From: Pelagibius sp. Alg239-R121
GTDB lineage: Bacteria; Pseudomonadota; Alphaproteobacteria; Kiloniellales; Kiloniellaceae
DNA length: 64,000 nucleotides
Direction: 5' to 3'
Assembly: GCF_947331435.1 (NCBI RefSeq)
Contig: NZ_CAMZOF010000001.1
Location: 1,550,001 to 1,614,000, forward strand
Below the pieces are notes generated by a model. It searched no databases. It saw only the letters and a list, made by a program, of their open reading frames with translations, and was not told the origin of the DNA. Both the position numbers and the translations under genes were made by a program. Of this stretch, positions 1-64,000 are shown in pieces (the first letter of the stretch is position 1; each line of letters opens with the position of its first letter).

Positions 1-295
1 CTCTGCGCACCGGCAGGGCTGCGGCAAGCATTTCGATCTCTCGCCGCAACAGTGCCACGTAACTGGCGACCGGCGCGTAGTTGTTGACCACCTTGGTGTG
101 GCAGCCGCAGTACCAGCACATCTGGCTGCAAAAGGGGATATGGAGATAAAGCGACAGCTTTTGATCCGGTCCTACGGCGCCGAGCCACGCGGTGTAATCC
201 GAGGCTGTGATATCAGGCGTGAAATGCGGCGCGGTCGGATAGCTGGTGTAGCGCGGTAGCCGGGCGTCGCGGTATTTGGCGAGAATCTGGTCCAT
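1..295 (-). CDS. hemN: Oxygen-independent coproporphyrinogen III dehydrogenase, N-terminal part
   Basis: Radical-SAM enzyme that decarboxylates coproporphyrinogen III to protoporphyrinogen IX without oxygen, a cytoplasmic step of heme synthesis. The first 98 codons are present and the gene runs off the left edge. The translation has the family signature PRYTSYPTAPHF near residue 15 and LHIPFCSQMCWYCGC at residues 51-65, whose C56, C60 and C63 bind the 4Fe-4S cluster and C65 is the extra conserved cysteine. The ATG at 295-293 sits only a few bases after the predicted start of transcription from the FNR box at 332-345, and no Shine-Dalgarno sequence precedes it, so the message may be leaderless. 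The FNR box fits the need for this isozyme when oxygen is scarce. Confidence 0.93.
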   Translation of the reverse strand, partial: MDQILAKYRDARLPRYTSYPTAPHFTPDITASDYTAWLGAVGPDQKLSLYLHIPFCSQMCWYCGCHTKVVNNYAPVASYVALLRREIEMLAAALPVRR

Positions 296-331
296 GGCGG
301 GCAAACTATGCTTAGGTCAGAGGGCTCTGCC

Positions 332-345
332 TTGATTTCGATCAA
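332..345 (-). promoter_or_regulatory. FNR/FixK-type box upstream of hemN
   Basis: TTGATTTCGATCAA is a perfect TTGAT-N4-ATCAA FNR site. Its centre is 43.5 bp upstream of the hemN ATG. If activation is of the usual class II type with the site near -41.5, transcription starts at about 297, almost on the start codon. Confidence 0.88.
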
Positions 346-753
346 CCTGCTTTGCTTTCCTTCGTCCCGCGTTGCATTGGTGCATCTGGGCCAACCTCTA
401 ATCGAGGTTCACGGACTCGGCCGCCTATTCAGATCATAGGTTTGCACCTAATCCAGGTTGCGGTGCCTAAAGAGTTTTTTAGTTTCTTGCCGATTAACTT
501 AGCGTGTTGCAGCCCGGACGACCACTTGCGGTGGTTATTGCCGGGCAGTGACGGGAGGCTCGCCGGCCTATGCTGGGGACCGGGTTCGGGGCCACCTTCA
601 ATCAAGCCAGCGTTCCAAGGATCTCTGTGCCGTTGCTCGCATTCAATCCCGCAAGTTGGGAGATGGTCTGCGACGTATGTGGTGCAGTGAACGGGGCCTT
701 GGACAACGACTGGTGCTTCTAACTCTCGCAACCAGGATTCTGGAGAAGATCCA
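346..753. other. Intergenic stretch without a supported gene
   Basis: I see no credible coding region here. Open frames exist on both strands but lack ribosome sites and look unlike proteins. There is one imperfect hairpin with arms CCCGG (513-517) and CCGGG (541-545) around ACCAC/GTGGT (521-525/531-535). The stretch probably carries the promoter of the cupredoxin-like gene at 754. Confidence 0.5.
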
Positions 754-1269
754 ATGTTCCCAATTCCCATAGAATTAAAGTCGATCCCAGCTCGACGTGG
801 ATTTCTGGCTGCGGCGGCCTTTGCCGCGGCAGGCTTTTCGCTCAACGTCTTTTTTTCGCCCGACAGTGTTTACGCGGCCGCGGATGCCACGGTTATCGAA
901 ATCACACAGACCCCCTGCCAGTTTCTCGAAGTTGAAGGTGTCGATCACGGGTTCAGCACGAGCAAGCGCGCCGATTGCGACAAAATCAACATGGAGTCCG
1001 GCGCCGAACGGGTCGGAAAAGCGCAAAAGTTAACGCTTAAGCCCGGCAAGTATATTTTCAGGGTTTCCAACAGGAATGTGCCCTATAGCGTTGGTTTCTG
1101 GCTGCGCGGCGACGGCCTCGCGAACCGGGCGATGTTGCCGAGCGTCTCCGGTGCAGGCTTGGCCGAAGGGGTGACCAAGGACTATGAAATTACCCTGAAA
1201 CCCGGGGAATACGTCTATTCCTGTCCGCTCAACCCCACGCCCGATTATGTCCTGAACGTCGAGGGTTAA
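754..1269 (+). CDS. Exported cupredoxin-like protein with Tat-type signal
   Basis: 171 residues. The N-terminus has R-R-G-F-L at residues 14-18 followed by an Ala-rich hydrophobic stretch and a likely cleavage after VYA near residue 41, which looks like a twin-arginine signal. The mature part is a small beta-rich domain with conserved-looking blocks TQTPCQFLEVEG, LKPGKYIFRVSNRNVPY and LKPGEYVYSCPLNPTP; the last contains a cysteine in the position where cupredoxin folds carry a ligand. I infer a periplasmic, possibly metal-binding, electron-transfer or copper-handling protein; no named family is certain. GGAG lies 9 bases before the ATG. Its place between hemN and a cytochrome c fusion agrees with a redox role. 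Confidence 0.75.
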   Translation: MFPIPIELKSIPARRGFLAAAAFAAAGFSLNVFFSPDSVYAAADATVIEITQTPCQFLEVEGVDHGFSTSKRADCDKINMESGAERVGKAQKLTLKPGKYIFRVSNRNVPYSVGFWLRGDGLANRAMLPSVSGAGLAEGVTKDYEITLKPGEYVYSCPLNPTPDYVLNVEG

Positions 1270-1482
1270 GTATGGCTTTCTCACCCTGGCAAATCCTAAG
1301 GAGGCGGTCGAAATCTGAGCCGCTCCCGGGTTTGCCGGGGTGCTAATGGCGAAAAAAAACGAATAAAACGCCGAATGGCGTGTTTGCGTCCTGTAAATCG
1401 ATCACTGCCTTAGACCGGATCTGCGATGCCTCGGTGGTTATTGCAGAGCCGGTGAAGCGCTGGACAGAGAGGAAACAGGATC

Positions 1483-2478
1483 ATGATGAAAGTCTTTACG
1501 AGTGCCGCCTTCGCCTTGGCGGTTCTGACCGGAACCGCCCAAGCCGAAAGCTGGAGTTTATCTTCTGAGGAGTCGAAGGTCTCCTTTGGATCGATCAAAA
1601 AGGGCTCCGTCGGTGAAGTTCACCACTTCGGATCCGTCACCGGCCAGGTTGCCGCAGATGGCGCCGTAAAGGTCGAAATCGATGTTGCCAGCGTCGAGAC
1701 CTGGATCGACATCCGCAACGAGCGCATGCTCAAATGGGTCTTTGACGCCGTCAGCTTCCCCAAAGCCGTAATCAGCGCCCAGATCGACATGAGCGAGCTT
1801 GAAGCCCTGAAGCCCGGCGAAACCACGTCCATGGATGTTACGGCTAATCTGTCGGTCGCCGGACAGAACGGGGAGCTCGAAGCCAGCCTCTTCGTGGCGC
1901 GCTTAAGCGACGGAAAGGTTCTGGTGACCAGCGACGAGATGCTCATGCTGAGCACGGCCGATTTCGGGCTGGCGGAAGGCGTCGAAAAGCTGCGTGAGAT
2001 CGCGAAGCTCGACAGCATTGCCCAGGCCGCCCCGGTTTCGCTGCGGCTTGTGTTCACAGCCGACGAGAAGAGCGCCGCAGTCACGCCTGCGCAGCCGTCT
2101 TCCCTGCTGGTTCCCGTGGGCCTGAGGGTCGTTCCTGCGGGCCTGGCGGCTTCCGAGGTTGCCGCCGTTCCCATGGGTGACGCGAAAGCCGGCAAGAAGG
2201 CCTTCCGCCGCTGCAAAGCCTGTCATGAAGTGACCGCCGAGAAGAATAAGGTCGGTCCGCACCTGGTTGGTGTCGTGGGCCGCACTGCCGGTACGGTGGA
2301 TGGCTATAAATACTCCGAGGCCATGTCGTCCACGGCGATCGTCTGGACTCCTGAAGCACTCGGCGAATTTCTGAAGGGCCCGAAGGACTACGTGCCGGGT
2401 ACCAAGATGACTGCGAAACTGAAAAAGCAAAAAGACATAGACGATATTATTGCCTATCTCGCGGAGAGCACGAAGTAG
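1483..2478 (+). CDS. YceI domain - cytochrome c fusion protein
   Basis: 331 residues with a Sec signal peptide (cleavage after TAQA, about residue 21). Residues 22-190 match the YceI lipocalin-like fold, which binds isoprenoid or quinone-like amphiphiles, for example in the block FGSIKKGSVGEVHHFGSVTG. A linker leads to a class I cytochrome c domain from about residue 225: heme motif C244-K-A-C247-H248 and a downstream Met in PGTKMTAKL as the likely sixth ligand. The fusion suggests a periplasmic protein that passes electrons between a bound quinone-like molecule and a c-type chain. A hairpin at 2503-2523 follows the stop. An ATG one codon downstream is an equally possible start. Confidence 0.9.
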   Translation: MMKVFTSAAFALAVLTGTAQAESWSLSSEESKVSFGSIKKGSVGEVHHFGSVTGQVAADGAVKVEIDVASVETWIDIRNERMLKWVFDAVSFPKAVISAQIDMSELEALKPGETTSMDVTANLSVAGQNGELEASLFVARLSDGKVLVTSDEMLMLSTADFGLAEGVEKLREIAKLDSIAQAAPVSLRLVFTADEKSAAVTPAQPSSLLVPVGLRVVPAGLAASEVAAVPMGDAKAGKKAFRRCKACHEVTAEKNKVGPHLVGVVGRTAGTVDGYKYSEAMSSTAIVWTPEALGEFLKGPKDYVPGTKMTAKLKKQKDIDDIIAYLAESTK

Positions 2479-2502
2479 AGAAGGAGAGCTTACTGCAAAC
2501 CT

Positions 2503-2523
2503 GGGCCGGCCAGCGACCGGCCT
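2503..2523 (+). terminator. Possible terminator hairpin after the YceI-cytochrome gene
   Basis: GGGCCGG pairs with CCGGCCT across a 7-base loop 25 bases after the stop codon. A weak T-run (TTTT) follows some 13 bases later, so termination efficiency is uncertain. Confidence 0.4.
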
Positions 2524-2733
2524 CAGGATGCGGTTTTAACAATCAGGATAGCCTTTCGCCAAATGGTGTAGCTGCCGGATTGGTCAATTTCTTCAAATAG
2601 ATGTAGAATTCCAGCCCGACTTTAAAGCTTCAAAAAGCTGCCACAAAACGATCACCGTTCCAGGAGATGTTTCGTCGCCATTGGTGCCTATATCTTGAGC
2701 ATCGAAACGATGACACGGAGCAGGAATCCTATC

Positions 2734-2943
2734 ATGAGCGGCACTTGGACCAAGCAGGGCGAAGAACCGACTCTCGAAAACTTTTTTGCGGATCCGATCG
2801 TAGACTTGCTGTTGCGCCGTGACGGGATCACGCAAAGCGACGTGTGGCAGGCAATCGACAATGCCCGGCCTTGTGTCGATCGACGCCGCGGGATCCGGCC
2901 CGAGGTCATGTTCTCGCCGGAATGGCGGCGCCCCGCAGCTTAG
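2734..2943 (+). CDS. Small hypothetical protein
   Basis: 69 residues, starting MSGTWTKQ and containing FFADPIVDLLLRRDGI and WQAIDNARP. It is acidic at the start and Arg-rich at the end (VDRRRGIRPEV), without signal peptide or membrane segment. The pattern of an ADPIV-x-LL-x-RDGI helix followed by a short second helix resembles small conserved alphaproteobacterial proteins of unknown role that I cannot name. AGGA lies about 11 bases before the chosen ATG. A longer frame starting at 2695 is open but has no ribosome site. It stands alone between a forward and a reverse gene. Confidence 0.6.
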   Translation: MSGTWTKQGEEPTLENFFADPIVDLLLRRDGITQSDVWQAIDNARPCVDRRRGIRPEVMFSPEWRRPAA

Positions 2944-2994
2944 AATCCGACTTCTTTATTCATTGACTCGGCGAAAAACGCGCAGGTTACGGGA

Positions 2995-3585
2995 TCAGAG
3001 TGCGGTATAGCATTTCACGCCACGATCATCGAACCAGTCCAGCCAGTCTTTGCCGTCTGTATTGATAATCTGCGGACAGATCCAGACCTGGTAACCAAAG
3101 TCGACCGCACCCTCGATCGGCGGGCCGGTTGGGCGTTCCCGGCCTCCCACGGACGTCAGGCGGACGCACATATTGCCCATCTGTCCCATGACCAACAGCT
3201 CATTGACGCCGGCTTTGCGCAAAGTTGCATCCAGGTGACTGCGGCCCACGTTACCCGAACGGGCGTGGCCGGTATCGTCAACCTTGCCGAAGGCATTGAA
3301 GCCAACTTTGAAAAAAACTTCGGTTCCGGGTGGTACGGCGTCGGTCAGGGTGGCGTTGGTAGCGTGCCGCTTTTCCCAAGTCATGGCGGGGTTAAGTTCG
3401 ACCAGAATTATCTTGAAACCACGCTCGCGAGCGAAGATAAGGGCGCGACGCTGTTCCAGTGCGCGGGCGGTTACCTCCGCTTTCTTGCTATGTTCGTCTA
3501 TGACCAGGACACCGAACTTTCGGTTCGATTTTCCCTCTAGATAAATCTCGATCGCGTGTAGCAATCCACCATCGTATCTCGTCAT
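2995..3585 (-). CDS. Isochorismatase-like cysteine hydrolase
   Basis: 196 residues, cytoplasmic. The isochorismatase-fold triad is visible: Asp in VLVIDEHS, Lys in VFFKVGFNAF and the nucleophile Cys in GQMGNMCVRLT. Members hydrolyse isochorismate, nicotinamide, N-carbamoyl amides and similar substrates; the substrate here cannot be told. The strong ribosome site GGGGAGG lies 7 bases before the ATG. The C-terminal end (IINTDGKDWLDWFDDRGVKCYTAL) differs from the usual nicotinamidase end. It is transcribed alone, towards the small gene at 2734. Confidence 0.8.
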   Translation of the reverse strand: MTRYDGGLLHAIEIYLEGKSNRKFGVLVIDEHSKKAEVTARALEQRRALIFARERGFKIILVELNPAMTWEKRHATNATLTDAVPPGTEVFFKVGFNAFGKVDDTGHARSGNVGRSHLDATLRKAGVNELLVMGQMGNMCVRLTSVGGRERPTGPPIEGAVDFGYQVWICPQIINTDGKDWLDWFDDRGVKCYTAL

Positions 3586-3667
3586 GCCGCCGCCTCCCCA
3601 AGGTAAGGCGGCCAGTATGTCATAGCTCTCTACAGGATTGTATTAGATTGAAATCTTCGGCCTACTT

Positions 3668-4123
3668 TTAGTTGCAGGCTGATCCGAAGCAGTCGATGAA
3701 AACGAAGTCCCAGCCACTGTCATAATTTTCCCGTGTTGCCCCCGCGGAGTCACCGAGCACTTCCCATTTTCTGTGCTCTAGTTCGACCCGTGATTCTGAC
3801 GCGTTGAAGGGCACGAACCGCACCTCGACCTCCGTGGCCTCGGTTTCGGCACGGCCCACGTGCCAGGAGAATACGGCCCTCTTCGTCGGTTCCAGTTCCA
3901 TGATCCGTCCCCATTGATGCTCGCCTCCTGCAGCAGACGTCTCATAGATTCGCCCGCCCTCTCTTTGCTCGCAGATCACCGAAGGCGCTTTATCAAGTCC
4001 CTTCGTCGCCGCGACCGAATGCTGCGCTTTCGGCCACCAGTGATCGATTTGCTCAAAGAAGACGGCAAAGGCCCGCTCGGCAGAACAATTTACGACGACC
4101 TGTTTCAGGACTACATCGATCAT
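3668..4123 (-). CDS. SRPBCC (AHSA1-like) family protein
   Basis: 151 residues. The start MIDVVLKQVVVNCSAERAFAVFFEQIDHWWP is the typical first strand and helix of the START/Bet v1-like fold, followed by the GGRIYE turn, WGRIMELEPTKRAVFSWHV strand pair and the C-terminal long helix ending GWDFVFIDCFG. This subfamily (activator of Hsp90 ATPase homologue 1-like) binds hydrophobic ligands in a central cavity; many bacterial members are of unknown function. No partner gene is obvious. The start codon was chosen as the first ATG of the fold; no strong ribosome site is seen. Confidence 0.82.
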   Translation of the reverse strand: MIDVVLKQVVVNCSAERAFAVFFEQIDHWWPKAQHSVAATKGLDKAPSVICEQREGGRIYETSAAGGEHQWGRIMELEPTKRAVFSWHVGRAETEATEVEVRFVPFNASESRVELEHRKWEVLGDSAGATRENYDSGWDFVFIDCFGSACN

Positions 4124-4192
4124 GGTTATGTTGCTCTGACATTCTGAGAGTGGCAGGTCCCTATCAACGCGACCTGGTATGAATTGCCCCGG

Positions 4193-4678
4193 TTAATTCG
4201 GGAACTTAAACCCACGCCTGACCTTGCGGACCTTGTATTTGGTTCCCGTCACGTAGTGCTGGTATTCGAACAGGCTCTCTTTCAGAGACAGAATTTCATA
4301 GGCGTCGTAGAATCTGGCCTGTGTGGTATCGGTCCCTACGATTTCGCTGCCCTGACGCCAGCCTTGTGTGGCTGAAAAATATACCGGACCGGATATACCC
4401 CAAATGCCGGTTTCCAAGTGCGTCCCCGAACTTCCATCCGCCCCGAAGATGCGGAACTGGATTCTGTAGGTCCCGTCCTTCTCTCTCTCGATAATCCATT
4501 GAACGCGGCCACCTGTGTTTGGCGGCGTTTCGCCGAACCAGGTGCCGATGAGAAGGTCGCGCTTCTCCTGCTGTGTAAGAAGCGAGTCGTTGCTTGCCGC
4601 GAAGCTCGGTCCATGTCCGACGATAACGCCGCACGTGAGGGCGGCTACAATGGCAAGCGCGGTGAATATGCAGCGCAT
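4193..4678 (-). CDS. Exported protein of unknown function
   Basis: 161 residues from the ATG at 4678-4676, which is preceded by GGGAG and begins a clear Sec signal peptide (MRCIFTALAIVAALTCGVIV, cleavage after SFA about residue 28). A longer frame to 4792 lacks a ribosome site. The mature protein contains LLIGTWFGETPPNTGG, WIIEREKDGTYRIQFR and YHVTGTKYKVRKV-like strands, which resemble the lipocalin-like GTW-start domains that bacteria secrete, but I recognise no specific family. Likely periplasmic. Confidence 0.7.
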   Translation of the reverse strand: MRCIFTALAIVAALTCGVIVGHGPSFAASNDSLLTQQEKRDLLIGTWFGETPPNTGGRVQWIIEREKDGTYRIQFRIFGADGSSGTHLETGIWGISGPVYFSATQGWRQGSEIVGTDTTQARFYDAYEILSLKESLFEYQHYVTGTKYKVRKVRRGFKFPN

Positions 4679-4718
4679 GGCCGCTCCCTCGTCCTGTGTA
4701 GTGCGACCGTTCGAGATT

Positions 4719-4734
4719 GAAACGATCAGACTCT
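4719..4734. repeat. Fragment of the two-hairpin intergenic repeat
   Basis: GAAACGATCAGACTCT is identical to the right end of the repeat copy at 28740-28815. Only this end is recognisable; no matching left arm is found, so this is a decayed copy or a chance match. Confidence 0.45.
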
Positions 4735-4907
4735 TGAATGCCGTTTTCCCAGCATCGGTCAAATTTGTTCCTAGGCTAATCAATTTCTGCACAAAACTGC
4801 AATTGTCCTGTAATGATTTTGTCGTTCAGATCGTCAGAGAACGATGGAGAAAAAAGCCTTGGGTTGTATTTTTGCCTAAAATATCCGTTCTGCGAGGAAT
4901 TGACGCC

Positions 4908-5291
4908 GTGGGTATATCTATAGGAGACAGGGTCGTCCCCAGCCTGATGGTACGGGATCTCGACGAGAGTCTCGACTTCTATGTCGAAAAGCTGGGGTTC
5001 GATGTGACCGGCCGCTATCCGGACGTCGGTGAACCTGTCTGGGCGGAAGTCCGGCGTGACGGTGTGGTTCTGCAGTTCTTTAGCGCAGAATCCGCACCTG
5101 AAGGTTTGCCCCCGCGTCCCAGTTTGAGCGGCACCCTCTACATTTATCCGCAAAGCGTCCTGGATCTGGCTGCAGAACTGAGGGGGCACGTGCTGTTCGA
5201 ATGGGGACCCGAAGTGATGGATTACGGCCAACGTGAGTTTGCCGTGCGGGACCCGGACGGCTATTTCCTGGCGTTTGCGGAGTCTGCCTGA
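4908..5291 (+). CDS. VOC (glyoxalase/bleomycin-resistance) family protein
   Basis: 127 residues from a GTG at 4908, chosen because GAGGA lies 9 bases upstream. The protein starts MGISIGDRVVPSLMVRDLDESLDFY, the usual first strand and helix of the vicinal-oxygen-chelate fold, and ends with FAVRDPDGYFLAFAESA, the second metal-ligand strand (Glu). One VOC module pair is present, as in single-domain dimers that chelate a metal or bind small toxic compounds. Substrate unknown. The upstream open frame to 4515 overlaps the reverse gene at 4193-4678 and is not used. Confidence 0.82.
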   Translation: MGISIGDRVVPSLMVRDLDESLDFYVEKLGFDVTGRYPDVGEPVWAEVRRDGVVLQFFSAESAPEGLPPRPSLSGTLYIYPQSVLDLAAELRGHVLFEWGPEVMDYGQREFAVRDPDGYFLAFAESA

Positions 5292-5330
5292 CTCCGCAGT
5301 TAGGGTTCGGCACACATGAACCATCAGGCT

Positions 5331-5840
5331 CTACGCCATCAGAAAACGCGACCGTTTCAAAAAGAGTTCACGGCAGTCCACAACCTGGCTGGACGCCGTG
5401 CGCCGATCGACGCACCGCCGTTCAGGACGGGAAGGTTCCTGGCCCGCGCGATCGTCGTTGCGGCGTTGCGCAAGCCGCCGGTCGGTTGAGCGGCGCTCGG
5501 GATTCCTGCAGCGTACTGTGCCGCGATAGTTAGAGTTTCCGGGAGCCGCCGAAGGAACCAGAATGTTCTCCCGCAGCGGTGTTTCGATTTCGACGACATC
5601 GCCGCTATCGTTATTCAGAATGACGCCGCTGAAGCGGTCCCGAACCAGACCGACGTCCCGCAAAGCATGGTCGTTGATCCGATGCAGTTCCGACAGCCTG
5701 CGCCGTTGTGCCACGCTGGTGCGAAATCGTTCAATCGCCGATATGAAGTCGCCGAACATTTCTCTTGTCGCAGTCATCAACGCCTGGCCGATCCTGGCGC
5801 CGAATTTCCTGTGTCCTGTGCCGCTTTTTGCTGCGGACAT
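5331..5840 (-). CDS. DUF1127 protein with Arg-rich C-terminal extension
   Basis: 169 residues from the ATG at 5840-5838, preceded by AAAGGAA. The middle contains the DUF1127 core RRRLSELHRINDHALRDVGL, a short basic motif found in small alphaproteobacterial proteins linked to RNA turnover, phosphate or stress responses. Here the core is embedded in a much longer chain: about 55 residues before it and about 85 after it, the latter with repeated basic blocks (ERRSTDRRLAQRR, ERRCVDRR). The usual members are 45-90 residues, so the extension is unusual. Cytoplasmic, with possible nucleic-acid binding as inference. Confidence 0.75.
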   Translation of the reverse strand: MSAAKSGTGHRKFGARIGQALMTATREMFGDFISAIERFRTSVAQRRRLSELHRINDHALRDVGLVRDRFSGVILNNDSGDVVEIETPLRENILVPSAAPGNSNYRGTVRCRNPERRSTDRRLAQRRNDDRAGQEPSRPERRCVDRRTASSQVVDCRELFLKRSRFLMA

Positions 5841-6057
5841 CGTTCTATTCCTTTCGTCTTGATGTTGGTCGCGCAGCCGAATGGCTGTCATCGCTGAGGC
5901 GATCACAGGCCTTCCGCCGTCTTTTTGTTGTTGCTGATTTTGCATTCCGACCGTCAAGCCACCGTTATTTTTCCGCCGAAGCTGCAGAGGTTGGGCGTGA
6001 AAAATTTGTCAAAAGGTGGAAAATACCGACCTGAAATGCCAACAAACCGGAAAAATC

Positions 6058-7221
6058 ATGAAAATCACAGATATTCGGGAGCGGAGTTTCCCGCTCGATT
6101 CACCGCTGCGCAACGCCTACATCGATTTCAGTCAGATGACCTGCAGCGTCGTGGCGGTCGAGACCGATGTTCTGCGCGACGGGAAGCCGGTTACCGGTTA
6201 CGGCTTCAATTCCAACGGACGTTATGGCGCCGGCGGCTTGCTGCGGGAACGCTTTCTGCCGCGTCTGCAGGCGGCGACCCCCAACGACCTGCTCGACGAG
6301 AGCGGAAGCAACCTCGATCCCTTCAAAATCCACACCTGCATGATGTCCAATGAAAAGCCCGGCGGCCACGGTGAAAGGTCCGTGGCTGTCGGTGTCGTCG
6401 ATATGGCCGTTTGGGATGCCGTTGCGAAAATCGAAGAGCGGCCTTTGAACCGACTGCTCGCGGATCGCTTCGGCGGGGATGTTCCGGCCGACGAACGCGT
6501 CTACGTCTACGCTGCCGGCGGATATTATTATCCTGGCAAAGGGCTGGAGGCTTTGCAGGATGAAATGCGTGGATACCTGGATCTAGGGTACCGCGATGTG
6601 AAAATGAAGATCGGCGGCGCGTCCTTGACAGAGGACCTGGCGCGCATCGAAGCGGTTCTCGACGTTGTCGGCAAGGGCGAGCATCTGATGGTCGACGCCA
6701 ATGGGCGGTTCGATCTCCAGACGGCCGTCGCCTATGCCGAAGCTCTCGCTCCTTACGGCCTGAAGTGGTATGAGGAGGCAGGCGATCCGCTGGATTATGA
6801 TCTGCAGGCAGCCTTGGCGAAGCACTACGGCCTCCCGATGGCCACGGGCGAAAATCTCTTTTCGCTGCAGGATGCGCGCAACCTGATCCGCCACGGCGGC
6901 ATGCGGCCGGACCGTGACTGGCTGCAGTTCGATTGCGCTCTCAGCTATGGCTTGGTCGAATACCTGAAAATTCTTGCGATGCTTCGCGATGAAGGCTGGT
7001 CGAGCCGCCGTGTCGTGCCGCATGGCGGTCACCAGATGTCGCTCAATATCGCTGCGGGTTTACACCTTGGCGGGAACGAGTCCTATCCACGGGTTTTTCA
7101 GCCCTACGGCGGGTTTGCCGATGATGTCGAGGTGGTCGATGGTTTCGTCGGTTTACCCGATTGCTCCGGGATCGGCATGGAGCGTAAGGCGAAGCTTTAC
7201 GAACTACTGCAGACAGTTTGA
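6058..7221 (+). CDS. tarD: D(-)-tartrate dehydratase (enolase superfamily)
   Basis: 387 residues, of the mandelate-racemase subgroup. It should dehydrate D-tartrate to oxaloacetate with Mg2+. With this start the residues fall at K182-M-K184 (VKMKIGG), D213 (VDANGRF), E239 (WYEE), E265 (ATGEN) and H322 (VPHGGHQM), the same numbers that I recall for the catalytic Lys184/His322 and metal ligands of the Bradyrhizobium enzyme. Long blocks such as RNAYIDFSQM, YGFNSNGRYG, VYAAGGYYYPGKG and MRPDRDWLQFDCALSYG also match that family. GGAA lies 6 bases before the chosen ATG; an in-frame ATG at 6016 would add 14 residues not found in the family. The neighbouring LysR gene at 7253 converges on it. Confidence 0.9.
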   Translation: MKITDIRERSFPLDSPLRNAYIDFSQMTCSVVAVETDVLRDGKPVTGYGFNSNGRYGAGGLLRERFLPRLQAATPNDLLDESGSNLDPFKIHTCMMSNEKPGGHGERSVAVGVVDMAVWDAVAKIEERPLNRLLADRFGGDVPADERVYVYAAGGYYYPGKGLEALQDEMRGYLDLGYRDVKMKIGGASLTEDLARIEAVLDVVGKGEHLMVDANGRFDLQTAVAYAEALAPYGLKWYEEAGDPLDYDLQAALAKHYGLPMATGENLFSLQDARNLIRHGGMRPDRDWLQFDCALSYGLVEYLKILAMLRDEGWSSRRVVPHGGHQMSLNIAAGLHLGGNESYPRVFQPYGGFADDVEVVDGFVGLPDCSGIGMERKAKLYELLQTV

Positions 7222-7252
7222 GGCATGGTTCGCCGAATTGTGCGCACTGGCA

Positions 7253-8152
7253 TCATCCCTTCGCCAGGCTTGAGAAGAAATCCCAGATCTTGAGACCGGC
7301 GGGATCGAGACTGTCGACCGCGGCGTAGATCGAGAGCGTTAAGGGTGCATCCCACTGTTCTGTGCCTGCGCGCACGAGCTCGCCCTGTGCAAGCGAACTT
7401 GCGACGGATTGCTCAGGCAGCCAGGCGATTCCTTGGCCCTCGAGGGCAAGGCTTTTAAGCGCTTCGGCAAAGGCATCAACATGGCGCACGTCCAGGGCTG
7501 CTCTCTGATTGTTTAAAAGATGATCGACGACGGCGCCGAGAAACGACCCCTTTGCATAGGCCAGTTTGGGCAATGGCGCCTTGCGGTCACCTGGAAGCAG
7601 CCATTTGGGGTCCCCCAAAGCATCGGGGACGGTGATTGGTATCAGGTGTTCTCTGCCGAGATCCAACCGCTTGAAGAGTTGTTCGTCCAGCGTGATGGGA
7701 ATGTGGGGATGGCGATAGCAGACCAGAAAGTCACAGACCCCTTCGGATACCAGTTGGCAGCAGGTGTGCAGGTTGTCCGACATGACGCGCGATCGGATCG
7801 ACAACGCGCCCTGGAGTTTGTGGAGCAGCGGGGCCAGGTGCGTGATCGAAATCGAGTGGGGAGCGGCGAAGGCGTAAAATTTCAAACCGCCACGGTCACG
7901 TGCACGCATGTCGTCCCGTGCTTCCAGCAACTGTTTCACGATGGTTTTTGCCGTTGGCAGAAATTCTTCGCCGGCTGTCGATAGTTTCGCCGGAAAGGAT
8001 GTGCGGTCGATCAGAGGAGCCCCGGCCCAGATTTCAAGCGCCTTTATCCGGCGGCTAAAGGCCGACTGGGTAATGTTCCGCTCTTCCGCAGCCCGTGTGA
8101 AGTTGAGTGTGCGGGCAAGGCAGACGAAATCTTCCAGCCAATTGATATCCAA
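7253..8152 (-). CDS. LysR-type transcriptional regulator
   Basis: About 299 residues from a TTG at 8152-8150, chosen because GGGAG lies 6 bases upstream and because the product then begins DINWLEDFVCLARTLNFTRAAEE, the normal start of this LysR subgroup (close in pattern to HypT/YjiE-like regulators). An ATG at 8200 would add 16 residues. The winged HTH is residues 3-62 (TQSAFSRRIKALEIWAG) and the effector domain follows. It is divergent from the PLP-enzyme/TRAP operon at 8389, with a 14-bp inverted repeat (8225-8263) in the gap, which is where a LysR protein would act on itself and on that operon. Confidence 0.88.
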   Translation of the reverse strand: MDINWLEDFVCLARTLNFTRAAEERNITQSAFSRRIKALEIWAGAPLIDRTSFPAKLSTAGEEFLPTAKTIVKQLLEARDDMRARDRGGLKFYAFAAPHSISITHLAPLLHKLQGALSIRSRVMSDNLHTCCQLVSEGVCDFLVCYRHPHIPITLDEQLFKRLDLGREHLIPITVPDALGDPKWLLPGDRKAPLPKLAYAKGSFLGAVVDHLLNNQRAALDVRHVDAFAEALKSLALEGQGIAWLPEQSVASSLAQGELVRAGTEQWDAPLTLSIYAAVDSLDPAGLKIWDFFSSLAKG

Positions 8153-8224
8153 CGCTGTCTCCCATTGGTGAGGTGTCGCCGAGGCGGCGGCCTCCCGCAT
8201 TCCTGTACAGGCCGATTATCTCCT

Positions 8225-8263
8225 CTACATTACGTTATGCAAGATTGGAATAACGTAATGTAG
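8225..8263. promoter_or_regulatory. Long inverted repeat, probable LysR operator
   Basis: CTACATTACGTTAT (8225-8238) and its exact complement ATAACGTAATGTAG (8250-8263) are separated by 11 bases. Each arm also contains a near-palindrome around ACGT. The position, 73 bp upstream of the LysR start and 125 bp upstream of the PLP-enzyme gene, fits a shared operator. Confidence 0.7.
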
Positions 8264-8317
8264 ACAAAGAATTATACGTCGGAAGCTCTGCGGTCTAGGC
8301 TCTAACACTAGGAAGAG

Positions 8318-8363
8318 GAGGCTGAATCACGCTTTTCACTAGAACAGAGAAAAGCGTTCAGAC
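8318..8363. repeat. Hairpin repeat, half copy (family of 28628-28815)
   Basis: GAGGCTGAATCA, stem CGCTTTTC (8330-8337), 11-base loop, stem GAAAAGCG (8349-8356), then TTCAGAC. The flanks match the right half of the two-hairpin repeat (GAGGCTGATTCA...ATCAGAC) while the stem sequence differs and is complementary within itself. It lies in the 5' region of the PLP-enzyme gene. Confidence 0.7.
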
Positions 8364-8388
8364 TCTAGATTTTATAAGGGCATCTCTC

Positions 8389-9399
8389 ATGCATTTGGCG
8401 CGCTTCAACCGGGTCTCTTTGGGCCACTTTCCAACCCCCTTGGAGAAACTGGAAAACCTTTCCCGAACCCTCGATGGTCCGGAGATCTATATCAAGCGTG
8501 ACGATTGCACCGGTCTTGCAACGGGTGGAAACAAGACCCGTAAGCTGGAATTCCTGGTTGCCGACGCTATCGCACAGGGAGCCGACACACTGGTGACCCA
8601 AGGTGCGACGCAATCCAATCACGTGCGTCAGACCGCCGCGGCTGCACGGCGTCTCGGGATGAAGTGCTATGCTTTGTTGGAACGCCGCGTCACCAACATG
8701 GGTGACGACTACGAGGCCGCCGGAAACGTGCTGCTCGACGACATGTTGCGCTGCGAATACGAATTCCGCGACGAAGGCCTGGATATGAATGCCGAGGCGG
8801 AAGCCTTGGGAGAGCGTTTGCGCGAAAAGGGGATGAAACCCTACGTTATCCCGGGGGGTGGTTCGAATCCTATCGGTGCACTTGGGTATGCGTCTTGCGC
8901 TGCCGAGCTGCTTCAGCAGGCCGACAGCCAGAATCTCAAGATCGATCGCATCGTTCACGCCACGGGCAGTGCGGGAACCCAGGCTGGGCTGGTTGCCGGG
9001 CTTCATGCCATGAACGCGCCGGTCGGGGTTGTCGGGATCTCGGTGCGGGCCAATCGCGAAAAGCAGATCGACAACGTCCACAAGCTCGCTTGCAAGACCT
9101 CTGAGCTTCTGGGCGTCAAGAGCGGGCTGAGTAGAGATCTTATCGAAGCCTACGATGACTATGTCGGACCGGGCTACGGTCAACCGACCGATGAGATGGT
9201 CGACGCCATTGCGCTGCTCGCAGCCGACGAAGGCATTTTCCTGGATCCCGTTTATTCGGGTAAAGGCATGGCCGGGCTGATTGGGCTGGTCCGGTCAGGG
9301 GAACTAAAGAAGGGCGAGAAGATAGTGTTCATCCACACGGGCGGGGCTTCGGCGTTGTTTGCCTATCCGCATCTCTTCTCGCGGCAAACGGCGGCGTAA
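8389..9399 (+). CDS. PLP enzyme, L-cysteate sulfo-lyase / D-cysteine desulfhydrase family
   Basis: 336 residues, fold type II PLP enzyme related to ACC deaminase. The PLP lysine is in [10 protein letters not shown] (about residue 50), and [27 protein letters not shown] and [11 protein letters not shown] are the cofactor- and substrate-loop motifs. The start MHLARF and the blocks [14 protein letters not shown] and [14 protein letters not shown] resemble CuyA, which releases sulfite and ammonia from L-cysteate, more than E. coli DcyD; the two cannot be separated without alignment. It heads an apparent operon with the DctPQM transporter and a hydrolase, so the transporter probably brings in its substrate, perhaps a sulfonate or amino acid. 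Confidence 0.83.
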
Positions 9400-9490
9400 A
9401 GCCGACTGGGGGTGTTGCCTGGGCGGATGCTTCTCATTCGGCGGGAGCGCACCACAAGGGAGAAATCATCGCGTTAACTGGGAGAAAAAG

Positions 9491-10486
9491 ATGTTAAAAA
9501 CAACATTTAAGTATTTGCTGTCGGGCGCTGCCGCTACCGCGGTTTTGGGGGCCTCGGCGGTGATGGCGGAAACCACAATCCGTCTGTCGACCTACGTCAA
9601 CGAAATCGACGTCCGCTATCAGGGTTTTCAAAAATTCGGCGAGCTGGTCGAAGCGAAAACCGACGGGCGGGTCAAGGTGCAGATCTTTCCCTCCGCCACG
9701 CTTCACGGCTGGAGTGAAGGCGTCGATGCCGTCCAGGGCGGTGTCTCCGACATCAGCTGGATTCCGGCCGACAAGCGTCTGCCCTGTTACCGGGTGACGT
9801 CGCTTTATCCGGTGGCCATCAATCTTGAAGGCCAGATCGAGCTCGACGGTGAATTCGCCGATCTGATCAGGCCGGAAGCCGCTAAAGTCAGCCTCGTTCC
9901 CATCATCAATTCGAATTATTCCTACGATCAGGAATGGTGGTTCGAGGAGCGCGTCGAGGACATCGGCAAGCTGGACGGCAAGCTGGTCCGTTCAATCGGC
10001 CCACTGGTCTCAATGATGATTGAAGCCTGGGGCGGCAAACCTGTCTTCGTGGCACCGAAGGAAGTCTTTCAATCGGCCGAGCGTGGTGTGGTCGACGGCA
10101 TCAATATGGGGGTCGCAACCTACAGCTCATGGAAGCTCTGGTCGGTGATGCCCTATATGGTCAACGCCAACCTCTTCTACGGCAACGTTTCCTACATGAT
10201 GAACAAATCCAAATTTGATTCTCTCTCGCCGGAAGACCAGAAGGCGGTGTTGGAAGCCGGACAGGAATCTGAAGTCTGGTTGAAGCCGCGTTACGAATCC
10301 TGGGTCAACGAGCGGGTTGGAGATGCCGTCATGAAGGGCGGCGGAGCTGCTGTTTCAATTCCACAGGAAAATCGCATGGCCTTAATCAATTCCGTTCAGG
10401 GGTCGTGGGATAAGGAAGTCGACGCTGCCTGCGGCGGCGAACTGGCCGGTAAAATCCGGGATCTTTTTGCCAAGCACGCGCCGTAA
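9491..10486 (+). CDS. dctP: TRAP transporter substrate-binding protein DctP
   Basis: 331 residues. A Sec signal (MLKTTFKYLLSGAAATAVLG, cleavage after VMA about residue 26) leads to a DctP-family periplasmic binding protein: ETTIRLSTYVNE start, the conserved Arg/Ile block LVRSIGPL near residue 165 and the YEPRY-like SEVWLKPRYES helix. GGAG lies 7 bases before the ATG. It would hand an organic anion to the DctQM permease encoded downstream. The 203-bp gap before dctQ holds two palindromes, a common arrangement that keeps the binding protein message more abundant than the permease part. Confidence 0.92.
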   Translation: MLKTTFKYLLSGAAATAVLGASAVMAETTIRLSTYVNEIDVRYQGFQKFGELVEAKTDGRVKVQIFPSATLHGWSEGVDAVQGGVSDISWIPADKRLPCYRVTSLYPVAINLEGQIELDGEFADLIRPEAAKVSLVPIINSNYSYDQEWWFEERVEDIGKLDGKLVRSIGPLVSMMIEAWGGKPVFVAPKEVFQSAERGVVDGINMGVATYSSWKLWSVMPYMVNANLFYGNVSYMMNKSKFDSLSPEDQKAVLEAGQESEVWLKPRYESWVNERVGDAVMKGGGAAVSIPQENRMALINSVQGSWDKEVDAACGGELAGKIRDLFAKHAP

Positions 10487-10501
10487 CGAGGACAGTGAAT
10501 A

Positions 10502-10536
10502 CGCTCCAAACGGATCTGGTTCGTCCGTTTGGAGCG
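10502..10536. repeat. Hairpin between dctP and dctQ
   Basis: CGCTCCAAACGGA (10502-10514) pairs perfectly with TCCGTTTGGAGCG (10524-10536) across 9 bases, 15 bases after the dctP stop. No T-run follows, so it is more likely an RNA-stabilising or processing hairpin than a full terminator. The tail TTCTAAAATCTCG resembles the tail after the hairpin at 32997-33040. Confidence 0.75.
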
Positions 10537-10578
10537 ACCGTTCTAAAATCTCGAAACCATGGCGGCTTGCCGGGCTGT

Positions 10579-10608
10579 CGATCGTTTTGCTTAACGTTTG
10601 AACGATCG
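10579..10608. repeat. Inverted repeat upstream of dctQ
   Basis: CGATCGTT (10579-10586) and AACGATCG (10601-10608) around 14 bases. The ATCGTT/AACGAT ends are the same as the outer ends of the two-hairpin repeats elsewhere in the window. Confidence 0.55.
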
Positions 10609-10689
10609 TCCCCGGCTTGAAATCATGCGAAAAAATAAGCAAAAAAATGCATCGGTTAATCGCAGGCTTCAGTTGGGGGGTGACACTAT

Positions 10690-11226
10690 ATGCTTTTTTT
10701 ATTGGAGCGATGGCGTTCGGCGTTTGAACGTTCCGTTGTCTGGCTTGCGGGCCTGGGCGCGGCTATCGTTGTGGTGCAGATGTGCTGGATCTCCTACGGA
10801 GTCATCGTGCGCTATGCCTTCAACGCCCCTGACGGGACAGTGACCGAGGCGACAGCATTGTTGTTGTTTCCCGTTGCTTTTGCCGGTCTTGCTTTCGCGC
10901 TGAAGGAAGATGCCTACCCAAAGGTCACGATGCTCGTAGATAGCCTGTCGCCGGGACTGCGTCGTATCGTCGATATCATCAATATGGCATTGATGCTCGC
11001 GATCGGCGGCTTCTTTTCCCTGGCCGGTGTTGAGGCGACGATCCGCTCCTTCCAATCCGGCGCCGCGTCTGAGATCCTGCTTTGGCCGCGATACATTTTC
11101 TGGGCACCGGGTGCCGCCGCACTGGTGTTTTTCACGCTCTATGCTGCCTTGCGACTTGCGCTTCTCCTGGTGACACCTGTTGCGCCAACACACAGTGACG
11201 AGGAGCCGGCCGATGGAATGGTATGA
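10690..11226 (+). CDS. dctQ: TRAP transporter small permease DctQ
   Basis: 178 residues with four predicted membrane helices: about 14-40, 54-76, 94-115 and 130-160. Typical small-subunit features are WISYGVIVRYAFNAPDGTVTEATALLLFPVAF near residues 35-65 and the short cytoplasmic ends. It forms the membrane complex with DctM and is needed for Na+-driven uptake of the ligand held by DctP. The last 14 bases overlap dctM, so the two are translationally coupled. Confidence 0.9.
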   Translation: MLFLLERWRSAFERSVVWLAGLGAAIVVVQMCWISYGVIVRYAFNAPDGTVTEATALLLFPVAFAGLAFALKEDAYPKVTMLVDSLSPGLRRIVDIINMALMLAIGGFFSLAGVEATIRSFQSGAASEILLWPRYIFWAPGAAALVFFTLYAALRLALLLVTPVAPTHSDEEPADGMV

Positions 11227-12514
11227 AGTCGGAATTGGGCTCCTCGCGCTCTTGATGCTGTTTATTGCCTTTGGGCTGCCCATCCCCTTTGCTTTGGCTG
11301 CGGCCTCCCTGCCGTTTCTGTGGCAAATACAGGACTTTTCAACGTCCCTGGTGAGCAGCGAACTGAAGCTCTGGGGTGTCTGGATCGACTACATTCTCCT
11401 GGCAGTACCTTTGTTTGTCTTCCTTGGTGAACTGATCGGGCGCTCTAATATCGGCCCCAATCTCTATAAGTTTATGCATCAGGGCGTGCGCGTGCGTGGT
11501 TCCGCCGCTTACGGGAGCATCGGTGCCTGCGCCGGCTTTGGTGCTGTCTGCGGATCATCCATGGTCGGGGCCTTGACCATCGGCGGCGTCGCGCTGCCGG
11601 AAATGATCAAGCTTGGTTACAACCGCAGGCTCTCCAGCGGCGTGCTTGCTGCCGGCGGAACTTTGAGCGTCCTCATTCCGCCGAGCCTGATCCTGTTGTT
11701 TTATGGCATCGTCACCGACCAATCGATCGGCGAGCTTTTTATTGCGGGTATCGTGCCCGGCATCATTCTCATTTCGCTGTTCGTTCTCGTCGTCGTCGTC
11801 TGGGGCCGTTTGAAGCCCGAGGATATTCCGGCTTCGGAATCAGCAATGTCGATGACGATCAAGCAACTGTCTTTCACGATCGGCCCGATCCTGCTGATCG
11901 GCCTCGTCATCACCGTTTCGATCTACAGCGGCATTGCCACGCCGACCGAAGCGGCGGCGGTTGCGGCGCTCCTTACCGTCATTCTCGCGTTCGCGGTTGG
12001 AGGTTTGAGCCGCGCCGGGTTCGTCGAGGCCTTGTTCGCCACCATGCGTACTATGGGCTATCTCGGCCTCCTGCTTTCGGCCGGTGTGCTCTTTGGCTTC
12101 GTGCTCACCTATTTCCGGGTGCCGCAGCAGTTTACTGAACTCTTTCTGTCTTTTGATCTGTCACCTTATCTGGTGCTGACCATCGTGCTCGTGTTTTACA
12201 TTATCCTCGGCATGTTCCTCGAGCCTGTCTCCATGACCTTCATCACGTTGCCGACGATTTTCCCGCTCATGCATGCGGCCGGCTTCGATTTGATCTGGTT
12301 CGGCGTGGTCTACACCATCACCATGGAGATCGCAGTGCTGACCCCGCCGGTCGGACTCAATCTTTACGTCATTCAGGGGATAGGGCGCGGGTCGGTATCG
12401 ATCGGCGATGTCATCATCGGCTGCCTGCCGTTCATCCTGGCTCTGGTGACCTTGATTGCTGTTCTGATCCTGCTCCCGGATACCGCGCTCTGGCTGCCGG
12501 GCGTTATGCGATAG
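11213..12514 (+). CDS. dctM: TRAP transporter large permease DctM
   Basis: 433 residues from the ATG at 11213, which has GAGGAG 8 bases upstream inside the dctQ end. MEWYEVGIGLLALLMLFIAFGLPIPFAL is the standard DctM start. The family motifs FLGELIGRS, GSIGACAGFGAVCGSS, GVLAAGGTLSVLIPPS, ATPTEAAAVAA and LGMFLEPVSM..LPTIFPL are all present, with about 12 helices. It is the channel subunit that couples Na+ flow to solute uptake. The stop codon TAG is directly followed by the ATG of the hydrolase. Confidence 0.94.
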   Translation: MEWYEVGIGLLALLMLFIAFGLPIPFALAAASLPFLWQIQDFSTSLVSSELKLWGVWIDYILLAVPLFVFLGELIGRSNIGPNLYKFMHQGVRVRGSAAYGSIGACAGFGAVCGSSMVGALTIGGVALPEMIKLGYNRRLSSGVLAAGGTLSVLIPPSLILLFYGIVTDQSIGELFIAGIVPGIILISLFVLVVVVWGRLKPEDIPASESAMSMTIKQLSFTIGPILLIGLVITVSIYSGIATPTEAAAVAALLTVILAFAVGGLSRAGFVEALFATMRTMGYLGLLLSAGVLFGFVLTYFRVPQQFTELFLSFDLSPYLVLTIVLVFYIILGMFLEPVSMTFITLPTIFPLMHAAGFDLIWFGVVYTITMEIAVLTPPVGLNLYVIQGIGRGSVSIGDVIIGCLPFILALVTLIAVLILLPDTALWLPGVMR

Positions 12515-13270
12515 ATGCTGAAGTATCAGCGAAAGGGCGAGGGCTACCCGCTGGTCCTCGTCCATGGTTACCTTGGTGGTTCGGCCATGTGGCGCGACCA
12601 GGTCGTCCGCTTCTCATCGGACTATGACGTCATTGCGCCGGATCTGGCTGGCTTCGGCGAAAGCGGCGCTCTTGTTTCTCCGGTGACGATCGAGGCGCAT
12701 GCTCAATCCGTCCTGGATTTGCTCGACGATCTCGGGATCGAAGACTTCCATCTGCTGGGACATTCGATGGGCGGCATGGTTGTTCAACAAATGGCCGCCA
12801 AGGCAGGCAAGCGGATATCGCGCCTGATTCTCTACGGGACCGGCCCGGTCGGTAAACTTCCGGATCGTTTCGAGACCATGGAGGAATCCCGGCGCCGCTT
12901 ATCCGATGATGGCGTTGCGGCGACGGCGCTTCGGATTGCGGCTACCTGGTTTGTAGCCGGCAGTCACGCTGCGGGTTTCCAAGTCTGTGCTGAAGAAGGC
13001 AGCAAGGCCTCTCTCACGGCTGCGCAGAACGGACTGACGGCCATGGAGCATTGGGACGGCCGCAGCGCGCTTAGTGGAATCAAGCCGCCAACCCTGGTGC
13101 TTTGGGGCGATTGGGACCGATCCTATTCCTGGGCTCAGCCGGAGACGCTCTGGAAGAACATTCCGGACTGCTCATTGGCCGTTGTTCCCGGCTGCGCCCA
13201 CAATGTGCATATGGAAAAACCCGACCTTTTTAACCGACTCGTCGGCGATTTTCTGGACGAGCGGCTTTAG
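12515..13270 (+). CDS. Alpha/beta hydrolase
   Basis: 251 residues, cytoplasmic. The fold is clear: oxyanion block LVHGYLGGSAMW (residues 14-26), nucleophile elbow GHSMGG with Ser84, acid in WGDWDRSYSW and His in PGCAHNVHMEKPD. The ATG touches the dctM stop, so it is the last gene of the PLP-enzyme/TRAP operon. A role in hydrolysing an ester, amide or C-C bond of the imported compound or its breakdown product is likely; the substrate cannot be named. A LysR gene faces it from downstream. Confidence 0.88.
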   Translation: MLKYQRKGEGYPLVLVHGYLGGSAMWRDQVVRFSSDYDVIAPDLAGFGESGALVSPVTIEAHAQSVLDLLDDLGIEDFHLLGHSMGGMVVQQMAAKAGKRISRLILYGTGPVGKLPDRFETMEESRRRLSDDGVAATALRIAATWFVAGSHAAGFQVCAEEGSKASLTAAQNGLTAMEHWDGRSALSGIKPPTLVLWGDWDRSYSWAQPETLWKNIPDCSLAVVPGCAHNVHMEKPDLFNRLVGDFLDERL

Positions 13271-13303
13271 GCTCCGAACGCTGCAATCAGGAAGATCCTG
13301 GAG

Positions 13304-14203
13304 TTAACCTCCAGCAAACAACGCTTTCTCTTTGGTGAAGAGCGCGTAGAGCGCACGCGAAACTTGCCGGATATGGGGCAGGGTTCTGTTTTCGTTGTGG
13401 CTGACCAGCCACTGTGTGTGCGTGAGTTCCTCAATAAAGTCCGAGCATCGTGTCAGGCGTGGATCGGCGCCACCGATGAAACAGGGAAGAACGCAAAGAC
13501 CGGCCCCCTCGCCAGCCGCCTCTAGAACGGTCTGTGGTGTGCCGCAGGTCAAGTTCGCCGGAGTTATAAGCCGCTGGCTGAGCCAGAGCGTGGAGGAGCC
13601 TGTCGTGCCTGCCACCGAGGGAACGACCCAGTCGCAGGCTGCGAAACGGGTGTCGTCACCTGCATGCGGGTTGGCGTCGACATAGTCCTTCTGGCCATAG
13701 ATGGCAAACTTCACTGGGCCGATGCGCCTGCGGGCCAGCCCCTGCTGCTCCGGTTTTTGATTGCGGATACCGAGGTCCGCTTCGCGCCGGGACAGATTCA
13801 GAAAGTTGGCGCCGGTCAAAAGCTCAATCCTCGGCGCCGTCGCACCCCTGGTTATCCGGTTCAGGTGACGGGCGATAAAGACACTGGTCCATACGCCGGC
13901 GGTAATCTTCACGACCGGCCTGGGATCGATCTGTTGCCGCCAGGCGTTGATGGACTGCGCCTGCAGATCCATGTTCCGGACCTGATCGAGCAACTCCCGT
14001 CCGGCTGACGTCAAGTCGTATCCTGATTGATGCCGGTCGAATAATGCAGTGCCAAATGCTCTTTCCAAGTGGGTCATTCGCCGGCTGAGCGTCGGTGCGC
14101 TCGCTTGGGTGACGCTGGTGGCGCCTGCGAGACCGCCGGCTTGCGCAACCGCCAGAAAAAGCCGCAGGTCGTCCCAGTCCACTATTTCATTTTTAAAAGG
14201 CAT
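13304..14203 (-). CDS. LysR-type transcriptional regulator
   Basis: About 299 residues from the ATG at 14203-14201 (MPFKNEIVDWDDLRLFLAVAQAGGL). The in-frame start at 14248 would add 15 residues. The HTH is SAPTLSRRMTHLERAFGTALFDR, of the DWDDLR...F subgroup common in alphaproteobacteria. The effector domain is residues 95-295. It converges on the hydrolase and is divergent from the small monooxygenase at 14349; either could be its target. Confidence 0.87.
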   Translation of the reverse strand: MPFKNEIVDWDDLRLFLAVAQAGGLAGATSVTQASAPTLSRRMTHLERAFGTALFDRHQSGYDLTSAGRELLDQVRNMDLQAQSINAWRQQIDPRPVVKITAGVWTSVFIARHLNRITRGATAPRIELLTGANFLNLSRREADLGIRNQKPEQQGLARRRIGPVKFAIYGQKDYVDANPHAGDDTRFAACDWVVPSVAGTTGSSTLWLSQRLITPANLTCGTPQTVLEAAGEGAGLCVLPCFIGGADPRLTRCSDFIEELTHTQWLVSHNENRTLPHIRQVSRALYALFTKEKALFAGG

Positions 14204-14348
14204 CTTGAGAGACTTGCTGTTCTTGGTCCCGCTTTGCCGTGCGATCAATTTACATCAACGGCAACTCTAGAGGACCTTATCAAGTGTTCGGCTTATTTCA
14301 AAAAAGAAAGAGAATTTCGATAGCTATTCAGATAGGAACGCTCTGACG

Positions 14349-14639
14349 ATGGAAAAGTTAGTATTCATGATCACCTTCAGGGTGAAGGAAGAGCACGTCG
14401 AGGCTTTTGAAACGCAGCTAAAATTGGTGAAGGAGGAGCTTCCGGCGGTGGAGGGATGCAACGGTGTGAGCGTTTTCCGCCATAGCGAGGAAGGAACGGT
14501 GTTTACTCTGGTTGAGGAGTGGGAGGGCAAGGTCTATCACGCCAGGCATGTTGACGGACTGGTTGCTGCAGGCGCCTGGGCCGAGATCGAAACCATGCTG
14601 GAGGAGGCGCCAAACGGCCGGTACATGACCCGGCTTTAG
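14349..14639 (+). CDS. Antibiotic biosynthesis monooxygenase (ABM)-like protein
   Basis: 96 residues with the dimeric ferredoxin-like ABM fold: EKLVFMITFRVKEEHVEAFETQL, then GCNGVSVFRHSEEGTVFTLVEEWEG and a C-terminal WAEIETMLEEAP helix. Family members include quinol monooxygenases such as YgiN and heme-degrading proteins; the His and Trp positions here do not decide. AGGA lies about 12 bases before the ATG. A strong hairpin (14659-14692) follows the stop. Confidence 0.8.
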   Translation: MEKLVFMITFRVKEEHVEAFETQLKLVKEELPAVEGCNGVSVFRHSEEGTVFTLVEEWEGKVYHARHVDGLVAAGAWAEIETMLEEAPNGRYMTRL

Positions 14640-14658
14640 GCCCTCTCCATAGAAAGAT

Positions 14659-14692
14659 CCGGTTCCGCCAAGGAGGTAAGCGGCGGAACCGG
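14659..14692. terminator. Hairpin between convergent genes
   Basis: CCGGTTCCGCC (14659-14669) pairs with GGCGGAACCGG (14682-14692) across a 12-base loop. It sits between the stop of the forward ABM gene and the stop of the reverse TPR gene and could serve both; there is no clear T-run on either side. Confidence 0.6.
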
Positions 14693-14728
14693 CAAGTTGG
14701 GAGGCATGGGTTGAAAGGAGAATAAGGG

Positions 14729-16624
14729 TTAGAGTTTTGCCAGGCTCAGGCTGTTTGCGTTGCCGGCCCAGGCCGCTTTGAAGAGGCGCTGCATTTCTTT
14801 GACACCCTGGGCGTCGCCCATTGCCCTGTAGGTTTCGATGAGGCCGTAAATTGCCCAGCCGTTGTTGGGTGCTTCAAAGAGAGCGGCCTTGAAAGCGCGC
14901 TCGGCATCGTCCAGGCGTTCGCTTTGAAGCAGGACGGCACCCAGAGACTGATTGACCGGATAGTACCAGTAGGGCGGCTCCATGTAGGGCAGGTTGGACT
15001 GGATTTCGACCGCGGCGGAAAATTCGCCAATCGCCTCTTCGTAGTTGCCTTCGGCCTGCGCGATCCGGCCCAGCAGCACGTGCCGTGACAAGGCAATGAC
15101 TTCCGGACCCGGCACTGCCGCTTCGATCAGGGACGTGAGGTCGGTTTTGGCGTTGATCTCTTCAATCGCCGCCGCTTCCGCCCGGGCGGCCGCGAGCTCG
15201 CCACTTTTGGCGAAGGCGCTGCCGCGGGCGTAATGCCACATGGCTTTGATGAAAGGCACGTCGTTGCCGGGATTGGGTATCGCCAGGATTTCATCCCTGC
15301 TGCCGAACTGGGCCAGGGCGAAGATCGGTGCAGCCTTGATGGGCTGAACCAGGGGGATTGCCTGGGCCGCAGCCATGGGCAGGACGGCGTCCAGCTTGCG
15401 GGCTGCTTTTAAAACCGTTTCGTCGGCACCGGCCATCTGTGCCGAGGTCATTACGAAGTGGACATTGTGCGGATAGTAGACCAGGGGATAGACGCCGCTG
15501 GACTTGAGTTGATCAAACAGCAGTTCGTCGGCTTCGATCGCCGCCTGATTGACTCGCACCGAATCGATGTAGCGGCCGATGCGGTAATAAATGTGCGACG
15601 GCATGTGCACGATATGCCCGGCCGCCGGCATCAGGGCGCCCAGACGATCGGCGTGTTTTTCAGCCCGTTCCGGTGTGTTGGAGGCTTCGACGATGTGGAT
15701 GTAGAGGTGAATCGCCGCCGCGTGATTCGGGTTGCGGTTAAGAACTTTCTCAAGCAGGGAGACGACCTCGAAGGTGCGGCCTTTCGGTGTCTTGGCGTCG
15801 GCTTCCCAATAGTCCCAGGGCGATAGGTTCATCATGGCTTCGGCGTAGATCACGGCGATATCGTCGTCGTCCGGGAAGCGCCGATGCACGCCGGCCATGG
15901 CATTGGCGAAGTTCCGATCCAGAATGCTGCGTCCCGGATCTTCCTGGTCGGAAGGGTCGGAATCAGAGGTATCAAAATAGCGTTGATCGAGCGCGGCGAT
16001 CAGGGCCTGTTCCTTTTCGCTTGTCTGTAAAGCAAGCGAGCGGGCAAGAGTCACTGCGTTGCTTGCCAGCTGTTCGGCTTCGGGTTGCATCGGGACGTTT
16101 ACGTTTGGGCCCAACGCCCAGGCTTCACCCCAATAGCAGAGTGCGCAGCCGGGATCGATTTTCTGGGCTTGTTTGAAGGACCGAATCGCATCGGCATGAT
16201 TGAAGCCATAAGCCAGGCGCAAGCCCTGATCGAAGTAGCGCTGTGCGAGGGCGTTGCCGGTCGTGATTTTGATGCTGAGATCACCGAGCCCATCCAACAG
16301 TGGCATGGCTGGGCCGTCCGCCTTTGCCGCCTCGGCAATTTTGAGCCCGGCGAGCTGGACTTGTGCCGATTGCGGCGCGCCCCGACTGAAGGCTTCTCGG
16401 GCAGCTTTACCACGGCAAATCGTTCCCGCGACGAGGCGAGGATCGAAGAGATCGCTCTGGGAACTTGCGGTCGATTGCTGCGGCATGGCGGCGTTCGGCA
16501 TTGCGGCGATCTGCACGCCATGAGCCACTTCAGCTTTGGAGACTTTGGGGGGAGGCGCAAGGGTGCTGGCAACGGCAAGAGCCGTGGCTGCCAGGGTCAG
16601 AGCCGGAACTTTCCAGTCCGTCAT
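14729..16624 (-). CDS. Exported tetratricopeptide-repeat protein
   Basis: 631 residues from the ATG at 16624-16622, preceded by AAGGA. The first 25 residues (KVPALTLAATALAVASTLAPP) form a signal or anchor. TPR units are visible at GNALAQRYFDQGLRLAYGFNHADAIRSFKQAQKIDPGCALCYWGEAWALG (residues about 122-172), at 275-310, and at the C-terminus (YEEAIGEFSAAVEIQ, LDDAERAFKAALFEAPNNGWAIYGL). The CALCYWG motif with two cysteines recurs in this family of large periplasmic TPR proteins of unknown role. It lies head to tail after another TPR gene at 16806-18152; they may act together. Confidence 0.83.
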   Translation of the reverse strand: MTDWKVPALTLAATALAVASTLAPPPKVSKAEVAHGVQIAAMPNAAMPQQSTASSQSDLFDPRLVAGTICRGKAAREAFSRGAPQSAQVQLAGLKIAEAAKADGPAMPLLDGLGDLSIKITTGNALAQRYFDQGLRLAYGFNHADAIRSFKQAQKIDPGCALCYWGEAWALGPNVNVPMQPEAEQLASNAVTLARSLALQTSEKEQALIAALDQRYFDTSDSDPSDQEDPGRSILDRNFANAMAGVHRRFPDDDDIAVIYAEAMMNLSPWDYWEADAKTPKGRTFEVVSLLEKVLNRNPNHAAAIHLYIHIVEASNTPERAEKHADRLGALMPAAGHIVHMPSHIYYRIGRYIDSVRVNQAAIEADELLFDQLKSSGVYPLVYYPHNVHFVMTSAQMAGADETVLKAARKLDAVLPMAAAQAIPLVQPIKAAPIFALAQFGSRDEILAIPNPGNDVPFIKAMWHYARGSAFAKSGELAAARAEAAAIEEINAKTDLTSLIEAAVPGPEVIALSRHVLLGRIAQAEGNYEEAIGEFSAAVEIQSNLPYMEPPYWYYPVNQSLGAVLLQSERLDDAERAFKAALFEAPNNGWAIYGLIETYRAMGDAQGVKEMQRLFKAAWAGNANSLSLAKL

Positions 16625-16768
16625 TGTCTTGGTCCTTGATGGGAGCAACCACAAAAGCCGGGTGTGACGCGTCGCCGAATGCTACAGCGCCGCCGTTCTC
16701 CCTGTTCCTACAGGCAGTGCGTTTGCGGATATGCTCTAAATTACGAGAGAATAGTGTTACGAGAGGGT

Positions 16769-16803
16769 GGCCAGGGCGGTCCTGATGCAGGACCGCCCTG
16801 GCC
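16769..16803. terminator. Very strong hairpin after the TTC38-like gene
   Basis: GGCCAGGGCGGTCCTG (16769-16784) and CAGGACCGCCCTGGCC (16788-16803) are exact complements across three bases. It lies directly after the reverse gene ending at 16806. No T-run follows on the minus strand. Confidence 0.75.
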
Positions 16804-16805
16804 CG

Positions 16806-18152
16806 TCAGGCCACGTTGGCTTGCGCCTGCAGGGGCTTGTCCTCCTGCAGCCGGCGCCGGAACTGGGCGTTGAGCGGACTGGTCGGCTTTAAGGCCATCC
16901 GCTCGTTCGACAACGCCTGTGCCAGTCCGAGCTGGCCGTCGCGGAAGGCCGATTCAATCAGGGTCAAATCGATAACGTCCCGCTGCGCATGACTGCCGCC
17001 GAAGCGATTGGCGATGGTCCGCACTGACCTGATCAGCTCGATCGTCCGGCCATAGTCGCCGTGATTGAAAGCATGCAGTGCTTTGCAGAGCGGATGTCCG
17101 ATCTGTGCCGTCATGGCATCGTTGCTGCCACCTTGGCCGATCCGTTCTTCCTGAGACGCGAGAACCCGGCGGGCGGCTTCGTTGTTTCCGCTGCCTACGA
17201 ACGCCATCATTGCGTGGAAGTCGTTGAAGGCATAGAAGGCGTCGCTGGCCACCGGATCCCAGGCGCCGGCAATTTCTGACCAGCGCTCACCGACATCGAT
17301 TCCACGCAGATGCAGGCGCCAGAGCATTGAGGAAGCGTCGACCATGTCCAGGGCGACCTCCGAACGATCGTTGCGGATCCGGTTGTCGTAAAGATCCATG
17401 ACGCGTTCGATCTGGCCGAGGTCCAGATAGTACATCGCCAGGTGCCACCAGTTGTGGACGGACATGAAGTTGTCGGTCGCCCAGTGGGATTGCCGGCTTT
17501 CCATCCAATCGATGCCCTGCTGCTGGCGGCCCTGCATTTCGTAGACATGGGCGACGGCATGCTGAGCCCAAGCATCGCGCGTGTTCAGCTCGATCGCCTG
17601 ATGGCCGTAATCTTCGGCGCGGCGATAGTCACCCATTTCCTCCAGGCCGAAGGCATACATGCCGAGCAGCGCGTGGTAATTCGGGATACTTGCCGACCAC
17701 TGGGGCAGGCGGCGCGCGATGCGGTCGCGAAGGCTGCGGGCATCGCCGACGAAAAAATCAAAAAGATGCGCAGTCTGCAGTGCGACCACATCCCTTGGAT
17801 AGTCGAGCAGAATGGATTCAAGCGCTTCGATCCCACCATGCATATCGCCCGCCAGGAATTTCTGGATGGCGGCAATATGACCGGTTTCCCGGTCGGTGGC
17901 GGGCAGGGACGTCACCGCGTTGAAGCTCGCCTCAGCTTCTGGCATGGCTGCGCGCTCGGTGGCTAGGATGTGCAGAAAAGCACGAAAGCAATGACCCATG
18001 ACGAATTTGGGACTTTCTGCAAGTGCTGCGTCAATGGTTGCTACCGGATCGTCTATATAACATTGCAGTTCACTCAAAGCCTGTGCGTAAAGTTCAGCGG
18101 ATTTCTCGCTGGCGCCTGTCAGGCTGTAACCCTGAGGGTCTTTCGGGGACAT
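16806..18152 (-). CDS. TTC38-like tetratricopeptide-repeat protein
   Basis: 448 residues without signal peptide. The sequence follows the TTC38 family pattern: MGHCFRAFLHILAT, ETGHIAAIQKFLAGD, PRDVVALQTAHLFDFFVGDARSLRDR, YHALLGMYAFGLEEMGDYRRAEDYGHQAIELNTRDAWAQHAVAHVYEMQGR and HNWWHLAMYYLDLG, where HAVAHV and WHLA are the hallmarks. The function is not established; the protein is an alpha-solenoid likely to bind another protein or a small ligand. The ATG follows a purine-rich AGGAG. It starts about 500 bp from the divergent DGPF/ECF42 operon. Confidence 0.85.
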   Translation of the reverse strand: MSPKDPQGYSLTGASEKSAELYAQALSELQCYIDDPVATIDAALAESPKFVMGHCFRAFLHILATERAAMPEAEASFNAVTSLPATDRETGHIAAIQKFLAGDMHGGIEALESILLDYPRDVVALQTAHLFDFFVGDARSLRDRIARRLPQWSASIPNYHALLGMYAFGLEEMGDYRRAEDYGHQAIELNTRDAWAQHAVAHVYEMQGRQQQGIDWMESRQSHWATDNFMSVHNWWHLAMYYLDLGQIERVMDLYDNRIRNDRSEVALDMVDASSMLWRLHLRGIDVGERWSEIAGAWDPVASDAFYAFNDFHAMMAFVGSGNNEAARRVLASQEERIGQGGSNDAMTAQIGHPLCKALHAFNHGDYGRTIELIRSVRTIANRFGGSHAQRDVIDLTLIESAFRDGQLGLAQALSNERMALKPTSPLNAQFRRRLQEDKPLQAQANVA

Positions 18153-18590
18153 CTATTTTTCTCCTGGGTCTTCGCTGTGTTGGTATGATCCGGTTTTAGA
18201 ATGCAGGCGTGAGCGTGACGTAGGGAGGGGCGTGAAAAAGGCGTCAAAAAATGAATTTGGGGCGTTAATTTACAACATCTCGGCAAGTTCAGGCGGTTTT
18301 TCGCAAGAATCGTGTTTCGGGACCTAGGAGCCGGATATCTTCTTTTGACCGCTGATGACGCTTCGTTGCTGCGATGGAGGCGCCGCCGTAAGTGATGTGT
18401 TTTTTAATCTCCAAGGCGTGGATGCACCGTATTGAGCCGTATTTTCACCTGTCTGACGGCGTGCCGCGGGATGACGGCCGCCGGGGTGATCAGCGGGATC
18501 GTATTTGTAATCCGGAATGGCATTGCTGGCGCACGCCGTTTGTCGGATGGCAGAATCTTGCATCGAGAGGGCCCTAAATGTCCATTCTGC
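18153..18590. other. Intergenic stretch without a supported gene
   Basis: Between the divergent TTC38-like gene and the DGPF gene I see no credible coding region or RNA gene. It should contain the promoter of the TPR pair; the forward promoter is described at 18591-18617. Confidence 0.5.
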
Positions 18591-18617
18591 TGTCGGACTT
18601 TTGGCTTTTGTTTCGTC
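18591..18617 (+). promoter_or_regulatory. Probable ECF42-type promoter
   Basis: TGTCGG (18591-18596), 17 bases, then CGTC (18614-18617). ECF42 sigma factors are reported to read TGTCGA-like -35 and CGTC-like -10 elements, and these genes usually control their own operon. The start of transcription would be near 18625, about 30 bases before the DGPF gene. Confidence 0.65.
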
Positions 18618-18653
18618 TATAAGTGAGAGAACAGGAAAAAAAAGGAACCCGAC

Positions 18654-19061
18654 ATGCTTTATGCACTGCTCATCTATCAAGCCGAAGAGGTCAACGAATC
18701 CTACAGCGACAGTGAGCTTTCGGAGGTCCTGGCGGCGCACGGGCGTATGCAGGAAAAAGCCAAGGCCAAGGGTGATTTCGTGGCCGCGAGCAAATTGATG
18801 CCGACGTCTTCCTCCACCACCTTGCGGCTGGAAGGCGAGGGCCCGGGTGTTATCGACGGACCCTTTGCGGAAACCAAGGAGCAGTTCGGCGGGTTTTACC
18901 TGGTCGATTGCGCAAACCTGGACGAAGCCATGGACTATGCCCGGCAGTTACCGCACGTGAATACGGGCGCCATCGAGATCCGCCCCGTCGCTTACGCCGA
19001 GGTTGTGCCACCGCGCGAAAGCACCGGGAAGGGGATCGAGCAGCTGGAATCCTGCAGCTAA
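18654..19061 (+). CDS. DGPF/YCII-domain protein linked to ECF42
   Basis: 135 residues. The domain hallmark D-G-P-F-A-E-T-K-E lies near residue 68, followed by GGFYLVDCANLDEAMDYARQLP, a YCII-like ferredoxin fold. Proteins of this type are almost always encoded beside ECF42 sigma factors and are thought to be part of the response, though their activity is not known. AAGGAA lies 8 bases before the ATG and a matching ECF42 promoter at 18591. The sigma gene begins 9 bases after the stop. Confidence 0.9.
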   Translation: MLYALLIYQAEEVNESYSDSELSEVLAAHGRMQEKAKAKGDFVAASKLMPTSSSTTLRLEGEGPGVIDGPFAETKEQFGGFYLVDCANLDEAMDYARQLPHVNTGAIEIRPVAYAEVVPPRESTGKGIEQLESCS

Positions 19062-19070
19062 GCCGGAGCA

Positions 19071-20330
19071 ATGGATTCCGTCGCCACCCTTGTGCGCTCG
19101 GACAGCAGGCGGGCGCTTGCAACGCTGATCCGGATTCTTGGCGATATCGATCTTGCCGAAGAGAGCCTCCAGGACGCCGTGGCGCAGGCGCTGGAGCACT
19201 GGCCCAGATCCGGCACACCACAAAATCCGCTGGCCTGGCTGATCACGACGGCGCGGAACAAAGCCATCGACCGGCAACGCCGCCGTGTGCTTGAGACCCG
19301 CTACAGTGAATCTCAGAAAGACCTGTTCGAGACGCTGACCGCCGAAGACGGCATGGAGGAGGCAGTTCTGGGCCTGCATATCCACGACGATTTGCTGCGC
19401 CTGATCTTTACCTGCTGTCATCCGGCGCTGGCGCGGCCGGTTCAGATTGCGTTGACGCTGAAAACCATTGCCGGTCTCAGCGTTGCGGAAATCGCCAGCG
19501 GTTTCCTGGTTCCCGTGAAGACCATGGAACAGAGATTGACCCGGGCAAAACGTAAGATCGCCGATGCCGGTATTCCGTATGAAGTTCCGCGCCCGGCCGA
19601 TCTGCCGGCGCGTTTGGACGCGGTGCTGACGGTGGTTTATCTGATTTTCAACGAAGGCTATTCCTCGTCCGGGGACGGCGATTTGATCCGGGTCGATCTT
19701 TGCCGTGAGGCTATTCGGCTGGCGCGGATGCTGGTTCGGCTGTTCAGGGGCGAGCCTGAAATTTCGGGACTCCTGGCGCTGCTTCTCCTGCAACATTCCC
19801 GCCACCGGGCGCGCCTGGATTCTCAGGGACACATCATCACGCTCGACAAGCAAAACCGTTCAGACTGGGACAAGGCCATGATTGCCGAGGGACAGAGTCT
19901 GGTGGAAAAGGCACTGCATCAGAAGCGGCCCGGTCCCTATCAGATTCAGGCTGCCATTGCCGCCGTCCATAGTCAGGCACTGGACCCCGCGCAAACTGAC
20001 TGGGCACAAATCGCCGAGCTTTATGCGGCGCTGGAACGCCGCCAGTCTTCGCCGGTCGTAACCTTGAACCGGGCGGCGGCGATCGCGAAGGCGGAGGGCG
20101 CTGAAGCCGGCCTGGCTTTGCTGGCCACGATCGAGGAGGTCACTGATATGCGCCGCTACCATCATTTTCATTCGGTGCGCGGTGCTTTGCTTCGGGATTG
20201 CGGCCAGGTTTCGGACGCCATTGCGGCCTTCGAACAGGCTTTGCTGTTGACCCGCAATCCGAGCGAATTGACATTTCTGCGCAAGCAGATTGCCGATTTG
20301 AGAGGAAACGGCCTCGCCAGCAAAGCGTAG
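19071..20330 (+). CDS. ECF42-family RNA polymerase sigma factor with TPR-like extension
   Basis: 419 residues, more than twice the length of a plain ECF sigma. Sigma region 2 is at about 10-75 (ALATLIRILGDIDLAEESLQDAVAQALEHWP, GTPQNPLAWLITTARNKAIDRQRR) and region 4 at about 105-165 (LRLIFTCCHPALARPVQIALTLKTIAGLSVAEIASGFLVPVKTMEQRLTRAKRKI). The remaining 240 residues form the helical C-terminal domain of ECF42 (NEGYSSSGDGDLIRVDLCREAIRLARML..., PYQIQAAIAAVH, RAAAIAKAEGAEAGL), which replaces an anti-sigma factor in control. No anti-sigma gene is near, as expected. Confidence 0.93.
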   Translation: MDSVATLVRSDSRRALATLIRILGDIDLAEESLQDAVAQALEHWPRSGTPQNPLAWLITTARNKAIDRQRRRVLETRYSESQKDLFETLTAEDGMEEAVLGLHIHDDLLRLIFTCCHPALARPVQIALTLKTIAGLSVAEIASGFLVPVKTMEQRLTRAKRKIADAGIPYEVPRPADLPARLDAVLTVVYLIFNEGYSSSGDGDLIRVDLCREAIRLARMLVRLFRGEPEISGLLALLLLQHSRHRARLDSQGHIITLDKQNRSDWDKAMIAEGQSLVEKALHQKRPGPYQIQAAIAAVHSQALDPAQTDWAQIAELYAALERRQSSPVVTLNRAAAIAKAEGAEAGLALLATIEEVTDMRRYHHFHSVRGALLRDCGQVSDAIAAFEQALLLTRNPSELTFLRKQIADLRGNGLASKA

Positions 20331-20471
20331 AGAATCAATTATTTTTCAAATGAGTCGGATTTCGCTCAAGCCGTTCGTTTAAGATACGTGGAACAAGTCG
20401 ATCCGCGGTCCGCAAGACTGACCGCAGCGGCGATGTCCGCGAAAATTCAACAACGCCGACAGGAGCATAAC

Positions 20472-20867
20472 ATGTCCGACGCATTTCAAACCCATGCCGC
20501 ATTCAGCTGGTCCGAGCTGCGCAGCACCGATATCGACAAAGCCAAGGCCTTTTACAGCGATGTGATCGGCTGGACGCTGGAGCCGATGGATATGGGCGAC
20601 GGCGGTACTTATACCGTCCTCAAGAATGGCGATACGCCGGTCGGCGGCATGATGGCGATGCCGGAAGCGGCGCAGGGTGCGCCGTCGCACTGGGCGGTGT
20701 ATGTGACGGTGGACGACGTTGACAAGCGTCTGGAGATGGCAACGGGCGCCGGCGGCAGTGTACTGATGCCGCCCATGGATATTCCCGGTGTCGGCCGGAT
20801 GGCGACGGTCGCCGATCCATCGGGTGCCGCAATCTGCCTGATCACCTACGAAAAAAAGGACTGTTAA
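20472..20867 (+). CDS. VOC family protein
   Basis: 131 residues from the ATG at 20472 with AGGAG seven bases upstream. It contains FSWSELRSTDIDKAKAFYSDVIGWTLEPMD and the metal-side strand WAVYVTVDDVDKRLEMATGAGG, VADPSGAAICLITYE, as in the glyoxalase-like proteins that often accompany DGPF/ECF operons. Likely cytoplasmic, metal- or ligand-binding; the substrate is unknown. It lies 141 bases after the sigma gene and may share its control. Confidence 0.85.
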   Translation: MSDAFQTHAAFSWSELRSTDIDKAKAFYSDVIGWTLEPMDMGDGGTYTVLKNGDTPVGGMMAMPEAAQGAPSHWAVYVTVDDVDKRLEMATGAGGSVLMPPMDIPGVGRMATVADPSGAAICLITYEKKDC

Positions 20868-20892
20868 GTCCGTCGCCGATATCGGGAAGATG

Positions 20893-20930
20893 CCACGGTG
20901 CGGCCTGTTGCTTCATGCGCTGCACCGTGG
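20893..20930. terminator. Hairpin between convergent genes
   Basis: CCACGGTGC (20893-20901) pairs with GCACCGTGG (20922-20930), with outer pairing CGGGAA (20883-20888) to TTCCCG (20933-20938). It separates the forward VOC gene from the reverse TRAP permease gene. Confidence 0.6.
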
Positions 20931-20940
20931 ATTTCCCGCG

Positions 20941-22770
20941 TCAAAGGCTATCCAATCCGAAGGCGAAGACGACCAGAATCCCTGCGGCGGCCAATAGCGG
21001 CGCGCGCCATGCCGGTCGCGGTGGGTCGATCAATGCCCGGCAGATCAACCAGAGACCCAGACCGATCTTGAACAACGCAGCGAGGGCGAGCGGCAGCGAC
21101 GCCTCGGGATGGATCAGCGCCGGATTGAAGACGAAGGCCAGGGGGACAAGATAAAGTCCTAACCCGATGCGCATGGCATGACCGGCGACCTTCAGCCAGG
21201 GCGCATCCGCCATGCCGGCGGCAATGAAGACCGTGCCGCAGACCGGGGGCGTGATGGTCGAGAGCAACGCATACCAAAAGACGAAGAGATGGGCGTGCAG
21301 GGCGGGGAGCCCGAGCTCCTGCAGCGCGGGGCCCGCGACCGACACACAGATGACATAGGCCGCCGTTGTCGGCACTTCCATTCCCAGGATCAAACAGGCG
21401 AGCGCCGTCAGCAACAGGGCGAGCCATAGCTCGCCGCCGGACAGCCCGACGATAACGGAAGTGACCTTGACGCCGAGACCGGTCATGTTGAGCACGCCGA
21501 TGATCAGGCCTGCGCAGATGATGATGGCGGCAATTCCTGCAATCTGGCGGCCGGCCTCAGTTGCTGCAGTCGCCAGCCTCCGGCCCCAGTCCAGGAATGA
21601 AAACTTGAGGCGGCGGTCAACTGCCAGGAGAACAGCGGCCGCGAGAATGGCCACGGCCGCAGCGAACTGCGGCGTATAGCCCGTCGCAAAGAGGATGATC
21701 AGTAGAATCCCAAAGGGGACAAGGAAGAAGGGAACACTGCTGACGACATCGGAACGTGCGGGAAGTTCTTCGGGCCGCATGCCTTTTAAGCCATAGCGCA
21801 GGGCAAAGCGGTCCACCCCGGCCCAGGCAGCCCAGAAAAAGAGCAGCGCCGGTAAGAAGGCGGCGGCCATGATGTCGAGATACTGCACCCGCAGCAGCTC
21901 CACCATCACGAAGGCTCCTGCACCCATGAGCGGTGGCATGATCTGGCCGCCGCTGGAGGCAACAGCCTCCACCGCTGCCGCAAAGGAGGCCGGATAGCCC
22001 AGCCGTTTCATGGCGGGCAGTGTGATCGCGCCGGTCGAAGCAACGTTTGCCGAGGCCGAACCCGAGATTGAACCGAAGAAGGCGGATGCCAGGACCGAAA
22101 CCTTTGCAGCGCCAGCCCGCAGCCGTCCAGCCAGAACGGTTGCCAGAGACATGAAACCGAAACCACCTTCGCCGGCACCGACCACAGCCCCCAGGATGAC
22201 GAATATGGCGACGACGTTGACCGAGACGCCGGTCAAAGAACCCCAGATACCGCCTTCTGCGATCGTCAAGGTGCCCAGAAGGCTGTTGGCCGGTATGCCG
22301 GGATGCCCGAACTCGCCGGGTAGATATTGACCGAACAGGCCGTAGAGGAGTGCTATCAGGGCCACGACGGGTAAGGCCAGCTTAACCGCACGCCGGGCCA
22401 TTTCCAATGTTACCGCAATCAGGGTCAGGGCGACGACAAACTGGACCTCCCCCTGGAGGGAGCCATACTGATCGTCCAGCTGAACCCGGTTTACGACAAT
22501 GAAGCCGCAGGCGGCCCAACCGGCGAGACAGAGCAGAATCCCGCTTTTACGGGACCAGCTTCCCGACTGCGCGCCGATAATGAAGATCCAGGGCAGAGCC
22601 AGCGCCATGTGGACCGGCCGGCTGATCAGATTTGGAATCAATCCCGAAAAGATCAGATAGAGATGGAACGTGACGCTGGCGAAGCCGAGCGCCGGCAGGA
22701 TCCAACTTGACGCTCGCTGTCCAGGCGTCATCTGTGCCTGCAACGCGTCTTCGGACGAAGATGAACCCAT
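20941..22770 (-). CDS. TRAP transporter, fused 4TM/12TM permease
   Basis: 609 residues, the DctQ-like and DctM-like parts in one chain, as in TAXI-type systems. About 16 hydrophobic helices are visible. The DctM-like core carries GAVVGAGEGGFGFMSLATVLAGRLRAGAAKVSVLASAFFGSISGSASANVASTGAITLPAMKRLGYPASFAAAVEAVASSGGQIMPPLMGAGAF-type motifs (here residues about 195-290) and LILGMEVPTTAAYVI near residue 465. It works with the TAXI binding protein encoded just upstream, 43 bases away. Substrate unknown; several TAXI systems carry dicarboxylates or amino acids. Confidence 0.92.
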   Translation of the reverse strand: MGSSSSEDALQAQMTPGQRASSWILPALGFASVTFHLYLIFSGLIPNLISRPVHMALALPWIFIIGAQSGSWSRKSGILLCLAGWAACGFIVVNRVQLDDQYGSLQGEVQFVVALTLIAVTLEMARRAVKLALPVVALIALLYGLFGQYLPGEFGHPGIPANSLLGTLTIAEGGIWGSLTGVSVNVVAIFVILGAVVGAGEGGFGFMSLATVLAGRLRAGAAKVSVLASAFFGSISGSASANVASTGAITLPAMKRLGYPASFAAAVEAVASSGGQIMPPLMGAGAFVMVELLRVQYLDIMAAAFLPALLFFWAAWAGVDRFALRYGLKGMRPEELPARSDVVSSVPFFLVPFGILLIILFATGYTPQFAAAVAILAAAVLLAVDRRLKFSFLDWGRRLATAATEAGRQIAGIAAIIICAGLIIGVLNMTGLGVKVTSVIVGLSGGELWLALLLTALACLILGMEVPTTAAYVICVSVAGPALQELGLPALHAHLFVFWYALLSTITPPVCGTVFIAAGMADAPWLKVAGHAMRIGLGLYLVPLAFVFNPALIHPEASLPLALAALFKIGLGLWLICRALIDPPRPAWRAPLLAAAGILVVFAFGLDSL

Positions 22771-22813
22771 GGAAAACTGCCGGCCGCTCGAATGGGCGCG
22801 AGAACCGCGCCGT

Positions 22814-23767
22814 CTACTTCAGGTGATCCGCAATCTGAACACCGGTTTCGCTGTAGTACTTCAAAGCACCCGGATGCAGCTTCGCGCCCATGGACGAGAG
22901 CATCTCGGGTGCAACCCCGTTCCACCAGGGATTGGCATCGCCCATTTTGGCTTTGCCTTCCCAATAGGTCTTGGTCAGAGCGTAGGCGGTTGCGTCATCC
23001 ATGTCGGTCGTCGTGTAGGCGCCGACCGGCAGGGATGTCGTGGTGACGTCATAATCCACGCCCGGATAAGTGCCAGCCGGAATAACGAGGCGTGTGCGTT
23101 TGGTTTGTGCGACCTGATCGTCGCTCAGGGAAAGCAGGCGGATCTTGGAGCCGGCCGCGGCCTCGATGACATTGGGAGCCGGGTAGGAACCGGCCGTGGC
23201 GAATCCGTGGACCTGGCCGTTTTTCAGCGCCGGAACTGCTGAATTGAGTTCGACGTCCACCAAATTGACTTTGCCCTCCAGGCCGAAGAGGCCGAAGTAC
23301 TTGGCCGCTTCGCGCGCGCCGAAACTGCCTTTCCCGATAATGAAGTCCTTGCCGTCGAGATCGCCGAACTTGGAAACGGCGGAGTCTTCGCTGACCACAA
23401 AATGCATGGTTAAGGACGGGATCACGAAGAGCGAGCGGATTTTGCCGTAGTCTGCGGTGTCCTTCTCGAACATCTTTTTGCCGCCCTGGGCGAGTTTGAC
23501 CAGGACAGGCGGCGTCGTGAAAACGTAGTTGCCTTGACGGTTTCCGGCTTCCTTGACGTTCTGGACCGAACCCTGGCTTTCCTCGACGGTGACGATGATA
23601 TCGCCGGAGGATCCGCTTTTCATCGCTTCGGCGATCTGAACGGCCATTTGGTAGTAGGATGAAGTGGACTTGGCCGATTTGTAGGTCACCCGGGTCTCGG
23701 CCTGTGCCGAAAAGCCAAAAGCGAGGATGGCGCAGACCGCAGCGCCGGACAGCAAGGATCGAATCAT
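22814..23767 (-). CDS. TAXI-family TRAP substrate-binding protein
   Basis: 317 residues with a Sec signal (MIRSLLSGAAVCAILAFGFS, cleavage after AQA). The mature part shows the TAXI pattern: YKSAKSTSSYYQMAVQIAEAM, the SQGSVQNVKEAGNRQGNYVFTTPP stretch, SLTMHFVV, GDLDGKDFIIGKGSFGAREAAKYF and LPVGAYTTTDMDDATAYALTKTYWE. GGGAG lies 8 bases before the ATG. It delivers its ligand to the fused permease encoded downstream. A two-hairpin repeat copy lies between its promoter region and the end of the fnr-type gene. Confidence 0.92.
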   Translation of the reverse strand: MIRSLLSGAAVCAILAFGFSAQAETRVTYKSAKSTSSYYQMAVQIAEAMKSGSSGDIIVTVEESQGSVQNVKEAGNRQGNYVFTTPPVLVKLAQGGKKMFEKDTADYGKIRSLFVIPSLTMHFVVSEDSAVSKFGDLDGKDFIIGKGSFGAREAAKYFGLFGLEGKVNLVDVELNSAVPALKNGQVHGFATAGSYPAPNVIEAAAGSKIRLLSLSDDQVAQTKRTRLVIPAGTYPGVDYDVTTTSLPVGAYTTTDMDDATAYALTKTYWEGKAKMGDANPWWNGVAPEMLSSMGAKLHPGALKYYSETGVQIADHLK

Positions 23768-23819
23768 TATTTGTCTCCCATAGGACGAAGTTGCCTCATT
23801 TGGCTGAGGCTTAGAGTGC

Positions 23820-23912
23820 GATCGTTCTTGACGGAAACAGTCAAGAACGTGAACCGCCGTGATTAAGAGGCTGATCCACGTTGTTCACCGGTTCAATGAA
23901 AAACGATCAGAC
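23820..23912. repeat. Two-hairpin intergenic repeat, complete copy
   Basis: Left hairpin: GATCGTT start, stem CGTTCTTGAC (23823-23832) with GTCAAGAACG (23840-23849), then TGAACC. Right hairpin: GAGGCTGATCCACGTT, stem GTTGTTCA with TGAAAAAC (one mismatch), then GATCAGAC. The plan is the same as in the copy at 28711-28815 but the stems have different, self-complementary sequences. Confidence 0.75.
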
Positions 23913-23998
23913 CAGAAAGTCTGATTGGCGCGTATATTGCCGATCATCCCGTTTTACGGAAAGTCTGAACTATTTTGTTGGTCGGGCACCGGCGCCGC

Positions 23999-24772
23999 CT
24001 ATTCGCCCTCGGCCATATCTTCCAGCGCATCGCGGTTTTCGAGCCGCACTTCATTGCCCGACATCAAGGTGATCATGCCGGATGTCTTGAGCTGTGTAAT
24101 GGTCCGGCTCACGGTCTCGGTCGTCAGGCCCAAGAAATCAGCCATGTCAGTTCGGGTGATCGGCAATGAGATAGGGTTCGACTTGTTGCCGCTTTTTTGA
24201 GCACGGTTCGAGAGCATGAGCAGGAAGGAGGCGATTTTTTCCTTTGCTGTTTTTCGGCCTAAAATCAGCATCTGGTCCTGTGCCAGCGCGAGTTCGTCAC
24301 TCGCTATGCCAAGCAAGCGCCGCTCGACCTTTGGAAAATCCTTCAGCAGGTTTTCCAGCTTTTGACGATTAAAACGGCATAGTGTCGTGCTGCAGATGGA
24401 TTCGGCGCTATAGGCGTAGGCGTCCCTTGTCGCCAATCCCAAGAAATCGCCGGGAAACAGAAAGCCGGTGATCTGCCGGCGACCGTCGGACAGAAGTTTG
24501 TAAACCTTCATCGCACCGGTCGTAACGTTGTAGACGTGATCCGCCGGCGCGCCTTCGTCGAACAGACTCTGACCCGAAGTGAGTGAGACATCGGACGAAA
24601 CTCGATTTAGATGATCGAGTTCCTCGTCAGTTAGGGCGTTGCAGAAGCTCAGATCACGGACAGGACAGGCGGCGCAGGGCGAACCACCTGCCGATTGCGG
24701 GCGAGGTATTGCATCACGCAGAGTATTTTCGAAGCTGCGGTCGTTTGATCCCGTCAAAGGTCTGTCTGCCAT
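23999..24772 (-). CDS. fnrL: FNR-type oxygen-sensing regulator (FnrL)
   Basis: 257 residues from the ATG at 24772-24770; a TTG two codons upstream is also possible. Oxygen-labile 4Fe-4S regulator of the Crp/Fnr family. The cluster cysteines are C33-x2-C36-x7-C44 (SPCAACPVRDLSFCN) plus C127 in ESICSTTLC. The cyclic-nucleotide-like beta roll spans about 48-150 and the HTH is TRTDMADFLGLTTETVSRTITQL, whose E-x2-S-R reads TTGAT half-sites. The FNR box at 24919-24932 lies 147 bp upstream, so self-control is possible. It is the likely activator or repressor of all the other FNR boxes in the window. Confidence 0.92.
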   Translation of the reverse strand: MADRPLTGSNDRSFENTLRDAIPRPQSAGGSPCAACPVRDLSFCNALTDEELDHLNRVSSDVSLTSGQSLFDEGAPADHVYNVTTGAMKVYKLLSDGRRQITGFLFPGDFLGLATRDAYAYSAESICSTTLCRFNRQKLENLLKDFPKVERRLLGIASDELALAQDQMLILGRKTAKEKIASFLLMLSNRAQKSGNKSNPISLPITRTDMADFLGLTTETVSRTITQLKTSGMITLMSGNEVRLENRDALEDMAEGE

Positions 24773-24918
24773 ATTCAAGTTTTTCTATCTCTGGCCAAAG
24801 TTTCTCTCGTTCCGCATGGGGTTACAACAGAAATGTCGTGTTTCCCGGTATCTCGTCGGTTGTGGTGCAGGCTAAGACCAGATTTGCATTTCCGTGCGCA
24901 GATACGAAATCCGGCACT

Positions 24919-24932
24919 TTGATGCATATCAA
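24919..24932. promoter_or_regulatory. FNR box between fnrL and the GNAT-like gene
   Basis: TTGATGCATATCAA, a perfect TTGAT-N4-ATCAA site. Its centre is 77 bp upstream of the forward gene (start of transcription predicted near 24967) and 153 bp upstream of the fnrL ATG. Confidence 0.87.
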
Positions 24933-25002
24933 AGACAACTGCGATACCCCGCCGCATCGTGCCTCGAACGGCATAACAAATAAGAAGGGTGGATAGCTGG
25001 AA

Positions 25003-25479
25003 ATGAGGCTGCGAGCACGAGAAATGACGGCTGATCGAATGGCGCAGGCTTTTCCGCTCGTGCAACTGGTAAACCCGAACCTTTCGTTCGAAGGCTGGCA
25101 GCGTTACGCGGCCTACCGTACCCAATCCGATGTCAAGGAGCCAAGCGGCATCCTGTTGATTGAGGATGGATCCGAGCACATTGCAGGGCTGTTTGGTTAC
25201 CTGATTGACCTGCATTTGCAATATGGCAGGGTGCTGGTCGCGCGAGATCTGGTGACGCTGGCTCTGTTCGAGCATCAAAGAAACCAGGCCCTGCGGACAA
25301 TCGTCGAAACGCTGGATGAACTGGCCGCAACACATAGCTGTTCCGCAATCCATACCATCACGGCCAAACCGCTATCCTGCGAGGACACGAACGTGCCTTT
25401 TGTTCAATTGTTCGCCGCGGCCGGGCACCGTTGCGAGCCCTGGGGCTTTTGCAAGCTTTTGCCTCCCGCCGCAGTCTGA
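25003..25479 (+). CDS. GNAT-like acyltransferase-fold protein under FNR box
   Basis: 158 residues. AFPLVQLVNPNLSFEGWQRYA near residue 14, GILLIEDGSEHIAGLFGYLID and VLVARDLVTLALFEHQRNQALRTIVETLDELAATH (the strand-helix where GNAT proteins hold acetyl-CoA) suggest a diverged GNAT N-acetyltransferase, but the R/Q-x-x-G-x-G/A loop is not classical. The FNR box at 24919 is ideally placed for class II activation. Two cysteines lie near the end (GHRCEPWGFCKLL). The target is unknown; protein or small-molecule acylation under low oxygen is inference. Confidence 0.6.
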   Translation: MRLRAREMTADRMAQAFPLVQLVNPNLSFEGWQRYAAYRTQSDVKEPSGILLIEDGSEHIAGLFGYLIDLHLQYGRVLVARDLVTLALFEHQRNQALRTIVETLDELAATHSCSAIHTITAKPLSCEDTNVPFVQLFAAAGHRCEPWGFCKLLPPAAV

Positions 25480-25651
25480 TCGGCTCTCACTAAATTCTCA
25501 CAGTGACATGGCTGCCATAATTCCCTTTGTCGAAGACCTGTGTGGCGGGGTAGCGTAGTGATTCGAAATGGTGTGATCCGGCTTCGGAAACGCGTGATGC
25601 GACCAGCCGCGCGAATAGAAGCCACCACGCCAGGGTTAATTTATGGAGTTT

Positions 25652-25743
25652 GATCGATTCGCTTTCGCGTGAACCTGCATCAGGCTCTTGTTCTGTAGGT
25701 AGAGGGCAGATTCACGTTCTAATGCGGTTTAATCAGGAACGAT
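25652..25743. repeat. Degenerate two-hairpin intergenic repeat
   Basis: GATCGATTCGCTTTCGCGTGAACC, a linker with GTAGAGG, then GATTCACGTTC (25709-25719) and GGAACGAT (25736-25743). The ends and spacing match the copies at 23820 and 28711, but the stems are shorter. It lies between the GNAT-like gene and the histidine kinase gene. Confidence 0.6.
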
Positions 25744-25785
25744 GCTCCAACCCTATGTAATCGAGCAACGGGTATCTCGGCGGCA

Positions 25786-27921
25786 ATGCTACCTCGATCT
25801 TTTGTGATGGTCTTTCGGAATTGGCGGGTTGCGCTGGTTCTCTTGCCCTTGGCGATCGCGTTACGCATTTTCGATCCCTGGCCCGTCGAGCAATTGAGGC
25901 TCAAGCTCTTCGACCTCTATCAGGAAATTAAGCCCCGCGAGATCGAATCGCGCCCGGTTTTGGTCATCGATATCGATGAAGCGAGTGTGACGGAATTCGG
26001 CCAGTGGCCCTGGCCGCGGAACCTTCTTGCCCGGTTGGTTGATTTCGCGGCGCAGGCTGAGGTCCATGGTATCGGATTCGACATTCTGTTCCCGGATGCC
26101 GATCGGCTATCGCCGGAAAACCTGACCCAGCACTATCGGGATCTGCCATCCGAATTGCACGATGTTCTGGGTGTTTTACCGTCGAATGACGCCATATTAG
26201 CCCGTTCAATCTCGGCAGCACCCGTTGTCCTGGGCGTCGCACTTTCAGTACGCGAACCCACAGACGACGGTCTATTGGCGTTGCGGACACCGATATTCGA
26301 AAAGGGATATGACCCGCGTAGTTTTATGGTGCGCTACTCGGGAGTCGTCGGAAGTATTCCGCTGATCGGCGATGCCAGCCGCGGTCAGGGCGTCGTCAGC
26401 CTGGCGACCCGGCGCTATGGCGTGGTGCGGCGCCTGCCGGCGGTCGTGCGCGTGAACGAATCGCTGTTGCCTGCATTTTCGATCGAACTGCTGCGCATGG
26501 CCGCGGGCGGGGAGTCGGTTTCGGTTTATACTGAGCGTGCCGGAATCGCCGGAGTTTCCTTCGCCGGCCAGTTTGTACAAACAGACAGCAGTGGACAGTT
26601 CTGGCCGCACTTTTCTCAGCATGACCCTGGCAGGTTTGTTTCGGCGCGCGATATTCTTAACAATAAGGTGGATCCGAAACTGCTGTCGGACAAATTCGTT
26701 CTGATCGGCACAACGGCGGTCGGTCTCGGCGATCTCTCGGCAACCCCGGTCGGCGTCAACATGTCCGGTGTCGAAATCCACGCGCAGCTTCTGGAGACGC
26801 TTCTGACCGGCGGCCTCCTGCTTCGCCCGAACTTCGCCGTGGCAAGCGAGATGGCCATTATGCTGATCGTTTGCATATCCCTTGTTTCCGTTCACTCACG
26901 TCGTAAGGCGACCTCAACCATCGGCTTTTTCCTTCTGCTGTTCTTTGGTGTTCTGGGCGTTTCCTGGCTGTCGTTTGTATTGGAGAGCGTGCTGCTTGAC
27001 GCGACCTATCCGCTGTTCGTGGCCATCGTCCTCTATGTCTTCTTGGTCAGTGGTGGTTTCTTACGCGAGGAACGGGCGAGACGCCGGCGCGAAGAGCGGT
27101 TGCGTGAACTGCAGGATGAGCTCATCAACGTCAGCCGGGTCAGTGCAATGAGTCAGCTGTCTTCTGCATTGGCGCACGAGTTGAACCAGCCTTTGACCGC
27201 GATCATCAACTATATTCAGGCGGGCCGCCGGGTGATCTCCAAGACGACGGAGCGTGCAGCCGTTGCGTCTGCGGCATCACTGGACCCTTCCGGAGCCGTA
27301 CCCCTTGCCGATGAGCCGATAACCGGAGCGTCGCGGTCGATTAATGCTGAATACCCGGAGACAATCGAACGGGTTGGAACCATGATGTCCAAGGCGCTTA
27401 CGCAGGCCGAGCGGGCGGGTGGTATTATTCGAGGACTGCGCGATACCTTTGAAAAACGCGAAGCGACACGCGCCCCGGAGGATCTGTCCGCAATTATCGA
27501 AGAAGCCGTATTGCTTGGTCAGGTCGGTTCCAGCCGCCACAGAGCCGATGTGACGAGCAAAATCGATGAAAATCTGCCGCTGGTTGACGTCAATAGAATA
27601 CAAGTGCAACAAGTGATAGTTAATCTCGTGCGAAACGCCGTCGAGGCGGTTGGAGCGGCGGCCGTACGTCACGTATCGGTTGAAGCCTTTGCCGGTTCCG
27701 GGGAGACTATTGAGGTTGTTGTTGCAGACTCGGGTTCCGGTGTGGCACCCGAGGTTGAGGAAAAACTGTTTCAATCCTTCGTGACGACAAAGGACACGGG
27801 TATGGGGATTGGTTTGTCGATTTGTCACTCGATTATCGAGACTCATGGCGGTGAAATGTGGCTCACTCAAAGCCCGGAAGGCGGGGCGGCGTTTCACTTT
27901 ACTTTACCGATTGCTCACTAG
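25786..27921 (+). CDS. CHASE2-domain sensor histidine kinase
   Basis: 711 residues. A first membrane helix (about 10-28) is followed by a CHASE2 sensor domain outside the membrane (about 40-345; VLVIDIDEASVTEFGQWPWPRNLLARLV, FVLIGTTAVGLGDLSATPVG) and three helices (about 350-425). The cytoplasmic part has the HisKA helix with H464 in ALAHELNQPLTAIINYI, the N box QQVIVNLVRNAVEAV, and G boxes VVADSGSGVAPEVEEKLFQSF and TGMGIGLSICHSII. The kinase core is of the FixL/DctB type although the sensor is not the PAS-heme of FixL. The response regulator gene begins 21 bases after the stop, so they are a pair. Confidence 0.93.
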   Translation: MLPRSFVMVFRNWRVALVLLPLAIALRIFDPWPVEQLRLKLFDLYQEIKPREIESRPVLVIDIDEASVTEFGQWPWPRNLLARLVDFAAQAEVHGIGFDILFPDADRLSPENLTQHYRDLPSELHDVLGVLPSNDAILARSISAAPVVLGVALSVREPTDDGLLALRTPIFEKGYDPRSFMVRYSGVVGSIPLIGDASRGQGVVSLATRRYGVVRRLPAVVRVNESLLPAFSIELLRMAAGGESVSVYTERAGIAGVSFAGQFVQTDSSGQFWPHFSQHDPGRFVSARDILNNKVDPKLLSDKFVLIGTTAVGLGDLSATPVGVNMSGVEIHAQLLETLLTGGLLLRPNFAVASEMAIMLIVCISLVSVHSRRKATSTIGFFLLLFFGVLGVSWLSFVLESVLLDATYPLFVAIVLYVFLVSGGFLREERARRRREERLRELQDELINVSRVSAMSQLSSALAHELNQPLTAIINYIQAGRRVISKTTERAAVASAASLDPSGAVPLADEPITGASRSINAEYPETIERVGTMMSKALTQAERAGGIIRGLRDTFEKREATRAPEDLSAIIEEAVLLGQVGSSRHRADVTSKIDENLPLVDVNRIQVQQVIVNLVRNAVEAVGAAAVRHVSVEAFAGSGETIEVVVADSGSGVAPEVEEKLFQSFVTTKDTGMGIGLSICHSIIETHGGEMWLTQSPEGGAAFHFTLPIAH

Positions 27922-27942
27922 GATTGCTGCGCAGGATCGTTT

Positions 27943-28590
27943 ATGACCGAAGAACCGAACGAAATGAGCAAGCGCAAGATCTACATTGTCGACGACGACG
28001 AAGCGGTGCGCGACTCGTTGCAGATTCTGATCGAATCTTACGACTACGAGACCGAAACCTTTGAATCCGGAACGGCGTTTCTGGGGGCGGCCGAGCAGAT
28101 CGGATCGGGATGCGTGCTGCTCGACGTGCGGATGCCGGATATCGACGGCCTGGAAATTCAGGCTCGTCTGGCGACATCCAGTCCCGGACTTACCGTGATT
28201 ATCATTACCGGCCACGGCGATGTTCCCATGGCGGTCAAAGCCATGAAGGCAGGTGCTTTCGACTTTATCGAGAAGCCCTTTACCGATGACGTACTCATGG
28301 AAAGCCTTCAGCGGGCCTGGGCACATCGCAAGAGCGTCGCGGACACGCAGGATCAAGGCAGCAATAATGAGGTCCTGGAACGGATCGAAGATCTGACCCC
28401 GCGGGAGCGCGATGTGCTCAACCAGCTGATCATCGGCAGGCCCAATAAGATCATTGCCTACGAGCTCGGGATCAGCCCGCGAACTGTCGAAGTTCATCGC
28501 GCCCGGGTCATGGAGAAGATGCAGGCAAAAAGCCTGTCGCATCTGGTCAGAATGGCGCTGGCTGCCGGATTGCAGCTCGACGAGGAATAA
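27943..28590 (+). CDS. FixJ-family response regulator
   Basis: 215 residues. The receiver (about 10-125) has the acidic pair D17-D19 region VDDDEAVRDSL, phospho-acceptor D61 in LLDVRMP, and Lys in IEKPF. The output domain is a LuxR/FixJ HTH (LTPRERDVLNQLIIGRPNKIIAYELGISPRTVEVHRARVMEKM). It should be phosphorylated by the CHASE2 kinase encoded just before it. In many alphaproteobacteria FixJ drives fixK/fnr-type genes, so it may sit above the FNR-box genes here. An ATG at 27964 (MSKRKIY) is an alternative start. Confidence 0.92.
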   Translation: MTEEPNEMSKRKIYIVDDDEAVRDSLQILIESYDYETETFESGTAFLGAAEQIGSGCVLLDVRMPDIDGLEIQARLATSSPGLTVIIITGHGDVPMAVKAMKAGAFDFIEKPFTDDVLMESLQRAWAHRKSVADTQDQGSNNEVLERIEDLTPRERDVLNQLIIGRPNKIIAYELGISPRTVEVHRARVMEKMQAKSLSHLVRMALAAGLQLDEE

Positions 28591-28627
28591 GAGCCGGGTT
28601 TTGGCGGTTCTTTGCCGGAGTCAAAAG

Positions 28628-28815
28628 GTGAATCGCCCGCCGGTTTATAGAAGTAGAGACTGATTCACGTTTCACTTATAGAGAAGTGAAACGATCAGAC
28701 CTTGGCGTGTGGTCGTTCCTGATTTGATCAATCAGGAGCGTGAATCACCCGCCGGTTTATAGAAGCAGAGGCTGATTCACGTTTCACTTTTAGAGAAGTG
28801 AAACGATCAGACTCT
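28628..28815. repeat. Tandem pair of the two-hairpin intergenic repeat
   Basis: Two 73-bp units (28628-28700 and 28740-28812) differ at four positions only. Each runs GTGAATC, linker CGCCGGTTTATAGAAG, GATTCACGTTTCACTT, loop, AAGTGAAACGATCAGAC. Between them lies the left hairpin of the second unit: CGTTCCTGATT (28714-28724) with AATCAGGAGCG (28730-28740). The pair fills the gap between the FixJ-like gene and the lone receiver gene. Confidence 0.85.
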
Positions 28816-28872
28816 GTCGCCTACGTAGATTCCCCTATTTGTAGGGCGGAAAAACCCGCTTAAGCTCGCGTT

Positions 28873-29289
28873 ATGGAAAGGCACGAATGTCGGGATCACG
28901 CCGCACTCGTTGTCGTTGTCGACGATGACGATGCCGTTCGCGACTCCCTCAAGATATTGCTGGAAACCGACGATATCGACGTTTTGACTTATGCGTCGGG
29001 CGAAGAGTTTCTGGCGGACTGCGCGCATACAAAATGCGATTGCGTCATGCTCGATATCCACCTTCCGGGCGCAAGCGGCATCAGCGTACTCCGGCAGTTA
29101 TCGGCGGAAGGATTCGACGACCCGGTCATTCTGATGACAGCCAAACCAAGCGAGGCGGTCCGTCTTGAGGCCAAGCGTGCCGGCGCGTTGGCTCTTTTGC
29201 TTAAGCCTTTGGATGACAACCAACTTTTCGATACATTGCATCTTGGACTGGCCGCCCGGCACAATGCCCCGACCGACACACGCCAATGA
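28873..29289 (+). CDS. Single-domain response regulator (receiver only)
   Basis: 138 residues with a complete receiver: acidic cluster VVVDDDDAVRDSLKILL, phospho-acceptor D61 in VMLDIHLP, Thr in LMTAKPS and K111 in LLLKPLDD. There is no output domain. It is a close relative of the FixJ-type receiver, so it may compete for phosphate from the CHASE2 kinase or act as a phosphate sink or relay. It is separated from the kinase/regulator pair by the tandem repeat at 28628-28815. Confidence 0.88.
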   Translation: MERHECRDHAALVVVVDDDDAVRDSLKILLETDDIDVLTYASGEEFLADCAHTKCDCVMLDIHLPGASGISVLRQLSAEGFDDPVILMTAKPSEAVRLEAKRAGALALLLKPLDDNQLFDTLHLGLAARHNAPTDTRQ

Positions 29290-29619
29290 AATTTCGGGTG
29301 TAACTTCCCGGGAACCCGACCCTCATGGTTAACGACAGGTCGATGGCGGTTGATATCGCCAATTATTGGTCTAAGTATAATTCCCTACTATTGAAATTTC
29401 TTTGAAACGATAGGCTTGTTGCAGGGTTGAGCCGACGGTGTGTACCACTTGGAACAAGGTCCTGCACACTCCCCAATCAATCGGGCGCAGGATGCCCCGG
29501 TACCGGCGATAGAAGGAGACCCGTGAGAAAAGAGTTGTTTGCGAGCTGAAGAAGCTGGGGATAAGCGCCGACTCTAATAAAGACTGAAAATCAGTAGAAT
29601 CTCATGGAGGGATTACACA
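29290..29619. other. Intergenic stretch without a supported gene
   Basis: Includes the promoter region of the OmpA-type lipoprotein. I see only tiny open frames, such as an 8-codon GTG frame behind AAGGAG near 29521, and no clear hairpin or RNA gene. Confidence 0.45.
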
Positions 29620-30483
29620 ATGAATAAATTCACAAATATCGTCATTGCCGGTCTGGGGTCTTTGGCCCTGGTCGGCTGCGCTGGAACGGGCCTTGAAAGC
29701 GCCAAGGATCAGACGCCTTCGGGAAGCGAATTCTCGAAAAATCTCTACGACGGCTACCTCGGCCTTTCCGAGGGTGAGTATGCCGAATATGACTTTGCCG
29801 ACTCGGATGTCTTCGCACAGAAGGCCAGCCTGGCCAGTGAAGGTTCGGCCGTGACTCCGGACGAAATTTCGGATCGCGATCTGCCGGAAGACAAAGTATC
29901 GGTCCTCAGTTCGTCCCGTGAGCGCCTGATGGCTGCGATGGCCGCCGGTGCTGCCTCGAAAAGCCCGCAGAACGCTGCGACTGCACAGGTCATGTTCGAC
30001 TGCTGGATGCAGGAGCAGGAAGAAAACCGGCAGCCGGACGACATTGCGGCTTGTCAGGCAGCTTTCTCCGACGCCATTGCCAAAGCCGAAGCGGATCTGG
30101 ATGAGCCGAAGGCAGTCGCAGCGGCACCTGAGCCCGCTCCGGAGCCCGCAACCAAGAGCTGGGTGCTCTACTTCGGTTTCGACAGTGCCAATCTGAGTGA
30201 CGGCGAAGCGAGCAAAATCGACGAGATCGTCAAGTACGCGAAATCCAGCGACGCGAAAGTGTCACTGACTGGTCACACCGATCGGGCGGGTGCCGACGAC
30301 TATAATGAGATGCTGTCGAGTGAGCGTACCAAAGCGGTTGCCAAAGCGATCGGCGACCAGGGACTTGGTATCGATGAAGTCAAACAGGTCAGCCTGGGTG
30401 AGAACGATCCGGCAGTTGCAACCGTCGATGATGTAAAAGAGCCGCTGAATCGCCGTGTGGTCGTTAAGGTGTCGAATAACTGA
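29620..30483 (+). CDS. OmpA-family outer-membrane lipoprotein
   Basis: 287 residues. The signal ends in the lipobox L-V-G-C at residues 17-20, so the mature protein is a lipoprotein. The C-terminal OmpA domain (about 180-285) contains YFGFDSANLSDGE, LTGHTDRAGADDYNEMLSSERTKAVAKAI and EPLNRRVVVKV, the peptidoglycan-binding pattern (Asp and Arg). The middle is acidic and Ala-rich with the segment FDCWMQEQEENRQPDDIAACQAAF. GGAGGG lies before the ATG. It anchors the outer membrane to the wall. A GC-rich hairpin follows. Confidence 0.92.
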   Translation: MNKFTNIVIAGLGSLALVGCAGTGLESAKDQTPSGSEFSKNLYDGYLGLSEGEYAEYDFADSDVFAQKASLASEGSAVTPDEISDRDLPEDKVSVLSSSRERLMAAMAAGAASKSPQNAATAQVMFDCWMQEQEENRQPDDIAACQAAFSDAIAKAEADLDEPKAVAAAPEPAPEPATKSWVLYFGFDSANLSDGEASKIDEIVKYAKSSDAKVSLTGHTDRAGADDYNEMLSSERTKAVAKAIGDQGLGIDEVKQVSLGENDPAVATVDDVKEPLNRRVVVKVSNN

Positions 30484-30519
30484 ACTTAAGACTATAAGCT
30501 AGGTCTTAGTACCAGTCGT

Positions 30520-30552
30520 GGAGGGGGGACGCCGGCCATCGGCGTCCCCTCC
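30520..30552 (+). terminator. Hairpin after the OmpA-type lipoprotein gene
   Basis: GGAGGGGGGACGCCG pairs with CGGCGTCCCCTCC (two-base bulge) across five bases, 36 bases after the stop. No T-run follows. Confidence 0.6.
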
Positions 30553-30646
30553 GAATGACTCCGGCGATGTCCGGATGGCCTGGAATTAAGCCTGTAGGTC
30601 TCCAGGTTCCAATGGAATGTGATGTGAACGATAAAGGACCTGCCCC

Positions 30647-30832
30647 GTGAGACTTCTGATTGCGCTTTTGCTCCCCTGGTTGTTGTTTTTCACGATCGGA
30701 CGCCCGATCGCAGGAATAATCTGCCTGATCTTACAGATCACTCTCATCGGCTGGGTGCCTGCGGCGATTTGGGCGGTTTACTCGCTGAGCAATTATGAAA
30801 CGGACAAGAAAATCGAGAACGCCGGTCTGTGA
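30647..30832 (+). CDS. YqaE/Pmp3-family small membrane protein
   Basis: 61 residues from a GTG at 30647 with AAAGGA eight bases upstream. Two membrane helices: RLLIALLLPWLLFFTIGRPI and GIICLILQITLIGWVPAAIWAVY, then a short charged tail (ETDKKIENAG). The IGWVPAAIWAVYSL block is the family hallmark. Such proteins help keep membrane potential and ion balance under salt or cold stress in yeast and plants; the bacterial role is less clear. Confidence 0.88.
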   Translation: MRLLIALLLPWLLFFTIGRPIAGIICLILQITLIGWVPAAIWAVYSLSNYETDKKIENAGL

Positions 30833-30951
30833 TTCCATCGGACGGCATGGCAGCTCGCTGAGGCGCCGCGACCACGGCCGAGGGTTTAAGGCCAAATCCG
30901 GCGCGCGGTATCAAGCGGCGGGCAGTGTTCTCGCGAACAAAGGATAGAAAA

Positions 30952-33000
30952 ATGAAAAAGGTCCTGATCGGCATCGTTGTTCTGGTCGTGGTTCTTGTGG
31001 CGGCCGTTGTGGCAATCCCTTTCTTTGTTCCGAAGGAAGAGATCAAGACGCGGATCACCCAGGGCGTCGAAGATGCGACCGGGCGTAAACTGACGATCGC
31101 AGGCGATCTGAACGTCTCGGTGCTCCCAAGCCTGGAAGTCGTCGCTGAGGAAATCGCCTTTTCGAACGCTGAAGGCGCGGCGGATCCGAATATGGCCGCT
31201 CTGAAAGAGCTGCGCCTGAAGCTGCAGATCTGGCCTTTGATCTCGGGCAATGTTCAGGTTGACGAATTCGTTCTGGTCGACCCGGTCATCAACCTGGAAA
31301 TCGATGCGAACGGCAAGCCCAATTGGGAATTCGGCGATGGCTCGGCCGCGCCGGATGCGTCAGCTTCCTCGAGTGAATCATCTGATGACGGTGACGGCGG
31401 CGGCTCGGCGATCAATCAGATCAGCCTGGGCAACATTCAACTGGTCAACGGCAATCTGAAATTCACCGATGCCGCATCGGGAACCACACAGGAAGTCTCG
31501 GCGATCAATCTGGCGGTGAAGCTGACCGATCTCGACAGTCCCTTCACGGCCGACGGATCGCTGCAGTGGAACGCCAAGACGATCGACCTTTCGGTCACCA
31601 GCGACAATCCGCGCGGACTGACCACCGGCGAAGAGGCGCCTGTCGCGCTCACGGTCGGGACCGATGTCATCAAGCTGAGCTTCGACGGTTCGGTCGCGAC
31701 CGCGGCAAAGCTGCTGGTCGCCGGCGCGCTCGACGTCTCGACGCCGTCCATTCGCGATCTGGCTGCCTGGACCGGCAATCCCATCGAATTCGAAGGTACC
31801 GGCCTGGGCCCATTCAATCTGGCGGGCAAGGTCAATGTCGACGGCGCCACCTACAGCTTCACGGATGCAAAGCTCGGAATCGACGAGATCACGGGTGACG
31901 GCAGCGTTTCCATTGCCACTGCGGGCGCCAAACCGCAGATCGATGCCGAGTTGAACCTGGGCGTACTCGACCTCAATCCTTATCTGCCGCCAGCCAAGGA
32001 AGGCGAAGCGGCGGAGGGAAGCGGTGGGGCCAGTTCGGACGCCGCCGCGGGCAGCGGAGAGCCTGCCGATTGGAGCGACGATCCGATCGACGCCAGCGGT
32101 TTGCAGGCGGTCAACGCCAACTTTGCGCTGACCGTCGCCGGTATCCTGGTGCAGGAGATCAAGGTCGGCCAGAGCGCACTGAATGTCGGCCTTAAGGACG
32201 GCCTGCTCGCAGTCGATCTGACCGAGTTGAATCTCTACGACGGCAAGGGCACGGGCAAGCTGACGGTTGATGGACGCAGTCAGGTGCCGGCGATCACCGA
32301 GAGCTTTACCATGAGCGGGATCGCGGCCGAGCCTTTGCTGACCGATGCTGCAGGCTTCGACCGGCTTTCCGGGACCGGGAACCTGAACATTGAGGTTTCG
32401 GCCAAGGGGGCTTCGCAGCGCCAGATGGTCGAAAATCTGAACGGCAAGGGTGCCGTGACGTTCAACGACGGTGCCATTAAGGGGATCAATCTTGCGGCAA
32501 TGGTCCGAAATGCGGCCAACGCCTTCCTCGATCCGGGGGCGAGCGAGAGTCAGAAGACGGACTTCGCCGAACTCTCGGGCACTTTCGATATCAAGAATGG
32601 CCTGCTGACCAACAACGACCTCAAGCTGCTCAGCCCGCTGTTGCGTGTCGAGGGCAAAGGGACGTCGGACCTGCCGTCGCGTACGGTGGACTATCGCGTG
32701 GAGCCCAAAGCGGTCGCCAGCCTGGAAGGCCAGGGTGGTGATTCGGGCGCAGGCGGACTGGCGGTGCCGGTTCTCGTGAGCGGCCCCTGGCATGACCTTT
32801 CCTACAAGCCAGATTTGACAGGCGCGATCGAGGATATTGCAAAGGATCCCACAAAAGCGCTCGAGTCGGTCGGCGGTGGTGCAACCAAAGCGCTGGAGGG
32901 CGTCATCAAGGGCGGCGGCGACGCCGAAGGTGGATCGTCTGATGGTGTGAAACTGCCTGACGATGCAGGCAAAGCGCTGAAGGGACTGTTCGGTAACTAG
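30952..33000 (+). CDS. AsmA-family protein
   Basis: 682 residues from the ATG at 30952, with AAAGGA seven bases upstream. One N-terminal helix (VLIGIVVLVVVLVAAVVAI) anchors a long periplasmic chain. AsmA features are the start VPKEEIKTRITQGVEDATGRKLTIAGDLNVSVLPSLEV, the LRLKLQIWPLISGNVQVDEFVLVDPVINLEID block, and the C-terminal domain SGTGNLNIEVSAKGASQRQMVENLNGKGAVTFNDGAIKGINLA, which in the family is linked to lipid transport between membranes. The stop codon lies inside the left arm of a 17-bp hairpin. Confidence 0.93.
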   Translation: MKKVLIGIVVLVVVLVAAVVAIPFFVPKEEIKTRITQGVEDATGRKLTIAGDLNVSVLPSLEVVAEEIAFSNAEGAADPNMAALKELRLKLQIWPLISGNVQVDEFVLVDPVINLEIDANGKPNWEFGDGSAAPDASASSSESSDDGDGGGSAINQISLGNIQLVNGNLKFTDAASGTTQEVSAINLAVKLTDLDSPFTADGSLQWNAKTIDLSVTSDNPRGLTTGEEAPVALTVGTDVIKLSFDGSVATAAKLLVAGALDVSTPSIRDLAAWTGNPIEFEGTGLGPFNLAGKVNVDGATYSFTDAKLGIDEITGDGSVSIATAGAKPQIDAELNLGVLDLNPYLPPAKEGEAAEGSGGASSDAAAGSGEPADWSDDPIDASGLQAVNANFALTVAGILVQEIKVGQSALNVGLKDGLLAVDLTELNLYDGKGTGKLTVDGRSQVPAITESFTMSGIAAEPLLTDAAGFDRLSGTGNLNIEVSAKGASQRQMVENLNGKGAVTFNDGAIKGINLAAMVRNAANAFLDPGASESQKTDFAELSGTFDIKNGLLTNNDLKLLSPLLRVEGKGTSDLPSRTVDYRVEPKAVASLEGQGGDSGAGGLAVPVLVSGPWHDLSYKPDLTGAIEDIAKDPTKALESVGGGATKALEGVIKGGGDAEGGSSDGVKLPDDAGKALKGLFGN

Positions 33001-33040
33001 AGCAGGTTCGTTCCGATTAAATAGAACGAACCTGCTCTAG
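32997..33040 (+). terminator. 17-bp hairpin overlapping the asmA-type stop codon
   Basis: CTAGAGCAGGTTCGTTC (32997-33013) pairs exactly with GAACGAACCTGCTCTAG (33024-33040) across ten bases. The TAG stop is in the left arm. The tail AGAATCTCG resembles tails after the hairpins at 8349 and 10524, so this may belong to the same repeat family rather than being a plain terminator. Confidence 0.7.
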
Positions 33041-33115
33041 AATCTCGTCCCCTTCCATCCGGGAGGACGACGAGAACCAAGGTGATAACCCCTACACCTG
33101 AGTTACCGAATGGAA

Positions 33116-33150
33116 GAAGGGCGCTGCCGAATGCCCCGGCAGCGCCCTTC
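33116..33150. terminator. Bidirectional terminator hairpin
   Basis: GAAGGGCGCTGCC (33116-33128) and GGCAGCGCCCTTC (33138-33150) across nine bases, between the convergent asmA-type and ompA-type genes. Short T-stretches (GTCTTTC) follow on the plus strand. Confidence 0.75.
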
Positions 33151-33178
33151 GTCTTTCGAGAATCCCGTTGCGCGGCTT

Positions 33179-33823
33179 TTAGCGGATCGTGACCTCCACC
33201 CGCCGGTTCCTGGGTTCGGAAACCTCGTCGGCCGTCGGAACCAGGGGATTGCTCTCCCCGTGCGACGTGAGTTCGACCAGTCCGGCATCAACAGCCTGAC
33301 GCAGGAGCATATCACGTACGGTCCGTGCCCGTGCGAGCGAAAGGTTCGCGTTGACGCTCGCATCGCCCAAAGTATCGGTGTGGCCGACGACGGCGATCCG
33401 TGGGGGCGCTTTACGGGCATCCAGCGTTGCCAGGATCTCAGGAAGCAAAGCTTCTGATTCCGCGGTCAACTCCGAAGTGCCAATTTGGAAATAGAGCAAA
33501 AAGGTCACGGTCGGCTCCGGCTGAGCATCGAGTGCTTCGCCGAAAACATCCCGTATTTCTTCCTCCTCCAGAACAAAGGGATCGACCGGCTCCTGACCGG
33601 CCCGGTCCAGGCCGGTCGCTTGTCCCGCCTGATTAAGGGTCTGGGATCCAGCGTCGTTTTTGACCTGGATGGTCCCGACTTTTCCGTCATCGTCCTCAAG
33701 AAGAACAAAGAGGTTGGTCGGCGTACAGGCGGAAACAAGCATGAGAGCGAGGATGGCGAGCCACGGGCGGATTGCGCGCAGGCCGAGAGCTGTTTGGGGC
33801 ATGATCATCGGGCGCCTAATCAT
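33179..33823 (-). CDS. OmpA-family lipoprotein
   Basis: About 214 residues from the ATG at 33823-33821, which overlaps the stop of the FecR gene (ATGATTAG). Internal ATGs at 33808 and 33802 are also possible. The signal ends in the lipobox L-V-S-A-C. The C-terminal OmpA domain contains LYFQIGTSELTAESEALLPEIL, VVGHTDTLGDASVNANLSLARARTVRDMLL, HGESNPLV and EPRNRRVEVTIR. With FecR just before it, the pair may sense or build something at the cell wall. A terminator at 33116-33150 closes the operon. Confidence 0.88.
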   Translation of the reverse strand: MIRRPMIMPQTALGLRAIRPWLAILALMLVSACTPTNLFVLLEDDDGKVGTIQVKNDAGSQTLNQAGQATGLDRAGQEPVDPFVLEEEEIRDVFGEALDAQPEPTVTFLLYFQIGTSELTAESEALLPEILATLDARKAPPRIAVVGHTDTLGDASVNANLSLARARTVRDMLLRQAVDAGLVELTSHGESNPLVPTADEVSEPRNRRVEVTIR

Positions 33824-34274
33824 CGACACGGGCGAGGAACTTGGTGCCGCGAACCGAAAGAGTCGCGACCGGCGTGACAACGGAAACCGAATCGGGCGAC
33901 AGCTTGGCGATCACGCCGGAAACATAAAGCAGCGTGCCTTTCAGGAGTTCCGTGACGAACGACAGCTTCTCTTCCTTCGGCACGAACTCAAAGCTGGTCA
34001 ATCTTAGTTGCGACCCCGACCCCATTGAGAGCTGGGAGTTGTCGATAAAGGTTATGCCCATTGATCCGTTGCCTTTGACGATCAGCAGATCCGCAACGAA
34101 GACCGGGTCCCCGACCGCGATCGGCGCGGATTCTTCTTCACGGACTACCAATGTCGTCCCTTCCGCGCTCTTGACGTAGCCAATGGCGTCGTCTGCCCAA
34201 ACTACCCCTGTCCGCAAGCCGGCAGTGGCGAGCAAAAACAACAGCAGGACGGCGAGATTTCTGACAAGTCGCAC
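33816..34274 (-). CDS. FecR-domain exported protein
   Basis: 152 residues. A Sec signal (NLAVLLLFLLATAGL, cleavage after VWA about residue 27) is followed by a FecR-like domain: IGYVKSAEGTTLVVREEESAPIAVGDPVFVADLLIVKGNGSMGITFIDNSQLSMGSGSQLRL and the end SVVTPVATLSVRGTKFLARVDD. The domain is short and stands alone, not attached to an anti-sigma segment, so it is more like the envelope FecR proteins seen with OmpA lipoproteins or adenylate cyclases than iron-signal transducers. Its stop overlaps the start of the lipoprotein gene. Confidence 0.85.
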   Translation of the reverse strand: MRLVRNLAVLLLFLLATAGLRTGVVWADDAIGYVKSAEGTTLVVREEESAPIAVGDPVFVADLLIVKGNGSMGITFIDNSQLSMGSGSQLRLTSFEFVPKEEKLSFVTELLKGTLLYVSGVIAKLSPDSVSVVTPVATLSVRGTKFLARVDD

Positions 34275-34659
34275 CCTTATTCCCCTCCGAATTTTTTTCT
34301 GCAGCGTTCAGCCAGACGAGCGTAGCGACCGTCCGGCGAACATCAAGCGCCCCTATGCTGCGTGTATCGACGGGAAAAAACAAGAAAGACGGTGCTTTTT
34401 TCGATTTGTTTCACGCTAAAGGAGAATTCTCCGCAGTTGATCCTCCGTGCATAGGATCATACAGAGCTGCGGCAGTTCGCCGCATCCGGCCACTTGCGGC
34501 GACACTTTGCCGCGATGCCGTTCTCTTGGCAGGCGGTCTCCGGTTTTGTAGTTTCCGCACGCATTAATTCCTTAATTCAACCTCAAGGCGCGGTTTAACC
34601 CTTTCCAGCTCTGAGTTTCAGCGGAAAAACCACACAGCGTTTTCAAGGAGCCGACGGAT
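34275..34659. other. Intergenic stretch without a supported gene
   Basis: Lies between the divergent FecR gene and the cbb3 locus. Open frames here look random. It holds the FecR promoter; the forward cbb3 promoter is further right. Confidence 0.45.
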
Positions 34660-34758
34660 ATGAACAATCATCAGCCTCGTCGCGGTTCAAGCCTTCAGGG
34701 CCGAGAAACCGGTCTTACGCGCAGGCGCCGGCTGCAACGCAAATCGACGCGGGTTTGA
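34660..34758 (+). CDS. Possible small basic ORF upstream of the cbb3 promoter
   Basis: 32 codons with AAGGAG nine bases before the ATG. The product would be very basic (nine Arg, one Lys; TRRRRLQRKSTRV at the end) and has no membrane segment. Its TGA lies inside the first half-site of the FNR box, so FNR binding and this reading frame touch. I recognise no family; it could be a real small protein or a chance frame. Confidence 0.35.
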   Translation: MNNHQPRRGSSLQGRETGLTRRRRLQRKSTRV

Positions 34759-34768
34759 TTTATGTCAA
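34755..34768 (+). promoter_or_regulatory. FNR/FixK box of the cbb3 operon
   Basis: TTGATTTATGTCAA (TTGAT-N4-GTCAA). A -10-like TAGAAA begins at 34791, 22 bases after the box, which is the spacing of class II FNR promoters and predicts transcription from about 34803. Confidence 0.9.
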
Positions 34769-34802
34769 TGGGTGCCTGCCATCACCCCTGTAGAAAGAAT
34801 GC

Positions 34803-34862
34803 ATCTCTCACCTCCTTGTACCAGAGGCGCCGGTAGCACCCGTCACCTCTGGTGCTTTTTTT
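34803..34862 (+). ncRNA. Candidate FNR-driven leader RNA / small RNA before ccoN
   Basis: From the predicted start at about 34803 the transcript would run through CACCUCCUUG (34809-34818), which is complementary to Shine-Dalgarno sequences, and then form a ten-pair stem (34818-34827 with 34846-34855, one G-U pair) directly followed by seven U residues. That is a complete intrinsic terminator, so a stable RNA of about 60 bases would be made and ccoN would need read-through or a second start. The terminator lies 22 bases before the ccoN ATG. Confidence 0.5.
34818..34862 (+). terminator. Intrinsic terminator inside the ccoN leader
   Basis: GTACCAGAGG (34818-34827) pairs with CCTCTGGTGC (34846-34855); the 18-base loop can form an inner GGT/ACC hairpin; TTTTTTT follows at 34856-34862. 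Confidence 0.75.
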
Positions 34863-34884
34863 GTTTGTTATCCCGGGGGAACCG

Positions 34885-36573
34885 ATGAACCCTTCCCAAC
34901 AAAGCCTTCAGGTGCATCCGACGACGTATCTCGTCGGCGTTGCCCTTGCCGTCGGCTCAATGATCGGCCTTCTGCTCATGGCGAAAGCCGCAGATCCGGT
35001 CATGGCGTTCCACGGCTTGGTTTTTTTGCTCGCTTGTGTTTCCGGTGTCTTTTTGCTGATCCATCGGCACTACAATGGTGCCAACACGCGCGCGGTCAGC
35101 TGGTCCGGGGCGGATGCGACGGGGGTCGAGTACAACGATGGGGTGGTCAAAGCCGGCGTAATCGCCTCGGCTTTCTGGGGTGTTGTCGGGTTTCTGGTGG
35201 GATTGATCATCGCACTTCAGCTGGCGTTTCCGGAGCTTAATCTGGATCTGCCCTGGACGACCTTCGGGCGACTGCGCCCGGTACATACTTCAGCCGTTAT
35301 TTTTGCCTTTGGCGGCAACGTTCTGATCGCGACTTCGTTCTATGTGGTGCAACGGACCTGCCGCGCGCGGCTCGCGGGCGAGGTGGCGCCCTGGTTTGTT
35401 TTCTGGGGCTATCAGCTTTTTATCGTGATCGCGGCAAGCGGATACGTTCTCGGCGTTACGCAGTCGAAGGAATACGCCGAGCCGGAATGGTATGCCGACC
35501 TCTGGCTGACTTTCGTCTGGGTGGTTTATCTGCTGGTGTTCCTCGGGACCATCTGGCGCCGCAAGGAACCGCACATTTACGTGGCCAACTGGTTCTACCT
35601 TGCCTTCATCGTCACCATCGCGATGCTGCACATCGTCAACAACCTCTCCCTGCCGGTCTCGCTTTCAGGCACCAAGAGCTACGCGCTCTTTGCCGGGGTA
35701 CAGGATGCCTTGACCCAGTGGTGGTACGGACACAACGCGGTCGGCTTTTTTCTGACCGCCGGGTTCCTCGGCATTATGTATTACTTCGTGCCGAAACGCG
35801 CAGAGCGGCCGGTCTACTCCTACCGGCTGTCGATCATTCACTTCTGGTCACTGATCTTTCTCTACATCTGGGCTGGTCCGCATCATCTGCACTATACGGC
35901 TCTGCCGGACTGGGCGCAGACACTGGGCATGACCTTCTCGATCATGCTTTGGATGCCGTCCTGGGGCGGGATGATCAACGGTCTGATGACCCTCTCCGGC
36001 GCTTGGGACAAGCTGCGCACCGATCCGGTTCTGCGCATGCTGGTGGTCTCCGTAGCCTTTTACGGCATGAGTACCTTCGAAGGGCCCGTCATGTCGATCA
36101 AGGCCGTGAATTCGCTTAGCCACTACACGGACTGGACGGTCGGTCACGTGCACTCCGGTGCATTGGGATGGGTCGCCTACGTCAGCTTTGGTGCCATGTA
36201 CCATCTGATGCCGATCTTGTGGAAGCGCCAGCGCCTCTACTCCCTGCAGCTGGTCTCGGTTCACTTCTGGATCTCAACCATCGGCATCGTGCTCTACATC
36301 ACGGCCATGTGGGTTTCCGGCATTTTGCAGGGCCTTATGTGGCGGGCCTACGACAGCCTTGGGTTCCTTGAATATTCCTTCGTGGAAACCGTCGAGGCCA
36401 TGCACCCCTTCTATGTCATCCGTGCCGGTGGCGGTGCGCTCTTCCTCTTTGGCGCGCTGATCATGGTCTACAACCTATGGCGGACCGCCCGTGGTGACCT
36501 GCGTGACGAAAAAGCGCAGATCACAGCATCGCGTCCTGCAGCCGGCCGGCCGGCTGTGGCACCTGCAGAATAA
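34885..36573 (+). CDS. ccoN: cbb3-type cytochrome c oxidase subunit I
   Basis: 562 residues from the ATG at 34885, with GGGGGA six bases upstream; an upstream frame to 34852 runs through the terminator and is not used. Catalytic subunit with heme b and the heme b3-CuB site, about 12-14 helices. Heme- and copper-binding histidines are in [43 protein letters not shown] and [16 protein letters not shown]. The enzyme reduces O2 with very high affinity and pumps protons. First gene of ccoNOQP; the FNR box and leader terminator precede it. Confidence 0.97.
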
Positions 36574-36602
36574 ATCGGCAGTGGGAAAATTCGGAGTTCA
36601 TT

Positions 36603-37331
36603 ATGTTAGCTAAGCATGAAATCGTCGAAAAGAACTCGACCCTGCTGCTGGTCCTCATTCTGATCGTGGTGTCCATCGGTGGATTGATCGAGATCGCGCC
36701 GCTGTTCTACCTCGAAAGTACGATCGAAAAGGTCAAGGGCATGCGCCCCTACACGCCGTTGGAGCTGGTGGGCCGAAACATCTATATCCGCGAAGGCTGT
36801 TACAACTGCCATAGCCAGATGATTCGTCCACTGCGCGACGAGGCCGAACGCTATGGCCATTACAGCCTGGCAGCGGAAAGCATGTACGATCATCCCTTCC
36901 AATGGGGCTCGAAACGCACCGGACCGGATCTGGCACGGGTCGGCGGGCGCTATTCCAACGAGTGGCATGTCGCGCATATGATCAACCCCCGTTCGATCGT
37001 ACCTGAATCGATCATGCCCGGTTACCCGCATCTGGCGACGACGCCTGTCAAAACCGACGACATTGCGGGCCACTTGCAGGCCAACAGTGGCGTTGGCGTG
37101 CCCTATGACGAGGGGATGATCGACGCCGCCTATGTCGATCTGATGGCTCAAAGTGATCCGGATGCTGACGGCGTCGACGATCTGGTGGCCCGTTATCCAA
37201 AAGCGGTTGTTGCCGATTTCGATGGCAACCCGGCCTTCGTGTCCGAATTGGATGCCATGGTGGCTTACCTTCAGATGCTGGGGACTCTGGTCGATTTCGA
37301 CAGCTACCAGCCCGAAGAAAACCTGCGCTGA
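36603..37331 (+). CDS. ccoO: cbb3-type cytochrome c oxidase subunit II
   Basis: 242 residues. One N-terminal membrane helix (about 13-35) and a periplasmic monoheme cytochrome c domain with C66-Y-N-C69-H70 ([14 protein letters not shown]) and a Met ligand in SIMPGYPHL. It carries electrons from CcoP to the CcoN active site and is needed for stable assembly. A 29-base gap separates it from ccoN. Confidence 0.97.
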
Positions 37332-37342
37332 GGAACAACGTC

Positions 37343-37492
37343 ATGTCTTACCAGGATGTGCTCTATGCGAGCGAGACCTACGGTCTGCTTTATTTGATGG
37401 CGATGTTTGCCGCGGTGCTGGTCTACGCGTTTTGGCCACGCAATAGGAAGAAGTTTGAGAAGGCGGCCCGCATGCCGTTGGAGGAGGATTGA
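37343..37492 (+). CDS. ccoQ: cbb3-type oxidase small subunit CcoQ
   Basis: 49 residues, one membrane helix (TYGLLYLMAMFAAVLVYAFWP) followed by the basic tail NRKKFEKAARMPLEED, the usual CcoQ pattern. It stabilises the complex, chiefly the contact with CcoP. It starts 11 bases after ccoO and its last bases contain the GGAGGAGG ribosome site of ccoP. Confidence 0.95.
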   Translation: MSYQDVLYASETYGLLYLMAMFAAVLVYAFWPRNRKKFEKAARMPLEED

Positions 37493-37494
37493 AC

Positions 37495-38364
37495 ATGGCC
37501 AAGATCAAGGAAACCGATGCCGTTACCGGGGTCGATACGACCGGTCATGAGTGGGACGGCATCAAGGAACTGAACAATCCTCTCCCACGCTGGTGGCTCT
37601 GGACTTTCTATGTCTGCTGCATCTGGTCGGTCGGTTACTGGCTGGTGATGCCGGCCTGGCCCTTAATTTCGGACCACACAAAAGGTTTTCTCGGCTATTC
37701 CAGCCGGGCGGGCCTGAGCAAACAGATCGAGACCGCGCAGGCGCGCCAGGGCGTTTACCTGGAGCGCATTGCGGCGGCGGATCTTGAAGAAATACCGCAG
37801 GATGCGGAACTGCTGGAATTTGCGCTGGCGGGCGGTCGCTCCGCCTTTGCAGTCAACTGTTCCCAGTGCCACGGCCAGGGCGCGGCAGGTTCGGCAGGCT
37901 ATCCCAATCTCAACGATGACGATTGGATCTGGGGCGGCAGCCTGGAAGCGATCCATGAGACCGTGTTGTATGGGATTCGTTCGGACCACGACGATACGCG
38001 GATCAACGATATGCCTGCCTTTCAGGCTGACGAGCTTTTGAGCCGGGAAGAAATCAGCGATACGGCCGAATACGTTCTCTCGCTCTCGAGCGATCGTGGG
38101 GATGCGGGCGCGGTTGCGCGCGGCGAAGAGATCTACGTAGAAAACTGCGTCGCCTGTCACCAGGAAGCGGGTGCGGGGGATCAGGATCTTGGGGCGCCGA
38201 ATCTTTCCGACAGTCTTTGGCTGTACGGCGGTGACAAGGCGTCGGTGATCGCCAGCATCAATACCGGCCGTGGTGGCGTGATGCCGGCCTGGAATGCGCG
38301 TCTGGACCCGGTCACAATCAAGCAACTGGCGGTTTACGTCCATTCGCTCGGTGGCGGCGAGTAG
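37495..38364 (+). CDS. ccoP: cbb3-type cytochrome c oxidase subunit III (diheme)
   Basis: 289 residues from the ATG at 37495; a TTG six bases upstream is less likely because GGAGGAGG then lies too close. Start TTGHEWDGIKELNNPLPRWWLWTFY is the FixP hallmark, with one long membrane helix (about 36-60). Two cytochrome c domains follow: C122-S-Q-C125-H126 and C218-V-A-C221-H222, with Met ligands in DMPAF and VMPAW. It accepts electrons from soluble or membrane cytochrome c. Confidence 0.97.
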   Translation: MAKIKETDAVTGVDTTGHEWDGIKELNNPLPRWWLWTFYVCCIWSVGYWLVMPAWPLISDHTKGFLGYSSRAGLSKQIETAQARQGVYLERIAAADLEEIPQDAELLEFALAGGRSAFAVNCSQCHGQGAAGSAGYPNLNDDDWIWGGSLEAIHETVLYGIRSDHDDTRINDMPAFQADELLSREEISDTAEYVLSLSSDRGDAGAVARGEEIYVENCVACHQEAGAGDQDLGAPNLSDSLWLYGGDKASVIASINTGRGGVMPAWNARLDPVTIKQLAVYVHSLGGGE

Positions 38365-38415
38365 AACGCGGTTCCTGTAATGAGCCCTGCCGATAAGATA
38401 GGGGCAAGTGAGTAG

Positions 38416-39894
38416 ATGTTGGAAACAGCGAGACAACAGGCCTACGACGGTGGGGACGGTGTCGAGCGCAGTGAAGCTTCGGCCGTTAACAAGGCCGAGC
38501 ACCGTTCGCTGTACAAAAAGCGGGAAAAAATCTATCCAAAGAAGGTGTCGGGTACCTACCGCCGCCTGAAGTGGGTAATCCTCGTGTTAACGTTGGCGGT
38601 CTACTATCTGGCACCCTGGATTCGCTGGGACCGCGGGCCCAGCCTGCCGGATCAGGCCATCCTGATCGACATACCCGCGCGACGCTTCTACTTCTTCTTC
38701 ATCGAGATCTGGCCTCAGGAGGTCTATTACCTGACCGGACTTCTGATTCTGGCCGCACTCGCTCTGTTTCTCGTTACAACCCTGGCCGGGCGGGTCTGGT
38801 GCGGCTACAGCTGCCCGCAGACCGTTTGGACGGATCTCTTCGTCGCGGTTGAGCGTTTCATCGAAGGCGACCGCAGTGCCCAGATGCGCCTCGACGCTTC
38901 ACCCTGGAAGGCCGCCAAGCTCGGCAAGAAAGCCCTCAAGCACGTCGCGTGGCTGTTGATCGCGGCGGCGACCGGCGGTGCCTGGGTCTTCTATTTCGCC
39001 GACGCCCCGACGATTTTAGTCGACGTCTTCACACTTGACGCACCACCCGTGGCTTACATCACCATCGCTGTGTTGACCGGGTCGACCTACCTTTTCGGCG
39101 GACATGCGCGCGAACAGGTCTGTACCTATATGTGTCCTTGGCCGCGGATTCAGGCGGCGATGCTAGATGAAGATTCTCTGACCGTTACCTACCGAGATTT
39201 TCGCGGTGAGCCTCGGGGCCCGCGGCGCAAGAATAAGCCGACGGAACACCTGGGCGATTGCATCGACTGCAATCAGTGCGTGGCGGTCTGTCCGATGGGT
39301 ATCGATATCCGGGATGGCCAGCAGCTCGAATGCATCACCTGTGCGCTTTGCATAGACGCCTGCGATAATGTAATGGACCGGGTAGGCCTGCCACAGGGGC
39401 TGATCGCCTACGACACACTTTCCAACGTCGATCAGCGCGCCCACGGCGGCAAGACCCGCGTCCGCCTGTTGCGTCCGCGCAGCCTGCTTTATATTGGCAT
39501 TATTTTACTGGTTGGCGTCATCATGCTGATCTCGCTGATCAGCCGCTCGGCAGTCGATATTAATGTTCTGCGCGATCGCAATCCGCTGTTCGTGACACTT
39601 TCGGACGGTTCGATCCGAAACGGCTATACCGTGAAAATTCTCAACAAGGATCACAGCGAGAAGCTGTTTCGGTTGTCGCTTCAGGACATGGCGGATGCCG
39701 GAATACAGGTCGTGGGGTCGGATCCTGCGGCGCTGACCGTTAAGTCCGACAGGCTGGCCAGTTTCCGTGTCTTCGTTACGCTTCCCAAATCTCAGATGAA
39801 CGACGAATCGCTTCCCTTTACCTTCGTGGTGACTGATCTGTCAGACGACAGCGAGACCCGTCACGACTCTGTCTTCCGGGGGCCCGGCAAATGA
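38416..39894 (+). CDS. ccoG: cbb3 oxidase accessory protein CcoG (ferredoxin-like, Cu reductase)
   Basis: 492 residues. About five membrane helices and two 4Fe-4S motifs of the ferredoxin type, CIDCNQCVAVCP and CITCALCIDACD (about residues 280-320), plus GRVWCGYSCPQTVWTD and YMCPWPRIQ in the membrane part. CcoG reduces Cu2+ to Cu+ for delivery to the oxidase. The C-terminal 140 residues form an Ig-like periplasmic domain. The stop overlaps the start of ccoH. Confidence 0.95.
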   Translation: MLETARQQAYDGGDGVERSEASAVNKAEHRSLYKKREKIYPKKVSGTYRRLKWVILVLTLAVYYLAPWIRWDRGPSLPDQAILIDIPARRFYFFFIEIWPQEVYYLTGLLILAALALFLVTTLAGRVWCGYSCPQTVWTDLFVAVERFIEGDRSAQMRLDASPWKAAKLGKKALKHVAWLLIAAATGGAWVFYFADAPTILVDVFTLDAPPVAYITIAVLTGSTYLFGGHAREQVCTYMCPWPRIQAAMLDEDSLTVTYRDFRGEPRGPRRKNKPTEHLGDCIDCNQCVAVCPMGIDIRDGQQLECITCALCIDACDNVMDRVGLPQGLIAYDTLSNVDQRAHGGKTRVRLLRPRSLLYIGIILLVGVIMLISLISRSAVDINVLRDRNPLFVTLSDGSIRNGYTVKILNKDHSEKLFRLSLQDMADAGIQVVGSDPAALTVKSDRLASFRVFVTLPKSQMNDESLPFTFVVTDLSDDSETRHDSVFRGPGK

Positions 39895-40469
39895 AGCTGA
39901 CCATGCCGCAAACCCTGAACGGCTACCACGTCTTTGCTGCGTTCTGCGTGTTCTTCGTCATTGTGATCGGTGTGAACCTGGCGATGGTGTTCCTTGCGCT
40001 GGACAGTTGGAGCGGACTGAGCACCGACGACGCTTATCAGAGAGGTCTGCGGTATAACAAAACCCTGGAAGCCATGGCCCAGAAGGACGCTCTCGGTTGG
40101 CAGGATCGCTTGACCTTCACGCCAAGCTCATCGGGAAACCCATCAGGTGATGCCGACCGCGCCTCGAATGAAGCAGGTTGGGGACGTATCACATTGGAAA
40201 TGCGCGACCGGGAAGGCGAACTGCTGGAAGGGCTGATTGTGACGGGTCAGATCTGGCGGCCGACCAATGAGGGATTCGACCGACCGGTGTCGCTGCAGGC
40301 CGTTGGGGCCGGGCAATACACAGCCGATGTGGCGTTTCCCCTCAAGGGAAACTGGCTGGTGCGGCTGACGGCGCGGCGGGATCCAAACCGGCATGATCTC
40401 GCGGGGGCAGGACGTGACGAGCAGGCCGGTTTTGTTTTCGGCATCGAAAAGCGGATTGATGTGCCATGA
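39891..40469 (+). CDS. ccoH: FixH/CcoH family cbb3 assembly protein
   Basis: 192 residues, one N-terminal helix (GYHVFAAFCVFFVIVIGVNLAMVFLA) then a periplasmic beta-rich domain. YQRGLRYNKTLEAMAQKDALGWQ near residue 45 and VAFPLKGNWLVRLTARRD near the end are family blocks. It stays with the assembled oxidase and is required for its formation. It overlaps both neighbours by four bases (ATGA-type junctions), so ccoG, ccoH and ccoI are translated together. Confidence 0.93.
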   Translation: MKLTMPQTLNGYHVFAAFCVFFVIVIGVNLAMVFLALDSWSGLSTDDAYQRGLRYNKTLEAMAQKDALGWQDRLTFTPSSSGNPSGDADRASNEAGWGRITLEMRDREGELLEGLIVTGQIWRPTNEGFDRPVSLQAVGAGQYTADVAFPLKGNWLVRLTARRDPNRHDLAGAGRDEQAGFVFGIEKRIDVP

Positions 40470-42775
40470 GCGCGAGTCTGAATTGCTGCCCGCCGGTCGA
40501 ACTGGTGAACGAAGCCGATCGTTGCGAGCGGGCCGGGCTGCTTGCCACGGCCTGGTCTTATGCCCGAAGCCTGGAGGGCGACCGTTACGACCTGAGTCTA
40601 GGCGTGTCCAATCTGCATTGTCCGAGCTGTATAGATCAGATCGAAAGGGGACTCGCTGACCTGCCGGGACTCGAGCAGGCGCGGGTGAACCTGAGCACCC
40701 GGCGGCTGTTCCTGCGGTGGCGGGAAGAGTCCTCTTCGCTGGACGAGATCATCAGCAGGGTCACTGAGATGGGCTATCGGCTGGCGCCGATGGACAGTGA
40801 AAGCAGGCTGCAGGCGGGCGAACGCGAAGAGCGTGAACTGCTGCGTGCGGTTGCTCTTGCGGGATTTGCCGCCGCCAACGTCATGCTGTTGTCGGTTTCG
40901 GTCTGGAGCGGCCTGGTCTCGGATATGGGGCCGGCGACCCGCGCGCTGATGCACTGGGTCTCGGCGCTGATCGCGTTGCCGACGGTGGTTATCGCAGGCC
41001 GCCCGTTTTTCCGCTCTGCCCTTGCCGCCTTGCGTGGCGGCCGTTTGAATATGGATGTGCCGATTTCGCTGGCGGTAACTCTCGCGGCGGGCATGTCACT
41101 GTCGGAAACCATGCGCGGCGGTGAACATGTCTATTTCGACGCTGCCGTGACGCTGCTGTTTTTTCTCCTGATCGGCCGCTATCTGGATTTGCGCATTCGC
41201 GGTAAGGCGCGTTCGGCGGCCGAAAACCTTATGGCCATGCGGGCGGCAAGTGCGACGGTCATCGATCCGGACGGCCGGCAGCGCCGACTGGCTGCGGCTC
41301 AGGTCGAGCCCGGTATGATGGTGGCGGTGGCCGCGGGCGAACGCATTCCCGTCGACGGCACGGTAGTACAGGGCCGATCGGATGTGGATACGGCACTGGT
41401 AACAGGTGAGTCCCTGCCGCGTACCGTTGCCGAGGGAACCAGCGTTTTCGCCGGCACCTTGAATCTGAACGCGGCACTCAGAATCCGTGTAACTTCGACG
41501 GAAGATACGACACTTCTCGCTGAAATCGTGAATTTGATGGAAGCTGCCGAGCAGGGCCGGGCGCGCTATCAGCGGCTCGCGGACCGGGTCGCGCGTGCCT
41601 ATGCGCCGGTGGTGCATATTCTGTCGGCGGCCACCTTCCTGGGGTGGCTGTGGGTCGGCAGCCTCGACTGGCAATTGGCTCTGCTGACCGCCGTGGCTGT
41701 CTTGATCATCACCTGTCCCTGTGCGCTTGGCCTGGCAGTGCCTGCGGTTCAGGTTGCCGCGGTGGACCGTTTGCTGCGGCGGGGCATCCTGGTCAAGGCG
41801 GCTGATGGTCTGGAGCGTCTCGCACAGGCGGACGTGGCGGTCTTTGACAAAACCGGAACCCTGACCCTGGGACGCCCTGAACCGATCAATATAAAAGATA
41901 TCGCGCCCAACAGGCTGCAACTGGCGGCCGGCTTGGCCGCCGCCAGCAAACATCCGCTGGCCCGTGCGCTCTATCGGGCCGCCGAGGCGCAGGGTCCAGT
42001 TCCAGCCCTGACGCGGAGCGTCATCGAAACACCGGGCATGGGTTTGTCCACCGAGGTGAACGGATGCGAAGTCCGCCTGGGCAACCGGTCCTGGTGCGGG
42101 GTTGGAGAGCAGGCTGCAGAGGGTGCGGCGGGCAATGATCTTGCGATGGAACTCTGGCTGTCGGGTGGGGCAGAACCGCCGGTCTGTTTCCAGTTTAGGG
42201 ATGCCCTGAGGCCGGATGCGCTGCACACGATCACCGCGCTCAAGAAACACGGCCTCGGCATTGAGCTGCTGTCCGGCGACCGTTCGGGGCCGGTGGAACA
42301 GGTTGCCTGCAGCCTGGGGATCGAGACCTGGCATGCCGAATGCCGGCCCGACGCCAAGATCGCCCGATTGAAGGAGTTATCGGCGCAGGGCAAGCGCGTG
42401 CTTATGGTCGGCGACGGCCTGAACGATGCGCCGGCCCTGGCCGAGGCCTTCGTTTCCGTTTCACCTGCCGATGCCTCTGAAGTCAGCCAGACCGCGGCAG
42501 ACCTGATCTTTCAGGGAGAGAGTCTGGATGCCCTGGTCGAAGCCCAGCAGGTTGCAGTTTCCGCACGCGGGCTGGTGTTGCAGAATTTCGCCCTGGCTTT
42601 TCTATACAATGCGATTGCGGTGCCTTTCGCCATGGCGGGCATGGTGACGCCTCTCGTCGCCGCCGTGGCCATGTCGGCATCCTCCATTGTCGTCACGGTC
42701 AACTCTCTGCGGCTCTACGCGATGAAGCGGCGGTTGATGACCGACGGCACGGACGCTAAGCTTTCGGGGCTATGA
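40466..42775 (+). CDS. ccoI: Copper-exporting P1B-type ATPase for cbb3 assembly
   Basis: 769 residues. A heavy-metal-associated domain with C52-P-S-C55 is followed by eight membrane helices with the transport motif C417-P-C419 (TCPCALGLAVP), phosphorylation site D461 in DKTGTLT, and the hinge VGDGLNDAPAL. It belongs to the CtpA/FixI subclass that moves Cu+ slowly to the periplasm for the CuB centre rather than for detoxification. The extra N-terminal cysteines (LNCCPPVELVNEADRC) are typical of this subclass. Confidence 0.95.
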   Translation: MSASLNCCPPVELVNEADRCERAGLLATAWSYARSLEGDRYDLSLGVSNLHCPSCIDQIERGLADLPGLEQARVNLSTRRLFLRWREESSSLDEIISRVTEMGYRLAPMDSESRLQAGEREERELLRAVALAGFAAANVMLLSVSVWSGLVSDMGPATRALMHWVSALIALPTVVIAGRPFFRSALAALRGGRLNMDVPISLAVTLAAGMSLSETMRGGEHVYFDAAVTLLFFLLIGRYLDLRIRGKARSAAENLMAMRAASATVIDPDGRQRRLAAAQVEPGMMVAVAAGERIPVDGTVVQGRSDVDTALVTGESLPRTVAEGTSVFAGTLNLNAALRIRVTSTEDTTLLAEIVNLMEAAEQGRARYQRLADRVARAYAPVVHILSAATFLGWLWVGSLDWQLALLTAVAVLIITCPCALGLAVPAVQVAAVDRLLRRGILVKAADGLERLAQADVAVFDKTGTLTLGRPEPINIKDIAPNRLQLAAGLAAASKHPLARALYRAAEAQGPVPALTRSVIETPGMGLSTEVNGCEVRLGNRSWCGVGEQAAEGAAGNDLAMELWLSGGAEPPVCFQFRDALRPDALHTITALKKHGLGIELLSGDRSGPVEQVACSLGIETWHAECRPDAKIARLKELSAQGKRVLMVGDGLNDAPALAEAFVSVSPADASEVSQTAADLIFQGESLDALVEAQQVAVSARGLVLQNFALAFLYNAIAVPFAMAGMVTPLVAAVAMSASSIVVTVNSLRLYAMKRRLMTDGTDAKLSGL

Positions 42776-42815
42776 AGGCTGATGGGCATCCGTGACTGCT
42801 TCAATCGGGAATGAC

Positions 42816-42851
42816 CGAGCTCACATGAATCAATCGAGCTCACATGAATCA
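42816..42851. repeat. Short direct repeat before ccoS
   Basis: CGAGCTCACATGAATCA occurs at 42816-42832 and again at 42835-42851, a period of 19 bases. It lies between the ccoI stop and the ccoS start and duplicates an ATG-containing segment; its role is unclear. Confidence 0.7.
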
Positions 42852-42868
42852 GCGGAAGGGATAGCGCG

Positions 42869-43039
42869 ATGACTGCCCTTGTCTATTTGATCCCCGCCGC
42901 CTTGTTTTTGGGGTTGCTGGGGGTCGCGGCCTTTTTCTGGTCGCTTAAGTCCGGACAGTTCGATGATCTGGACGGCGCAGCTCATCGCATTCTGTTCGAC
43001 GACGAGGACGTCAAACCGGACCAACGCAAAGACGGCTGA
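42869..43039 (+). CDS. ccoS: cbb3 oxidase maturation protein CcoS
   Basis: 56 residues, one membrane helix (YLIPAALFLGLLGVAAFFWSL) followed by KSGQFDDLDGAAHRILFDDE, the strict family hallmark. It is needed for insertion of the redox cofactors into CcoN. GGAAGGG lies before the ATG. Last gene of the cbb3 assembly cluster; the reverse DUF2189 gene ends 25 bases later. Confidence 0.95.
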   Translation: MTALVYLIPAALFLGLLGVAAFFWSLKSGQFDDLDGAAHRILFDDEDVKPDQRKDG

Positions 43040-43064
43040 AAAGCCCTCGGCTTTTAATCAGACC

Positions 43065-43865
43065 TTAGGCTTCCTCTTTGATCAGATCGCGATAGGCGTG
43101 CCAGGTTGCATGTCCGATTAACGGGAAGGTGATGATCAGTCCGGCGAAAAGGGTCGCCAAACCGCAGGCGGTCACCATGGCGACCAGCCAGGCCCAAAGG
43201 ATCATGGCCTTCAGGTTGTCCCGCACGGCGCGCAGGCTGACGAGGATGGCGGTGACGGCATCGACGTCGTGGGCAACCAGCAGAGGAATCGAAATCACGC
43301 TGACGGCGAAGACCGCCGCGGCGAAGACGCCGCCGACGACCGTGCCCACGGCCAGCATCGACAAGCCTTCGAAGGAAAAGAGCAGGAGTTGCGTTGCTTC
43401 GTCCAGAGGCGGAATTTCAAGTGTCCCGAAGAACAGCGCAAACAGCAGCGTGGCAATCCGGATCCAGGCCAGAATCATGAGCGTCAGCAACACGCCGATG
43501 TAGGCGAGCTGGCCCGGAGAGCTGGTTTTGACGAAAAGCGCCGACTTCAGGCTGACGCTCTCGTTGTTGGCGTGGCGCCGGCTGATTTCGTAGAGGCCGA
43601 CCGCCAGCATAGGCCCCAAAAGCATGAAGCCGGCGATCATCGGCAGCAGCAGATATTCCAGCCCCAGCAGGAAGAGACCGGCAGAGACTGCAAAGCTGAC
43701 GATACTCAGCAAGGCGCCGTAGGTCAGGGAGACGCCGGGTGCGCGCCAAAGATCGGCCCAGCCGGCCGCCAGCCACTTCCACGGTTGCTCCATGGTCACT
43801 TGCCGGATGGCGAAACGGGGCTGAGATCCGGCGATCTGGGTGGTGTCCTGAGATATCACAATCAT
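43065..43865 (-). CDS. DUF2189 membrane protein
   Basis: 266 residues, about six membrane helices. RFAIRQVTMEQPWKWLAAGWADLWRAPGVSLTYGALL is the DUF2189 start, and ESVSLKSALFV and HATWHAYRDLI near the end are typical. The function is unknown; the family is often found in micro-oxic or cytochrome gene neighbourhoods. The FNR box at 43964-43977 lies about 105 bp upstream, so it may be oxygen-controlled and divergent from the universal stress gene. Confidence 0.85.
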   Translation of the reverse strand: MIVISQDTTQIAGSQPRFAIRQVTMEQPWKWLAAGWADLWRAPGVSLTYGALLSIVSFAVSAGLFLLGLEYLLLPMIAGFMLLGPMLAVGLYEISRRHANNESVSLKSALFVKTSSPGQLAYIGVLLTLMILAWIRIATLLFALFFGTLEIPPLDEATQLLLFSFEGLSMLAVGTVVGGVFAAAVFAVSVISIPLLVAHDVDAVTAILVSLRAVRDNLKAMILWAWLVAMVTACGLATLFAGLIITFPLIGHATWHAYRDLIKEEA

Positions 43866-43963
43866 GCCTCACTGAAAGTCTTTCACGCATGCATGGCAGA
43901 GGATAGCGCACAAGGGCGCATCCTCTCCATGAATTATTCTCGCTCAAGACGGCCGCCCGATCA

Positions 43964-43977
43964 TTGACGTGTGTCAA
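43964..43977. promoter_or_regulatory. FNR/FixK box between the DUF2189 and universal stress genes
   Basis: TTGACGTGTGTCAA is a perfect TTGAC-N4-GTCAA palindrome. Forward transcription would start near 44012 and reverse transcription near 43929, so it could serve both genes. Confidence 0.87.
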
Positions 43978-44076
43978 TGCATGGCAACGGGATTGCTCCT
44001 ATAGCTGCTCTAACCGGTGCGTTTGCACAAAGCTGCGGCGCACCTTTCCCCAAGAGTCGAACTGAGGAGGAGTCAG

Positions 44077-44145
44077 ATGAGTGAACATCGTCTTGTTTCC
44101 TGGCCCTGGTCGCGTCCGCTTAGCGCCGGCACTGCGGTTGGGTGA
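44077..44145 (+). CDS. Possible 22-codon leader ORF
   Basis: ATG with an excellent ribosome site (GAGGAGG, 8 bases upstream), encoding MSEHRLVSWPWSRPLSAGTA-V-G. It lies downstream of the FNR box and ends inside a 10-bp hairpin (44123-44159), upstream of the universal stress gene. It may be a leader peptide whose translation affects the hairpin, or a small protein of its own. Confidence 0.45.
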   Translation: MSEHRLVSWPWSRPLSAGTAVG

Positions 44146-44159
44146 GGGTGTGCCGGCGC
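44123..44159 (+). promoter_or_regulatory. Hairpin overlapping the end of the leader ORF
   Basis: GCGCCGGCAC (44123-44132) pairs exactly with GTGCCGGCGC (44150-44159) across 17 bases. The leader stop codon (44143-44145) is in the loop. There is no T-run, so it is not a classical terminator. Confidence 0.6.
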
Positions 44160-44240
44160 GATACGGCCTCACATCCTGCCCGTCCCGATCAAACCTCATG
44201 ATCAAACTTTATCTGCCCACTCGCCATGACCGGAACGAAC

Positions 44241-45086
44241 ATGACCTATAAAGACATTCTCATCTATCTGGACGACTCCGCGGCCTGCGCAAAACGTATA
44301 GAAGCGGCGATCGCCCTGGCGCGGTCTCACGACGCACACCTGACCGGCCTGGCTCTGGACTCCGGTATTTCCATGGCGACCTATATGGAGGTTCATGTCC
44401 CGGAGGAGATTCTGGCGACCATGCGCGGCCGTGAGCGGGACCGGGCCGAAAAGATAGCGGCCGATTTTCGCGGCACGATCGAGCGCGCCGGATTGAACAG
44501 TGATTGTCATGTGATCTCCACCAGCGACATCACTGCGGCAAAAACCGTTGCCGAGATGGCCCGTTACTCGGATCTGGTGATCCTGGGGCAGGTAGACGAG
44601 CGGGAGAACGAACCGCTGGGCGGTGCCAAGCTGCCTCAGGACGTCATGCTGGCTGCCGGACGCCCGGTCCTGATGGTGCCCTATATCGGGGCCGGGGCAA
44701 CACTGGGTGAAAGGATCCTGGTCGCCTGGACTCCCGGCCGGGAGTCGGCGCGCGCCGTTGCGGATGCGCTGCCGCTTTTGAAGAAGGCCAAGGACGTCAC
44801 GGTCCTCACGGTCAATCCGGTCGTGGGGCGGGGTGCCCACGGTGAACGGCCGGGCGCGGATATCGGCCGGCATCTCGCCCGTCACGGCGTCAAGGTCATC
44901 GTCGACCGGGTGACCACCGACCAGGTCAGGGTGGCGGATGCGATACTGGCTTATGCCGCCGACAATGCCATCGACATGATCGTCATGGGGGCCTATGGCC
45001 GTTCGCGCCTGCGCGAGGTGGTTCTCGGCGGCGTGACGCACGAGCTGTTACAGCACATGCCGGTGCCGTTGCTCATGTCGCACTAA
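44241..45086 (+). CDS. Universal stress protein, tandem UspA domains
   Basis: 281 residues, two UspA domains (about 1-140 and 150-281). The start MTYKDILIYLDDSAACAKRIEAAIALA and LAADSG-like LALDSGI are typical; the second domain has the nucleotide loop GAYGRSRLREVVLGG. Usually cytoplasmic and induced under energy or oxygen stress. The ATG at 44241 was chosen over 44226 because GGAA precedes it and the family starts M-x-Y-K-D. The FNR box and leader ORF upstream suggest oxygen control. Confidence 0.92.
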   Translation: MTYKDILIYLDDSAACAKRIEAAIALARSHDAHLTGLALDSGISMATYMEVHVPEEILATMRGRERDRAEKIAADFRGTIERAGLNSDCHVISTSDITAAKTVAEMARYSDLVILGQVDERENEPLGGAKLPQDVMLAAGRPVLMVPYIGAGATLGERILVAWTPGRESARAVADALPLLKKAKDVTVLTVNPVVGRGAHGERPGADIGRHLARHGVKVIVDRVTTDQVRVADAILAYAADNAIDMIVMGAYGRSRLREVVLGGVTHELLQHMPVPLLMSH

Positions 45087-45240
45087 TTGCAGCGCCATAA
45101 ACTTTAGTTATAGAGACGGCAAATTAAACTTCTGCCCAATGGAGAATTCCGGGTGCGGACCAAAGATCGAATGCACCGGCCGGATGCTGTATCCGCAGCG
45201 TTCCGGGCCGGTTCATTCATCTCAATCTTTGGAGCTTCCC

Positions 45241-45540
45241 ATGAAAATCTCTGCCGTCGTACTTCCCGCCGTTGCGGTTGCCGCTATCGCTTCCATCACC
45301 CTTGCCGGCGTGTCTTCGCTGCCAGCCAATCCGGCTGCCGCTGCCGCATCTCAAGGCAGTTACGCCGGTAAATCGGGTGATGAGATCACCAAGAGCCTCG
45401 AGGAACAGGGCTACGAGGTCCGCAAGATCGAAACTGAAGACGGCTACCTGGAGGCCTACGCACTTTTGGACGGCAAGCGCTTCGAGATCTATGTCGATCC
45501 GAAGACGGGCAATATCATCAAGATCGAACAGGACGACTGA
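45241..45540 (+). CDS. Exported PepSY-domain protein
   Basis: 99 residues from the ATG at 45241 with GGAG seven bases upstream. A Sec signal (cleavage after PAAAA about residue 36) leads to one PepSY domain: GDEITKSLEEQGYEVRKIETEDGYLEAYALLDGKRFEIYVDPKTGNIIKIEQDD. Such small periplasmic PepSY proteins commonly accompany cytochrome b561 and two-component or redox genes; the activity is unknown. It is followed by cytochrome b561 and a membrane HTH gene, a likely operon. Confidence 0.9.
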   Translation: MKISAVVLPAVAVAAIASITLAGVSSLPANPAAAAASQGSYAGKSGDEITKSLEEQGYEVRKIETEDGYLEAYALLDGKRFEIYVDPKTGNIIKIEQDD

Positions 45541-45653
45541 ATCCCCGCCTGACGCCACCGCCGCCCAACGCGGCGCGGAAATCCGCTGTGCGGCGTACAG
45601 CGGATTTTGGCGGCCGCGCTACTTCTGATCTATTCCCGGAGAGGAGAGCTGTC

Positions 45654-46175
45654 ATGCAGTCCGTCAAGGTCTGGGATCCCTTTGTCCGCATCTTTCATTG
45701 GGGGACGGCTCTGCTGTTCCTCGCCAACTTCGCTGTCTTCGAAGACGATGGCGCCGCGCACCGCTATGCCGGTTATCTGCTCTTCGGTCTTGTTCTCCTG
45801 CGTATCCTCTGGGGATTGGTCGGGACCAAATACGCACGTTTCAACGCTTTCTGGCCGAGTTTGCGGGATATCAAAGAGCACTTCCGCGGCCTGCTCAACC
45901 GCGATCTCCAACCCCATTTATCCCACAACCCGCTGGGCGCGCTTATGGTCTACAATCTGCTGATCGCGCTGATCCTGATTTCCGTTACCGGCATCATGAT
46001 GGGCAGCGATACTTTTTGGGGCGTCGCTTGGGTCGAGGAAGCTCACGAGCTGATTGCGAACTACGCCATCGTCTGTGTCGGACTGCATATCGCCGGCGTA
46101 ATTTTCGAATCTCGGCGCTCGAAGATCAATCTCGTAAAGGCTATGGTGACGGGGCAAAAGAACATTCCCGGCTGA
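45654..46175 (+). CDS. Cytochrome b561-type membrane protein
   Basis: 173 residues with four membrane helices. VWDPFVRIFHWGTALLFLANF carries the first heme-ligand His, AAHRYAGYLLFGLVLLRILWG the second, and CVGLHIAGVIFESRRSKINLVKAMVTG the last pair. GAGGAG precedes the ATG by 8 bases. It binds b-type heme and moves electrons across or within the membrane, often to a periplasmic partner, here plausibly the PepSY protein. Followed 20 bases later by the LuxR-type gene. Confidence 0.93.
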   Translation: MQSVKVWDPFVRIFHWGTALLFLANFAVFEDDGAAHRYAGYLLFGLVLLRILWGLVGTKYARFNAFWPSLRDIKEHFRGLLNRDLQPHLSHNPLGALMVYNLLIALILISVTGIMMGSDTFWGVAWVEEAHELIANYAIVCVGLHIAGVIFESRRSKINLVKAMVTGQKNIPG

Positions 46176-46195
46176 CGTAATTACATGGCGGAGGC

Positions 46196-46807
46196 ATGAC
46201 GAAACCTTTAGCGGTGCATCCGCCAATCTACCGAAACAGAGCCGGCGCATTGTTCGGGCTGCTGGGGCTCCAGATTTTTTGCGCGTTGCTCCTGCTGATC
46301 GAAGCCCTGGTGGAGCTCTCGGGCCGGGAGTATCTCCTGGAGAGTTTCGGGCATCATTATCTTGAGTTCATTGTTGTGCTGGCTCTGGTGCTCGGGATTG
46401 CGCTGACGGCTCGTGAAATCCGCAAGGTCCTGGCACGACAAAAATCCATGGAGAAAACCTTGGAAGCCGCTTCAGGTGCCTTTTATCAGCTGATCGAGGA
46501 TCATTTCGATGCCTGGTCTCTGACACCGTCGGAGCGGGACGTCGCGTTGCTCGCCATCAAGGGTCTTTCCATCGCCGAAATCGCCGAGGCCCGGCACACC
46601 AAGGAAGGCACGATCAAAGCCCAGTGCAATGCCACATACCGCAAGGCGGGCGTGACCGGCCGGACACAGTTGTTGAGCCTCTTTATTGATGAACTTCTGG
46701 GTGAGGGCTTGGACAGACAACGCGATGGCGATAGGGCGTCTGCGCCGGAAATCTCCGAAGCCACAGGTGCGTCGGGATTTGACGCAAAGAAAGCGGCGCT
46801 CGAATAG
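46196..46807 (+). CDS. Membrane-anchored LuxR-type HTH regulator
   Basis: 203 residues. Two N-terminal membrane helices (ALFGLLGLQIFCALLLLIEALVEL, EFIVVLALVLGIALTA) are followed by a short coiled segment (EIRKVLARQKSMEKTLEAASG) and a LuxR HTH (LTPSERDVALLAIKGLSIAEIAEARHTKEGTIKAQCNATYRKAGVTGRTQLLSLFIDELL). A DNA-binding domain fixed to the membrane suggests direct sensing of membrane or redox state. It is the third gene of the PepSY-b561 operon and is followed by an FNR-box-controlled P-type ATPase. Confidence 0.88.
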   Translation: MTKPLAVHPPIYRNRAGALFGLLGLQIFCALLLLIEALVELSGREYLLESFGHHYLEFIVVLALVLGIALTAREIRKVLARQKSMEKTLEAASGAFYQLIEDHFDAWSLTPSERDVALLAIKGLSIAEIAEARHTKEGTIKAQCNATYRKAGVTGRTQLLSLFIDELLGEGLDRQRDGDRASAPEISEATGASGFDAKKAALE

Positions 46808-46900
46808 GTTCGTCTCGCGGCGATCAGAAGACAACAATCAGACTGCGCCGCGGCAGCGCAGCCATTCCTAACTGCATCAGGCCCCAGGCGATCACCTCTA

Positions 46901-46914
46901 TTGACGTGGCTCAA
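46901..46914 (+). promoter_or_regulatory. FNR-type box before the P2-type ATPase
   Basis: TTGACGTGGCTCAA (TTGA-N6-TCAA, second half-site imperfect). If class II, transcription starts near 46949, downstream of the ATG at 46914, which favours the start at 46980. Confidence 0.7.
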
Positions 46915-46979
46915 TGAAATTCACCGTTCGCTCAGCCATCTTGGCAGCAATCGGCGGTGCGGTTTACGGAGCAAAAGGA

Positions 46980-49736
<2,757 letters not shown>

Positions 49737-49866
49737 CGGTGTCTAGCAGAAGCAGTGCCAATTCCTTCGGAATGTCTGAAGCCGCAAGAGTAAATCCGAT
49801 CTAGGTGAATCCATCTCGATGACCTGCTACGATCAAGTTGGCGGTAACTGACGAGGAGGACCCACC

Positions 49867-50505
49867 GTGTCCGACGAACTTGTGTTTTACACGCACCCCA
49901 TGTCGCGCGGACGTATCGCGCGCTGGATGCTCGAAGAATTGGGTCAGCCCTATCGCACGGAGTTGCTTGGTTACGGCACCACGATGAAGGCGCCCGACTA
50001 TCTGGAAGTTAACCCGATGGGCAAGGTTCCCGCTGTACGCCATGGTGATGCGGTCGTGACCGAGTGTGCTGCGATCTGTGCCTATCTTGCCGATGCTTTT
50101 CCCGGTGCCGGACTCGCTCCGGCGCCCGGTGATCCGCTACGTGCTCCCTATTATCGCTGGCTGTTCTTTGGGGCGGGGCCGATCGAAGCGGCGGCGATGA
50201 ACAAGATGCTGGGTTTCGAGGTGCCCGAAGAGCGCCGGGGGAACGTCGGCTACGGCTGCTACGATGACGTCATGTCGACGATGGAGACAGCAATCGCCGG
50301 AAAGGACTATCTGGTGGGCGATCGCTTCACCGCCGCGGACGTCTATTTCGGATCCCATATCGGCTGGGGTATGTCTTTCGGCAGCGTCGAAAAGCGTCCG
50401 GGGTTCGAGGCCTATTGGGAAAGAATTTCGTCCAGGCCGGCTGCAGTTCGGGCGCGGGAAATCGACGATGCGCTCCTCGCAGAACAGGCGGGAACGGAGT
50501 CGTAA
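49867..50505 (+). CDS. Glutathione S-transferase family protein
   Basis: 212 residues from a GTG at 49867 with GAGGAGG upstream. The thioredoxin-like half contains YTHPMSRGRIARWMLEELGQPY, VNPMGKVPAV and TECAAICAYLAD, and the helical half contains YLVGDRFTAADVYFGSHIGWGM, the N-capping motif. The Ser in PMSRG is in the place of the catalytic residue. It conjugates or reduces small electrophiles with glutathione; the substrate is unknown. Confidence 0.92.
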   Translation: MSDELVFYTHPMSRGRIARWMLEELGQPYRTELLGYGTTMKAPDYLEVNPMGKVPAVRHGDAVVTECAAICAYLADAFPGAGLAPAPGDPLRAPYYRWLFFGAGPIEAAAMNKMLGFEVPEERRGNVGYGCYDDVMSTMETAIAGKDYLVGDRFTAADVYFGSHIGWGMSFGSVEKRPGFEAYWERISSRPAAVRAREIDDALLAEQAGTES

Positions 50506-50590
50506 TTCAGCCAGGATCAAGCTCGACTGAAAGCCGCGCGGCGGCGATCGGCCGGTTGTACCTCCGGGTGCCTTCCAGTAATCTGCCGCT

Positions 50591-51175
50591 ATGAAAATTT
50601 GCGTGTTTTGCGGCTCGAGTCTCGGCAGAGATTCAGCCTATAAGGAAGCTGCCCTGGAAACCGGCGCTTTCTTCGCCAAGCGGGATATCGAACTCGTTTA
50701 TGGCGGCGGTCATGTGGGAATGATGGGGGTCATCGCGGATGCCGTGCTCGCGGGGGGTGGCAAGGTGACCGGCGTGATGCCGGCGGCGCTTGTCGAACGT
50801 GAAATCGCACACAAAGACCTAACGTCCTTAATCGTGGTCGACTCCATGCATGAACGCAAGGCCGAGATGGCGACGCGGGCGGACGGTTTCATCGCCCTGC
50901 CGGGCGGTGCCGGGACCTTGGAAGAGGTGTTCGAGCAATGGACCTGGGCACAGCTTGGCGTCCATCAGAAGCCCTGCGGCTTTCTCAACACCAAGGGCTA
51001 CTTCGATCCGCTGCGCGCCATGATCGAGCGGATCGTGACCGAGGGTTTCATGAAGGCCGATTACGCCGAGATGCTGGCCTTTTCGGATTCGTCTGAAGAT
51101 ATTCTCGAGGCTTTCGAAAGCTACGTCCCGCCCTTACGCAAGTGGACCGACGGTGCACCGGGCGTCCAGCTGTAA
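50591..51175 (+). CDS. LOG-family protein (TIGR00730)
   Basis: 194 residues. CVFCGSSLGRDSAYKEAALETGAF, YGGGHVGMMGVIADAVLAGGGKVTGVMP and the motif PGGAGTLEEVFEQWTWAQLG are the full LOG pattern. These enzymes release the base from nucleoside 5'-monophosphates (cytokinin phosphoribohydrolases in plants and bacteria; AMP/GMP nucleosidase-like activity). They are often mis-annotated as lysine decarboxylase. It stands 85 bases after the GST gene, perhaps in one unit. Confidence 0.94.
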   Translation: MKICVFCGSSLGRDSAYKEAALETGAFFAKRDIELVYGGGHVGMMGVIADAVLAGGGKVTGVMPAALVEREIAHKDLTSLIVVDSMHERKAEMATRADGFIALPGGAGTLEEVFEQWTWAQLGVHQKPCGFLNTKGYFDPLRAMIERIVTEGFMKADYAEMLAFSDSSEDILEAFESYVPPLRKWTDGAPGVQL

Positions 51176-51327
51176 CGGAGCGGTTTGTCGGTGCCAGGCC
51201 ATCGATGTGGATCGCCCGAGCGTTTGAAGTTCTCTATGTAGAACTCCGGCGCGTGGTCTGGACTGCGACGCCAACGGGGTGCTCGGTTCCGAAAAGCAGT
51301 CAATCTGAGATCCAGGGCCAGGACCCG

Positions 51328-52311
51328 TCAATCTGTCGAAGATCCAATCGGGGAATGCGCCACAACCCGGGCATGCTTTGTTTGGCCGCGACGCAAAACC
51401 ATAAAGCCGGCTCCGATGATCATGAGCATGCCAAGAATCGTCGAACCGCTAGGTGATGTCGCGAAGAAGAAATAATCCCACATCGCCACAAATACCAAAT
51501 AGCCGTATTCGAACGTCGCAACAACAGATGGCGGTGCGGCTTGATAGGCACCGGCAAGCAACATGGCGATTGCGACCGCCAGAACTGCCAGCAGTCCCAG
51601 AACCAGCCATTCCGAAGTGCCAACCGGAGACCAGGTCCCAAATATATAGGGATACGACCGGACGAGCTCTTCGCCAGGCTGCCAAAGGACAAGCACCACA
51701 CTCATTATCAAACCGGCGGCCAGCATGACCAAATTGACGGAGAGCGCCAAAGTAATCAGCGGCAGGGACTGGCATTTCGTCCGGGTTGTGACATGTGACA
51801 GCGCATAGAAGAAGGCGCCAATCACCGGTAGGAGCACCCAGGGAGAAAAGGCGTCTGTGCCCGGCTGCAGGAGGATGATGACACCTGCAAAGCCCACAAA
51901 AACAGCGATCCAGCCACGAAGGCCGACGGCTTCGCCGATGACATGGGCGGAGAGTAACGTAACAAAGATAGGCGCGATGTAATTCGCGGCGCCAAGGCTT
52001 GACAGACTCAGAAACGGAATGGCCGCGTAGAATGCCAAAAACGTCATCGTCATAAAGAGCGCCCGCAACAGCGGCCATTTTCGCAAGGCATCAACGAGCG
52101 CGCTTCTCTGTGCGCCCTGGACCCATGCCAGAGCAAAAAATAACGGCAGCGTCATCAGCGCCCGTAAGGCGAAAATCTGCCAAAGAGTGAGCTCTGCGCT
52201 GAAAAGTTTAAATACAACATCCTGAACCGATATCGTGAAGGCCGCGGCCACGATCAAAGTGACACCACGTGCGACCTGTTGAGGCCGCGCCTGTACATTT
52301 CCAATAGACAA
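51328..52311 (-). CDS. EamA/DMT-family transporter
   Basis: About 327 residues from a TTG at 52311-52309, chosen because GGGAGG precedes it by 5 bases; a GTG at 52332 is possible. Ten membrane helices in two EamA repeats, for example FTISVQDVVFKLFSAELTLWQIFALRAL, LSSLGAANYIAPIFVTLLSA and SVVATFEYGYLVFVAMWDYFFF. Such proteins export amino acids, nucleosides or drugs. Divergent from the LysR gene at 52422, which probably controls it. Confidence 0.88.
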   Translation of the reverse strand: MSIGNVQARPQQVARGVTLIVAAAFTISVQDVVFKLFSAELTLWQIFALRALMTLPLFFALAWVQGAQRSALVDALRKWPLLRALFMTMTFLAFYAAIPFLSLSSLGAANYIAPIFVTLLSAHVIGEAVGLRGWIAVFVGFAGVIILLQPGTDAFSPWVLLPVIGAFFYALSHVTTRTKCQSLPLITLALSVNLVMLAAGLIMSVVLVLWQPGEELVRSYPYIFGTWSPVGTSEWLVLGLLAVLAVAIAMLLAGAYQAAPPSVVATFEYGYLVFVAMWDYFFFATSPSGSTILGMLMIIGAGFMVLRRGQTKHARVVAHSPIGSSTD

Positions 52312-52400
52312 TTTGGCCTCCCTACGCAGCACTTGAGAACCTGCTGTCTTTTAAGATATTGCGGTTGGGAGTGTTTAAGAAGGCATTGCAAACTAAAGTC

Positions 52401-52423
52401 ATTGTTTGATAAAAATAAACAAT
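52401..52423. promoter_or_regulatory. Inverted repeat overlapping the LysR start codon
   Basis: ATTGTTT (52401-52407) and AAACAAT (52417-52423) around 9 bases, with the LysR ATG at 52422 inside the right arm. The place suggests autorepression and control of the divergent EamA gene. Confidence 0.6.
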
Positions 52424-53339
52424 GGAGCGTGCACCAATTCATGGAATTGAAGTCTTTCTGGCGATTGTTCGGGAGGGATCCCTTCGTGCGGCCGCCAAAG
52501 AACTTGGCGTGGGTGCTCCTGCGGTCAGCCTTCAACTGAAAGCGCTGGAAGAGAAAATGGGCGTTGGTCTGCTGTTTCGCACAACGCGCAGCATCGAGCT
52601 GACCGATGCCGGCCGGGTGCTGTTCGATGCGGCGGCGCCGGCCTATCGGGACATGCTCTATGCGGTTAAAAAAACCCAGGAGCTTGGAAATTCCGCCAAG
52701 GGAACCTTGCGCCTGAGTTTGTCGCGAGGCGCCTATATCACAGCCATCGCGCCGGTGTTGGAAAAGTTCCAATCAGACAATCCCGGAATCTCTTTGGACC
52801 TTTCCCTGAACGAAGGGTTGGTCGATATCATTCGAGACGGTTTTCACGCCGGCATACGTCTGGGGGACATTTTGTCGCCTGAAATGATGGCGGTGCGTTT
52901 AACGCCGTCGTTGACCCCGGCCTTCTCCGCCGCACCGTCCTACCTGGACAGGCACGGTCGTCCTGAACATCCGCGCGACCTTCTGAATCATCACTGCATC
53001 CGCTACAAGCTCCCGACCGCCAAAAAGGTAGCTGACTGGCATTTCACCGAAGACGGGCAGGATAAAACCATCGATCCGCCAACACGGTTGGTTTTCGATC
53101 ATATGACGGGCGTGATACAGGCCGCGCGCGAGGGTCACGGTATCGGCTGGTCACTGCGGTCCACGGCGGCGGAACATCTTGAATCCGGAGACCTGGAAAC
53201 GCTTCTTGATCCCTACGTGCGAAAGTTGCCGCCGTTTTACCTCTATTATCCAGAGCAAAATAAACGCGTTGAATGCCTGCGGCTCTTTATCGACTGCCTC
53301 GTGTCGTACCGGAATCAACAGGCCAAGAATTCAGCCTGA
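52422..53339 (+). CDS. LysR-type transcriptional regulator
   Basis: 305 residues. The HTH is FLAIVREGSLRAAAKELGVGAPAVSLQLKALEEKMGVGLLFRTTRSIELTDAG-like (residues about 10-60) and the effector domain runs from about 90 to 295 (LRLSLSRGAYITAIAPVLEKF, GIRLGDILSPEMMAVRL, REGHGIGWSLRSTA). This CrgA-like subgroup usually controls a neighbouring transporter or oxidoreductase; here the divergent EamA gene is the obvious target. Confidence 0.92.
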   Translation: MERAPIHGIEVFLAIVREGSLRAAAKELGVGAPAVSLQLKALEEKMGVGLLFRTTRSIELTDAGRVLFDAAAPAYRDMLYAVKKTQELGNSAKGTLRLSLSRGAYITAIAPVLEKFQSDNPGISLDLSLNEGLVDIIRDGFHAGIRLGDILSPEMMAVRLTPSLTPAFSAAPSYLDRHGRPEHPRDLLNHHCIRYKLPTAKKVADWHFTEDGQDKTIDPPTRLVFDHMTGVIQAAREGHGIGWSLRSTAAEHLESGDLETLLDPYVRKLPPFYLYYPEQNKRVECLRLFIDCLVSYRNQQAKNSA

Positions 53340-53368
53340 ATACCGGTTAAAAATTGGCGGGCGGCCGT

Positions 53369-54280
53369 TCAGCGCAGTGCCGGCTGGCTGGCAAGTTTAG
53401 ACTTGGATAGTTCTGGCGATTTAGCGAAGTTTTTTGCACCTGCGACGCAGACAACCACCGCAACCGAGACGGCTGCCATGGGCCAGCTAACCTCCTCCTG
53501 AAGCAGGGTTGCGGCCAGCATCAACCCCATAAAGGGTTGAAGCAGCTGGAGCTGCCCGACGGCCGCTATTCCCCCTTGGGCCAGTCCACGGTACCAGAAT
53601 ACAAAGCCGATAAGCATGCTGAACAAAGACACATAGGCGAGTGCGATCCAGGATGGCTGGCTCACGCCTGCGAAGCTTGCGGGCAGCGTATAGATTGCAA
53701 GGGGCGCCATAATCGGCAATGACAGGACAAGCGCCCAGGAGATGACCTGCCAGCCACCAAGTTTCCGCGATAGTTTCGCTCCTTCTGCATAGCCCAGGCC
53801 GCAGGCGATGATCGCGGCAAACATCAGAATGTCGCCGGTCCAGGATGCCGAGAGATCCTGTGTCAGAGCGAAGCCGGCAACGAGGGTACTGCCGGCAACG
53901 GCAAAGACCCAAAAAGCCGGGCGGGGGCGATCGCCGGCCCGGAGCACAGCGAAAATTGCCGTCGCAAGCGGCAGGAGGCCGATAAAGACGATCGAGTGCG
54001 CCGAGGTAATGTGCTCCAGGGCCAGTGCCGTCAGCAACGGGAAGCCGACCACAACCCCGAGTGCCACGATGAACAGCGGTGCAAGGTCGCTTCGGCCCGG
54101 CCGTTCTTGGCGAAGGAGGACAAGCAGGGCAAGCGCCAAAACGCCGGCGATCGCAGCGCGTATAAGGGTCAGAAAAACAGGATCGAAGTCCGCAACGGCC
54201 ACGCGCGTCGCCGGCAGTGAGCCGCTGAAAATTGCGACGCCGATAAAGCCGTAAATCCAGCCGCTTTTACTTTCGTCCAT
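53369..54280 (-). CDS. EamA/DMT-family transporter
   Basis: 303 residues from the ATG at 54280-54278 with AAGGAGGG six bases upstream; the ATG at 54304 lacks a site. Ten helices, two EamA domains: WIYGFIGVAIFSGSLPATRVAVADFDPVFLTLIRAA and PSWIALAYVSLFSMLIGFVFWYRGLAQGGIAAVGQLQLLQPFMGLMLAATLL, the latter a typical second repeat. Divergent from the MocR-type gene at 54384, which probably controls it. Confidence 0.9.
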   Translation of the reverse strand: MDESKSGWIYGFIGVAIFSGSLPATRVAVADFDPVFLTLIRAAIAGVLALALLVLLRQERPGRSDLAPLFIVALGVVVGFPLLTALALEHITSAHSIVFIGLLPLATAIFAVLRAGDRPRPAFWVFAVAGSTLVAGFALTQDLSASWTGDILMFAAIIACGLGYAEGAKLSRKLGGWQVISWALVLSLPIMAPLAIYTLPASFAGVSQPSWIALAYVSLFSMLIGFVFWYRGLAQGGIAAVGQLQLLQPFMGLMLAATLLQEEVSWPMAAVSVAVVVCVAGAKNFAKSPELSKSKLASQPALR

Positions 54281-54383
54281 CCGGCCCTCCTTTTCCGAAG
54301 GCACTATGACCGAGGCCTATGGTTCTGCCAGAGACAGTCAGGTACAATATCGATAAACTGTAATGGAATAATGAGCAGTACAG

Positions 54384-55805
54384 ATGCGGGTAAACGATAT
54401 TGATAGAATGGCGGAAGGCACGCTGGTCGAGCAGGTGATGGCTGCGGTTCGCAAGCAGATTGCGAGCCGCCAGGCAGCGCCGGGTGTCAAGTTGCCGTCG
54501 ATCCGTGGTCTGGCTCAGAGGATGCAGGTATCGAAATCCACGGTCGTGGAGGCCTATGACCGTCTGGCGGCCGAGGGTGTCATTCAATCGCGGCGTGGTT
54601 CGGGCTTTTTCGTTGCGGGACATCTGCCGCCTTTTTCTCTTTCCGATACCGGACCCCGCCTCGACCCCGCGGTTGATCCGATTTGGATGACCCGGCAGTC
54701 GCTTGATGCAAAGGGCAGCCTCTTGAAGCCGGGTTGCGGCTGGTTGCCCGCTTCCTGGATGCCGGAGACGGATATTCGCCGCGCTTTGCGATCGTTGGCG
54801 CGCGACGCTCAAGCCGGCTTGACGGACTACAGCACACCTCACGGTTTGCCCGCGTTAAGACAGCTCTTGTCCCGGCGCCTGGCCGATCGTGGGATCGAGG
54901 CGGCGCCTCATCAGATCATGCTGACGGAATCCGGGACCCAGGCCATCGACCTCCTATGCCGGTTTTTGGTCGAGCCCGGTGATACTGTTCTGCTTGACGA
55001 TCCCTGCTATTTTAACTTCCACGCGATGTTGCGCGCTCATCGTGTCAAGGTTGTCAGCGTGCCATACAGGCACAATGGTCCGGATCTGGCGCTGTTTGAG
55101 CAGGCACTAGTCGAACACGCGCCCCGTCTCTACATCACCAATTCGGCGCTTCACAACCCCACGGGCGCGACCCTGTCGCCTGTCGTCGCGCACCGGGTGT
55201 TGAAACTTGCGGAGCAGCAGGATCTGCTCATCGTCGAGGACGACATTTTTGCGGATTTCGAGCAGGAGCCGGCGCCACGTCTGGCGGCCTTCGATGGTCT
55301 GGACCGTGTCATACATATCGGCAGCTTTTCCAAAACCCTGTCGGCATCCGTTCGCTGCGGCTTTATTGCGGCCCGGCAGGATTGGGTTGAACAGGTGGTG
55401 GACCTCAAGCTCGCAACCTCCTTTGGCGGCGGTGCCTTCTCTGCGGAACTGGTGCTGACCTTGCTGAAAGACGGCGCATACCGCAGACACATCAGCGGCT
55501 TACGCTCACGCCTTGCCGACTCGATGGGCAAGGTTAGCACCAAACTGAAAGCCATCGGTCTGACACCTTGGATCGAACCGAACGCCGGCATGTTTCTCTG
55601 GTGCCAGCTCCCCGAGGGTTTGGATGCCGCCGATGTCGCGCGTTCAGCCATTGAAGATGATCTCGTTCTCGCCCCCGGCAATGCCTTTAGTCTCACACAG
55701 GCGGCCAGCGGCTTCCTGCGCTTCAATGTTGCTCAAACCCTGGACCCGGCCATCATCCCTCTGCTGGAGCGCGCCATGCAACGATCCGCGAAATCTTCGG
55801 CGTGA
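54384..55805 (+). CDS. MocR-type (GntR-aminotransferase fusion) regulator
   Basis: 473 residues. The GntR winged HTH is at about 12-75 (LVEQVMAAVRKQIASRQAAPGVKLPSIRGLAQRMQVSKSTVVEAYDRLAAEGVIQSRRGSGFFV) and the fold-type I aminotransferase-like domain follows, with the PLP Lys in IHIGSFSKTLSASVRCGFI and the Asp-x-Tyr-like site in IVEDDIFADFE. It binds PLP and often an amino acid or amine as effector. Divergent from the EamA exporter, 103 bp apart. Confidence 0.93.
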   Translation: MRVNDIDRMAEGTLVEQVMAAVRKQIASRQAAPGVKLPSIRGLAQRMQVSKSTVVEAYDRLAAEGVIQSRRGSGFFVAGHLPPFSLSDTGPRLDPAVDPIWMTRQSLDAKGSLLKPGCGWLPASWMPETDIRRALRSLARDAQAGLTDYSTPHGLPALRQLLSRRLADRGIEAAPHQIMLTESGTQAIDLLCRFLVEPGDTVLLDDPCYFNFHAMLRAHRVKVVSVPYRHNGPDLALFEQALVEHAPRLYITNSALHNPTGATLSPVVAHRVLKLAEQQDLLIVEDDIFADFEQEPAPRLAAFDGLDRVIHIGSFSKTLSASVRCGFIAARQDWVEQVVDLKLATSFGGGAFSAELVLTLLKDGAYRRHISGLRSRLADSMGKVSTKLKAIGLTPWIEPNAGMFLWCQLPEGLDAADVARSAIEDDLVLAPGNAFSLTQAASGFLRFNVAQTLDPAIIPLLERAMQRSAKSSA

Positions 55806-55908
55806 AGGGTGTGTGTTTTAATGCCTGGAGGGTCTATTCGCAAAGCACGGCAAGCCGGTGCATTGAGCGCAGACTTGGCGCTGTTGCATACTCGGTAGCA
55901 GGCGACCG

Positions 55909-57189
55909 TCAGAGTTTGTCCCGGAGCGCGTAGTACATCATGCCCAGCACCAGTCCGGGCCAGCGCAGCAAGGTTCCGCCGGGAAACCTGCGTGTCGGGA
56001 TGCGTTCAAAGACGTCGAAACGTTCGGCGGTGCCCGCGACCGCTTCAGCGATCACCTTGCCGGCCAGCGATGCCATGGCGACGCCATGACCCGAGAAACC
56101 TTGCGCGTAGTATACGTTCGGCGACAGGCGCCCGAAGTCAGGCATGCGGTTGAGCGTGATTGCCAGGGTGCCGCCCCAGGCGTAATCGATGCGGGCCGTC
56201 TCCAGCTGCGGGTAGACGCGCAGCATGTACTTGCGGACGAAGCCGGCGATGTCCTTCGGGAAATGCCGGCTGTAGTTCTCGCCGCCGCCGAACAGCAATC
56301 GACCGTCCGCACTCAGGCGGTAGTAATCGATGACGAACTTGGTGTCGGCCACGGCCACGTCGTCACGGATGATCTCACGGGCGCGGACTTCCCCTAAGGG
56401 TTCGGTTGCGAGAATGAAGTTGTTGATCGGCATGATCTTGCCGGCCATGCGGGGTTCGAGCTTGTCCAGATAACCGTTGCAGGCCAGGACCACGTGGTTC
56501 GCATTCACACTGTACCCGTTGCACTCGATCCGGCATTTGCTGCCATCCTGAAAAGCGGTGACGCGCGCGCCTTCAAAGAGGCGTGCCCCAGCCTCATCAG
56601 CCGCCTGGGCGAGCCCGAGCGCGTAGTTCAGGGGATGAAGGTGCGCTGAGTCGCTGTCCAGAATGCCGCCGTGATAGCGGGTCGTGCCGAGCATCTCTCG
56701 GATCTCAGCCTTAGGAACCGCTCTCAGGTGAGGGTAGTTGTAGTCGTGCGCGAGTTTGTCGACGTAGGACGGAAATTCGCTGGCGTCGCCTGGTTTACAG
56801 GCCGCATGCAGGATGCCCGGTTTGAGGTCGCAGTCGATGCTGTGTTTTGCAATCCGCGACTTGACGACCGCTTTCGATTCTTCCGCAAGATCCCAGAGCC
56901 GCTGAGCGTCCGCCTTTCCGACCATCTCCTCGACAACATCCTGCTCCTGCCGCTGACCGCTGCCGACCTGGCCCCCATTGCGGCCCGAGGCACCCCAGCC
57001 GATTCTGTTGGCTTCCAGCAGCATGACGTCATAGCCCCGCTCCGCCAAATGAAGCGCGCTCGAAAGTCCGCTGTAGCCGCCGCCGATCACACAGACGTCG
57101 CAGGAGGCGTCCTCCCGCAGCGCCGGGTAGTCGCTTTGCCGCTTGGCGGTTGCGGCGTAGTAGGAGTTTGTATGGGCTTCGCCAGTCAT
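55909..57189 (-). CDS. FAD-dependent amine oxidoreductase, PuuB-like
   Basis: 426 residues from the ATG at 57189-57187. The dinucleotide-binding fingerprint VCVIGGGYSGLSSALHLAERGYDVMLLEAN lies at about residues 32-62, preceded by the family start NSYYAATAKR. GASGRNGGQVGSG and LDSDSAHLHPLNYALGLA are DAO-family blocks close to gamma-glutamylputrescine oxidase. The C-terminal end (AQGFSGHGVAMASLAGKVIAEAVAGTAERFDVFERIP) also fits. It would oxidise a gamma-glutamyl-polyamine or similar amine; no other puu gene is in the window. Confidence 0.9.
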   Translation of the reverse strand: MTGEAHTNSYYAATAKRQSDYPALREDASCDVCVIGGGYSGLSSALHLAERGYDVMLLEANRIGWGASGRNGGQVGSGQRQEQDVVEEMVGKADAQRLWDLAEESKAVVKSRIAKHSIDCDLKPGILHAACKPGDASEFPSYVDKLAHDYNYPHLRAVPKAEIREMLGTTRYHGGILDSDSAHLHPLNYALGLAQAADEAGARLFEGARVTAFQDGSKCRIECNGYSVNANHVVLACNGYLDKLEPRMAGKIMPINNFILATEPLGEVRAREIIRDDVAVADTKFVIDYYRLSADGRLLFGGGENYSRHFPKDIAGFVRKYMLRVYPQLETARIDYAWGGTLAITLNRMPDFGRLSPNVYYAQGFSGHGVAMASLAGKVIAEAVAGTAERFDVFERIPTRRFPGGTLLRWPGLVLGMMYYALRDKL

Positions 57190-57292
57190 CAGGCCTTGGC
57201 AACAACGTTTGTTCACTACCACCAAATAGAAGACTGCGGCGGCAGCGTAAAGCCTGACGTTCGGTCCGGCCGGCCGGCGAAGTGGCGCAATG

Positions 57293-57768
57293 CTATGGGG
57301 TGTTCCGTGTCATGTCTCCGAATATGCCTGAATTCTGGTGATCAGGCAGGTCCGTGAGGACGTCATCGACCGCGGCACAGGTGTCGAAGGCCGAAAGATC
57401 AATGAAGACAAATGTGGGACCGGAACGTTCCGTGAGGGTTAGAACGCTGCCAGTCGCGATGGAGTCACTGCCCGGCGGTGCGCCGGATGGCACGCCCTCG
57501 CGGGCCGGAAGAACATCGAACAGCAGGTCATTTGCCGGGGCATCCAATCCGCTTTCGCGAATTCGCAGATCAATGCCGGTAAACTGTCGGGAAATATCGA
57601 CGGTGAAGGTCTGTGAGCGCGATAAACGCGTGTTGATTTTGACAGCGCTGTCGGCGCCGCCGGCCAAAGCGCCGAAAGACCAATCGAGATTGGGGGCGCT
57701 GCGCCTGTCGTTGCGAGGGCGAGCGCTCCTGCGGCGCAAATTGCCGCAATGAAGTTTCTGAAATGCAC
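57293..57768 (-). pseudogene. Exported protein gene broken by a frameshift in a homopolymer
   Basis: A GTG at 57768-57766 begins a signal-like sequence (HFRNFIAAICAAGALALATTGAA) that runs into a run of five C on the coding strand (57692-57696). Past this run the frame fails, but the neighbouring frame continues as NLDWSFGALAGGADSAVKI... for about 130 residues to a stop at 57293. One extra C would join them into one protein of about 158 residues. It follows the PEP-CTERM gene in the same direction. A sequencing error or a phase-variable tract would look the same. No family recognised. Confidence 0.6.
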
Positions 57769-57799
57769 GTTGGGTGATTCCGTTTGGTGTTGTGGAATT

Positions 57800-58414
57800 T
57801 CACGCGGGCCGATTTGCGGCCCGTCGAAGAAACCGTGAAAGATCCGATCGCCGGCGTGCCAGTGCGAACGCAAGGAGAGGCACAGCGAACAGCATGAGGG
57901 TTCCCGGTTCCGAAACCTGCGCGACCGCTTCGCCGATCACAGACCCGCTGGCGAACTGATTGGCAATGCCCGACAGCAGGATCGTGCAGTCCGCGTTAAA
58001 GCACCCCGCGGCACCGGAGGAAAAGTCATTCAGCTGCAACCCGACCACGCCACCGGCATTTGTCAGCAGGTCCAGAAAGACCAGCCGCAATGTGGGTGAA
58101 TCACTGAAATCCGGTCCGTCTGCGGAATTCAGAAAATTGGCGCCGGCCGCACTGCCGCCGCCTAAAATATCAAAACCGGCGTCCAGAGAGCCACCGCCCG
58201 CGGTGGTCACCGATATGTTGCTGTAGCTCGCGGTGTCGGCGTCGAACAGGAAGGATCCGGTGGCCGTGCCGCCGCCGTTGAAGGTGACGTTGTCGAGGGT
58301 CCATAAAAGCGGAACGGCCGAAGCAGGTGCGGGAGCCAGCGACAACCAGAGGGCAGATACCGCTGCAATTCTGGAGATCCAGGTGATGATGTCTGATCGG
58401 ATAAGAGGCTTCAT
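57800..58414 (-). CDS. PEP-CTERM-type exported protein
   Basis: 204 residues. A Sec signal (cleavage after ASA about residue 33) leads to a Gly/Ser-rich beta domain (WTLDNVTFNGGGTATGSFLFDADTASYSN, LRLVFLDLLTNAGG) and a C-terminal sorting signal: VSEPGTLMLFAVPLLAFALARRR, that is the P-E-P-like SEPGT box, a membrane helix and a basic cluster, followed by an unusual 14-residue tail. Such proteins are processed by an exosortase and end on the surface or in the matrix. No exosortase gene is in the window. Confidence 0.87.
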   Translation of the reverse strand: MKPLIRSDIITWISRIAAVSALWLSLAPAPASAVPLLWTLDNVTFNGGGTATGSFLFDADTASYSNISVTTAGGGSLDAGFDILGGGSAAGANFLNSADGPDFSDSPTLRLVFLDLLTNAGGVVGLQLNDFSSGAAGCFNADCTILLSGIANQFASGSVIGEAVAQVSEPGTLMLFAVPLLAFALARRRSDLSRFLRRAANRPA

Positions 58415-58524
58415 AATAAATTCCCAGATAAAAATTATGTAAATTGCGTGAACGCGAAAGTCTCACTCGAAAAGCTTGATGGACAGACCCGGTTTCGCGG
58501 GTCCGTCTATCGATCAGGAGGCCG

Positions 58525-58941
58525 CTAACGTACGTAGGCAGTGCTGGTCATGAGATCCGCGAGCTCGGTGTAGGCTTTCTCCCAGGCAGCTTTAGCCTCC
58601 GGGGTAAAATCTTCGCCCAGCATGTCGGAAAAGGCCTCAAGCAATGCCGTGCCTGCCAAGGGGTAATGCTCCCGCTTGACGCCGTAAGCGACATGGCGCA
58701 AGGCCAGGCCTTCCAACATCGGCGCCAGCGTATGGGTGTTATGGAGTTCCGAAACAATGACGGCGAGCTTGCTCATCAGCATTGCGCCTTGTCGCTCCAG
58801 ATCGGTCGTAAAGAGGATGCGTGTCTCCGGCGCCCGGGAGAAGAGGATTCCGTAGAAGCGGTCGGCAGCTTGTTCGCTCACGCGCGAGATGCGGCGGAAA
58901 CTGCTTCTGATCAATTCGACCTCATCCGCTGTCAGCGCCAA
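58525..58941 (-). CDS. Single-domain globin
   Basis: 138 residues from a TTG at 58941-58939, chosen because GGGAG lies 8 bases upstream and the product then begins ALTADEVELIRSSFRRI; a TTG at 58974 would add 11 residues. The fold is that of the globin part of flavohemoglobins: F-CD1 region ILFTTDLERQGAM, proximal His in LALRHVAYGVKREHYPLAG. No FAD/NAD domain follows. It binds heme and may handle O2 or NO. A 13-bp hairpin lies just upstream. Confidence 0.88.
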   Translation of the reverse strand: MALTADEVELIRSSFRRISRVSEQAADRFYGILFSRAPETRILFTTDLERQGAMLMSKLAVIVSELHNTHTLAPMLEGLALRHVAYGVKREHYPLAGTALLEAFSDMLGEDFTPEAKAAWEKAYTELADLMTSTAYVR

Positions 58942-58982
58942 CTTCGAATCTCCCGAGTTCGCGTTAAAATCCAACGCACGGG

Positions 58983-59010
58983 ACCACCCAAAGGCGTGCC
59001 TTTGGGTGGT
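58983..59010. repeat. Strong hairpin upstream of the globin gene
   Basis: ACCACCCAAAGGC (58983-58995) and GCCTTTGGGTGGT (58998-59010) are exact complements around two bases. It begins 9 bases upstream of the longest possible start and could act in the leader, or as a terminator of something read from the right. Confidence 0.7.
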
Positions 59011-59168
59011 TGCCCGGCGATCGAAGTCATAATAAGCATTTGTTCAATATGTATTTTTTTATATTCAAGCGAAGCGCCACAGATAAATTTCTGCGTAGAC
59101 GCGTTGCCCGTAAGCGTTGTGGTACACTTAAATTCGCTGGACTTGAACCCGAGAAACGGCACAAGGAA

Positions 59169-59184
59169 CATGCAATTTTGCATG
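59169..59184. promoter_or_regulatory. Short palindrome before the LysR gene
   Basis: CATGCAA (59169-59175) and TTGCATG (59178-59184) around two bases, 23 bp upstream of the LysR start at 59207. A likely operator of the regulator itself. Confidence 0.45.
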
Positions 59185-59206
59185 AAGAAGGGGCGGGAGC
59201 CTGCAA

Positions 59207-60061
59207 ATGGACTGGGACAATTTGAAGGTGGCACTCGCTATCAGCCGCTTGGGCTCCCTGACTCAGGCTGCCTACGCGCTCGGTATCGACCAGTCGACAG
59301 CAGGGCGAAGACTGTCGGCGCTTGAGGCCGATCTTGGTGCAATCCTGTTCGTTCGGTCAAAGACCGGCTTCGCCCTGACCGACGCTGGTCAGGCGGCGAT
59401 CAAAGAGGCGGTCGAGGTCGAACGCAGGGTCGACCAGCTTGTGGATGCGGTGACGAATTCGGATGAAGGCCCCAGCGGCGTGGTCCGGCTTTTAGGCAAT
59501 GGCTGGATGCTTGACCGGCTTGCGCGGACCGTCATGGCGCCCTTTATGGTCAGCCACCCGAAGCTGGATTTGCGCATTATCACCCATGTGCCGCGCAGCC
59601 GTGTTCGGGGCGAGGCATCGCTGTCGCTCTGGTTCGAGGTCGAGCCCCGGGACGGCGAGTTCGCGATCAAACTCGGCGATGTGCCTTACGCGCTCTATTA
59701 CGCCCGCGAGTCAAACCTCGAAAAACTTGGATGGGTGTCGTTTTACGACGAAGACGCCCTCCGGCCTGCGATCACCCGATCCTACCGTCGCCTTAAAAGG
59801 CGTCACGAATCCCTACGCCTGACCGCGACCGACGCCGGCATTATGCTTGCCGCTGTGAGAGAGGGGGTGGGGAAGGGCCTGCTGCCCATGTGTCTTGCAG
59901 AGGAGGATGAACGGCTTGTGCGTGTCAATGACGGCGACCCGGAACTGATCCGGGGCCTTCACCTTCACGCCCATCCCGACACGGTGCAGGCTCTGCGGGT
60001 ACAGGCTACGATCCAATGGCTCCGCGAAACCTTCAGCGAAGTTTTTCTGCCACCCGGTTGA
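59207..60061 (+). CDS. LysR-type transcriptional regulator
   Basis: 284 residues, slightly short. The HTH (DWDNLKVALAISRLGSLTQAAYALGIDQSTAGRRLSALEADLGAILFVRSKTGFALTDAG-type pattern, residues 1-60) is complete; the effector part is shorter and less conserved than usual. It belongs to the small DWDNL subgroup. No neighbour is a clear target; the globin gene lies divergent 233 bp away. Confidence 0.87.
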   Translation: MDWDNLKVALAISRLGSLTQAAYALGIDQSTAGRRLSALEADLGAILFVRSKTGFALTDAGQAAIKEAVEVERRVDQLVDAVTNSDEGPSGVVRLLGNGWMLDRLARTVMAPFMVSHPKLDLRIITHVPRSRVRGEASLSLWFEVEPRDGEFAIKLGDVPYALYYARESNLEKLGWVSFYDEDALRPAITRSYRRLKRRHESLRLTATDAGIMLAAVREGVGKGLLPMCLAEEDERLVRVNDGDPELIRGLHLHAHPDTVQALRVQATIQWLRETFSEVFLPPG

Positions 60062-60507
60062 TCGTGAAATGACCAGACCCCGGCGCCTGCAGTTGGCTTG
60101 AGTCTTGATAATCTACGACGGTCCCGCCGACAAAATGAACAATGCCTTTGATAGAATATTAGTATCCTGAGGTTTCCAGTTCGGGACGAAATGGAGTGTC
60201 GGTCAGTGACTTTTCTGCATAGCAAAACCCAGACCTACGTATAAGACATAATGACTGACTCGGGTAGTCTGCAGTCCTAGAGTCATCTGATCAGATTGCC
60301 TGTGTTAAGAAGGGTGTTCTGACACCCATCAGCTATGGATTTGATCACGCCTCAAAGGCGGGCGCCCGCTGGGGATCTGCGAAAAGCACAAATCAACCCT
60401 TTTGATCATACAGTTAGAGGGCGGTTGGAAAAACGCCGGCAGGGCTTCCACCTCTGTGATCTGTCGGGGGCTTTGCAGGCATTTGCCTATGCGATAGAAC
60501 TTTGTGA
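60062..60507. other. Intergenic stretch without a supported gene
   Basis: AT-richer than the surroundings, with no convincing coding region on either strand; the open frame around 60335-60574 shows no protein-like pattern and no ribosome site. It precedes the lower-GC gene at 60508 and may be part of a transferred segment. Confidence 0.5.
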
Positions 60508-61500
60508 ATGTCGTGGTTCTCAGCTCTTACCGGTATTGAATCTGAAACACCTCAGTCAGTCGGTGAGTTGCTGACGGTTGAGGGCTCCTGCTTGATTTCT
60601 GCGGCAAACTCCAGGCGATTTGAAATTGGCACTTTGACAACGCCTTCGCTGTCAGAATTACGAAAGACCGATCTACCTTGTGACGGTCGAATTTCGGTAC
60701 AAGAGATCGTTGCCGACGTCCAAAATCTGCATGTGCTGCCGGAGAATTCTGGAGCGGCATTCCAAGTCGCCTCTCAATTCAACCTGCTCGAAATGGCTGG
60801 CCCATCGTTAATTCCTGAACTTGGCGTGGGCCGATACGAGAACGATTGGACCCAGGGGCCTGCTTGCGCAATCGCATGCGGAGCCGGGACAATCTATCGC
60901 AACTATTTTGCGCCGATTCGTGATGGAATGGGCCAATCCATTGACAGGCAGATTGATTGTTTGGAGGACATCGGTAAGGCGCTGAACAATCACAAAAACG
61001 CCTATTGGGAGATGAAAAACGGGTATGCACTTCCTACGCCAAGAGGATTGTTGGCGTTGGAGCGAACTCTAACAACGATGCCTCAAAACGAGAGAGACAG
61101 GTTGAGAAGTTTGCTTCGGATTGGATTGCATGCGGATACCGAAGTCACGCTTCGCAATAGCGGTCACAGGGTCACACAAATTTACTGCAGCGCAATGCCT
61201 GTCGCTTACGGAGTGGGACCTGCTGAAAGCTGGCAAGAAATCGCGACACTTGTTTTGGAGGCCGCATATGAAGCAACTTTGCTTGCTGCGGTCGAAAACG
61301 CATCGAGAACGGGAAACAACAGAGTGTTTTTGACGATGCTTGGCGGCGGAGCGTTTGGCAATCGGGACCAGTGGATCATCGAAGCCGTTACGCGAGCAAT
61401 AGGTCTGGTTAACCAGAGCAATCTGGAAATCTATTTGGTCAGCTATGGTACGCCAAGCGCGGTCGCAAATAGCATAGTCACGCAATGTCTTGACGATTAA
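60508..61500 (+). CDS. Unknown protein, possible macro-domain-like fold
   Basis: 330 residues, no signal or membrane segment. I cannot name the family. Blocks that look conserved are FQVASQFNLLEMAG (about 92-105), TQGPACAIACGAGTIYRNYF (about 120-139), and NRVFLTMLGGGAFGNRDQWIIEAVTRAI (about 275-302) followed by LEIYLVSYG. The last resembles the ligand loop of macro/Appr-1-p domains (strand, L-G-G-G-x-F-G, helix, strand), so binding of an ADP-ribose-like ligand is a guess. Base composition is lower in GC than its neighbours, and the 446-bp gap before it is also AT-rich, which points to transfer. Confidence 0.6.
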   Translation: MSWFSALTGIESETPQSVGELLTVEGSCLISAANSRRFEIGTLTTPSLSELRKTDLPCDGRISVQEIVADVQNLHVLPENSGAAFQVASQFNLLEMAGPSLIPELGVGRYENDWTQGPACAIACGAGTIYRNYFAPIRDGMGQSIDRQIDCLEDIGKALNNHKNAYWEMKNGYALPTPRGLLALERTLTTMPQNERDRLRSLLRIGLHADTEVTLRNSGHRVTQIYCSAMPVAYGVGPAESWQEIATLVLEAAYEATLLAAVENASRTGNNRVFLTMLGGGAFGNRDQWIIEAVTRAIGLVNQSNLEIYLVSYGTPSAVANSIVTQCLDD

Positions 61501-61580
61501 ACCTAGTCATAATTGAGATCGAACCAGCCATTGCTTTCTGGCAGATAACTGGTTCCTGGCCTCCGGAGTGCGATCTCAAT

Positions 61581-62441
61581 CTAGGGACGGAAATTGCCGG
61601 CGCGGTTTTCCGCCTCTGCGATCTCTTGAGGACTTAATAAGCCCCGCAGCTCAAGACTGAGTTCAGCGGCTTCTTCGTCACCCTGCGTCTGCGCTAGGCT
61701 GGCCCACTTCAGGGCTTCGATCAGATCCTGCGGGACTCCTTCTCCCGTCCGGTAGCGCGTGGCCAGGCGGCTCTGTGCTTTGGCATAGCCTTGTTCCGCG
61801 CTGCGGGCAAACCACTGTGCGGCCAGCACGGGATCAGCTTCGGCGCCGCGTCCATCCCGGTAAATCTTGCCAAGGCTGTATTGCGCGGATACCAGACCGC
61901 CTTCGGCCGCCTGCGAGATCAGGTGGAATGCCCGGTTTTCATCAGCGGCGACACCGAAGCCGGTCTCGTACATCTTGCCCAGGCTGTACTGAGAGCGCAC
62001 AAATCCGGCGGACGCTGCCTTTTCGAGCCAACCAACCGCCTCGCTCAAGTCAGCTGCCGCGCCGCGCTCGATCAGTGTCAGGGCGATATTGTGTTGCGCG
62101 GACCGATGCTCCTGCAGGGCCGCCCGGCGCCACCATTTAAGGGCGCTTTGAAGATTTCTTTCGACACCGAGACCGCGGTCGTGGAGGACTCCCAGATTGT
62201 ATTGTGCCCGGGCATCGCCTGCCTCCCCGGCTTCGGTCCAGACCTCGACGGCTGCGGAAAGATCCCCGGCCTTATAAGCTTGCCAACCGGATTCAAAATC
62301 GGCGTGTGCCGGTGCAGCCCGAGCTCCAACCGCAAGGGCGGTCAGAAAAAGGCCGATCACGCATAATTTTCTCGGGGCTTTGATTCTTGGGGCTTTGATT
62401 CTCGGGGCCTTGATTCTCGGGGCTTTGATGTTGTTCTCCAC
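61581..62441 (-). CDS. Sel1-repeat protein with repeat-built N-terminus
   Basis: 286 residues. Five or more Sel1-like repeats (A-x-A-x-x-x-L-G-x-x-Y/x-x-G pattern: ARAQYNLGVLHDRGLGVERN, VRSQYSLGKMYETGFGVAAD, VSAQYSLGKIYRDGRGAEAD, AKAQSRLATRYRTGEGVPQD) form a solenoid. The frame starts at a GTG at 62441 with I-K-A-P-R repeated four times before the hydrophobic signal VIGLFLTALAVGARAAPAHA; a GTG at residue 28 would give a normal signal peptide. Periplasmic, downstream of TonB and ExbD, so it may help this uptake system or the envelope. Confidence 0.85.
   Translation of the reverse strand: MENNIKAPRIKAPRIKAPRIKAPRKLCVIGLFLTALAVGARAAPAHADFESGWQAYKAGDLSAAVEVWTEAGEAGDARAQYNLGVLHDRGLGVERNLQSALKWWRRAALQEHRSAQHNIALTLIERGAAADLSEAVGWLEKAASAGFVRSQYSLGKMYETGFGVAADENRAFHLISQAAEGGLVSAQYSLGKIYRDGRGAEADPVLAAQWFARSAEQGYAKAQSRLATRYRTGEGVPQDLIEALKWASLAQTQGDEEAAELSLELRGLLSPQEIAEAENRAGNFRP
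62371..62430. repeat. Four tandem 15-bp repeats at the Sel1-protein N-terminus
   Basis: CTCGGGGCTTTGATT in four near-identical copies, read on the minus strand as I-K-A-P-R. One copy has CTTGGGG and one has GGCCTTG. Length changes would keep the frame. Confidence 0.85.
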
Positions 62442-62445
62442 GTTT

Positions 62446-63573
62446 CTAGCCCAAGTTCCGAAGGAACTCGACCGGCACGGTGAACTCGATCTCGTCCTGG
62501 CTGATCTGCGCAGGGATCGGCGGTACCGGCGATGACCGCTCCATCATCTTTTTCACGGCCTGATCCAAAAGATAAAAGCCTGAGCTCTTGCGGATATTGT
62601 AATAGAGGATCTCGCCGCTTCGGCTGACGACAAAGTGGAGCAATACTGTTCCTTCCTGCCGGAACCGATGGGATTCTCTCGGATAGCTGCCGTGGCGTTT
62701 CACCCAAAGGAGAACCTGATCCTTGTAGTTGAGTGTCGGAACCTGGCCCTCGCTGTTGAGACTTGCCGTGCCGACAGCTCCTTCGCCGTCAACGTGGCGC
62801 AGTGACGAAATTTCGCCTCCGACCGCCTTGGTGACAGGAGCCGCTGAAGACGCGGTAGAAGCTGTGGATGCGGCCTGATCTTGAGGGGAGGCTTTCGGTT
62901 CCGGGCCCTCCAGCGGCAGGCGCTCTTCCAACAATCCGAGTTCGGGCCTGGGTACAGGTGGCGGGGTTGGTTTGCGGCTCGGTACGGGTGGAACAGCTGC
63001 GATTTTTGCAGGTTCTTCCGGCGGCTGTACCTCTGCGACGACCGGCTCCGGCAAAGGGCTCTCTTCTTTTGGCGGCGTCTCCTCCGCCTTCTTTACCTCT
63101 GTAACTTCTGGTTCCGCCTTTGGCGCTTCTGGCTCTGGCGCCGGTACTGCTTCAACCACATCGGCCGGCGCCGGCTCAGGTGGCAGAGACTCAGGTGGCA
63201 GAGGCTCAGATGGCAGAGGATCAGGTAGGCGGGGCGCGGGGGGAGATTCGACCGTCGCGCTGGGTTCAGCCTGTGCGCGGGGGTTTTCAGGCAGCCTGGG
63301 CTCGGCCGGTGATGGCGTTTCGGTTCGAGGTGCCGCCGTGATCTTTGGCTCCGAGGCCGTCTGATCATTTGCCGGCGCGGCACTTGGTGGGGCAAGACCG
63401 ACCAGTAGGCCTTCGGCTGGCGCAGCCTGGTTTCCGGTTGCGCCAAAGCTGCCGCCGCCGCGAAAGGCCGGCGTCGTGGCGGCGCCGCTGACAAGACCAA
63501 GGTAGGCAGCAAGGTGGAGGACTATTGCCAGCACCAGGGCTAAGGCCCAGTGCCAGGACCGGATCCCGCTCAT
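62446..63573 (-). CDS. tonB: TonB-family energy transducer
   Basis: 375 residues, long for TonB. N-terminal anchor WHWALALVLAIVLHLAAYLGLV (about 7-28), then a Pro/Glu/Ala-rich span of over 200 residues with short repeats (LPSEPLPPESLPPEP-like), and the C-terminal TonB domain from about 285 (YPRESHRFRQEGTVLLHFVVSRSGEILYYNIRKSSGFYLLDQAVKKMM). It carries proton-motive energy to outer-membrane receptors. The ATG overlaps the exbD stop (ATGA). Confidence 0.93.
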   Translation of the reverse strand: MSGIRSWHWALALVLAIVLHLAAYLGLVSGAATTPAFRGGGSFGATGNQAAPAEGLLVGLAPPSAAPANDQTASEPKITAAPRTETPSPAEPRLPENPRAQAEPSATVESPPAPRLPDPLPSEPLPPESLPPEPAPADVVEAVPAPEPEAPKAEPEVTEVKKAEETPPKEESPLPEPVVAEVQPPEEPAKIAAVPPVPSRKPTPPPVPRPELGLLEERLPLEGPEPKASPQDQAASTASTASSAAPVTKAVGGEISSLRHVDGEGAVGTASLNSEGQVPTLNYKDQVLLWVKRHGSYPRESHRFRQEGTVLLHFVVSRSGEILYYNIRKSSGFYLLDQAVKKMMERSSPVPPIPAQISQDEIEFTVPVEFLRNLG

Positions 63574-63974
63574 CGCTCTGGTTCCAGGGTCAGCATCAAG
63601 ACCTCGTCAACGCCAACGCTGCTCAAAAGTTCCATGACCTCGATCACGCGGCGCGCATCGACCTGACCGTCAGCCTTGAGGCGGATTTTCGCTTCGGGTT
63701 GGGCCGCGAGCAGATCCAGCACCTTGAGCTGAAGGTCAAGCTCGTCGAGCTCGTCATCACCGAATGCCAGGCGGCCGTCGGCGCTGACCAGCACGACCGA
63801 GTCCTGGTCGACTTCCGGCAGTTCACTCTCTGAAACCGGCGGTTCAACGTCAAATGCCTCGATACGGTGCAGGGCGCCGGCGAGCATGAAGAAGATCAGC
63901 AGCAGGAACACCACGTTGATCATGGGCAGAATCGGGTCGCTTTCGGCCTCGGGTTCGGGCGCGCTGATCTTCAT
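63570..63974 (-). CDS. exbD: ExbD/TolR-family biopolymer transport protein
   Basis: 134 residues. Short N-terminal tail, one membrane helix (ILPMINVVFLLLIFFMLAG) with the conserved Asp just before it (SDPILP), and a periplasmic domain (VLVSADGRLAFGDDELDELDLQL, IRLKADGQVDARRVIEVMELLSSVGVDEVLMLT). With ExbB it forms the proton channel that powers TonB. The ATG overlaps the stop of the upstream gene. Confidence 0.93.
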   Translation of the reverse strand: MKISAPEPEAESDPILPMINVVFLLLIFFMLAGALHRIEAFDVEPPVSESELPEVDQDSVVLVSADGRLAFGDDELDELDLQLKVLDLLAAQPEAKIRLKADGQVDARRVIEVMELLSSVGVDEVLMLTLEPER

Positions 63975-64000
63975 GGTTTTAAGGATCCCTTGAGAGGGAG
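63971..64000 (-). CDS. C-terminal end of an upstream gene, probably ExbB or a second ExbD
   Basis: A frame entering from the right edge reads ...L-K-G-S-L-K-P and ends in TGA overlapping the exbD ATG (ATGA). Nine residues are too few to identify it; the place in the operon suggests an exbB or a first exbD gene. Confidence 0.4.
   Translation of the reverse strand, partial: LPLKGSLKP

Follow-up and report, generated by a model that had tools for sequence, protein, structure and literature searches.

Genetic context of the ccoN leader

The window, i.e., the whole stretch of 64,000 nucleotides that was analyzed, contains the gene for subunit I of a cbb3 oxidase, ccoN, and downstream of it on the same strand ccoO, ccoP, ccoG, an open reading frame (ORF), and a gene for a copper P-type ATPase (Table 1). 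Of the genes after ccoN, ccoO, ccoP, ccoG, and the ATPase gene were identified by profile matches. The spacing suggests that ccoN and the genes after it form one operon. The nearest sizeable gene upstream (33816 to 34274, FecR domain) is located on the minus strand, so the terminator in the ccoN leader described below does not close it.

Table 1. Positions of the ccoN-leader element, the oxidase genes, and the candidate activator in the window
Feature	Position	Strand	Basis or remark
FnrL-like CRP/FNR regulator, candidate activator	23999-24778	-	Best HTH_Crp_2 match of the genome; PF00027, PF00325
FNR/FixK-type box TTGATTTATGTCAA	34755-34768	+	Exact consensus; 14/14 identical in 3 relatives, flanks not
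-10 element TAGAAA	34791-34796	+	4/6, 6/6, and 6/6 identical in the 3 relatives
Predicted +1 and unpaired 5' tail AUCUCUCACCUCCUU (anti-Shine-Dalgarno)	34803-34817	+	34803-34818 16/16 identical in 3 relatives
Terminator hairpin, ten contiguous pairs (34818-34827 with 34846-34855)	34818-34855	+	Fold and terminator scan
U7 run, predicted 3' end of the short RNA	34856-34862	+	7/7 identical in 3 relatives
ccoN Shine-Dalgarno region GGGGGA	34875-34880	+	34873-34887 15/15 identical in 3 relatives
ccoN (cbb3 oxidase subunit I)	34885-36573	+	TIGR00780, 767.5 bits, cut-off 583.15
ccoO, ccoP, ccoG, ORF 39891-40469, copper P-type ATPase	36603-42775	+	TIGR00781, TIGR00782, TIGR02745, TIGR01511, each above cut-off

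For the candidate activator, the best NCBIfam model is FnrL (194 bits, under the cut-off of 300), and its N-terminal cysteines are spaced CxxC-x7-C. Between positions 25786 and 28590 on the plus strand, a CHASE2 histidine kinase adjoins a FixJ response regulator; the latter passes its NCBIfam cut-off, and the kinase reaches 247.7 bits with the FixL model, under the cut-off of 850. The genome also encodes Hfq (111.4 bits), as an Hfq-dependent small RNA would require. It further contains a second ccoN (TIGR00780, 623.7 bits), for which no FNR box, with one mismatch allowed, was found within 500 bases upstream of the match. Upstream of this second gene (L002, G000:C10:46255, match from 1501), a long inverted repeat, GTTGACATTAAAAG...CTTTTAATGTCAAC, is located at about 1290 to 1334. 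The core of the repeat resembles an NsrR site, and it would suggest control of the second ccoN by NO rather than by oxygen.

Predicted promoter and terminator of the ccoN leader

The FNR box and the -10-like TAGAAA of the original prediction were confirmed in the sequence, and they again predict a transcription start near 34803. The box shows no mismatch to the consensus TTGAYNNNNRTCAA, and putting its center at -41.5 yields, by arithmetic, A34803 as the predicted +1, with TAGAAA consequently at -12 to -7. A box at -41.5 of the predicted RNA start is the arrangement expected of an FNR-activated small RNA. The anti-Shine-Dalgarno stretch, the ten-pair stem, and the seven U residues claimed to precede ccoN were likewise recovered (34803 to 34862). 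The segment CACCTCCTTG spans positions 34809 to 34818, its final G being the outer base of the terminator stem. The stem includes one G-U pair and encloses a loop of 18 bases that contains a weak inner stem. Only 22 bases separate the U7 run from the ccoN ATG, so transcription from any upstream promoter has to pass the terminator before entering ccoN, and read-through should therefore be either passive and sufficient, or controlled. A promoter, a predicted short RNA, and an apparent intrinsic terminator are thus combined inside the leader of a coding operon, as would be expected for a leader-derived terminator small RNA.

The fold of the predicted 62-nt RNA has an energy of -23.4 kcal/mol (z = -4.34), and none of 200 shuffles was as good; for a 98-nt version running into ccoN, z was -1.67 and 13 of 200 shuffles were as good. 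Nucleotides 1 to 15 are predicted to be unpaired with a probability of at least 0.92 in the short RNAs of all four genomes of the genus, and such an unpaired seed together with a U-tail is what an Hfq-dependent small RNA would present. Ten contiguous pairs directly beside a U7 run are the textbook form of a terminator; the corresponding d score is 50. A strict scan (stem of at least 8 pairs, loop of up to 20, at least 6 T in 7) of both strands of the window returned the ccoN-leader terminator as its single site. Strict sites arose in 4 of 5,000 dinucleotide shuffles of positions 34769 to 34884, and shuffling of 34275 to 34884 gave 7 from 1,000. A generic terminator scan of positions 33500 to 36000, which found 3 sites with 3.1 expected, did not list the leader hairpin, whose loop exceeds the maximum of 8 bases set in that scan. 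On sequence grounds, termination at the leader hairpin is likely. In Rfam, the window had no match at gathering score, and the one match of the ccoN leader (E of 2.5) was far below it; the element was accordingly not assigned to a riboswitch class or another curated RNA family.

Conservation within the genus

A search for ccoN in 58 genomes gave matches in 53, three of them further genomes of the genus, and the element is present at the same place in all four genomes of the genus examined. The segments compared were 34803 to 34828 and 34846 to 34862, i.e., 43 positions with one loop base among them. The window is identical to each of the three relatives at 42 of the 43 positions of tail, arms, and U7 run (41 of 42 without the loop base), and at 19 of 20 positions of the arms if the 5' arm is taken as 34819 to 34828. 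Even assuming a neutral identity of 62%, the probability of 42 identities in 43 by chance is 3e-8. Identity to the relatives amounts to 53 to 55% at the four-fold sites of ccoN, to 56 to 63 of 165 to 166 positions upstream of the FNR box (34 to 38%, each relative), to 8 to 10 of 22 between box and -10 element (34769 to 34790), and to only 5 to 7 of 10 just past the U7 run (34863 to 34872). In the loop (34829 to 34845), the window shares 9 of 17 positions with the relatives, which agree among themselves at 16 and 17 of 17. The invariant block extends from 34799, four bases before the predicted +1, to G34863-T34864, with the exception of the loop and one wobble position. A second comparison, between the relatives G002 and G001, gave 43 of 43 for the element, 87 of 166 upstream, and 16 of 17 in the loop; G003 differs little from G001, with 150 of 166 upstream positions identical. 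Selective conservation of the segment in all four genomes is in accordance with a leader-derived small RNA. None of the four genomes shows a compensatory change in the ten-pair stem, the single variable pair being A-U or G-U, and conservation therefore cannot separate RNA pairing from a constraint on the DNA.

Distribution outside the genus

To the genome searches, the best 80 of 588 ccoN loci from a named genome collection were added, giving 110 loci in total. In 87 of them, an FNR box was present no more than 450 bases ahead of the match; for the remaining 23, no box was found, in some cases since the match begins inside the gene. Strict terminators were detected in all five loci of the genus (four genomes, one of them represented twice) and in none of the 82 other FNR-box leaders, among which a few genomes are possibly present twice; with moderate criteria, 3 of these 82 were positive. 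A looser, energy-based scan of loci L033 to L112 reported some hairpin preceding a T-rich stretch at 15 of the 62 loci with an FNR box, including L033, a locus of the genus.

The original prediction looked to relatives for the hairpin and the U-run. Both are kept within the genus (four of four genomes), and beyond it the element was detected in none of 19 other genomes of the family and none of 57 others of the order. Specifically, a DNA search of 23 family genomes gave no match with an E value below 0.1 in the 19 outside the genus (best, 0.141), and a covariance model run on 61 order genomes, with filters that lose weak matches, gave four matches, all in the genus. With the same kind of filters, both members of the genus among 385 evenly drawn genomes of the class matched at 1.2e-14 or better, and two further matches (25.9 bits; E of 0.04 and 0.06) were treated as chance. 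The covariance search that had been proposed for related genomes thus recovered the element in no other genus at a strong score.

In a sister genus of the same family (g4), five of eight leaders (L020, L023, L025, L027, and L029) end a bulged hairpin at a T6 run, with energies of -11.7 to -15.0 kcal/mol and a stem lying partly upstream of the predicted +1. These hairpins are unrelated in sequence to the ccoN-leader element and are not accompanied by an anti-Shine-Dalgarno tail; they could provide these leaders with a weaker terminator. A different hairpin near the predicted +1 was observed in the eight g4 leaders L020, L021, L023 to L027, and L029. Both-sided changes occur at 4 of its 31 predicted pairs, the overall covariation term is +2.33, which is not favorable, and in six of the eight leaders the stem is followed, at a distance of about 8 bases, by a run of at least 6 T. 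As far as sequence comparison goes, the ccoN-leader element is real, conserved, and restricted to the genus.

Candidate targets of the 5' tail

The word TCACCTCCTTG occurs twice in the 8.02-Mb genome, in the ccoN leader and at one other place, and is not over-represented, since the reversed control also occurs twice. For the 13-base complement of the tail with at most one mismatch, the four genomes contain 14 matches, four of which are the element itself, leaving 10 others; the control gave 14. A Shine-Dalgarno-like complement of the tail before an ATG was found 27 times, again with four matches to the element itself, and the reversed control gave 14. The excess of 23 over 14 is modest, and ordinary use of Shine-Dalgarno sequences would also produce it. 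The matches include a gene for a universal stress protein (Usp) in three of the four genomes, two long ORFs in two genomes each, and short ORFs, of which one of 50 codons, found in three of the four, is seemingly internal to a longer frame.

The Usp ribosome site (L203 to L206) can form ten pairs with the tail in all four genomes, with a G-U pair in one, at -16.3 to -16.6 kcal/mol. This site had been picked by motif search. It was compared with 57 ORF-start regions of the window, for which long ORFs were taken mechanically; the best of these reached -15.9 kcal/mol, slightly weaker than the -16.6 kcal/mol of the Usp site. In 2,000 random 60-mers, 1% reached -15.8 kcal/mol and 10 reached -17 kcal/mol. 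The Usp gene is thus a lead only, and the complement searches in the four genomes of the genus did not reveal a convincing trans target of the tail.

Interpretation of the element

Hfq-type small RNAs are typically built from a hairpin, a U-tail, and an unpaired stretch that is complementary to ribosome sites. The invariance of the unpaired anti-Shine-Dalgarno tail, together with the hairpin and the U-tail, therefore favors a small RNA derived from the leader and driven by FNR, with the oxidase operon expressed by read-through, a reading to which we assign a probability of roughly 0.55. At low oxygen, an FNR-type regulator would initiate transcription at 34803, and for most polymerases it would end at the U-run close to 34862. 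The product would be an RNA of approximately 60 bases, CU-rich and single-stranded at its 5' end, with a stable hairpin followed by a U-tail. A smaller share of polymerases would read through and produce the messenger of ccoN and its downstream genes. The short RNA, with Hfq, would then most likely act in trans, its tail UCACCUCCUU and neighboring bases pairing with purine-rich ribosome sites. Read-through control of the oxidase operon and an anti-Shine-Dalgarno small RNA had been proposed as alternatives; the two are compatible rather than exclusive, and the anatomy on which both were founded stands, whereas the trans role is something we infer, its presence appearing somewhat more probable than its absence. 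Several points weigh against this reading, among them the lack of compensatory changes in the stem and the modest counts of target sites. Placing a strong terminator ahead of an oxidase operon would also carry a cost unless enough transcription reads through; the conservation rests on four genomes, with the loop nearly fixed among the relatives as well; and the tail in the window's own read-through transcript is predicted to pair inside ccoN.

The terminator might instead act in cis only, setting or tuning the entry of FNR-initiated transcription into the oxidase operon, with the short RNA as waste. It could do so via a putative factor bound at the conserved tail or via pairing of the tail in the read-through messenger, and the conserved anatomy would fit equally well. 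TCACCTC occurs twice, in the tail and in the 3' arm of the hairpin, so that the 5' arm can pair with either; moreover, five pairs are possible between the tail and the ccoN Shine-Dalgarno sequence (-8.6 kcal/mol as a duplex in all four genomes), and the pairing inside ccoN predicted for the window would also suit such a role. However, folding of the read-through RNA leaves the tail unpaired in the three relatives, no Rfam family applies, and the alternative fold open to the 27 nascent bases at the 5' end has little stability (-3.5 to -4.6 kcal/mol, versus about -23 kcal/mol for the terminator form) and takes another shape in the window than in the relatives. Based on these folds, a two-state switch between terminator and antiterminator in the RNA alone is unlikely, and we consider action in cis only a serious competitor of the small-RNA reading that is nonetheless improbable.

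As a more speculative variant, the RNA might be a decoy that mimics the ribosome under oxygen control. The tail UCACCUCCUU is identical to the usual 3' end of 16S rRNA; a pattern search of the assembly for the 16S 3' end of the organism itself gave no match. Each FNR-driven initiation would release an RNA masking strong Shine-Dalgarno sites and thereby dampen translation of aerobic messages, while rarer read-through would supply the high-affinity oxidase. Oxidase supply and translational restraint would then be coupled in one start site, a possibility that we regard as rather unlikely.

Alternatively, the hairpin could be a 5' structure that stabilizes or insulates the ccoN messenger with little termination, in line with the hairpin near the predicted +1 of the eight g4 leaders and its pairs changed on both sides. 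The unfavorable covariation term of that hairpin speaks against this, as do the retention of the U7 run in all relatives, next to ten poorly kept bases, and the textbook form of stem and U-run with its d score; such a function is quite unlikely in our view.

Attenuation by a leader peptide, encoded by an ORF from the ATG at 34799 through the hairpin, is very unlikely. The ATG and the next codons are conserved, with MHLSPPC..RG....RHLWCFFC as the common pattern, but the ATG is located 2 to 4 bases upstream of the predicted +1, no clear ribosome site was seen, and, by eye, every codon differing between the window and the relatives in the stretch up to CFFC alters the residue, without a silent change. 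The distance from this ATG to that of ccoN is 86 or 85 bases, and the frames differ. With ORF lengths of 29, 36, 22, and 22, there is no conserved translated leader ORF, and this candidate was rejected. It is still less probable that the hairpin serves as the regular terminator for plus-strand transcription entering from upstream: a small reading frame of roughly 32 codons could, by eye, be read from 34660, but that region is poorly conserved, the FNR box and the -10 element lie in between, and the sizeable gene upstream points the other way. Finally, although CAAGGAGGTGAGAGATG (34801 to 34818, minus strand) combines a Shine-Dalgarno-like sequence with an ATG in all four genomes, the ORFs that would start there have only 14, 4, 4, and 4 codons and run into the poorly conserved bases between box and -10 element, so the conserved block is hardly credible as the start of a minus-strand gene, which was rejected.

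Comparison with known systems

In agreement with the original statement, which knew of no description of such an element at ccoN, we found no small RNA or attenuator of a ccoN or fixN leader in the open-access literature, as covered by titles and the beginnings of abstracts among the matches listed; likewise, the portions of Magnetospirillum and Bradyrhizobium transcriptome papers that were consulted contain no mention of such an element. Several systems share individual properties with it. SicX of Pseudomonas aeruginosa is a low-oxygen small RNA driven by Anr(FNR); it has a Rho-independent terminator and is narrowly distributed. According to the text consulted, the SicX gene is apparently separate from the target operon ubiUVT, whereas the ccoN RNA would be the leader of the oxidase operon itself (PMC10247376). 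An exposed anti-Shine-Dalgarno motif is found in the CCUCCUCCC-loop small RNAs of Rhizobiales, such as SmelA075 and SmelA099; in the published passages considered, the motif is placed in the loops of several hairpins, while the ccoN RNA carries one copy of a different sequence in an unpaired 5' tail (PMC3927594). The ccoN tail reads CACCUCCUUG and is not a hairpin loop, and the RNA was not assigned to that group. Leader terminators of Alphaproteobacteria that yield short RNAs are also known from metA and metZ of Sinorhizobium meliloti (RA1 and RZ). These are tied to SAM-II riboswitches, whereas no riboswitch family was found at the ccoN leader; for the metA terminator, the authors could, in the part of their report considered, predict no switch acting on it (PMC9373788).

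The closest system by analogy is UpsM of Rhodobacter sphaeroides, a small RNA generated by an intrinsic terminator in a leader, with read-through occurring about once in 100 and producing an operon that has no other promoter (PMC5089854). In the excerpts of that study, UpsM is Hfq-dependent, and a short ORF overlaps its terminator, as at the ccoN leader (PMC5089854). UpsM differs in preceding mraZ and the dcw cluster and in its leader of 268 nt, no sequence relation being implied, and FNR control is not mentioned for it in those excerpts (PMC5089854).

If the ccoN-leader RNA exists, one FNR promoter would give rise to both a regulatory RNA and a high-affinity oxidase, in a ratio set by the terminator, and a posttranscriptional arm would be added to the FNR/cbb3 response in Alphaproteobacteria. 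The element would also illustrate how narrow the distribution of a leader RNA can be, being present in all four genomes of the genus examined and found in no other leader analyzed. Compared with the systems above, the predicted RNA would be ordinary in kind and unusual in place: a genus-restricted, UpsM-like small RNA derived from a leader, here under FNR.
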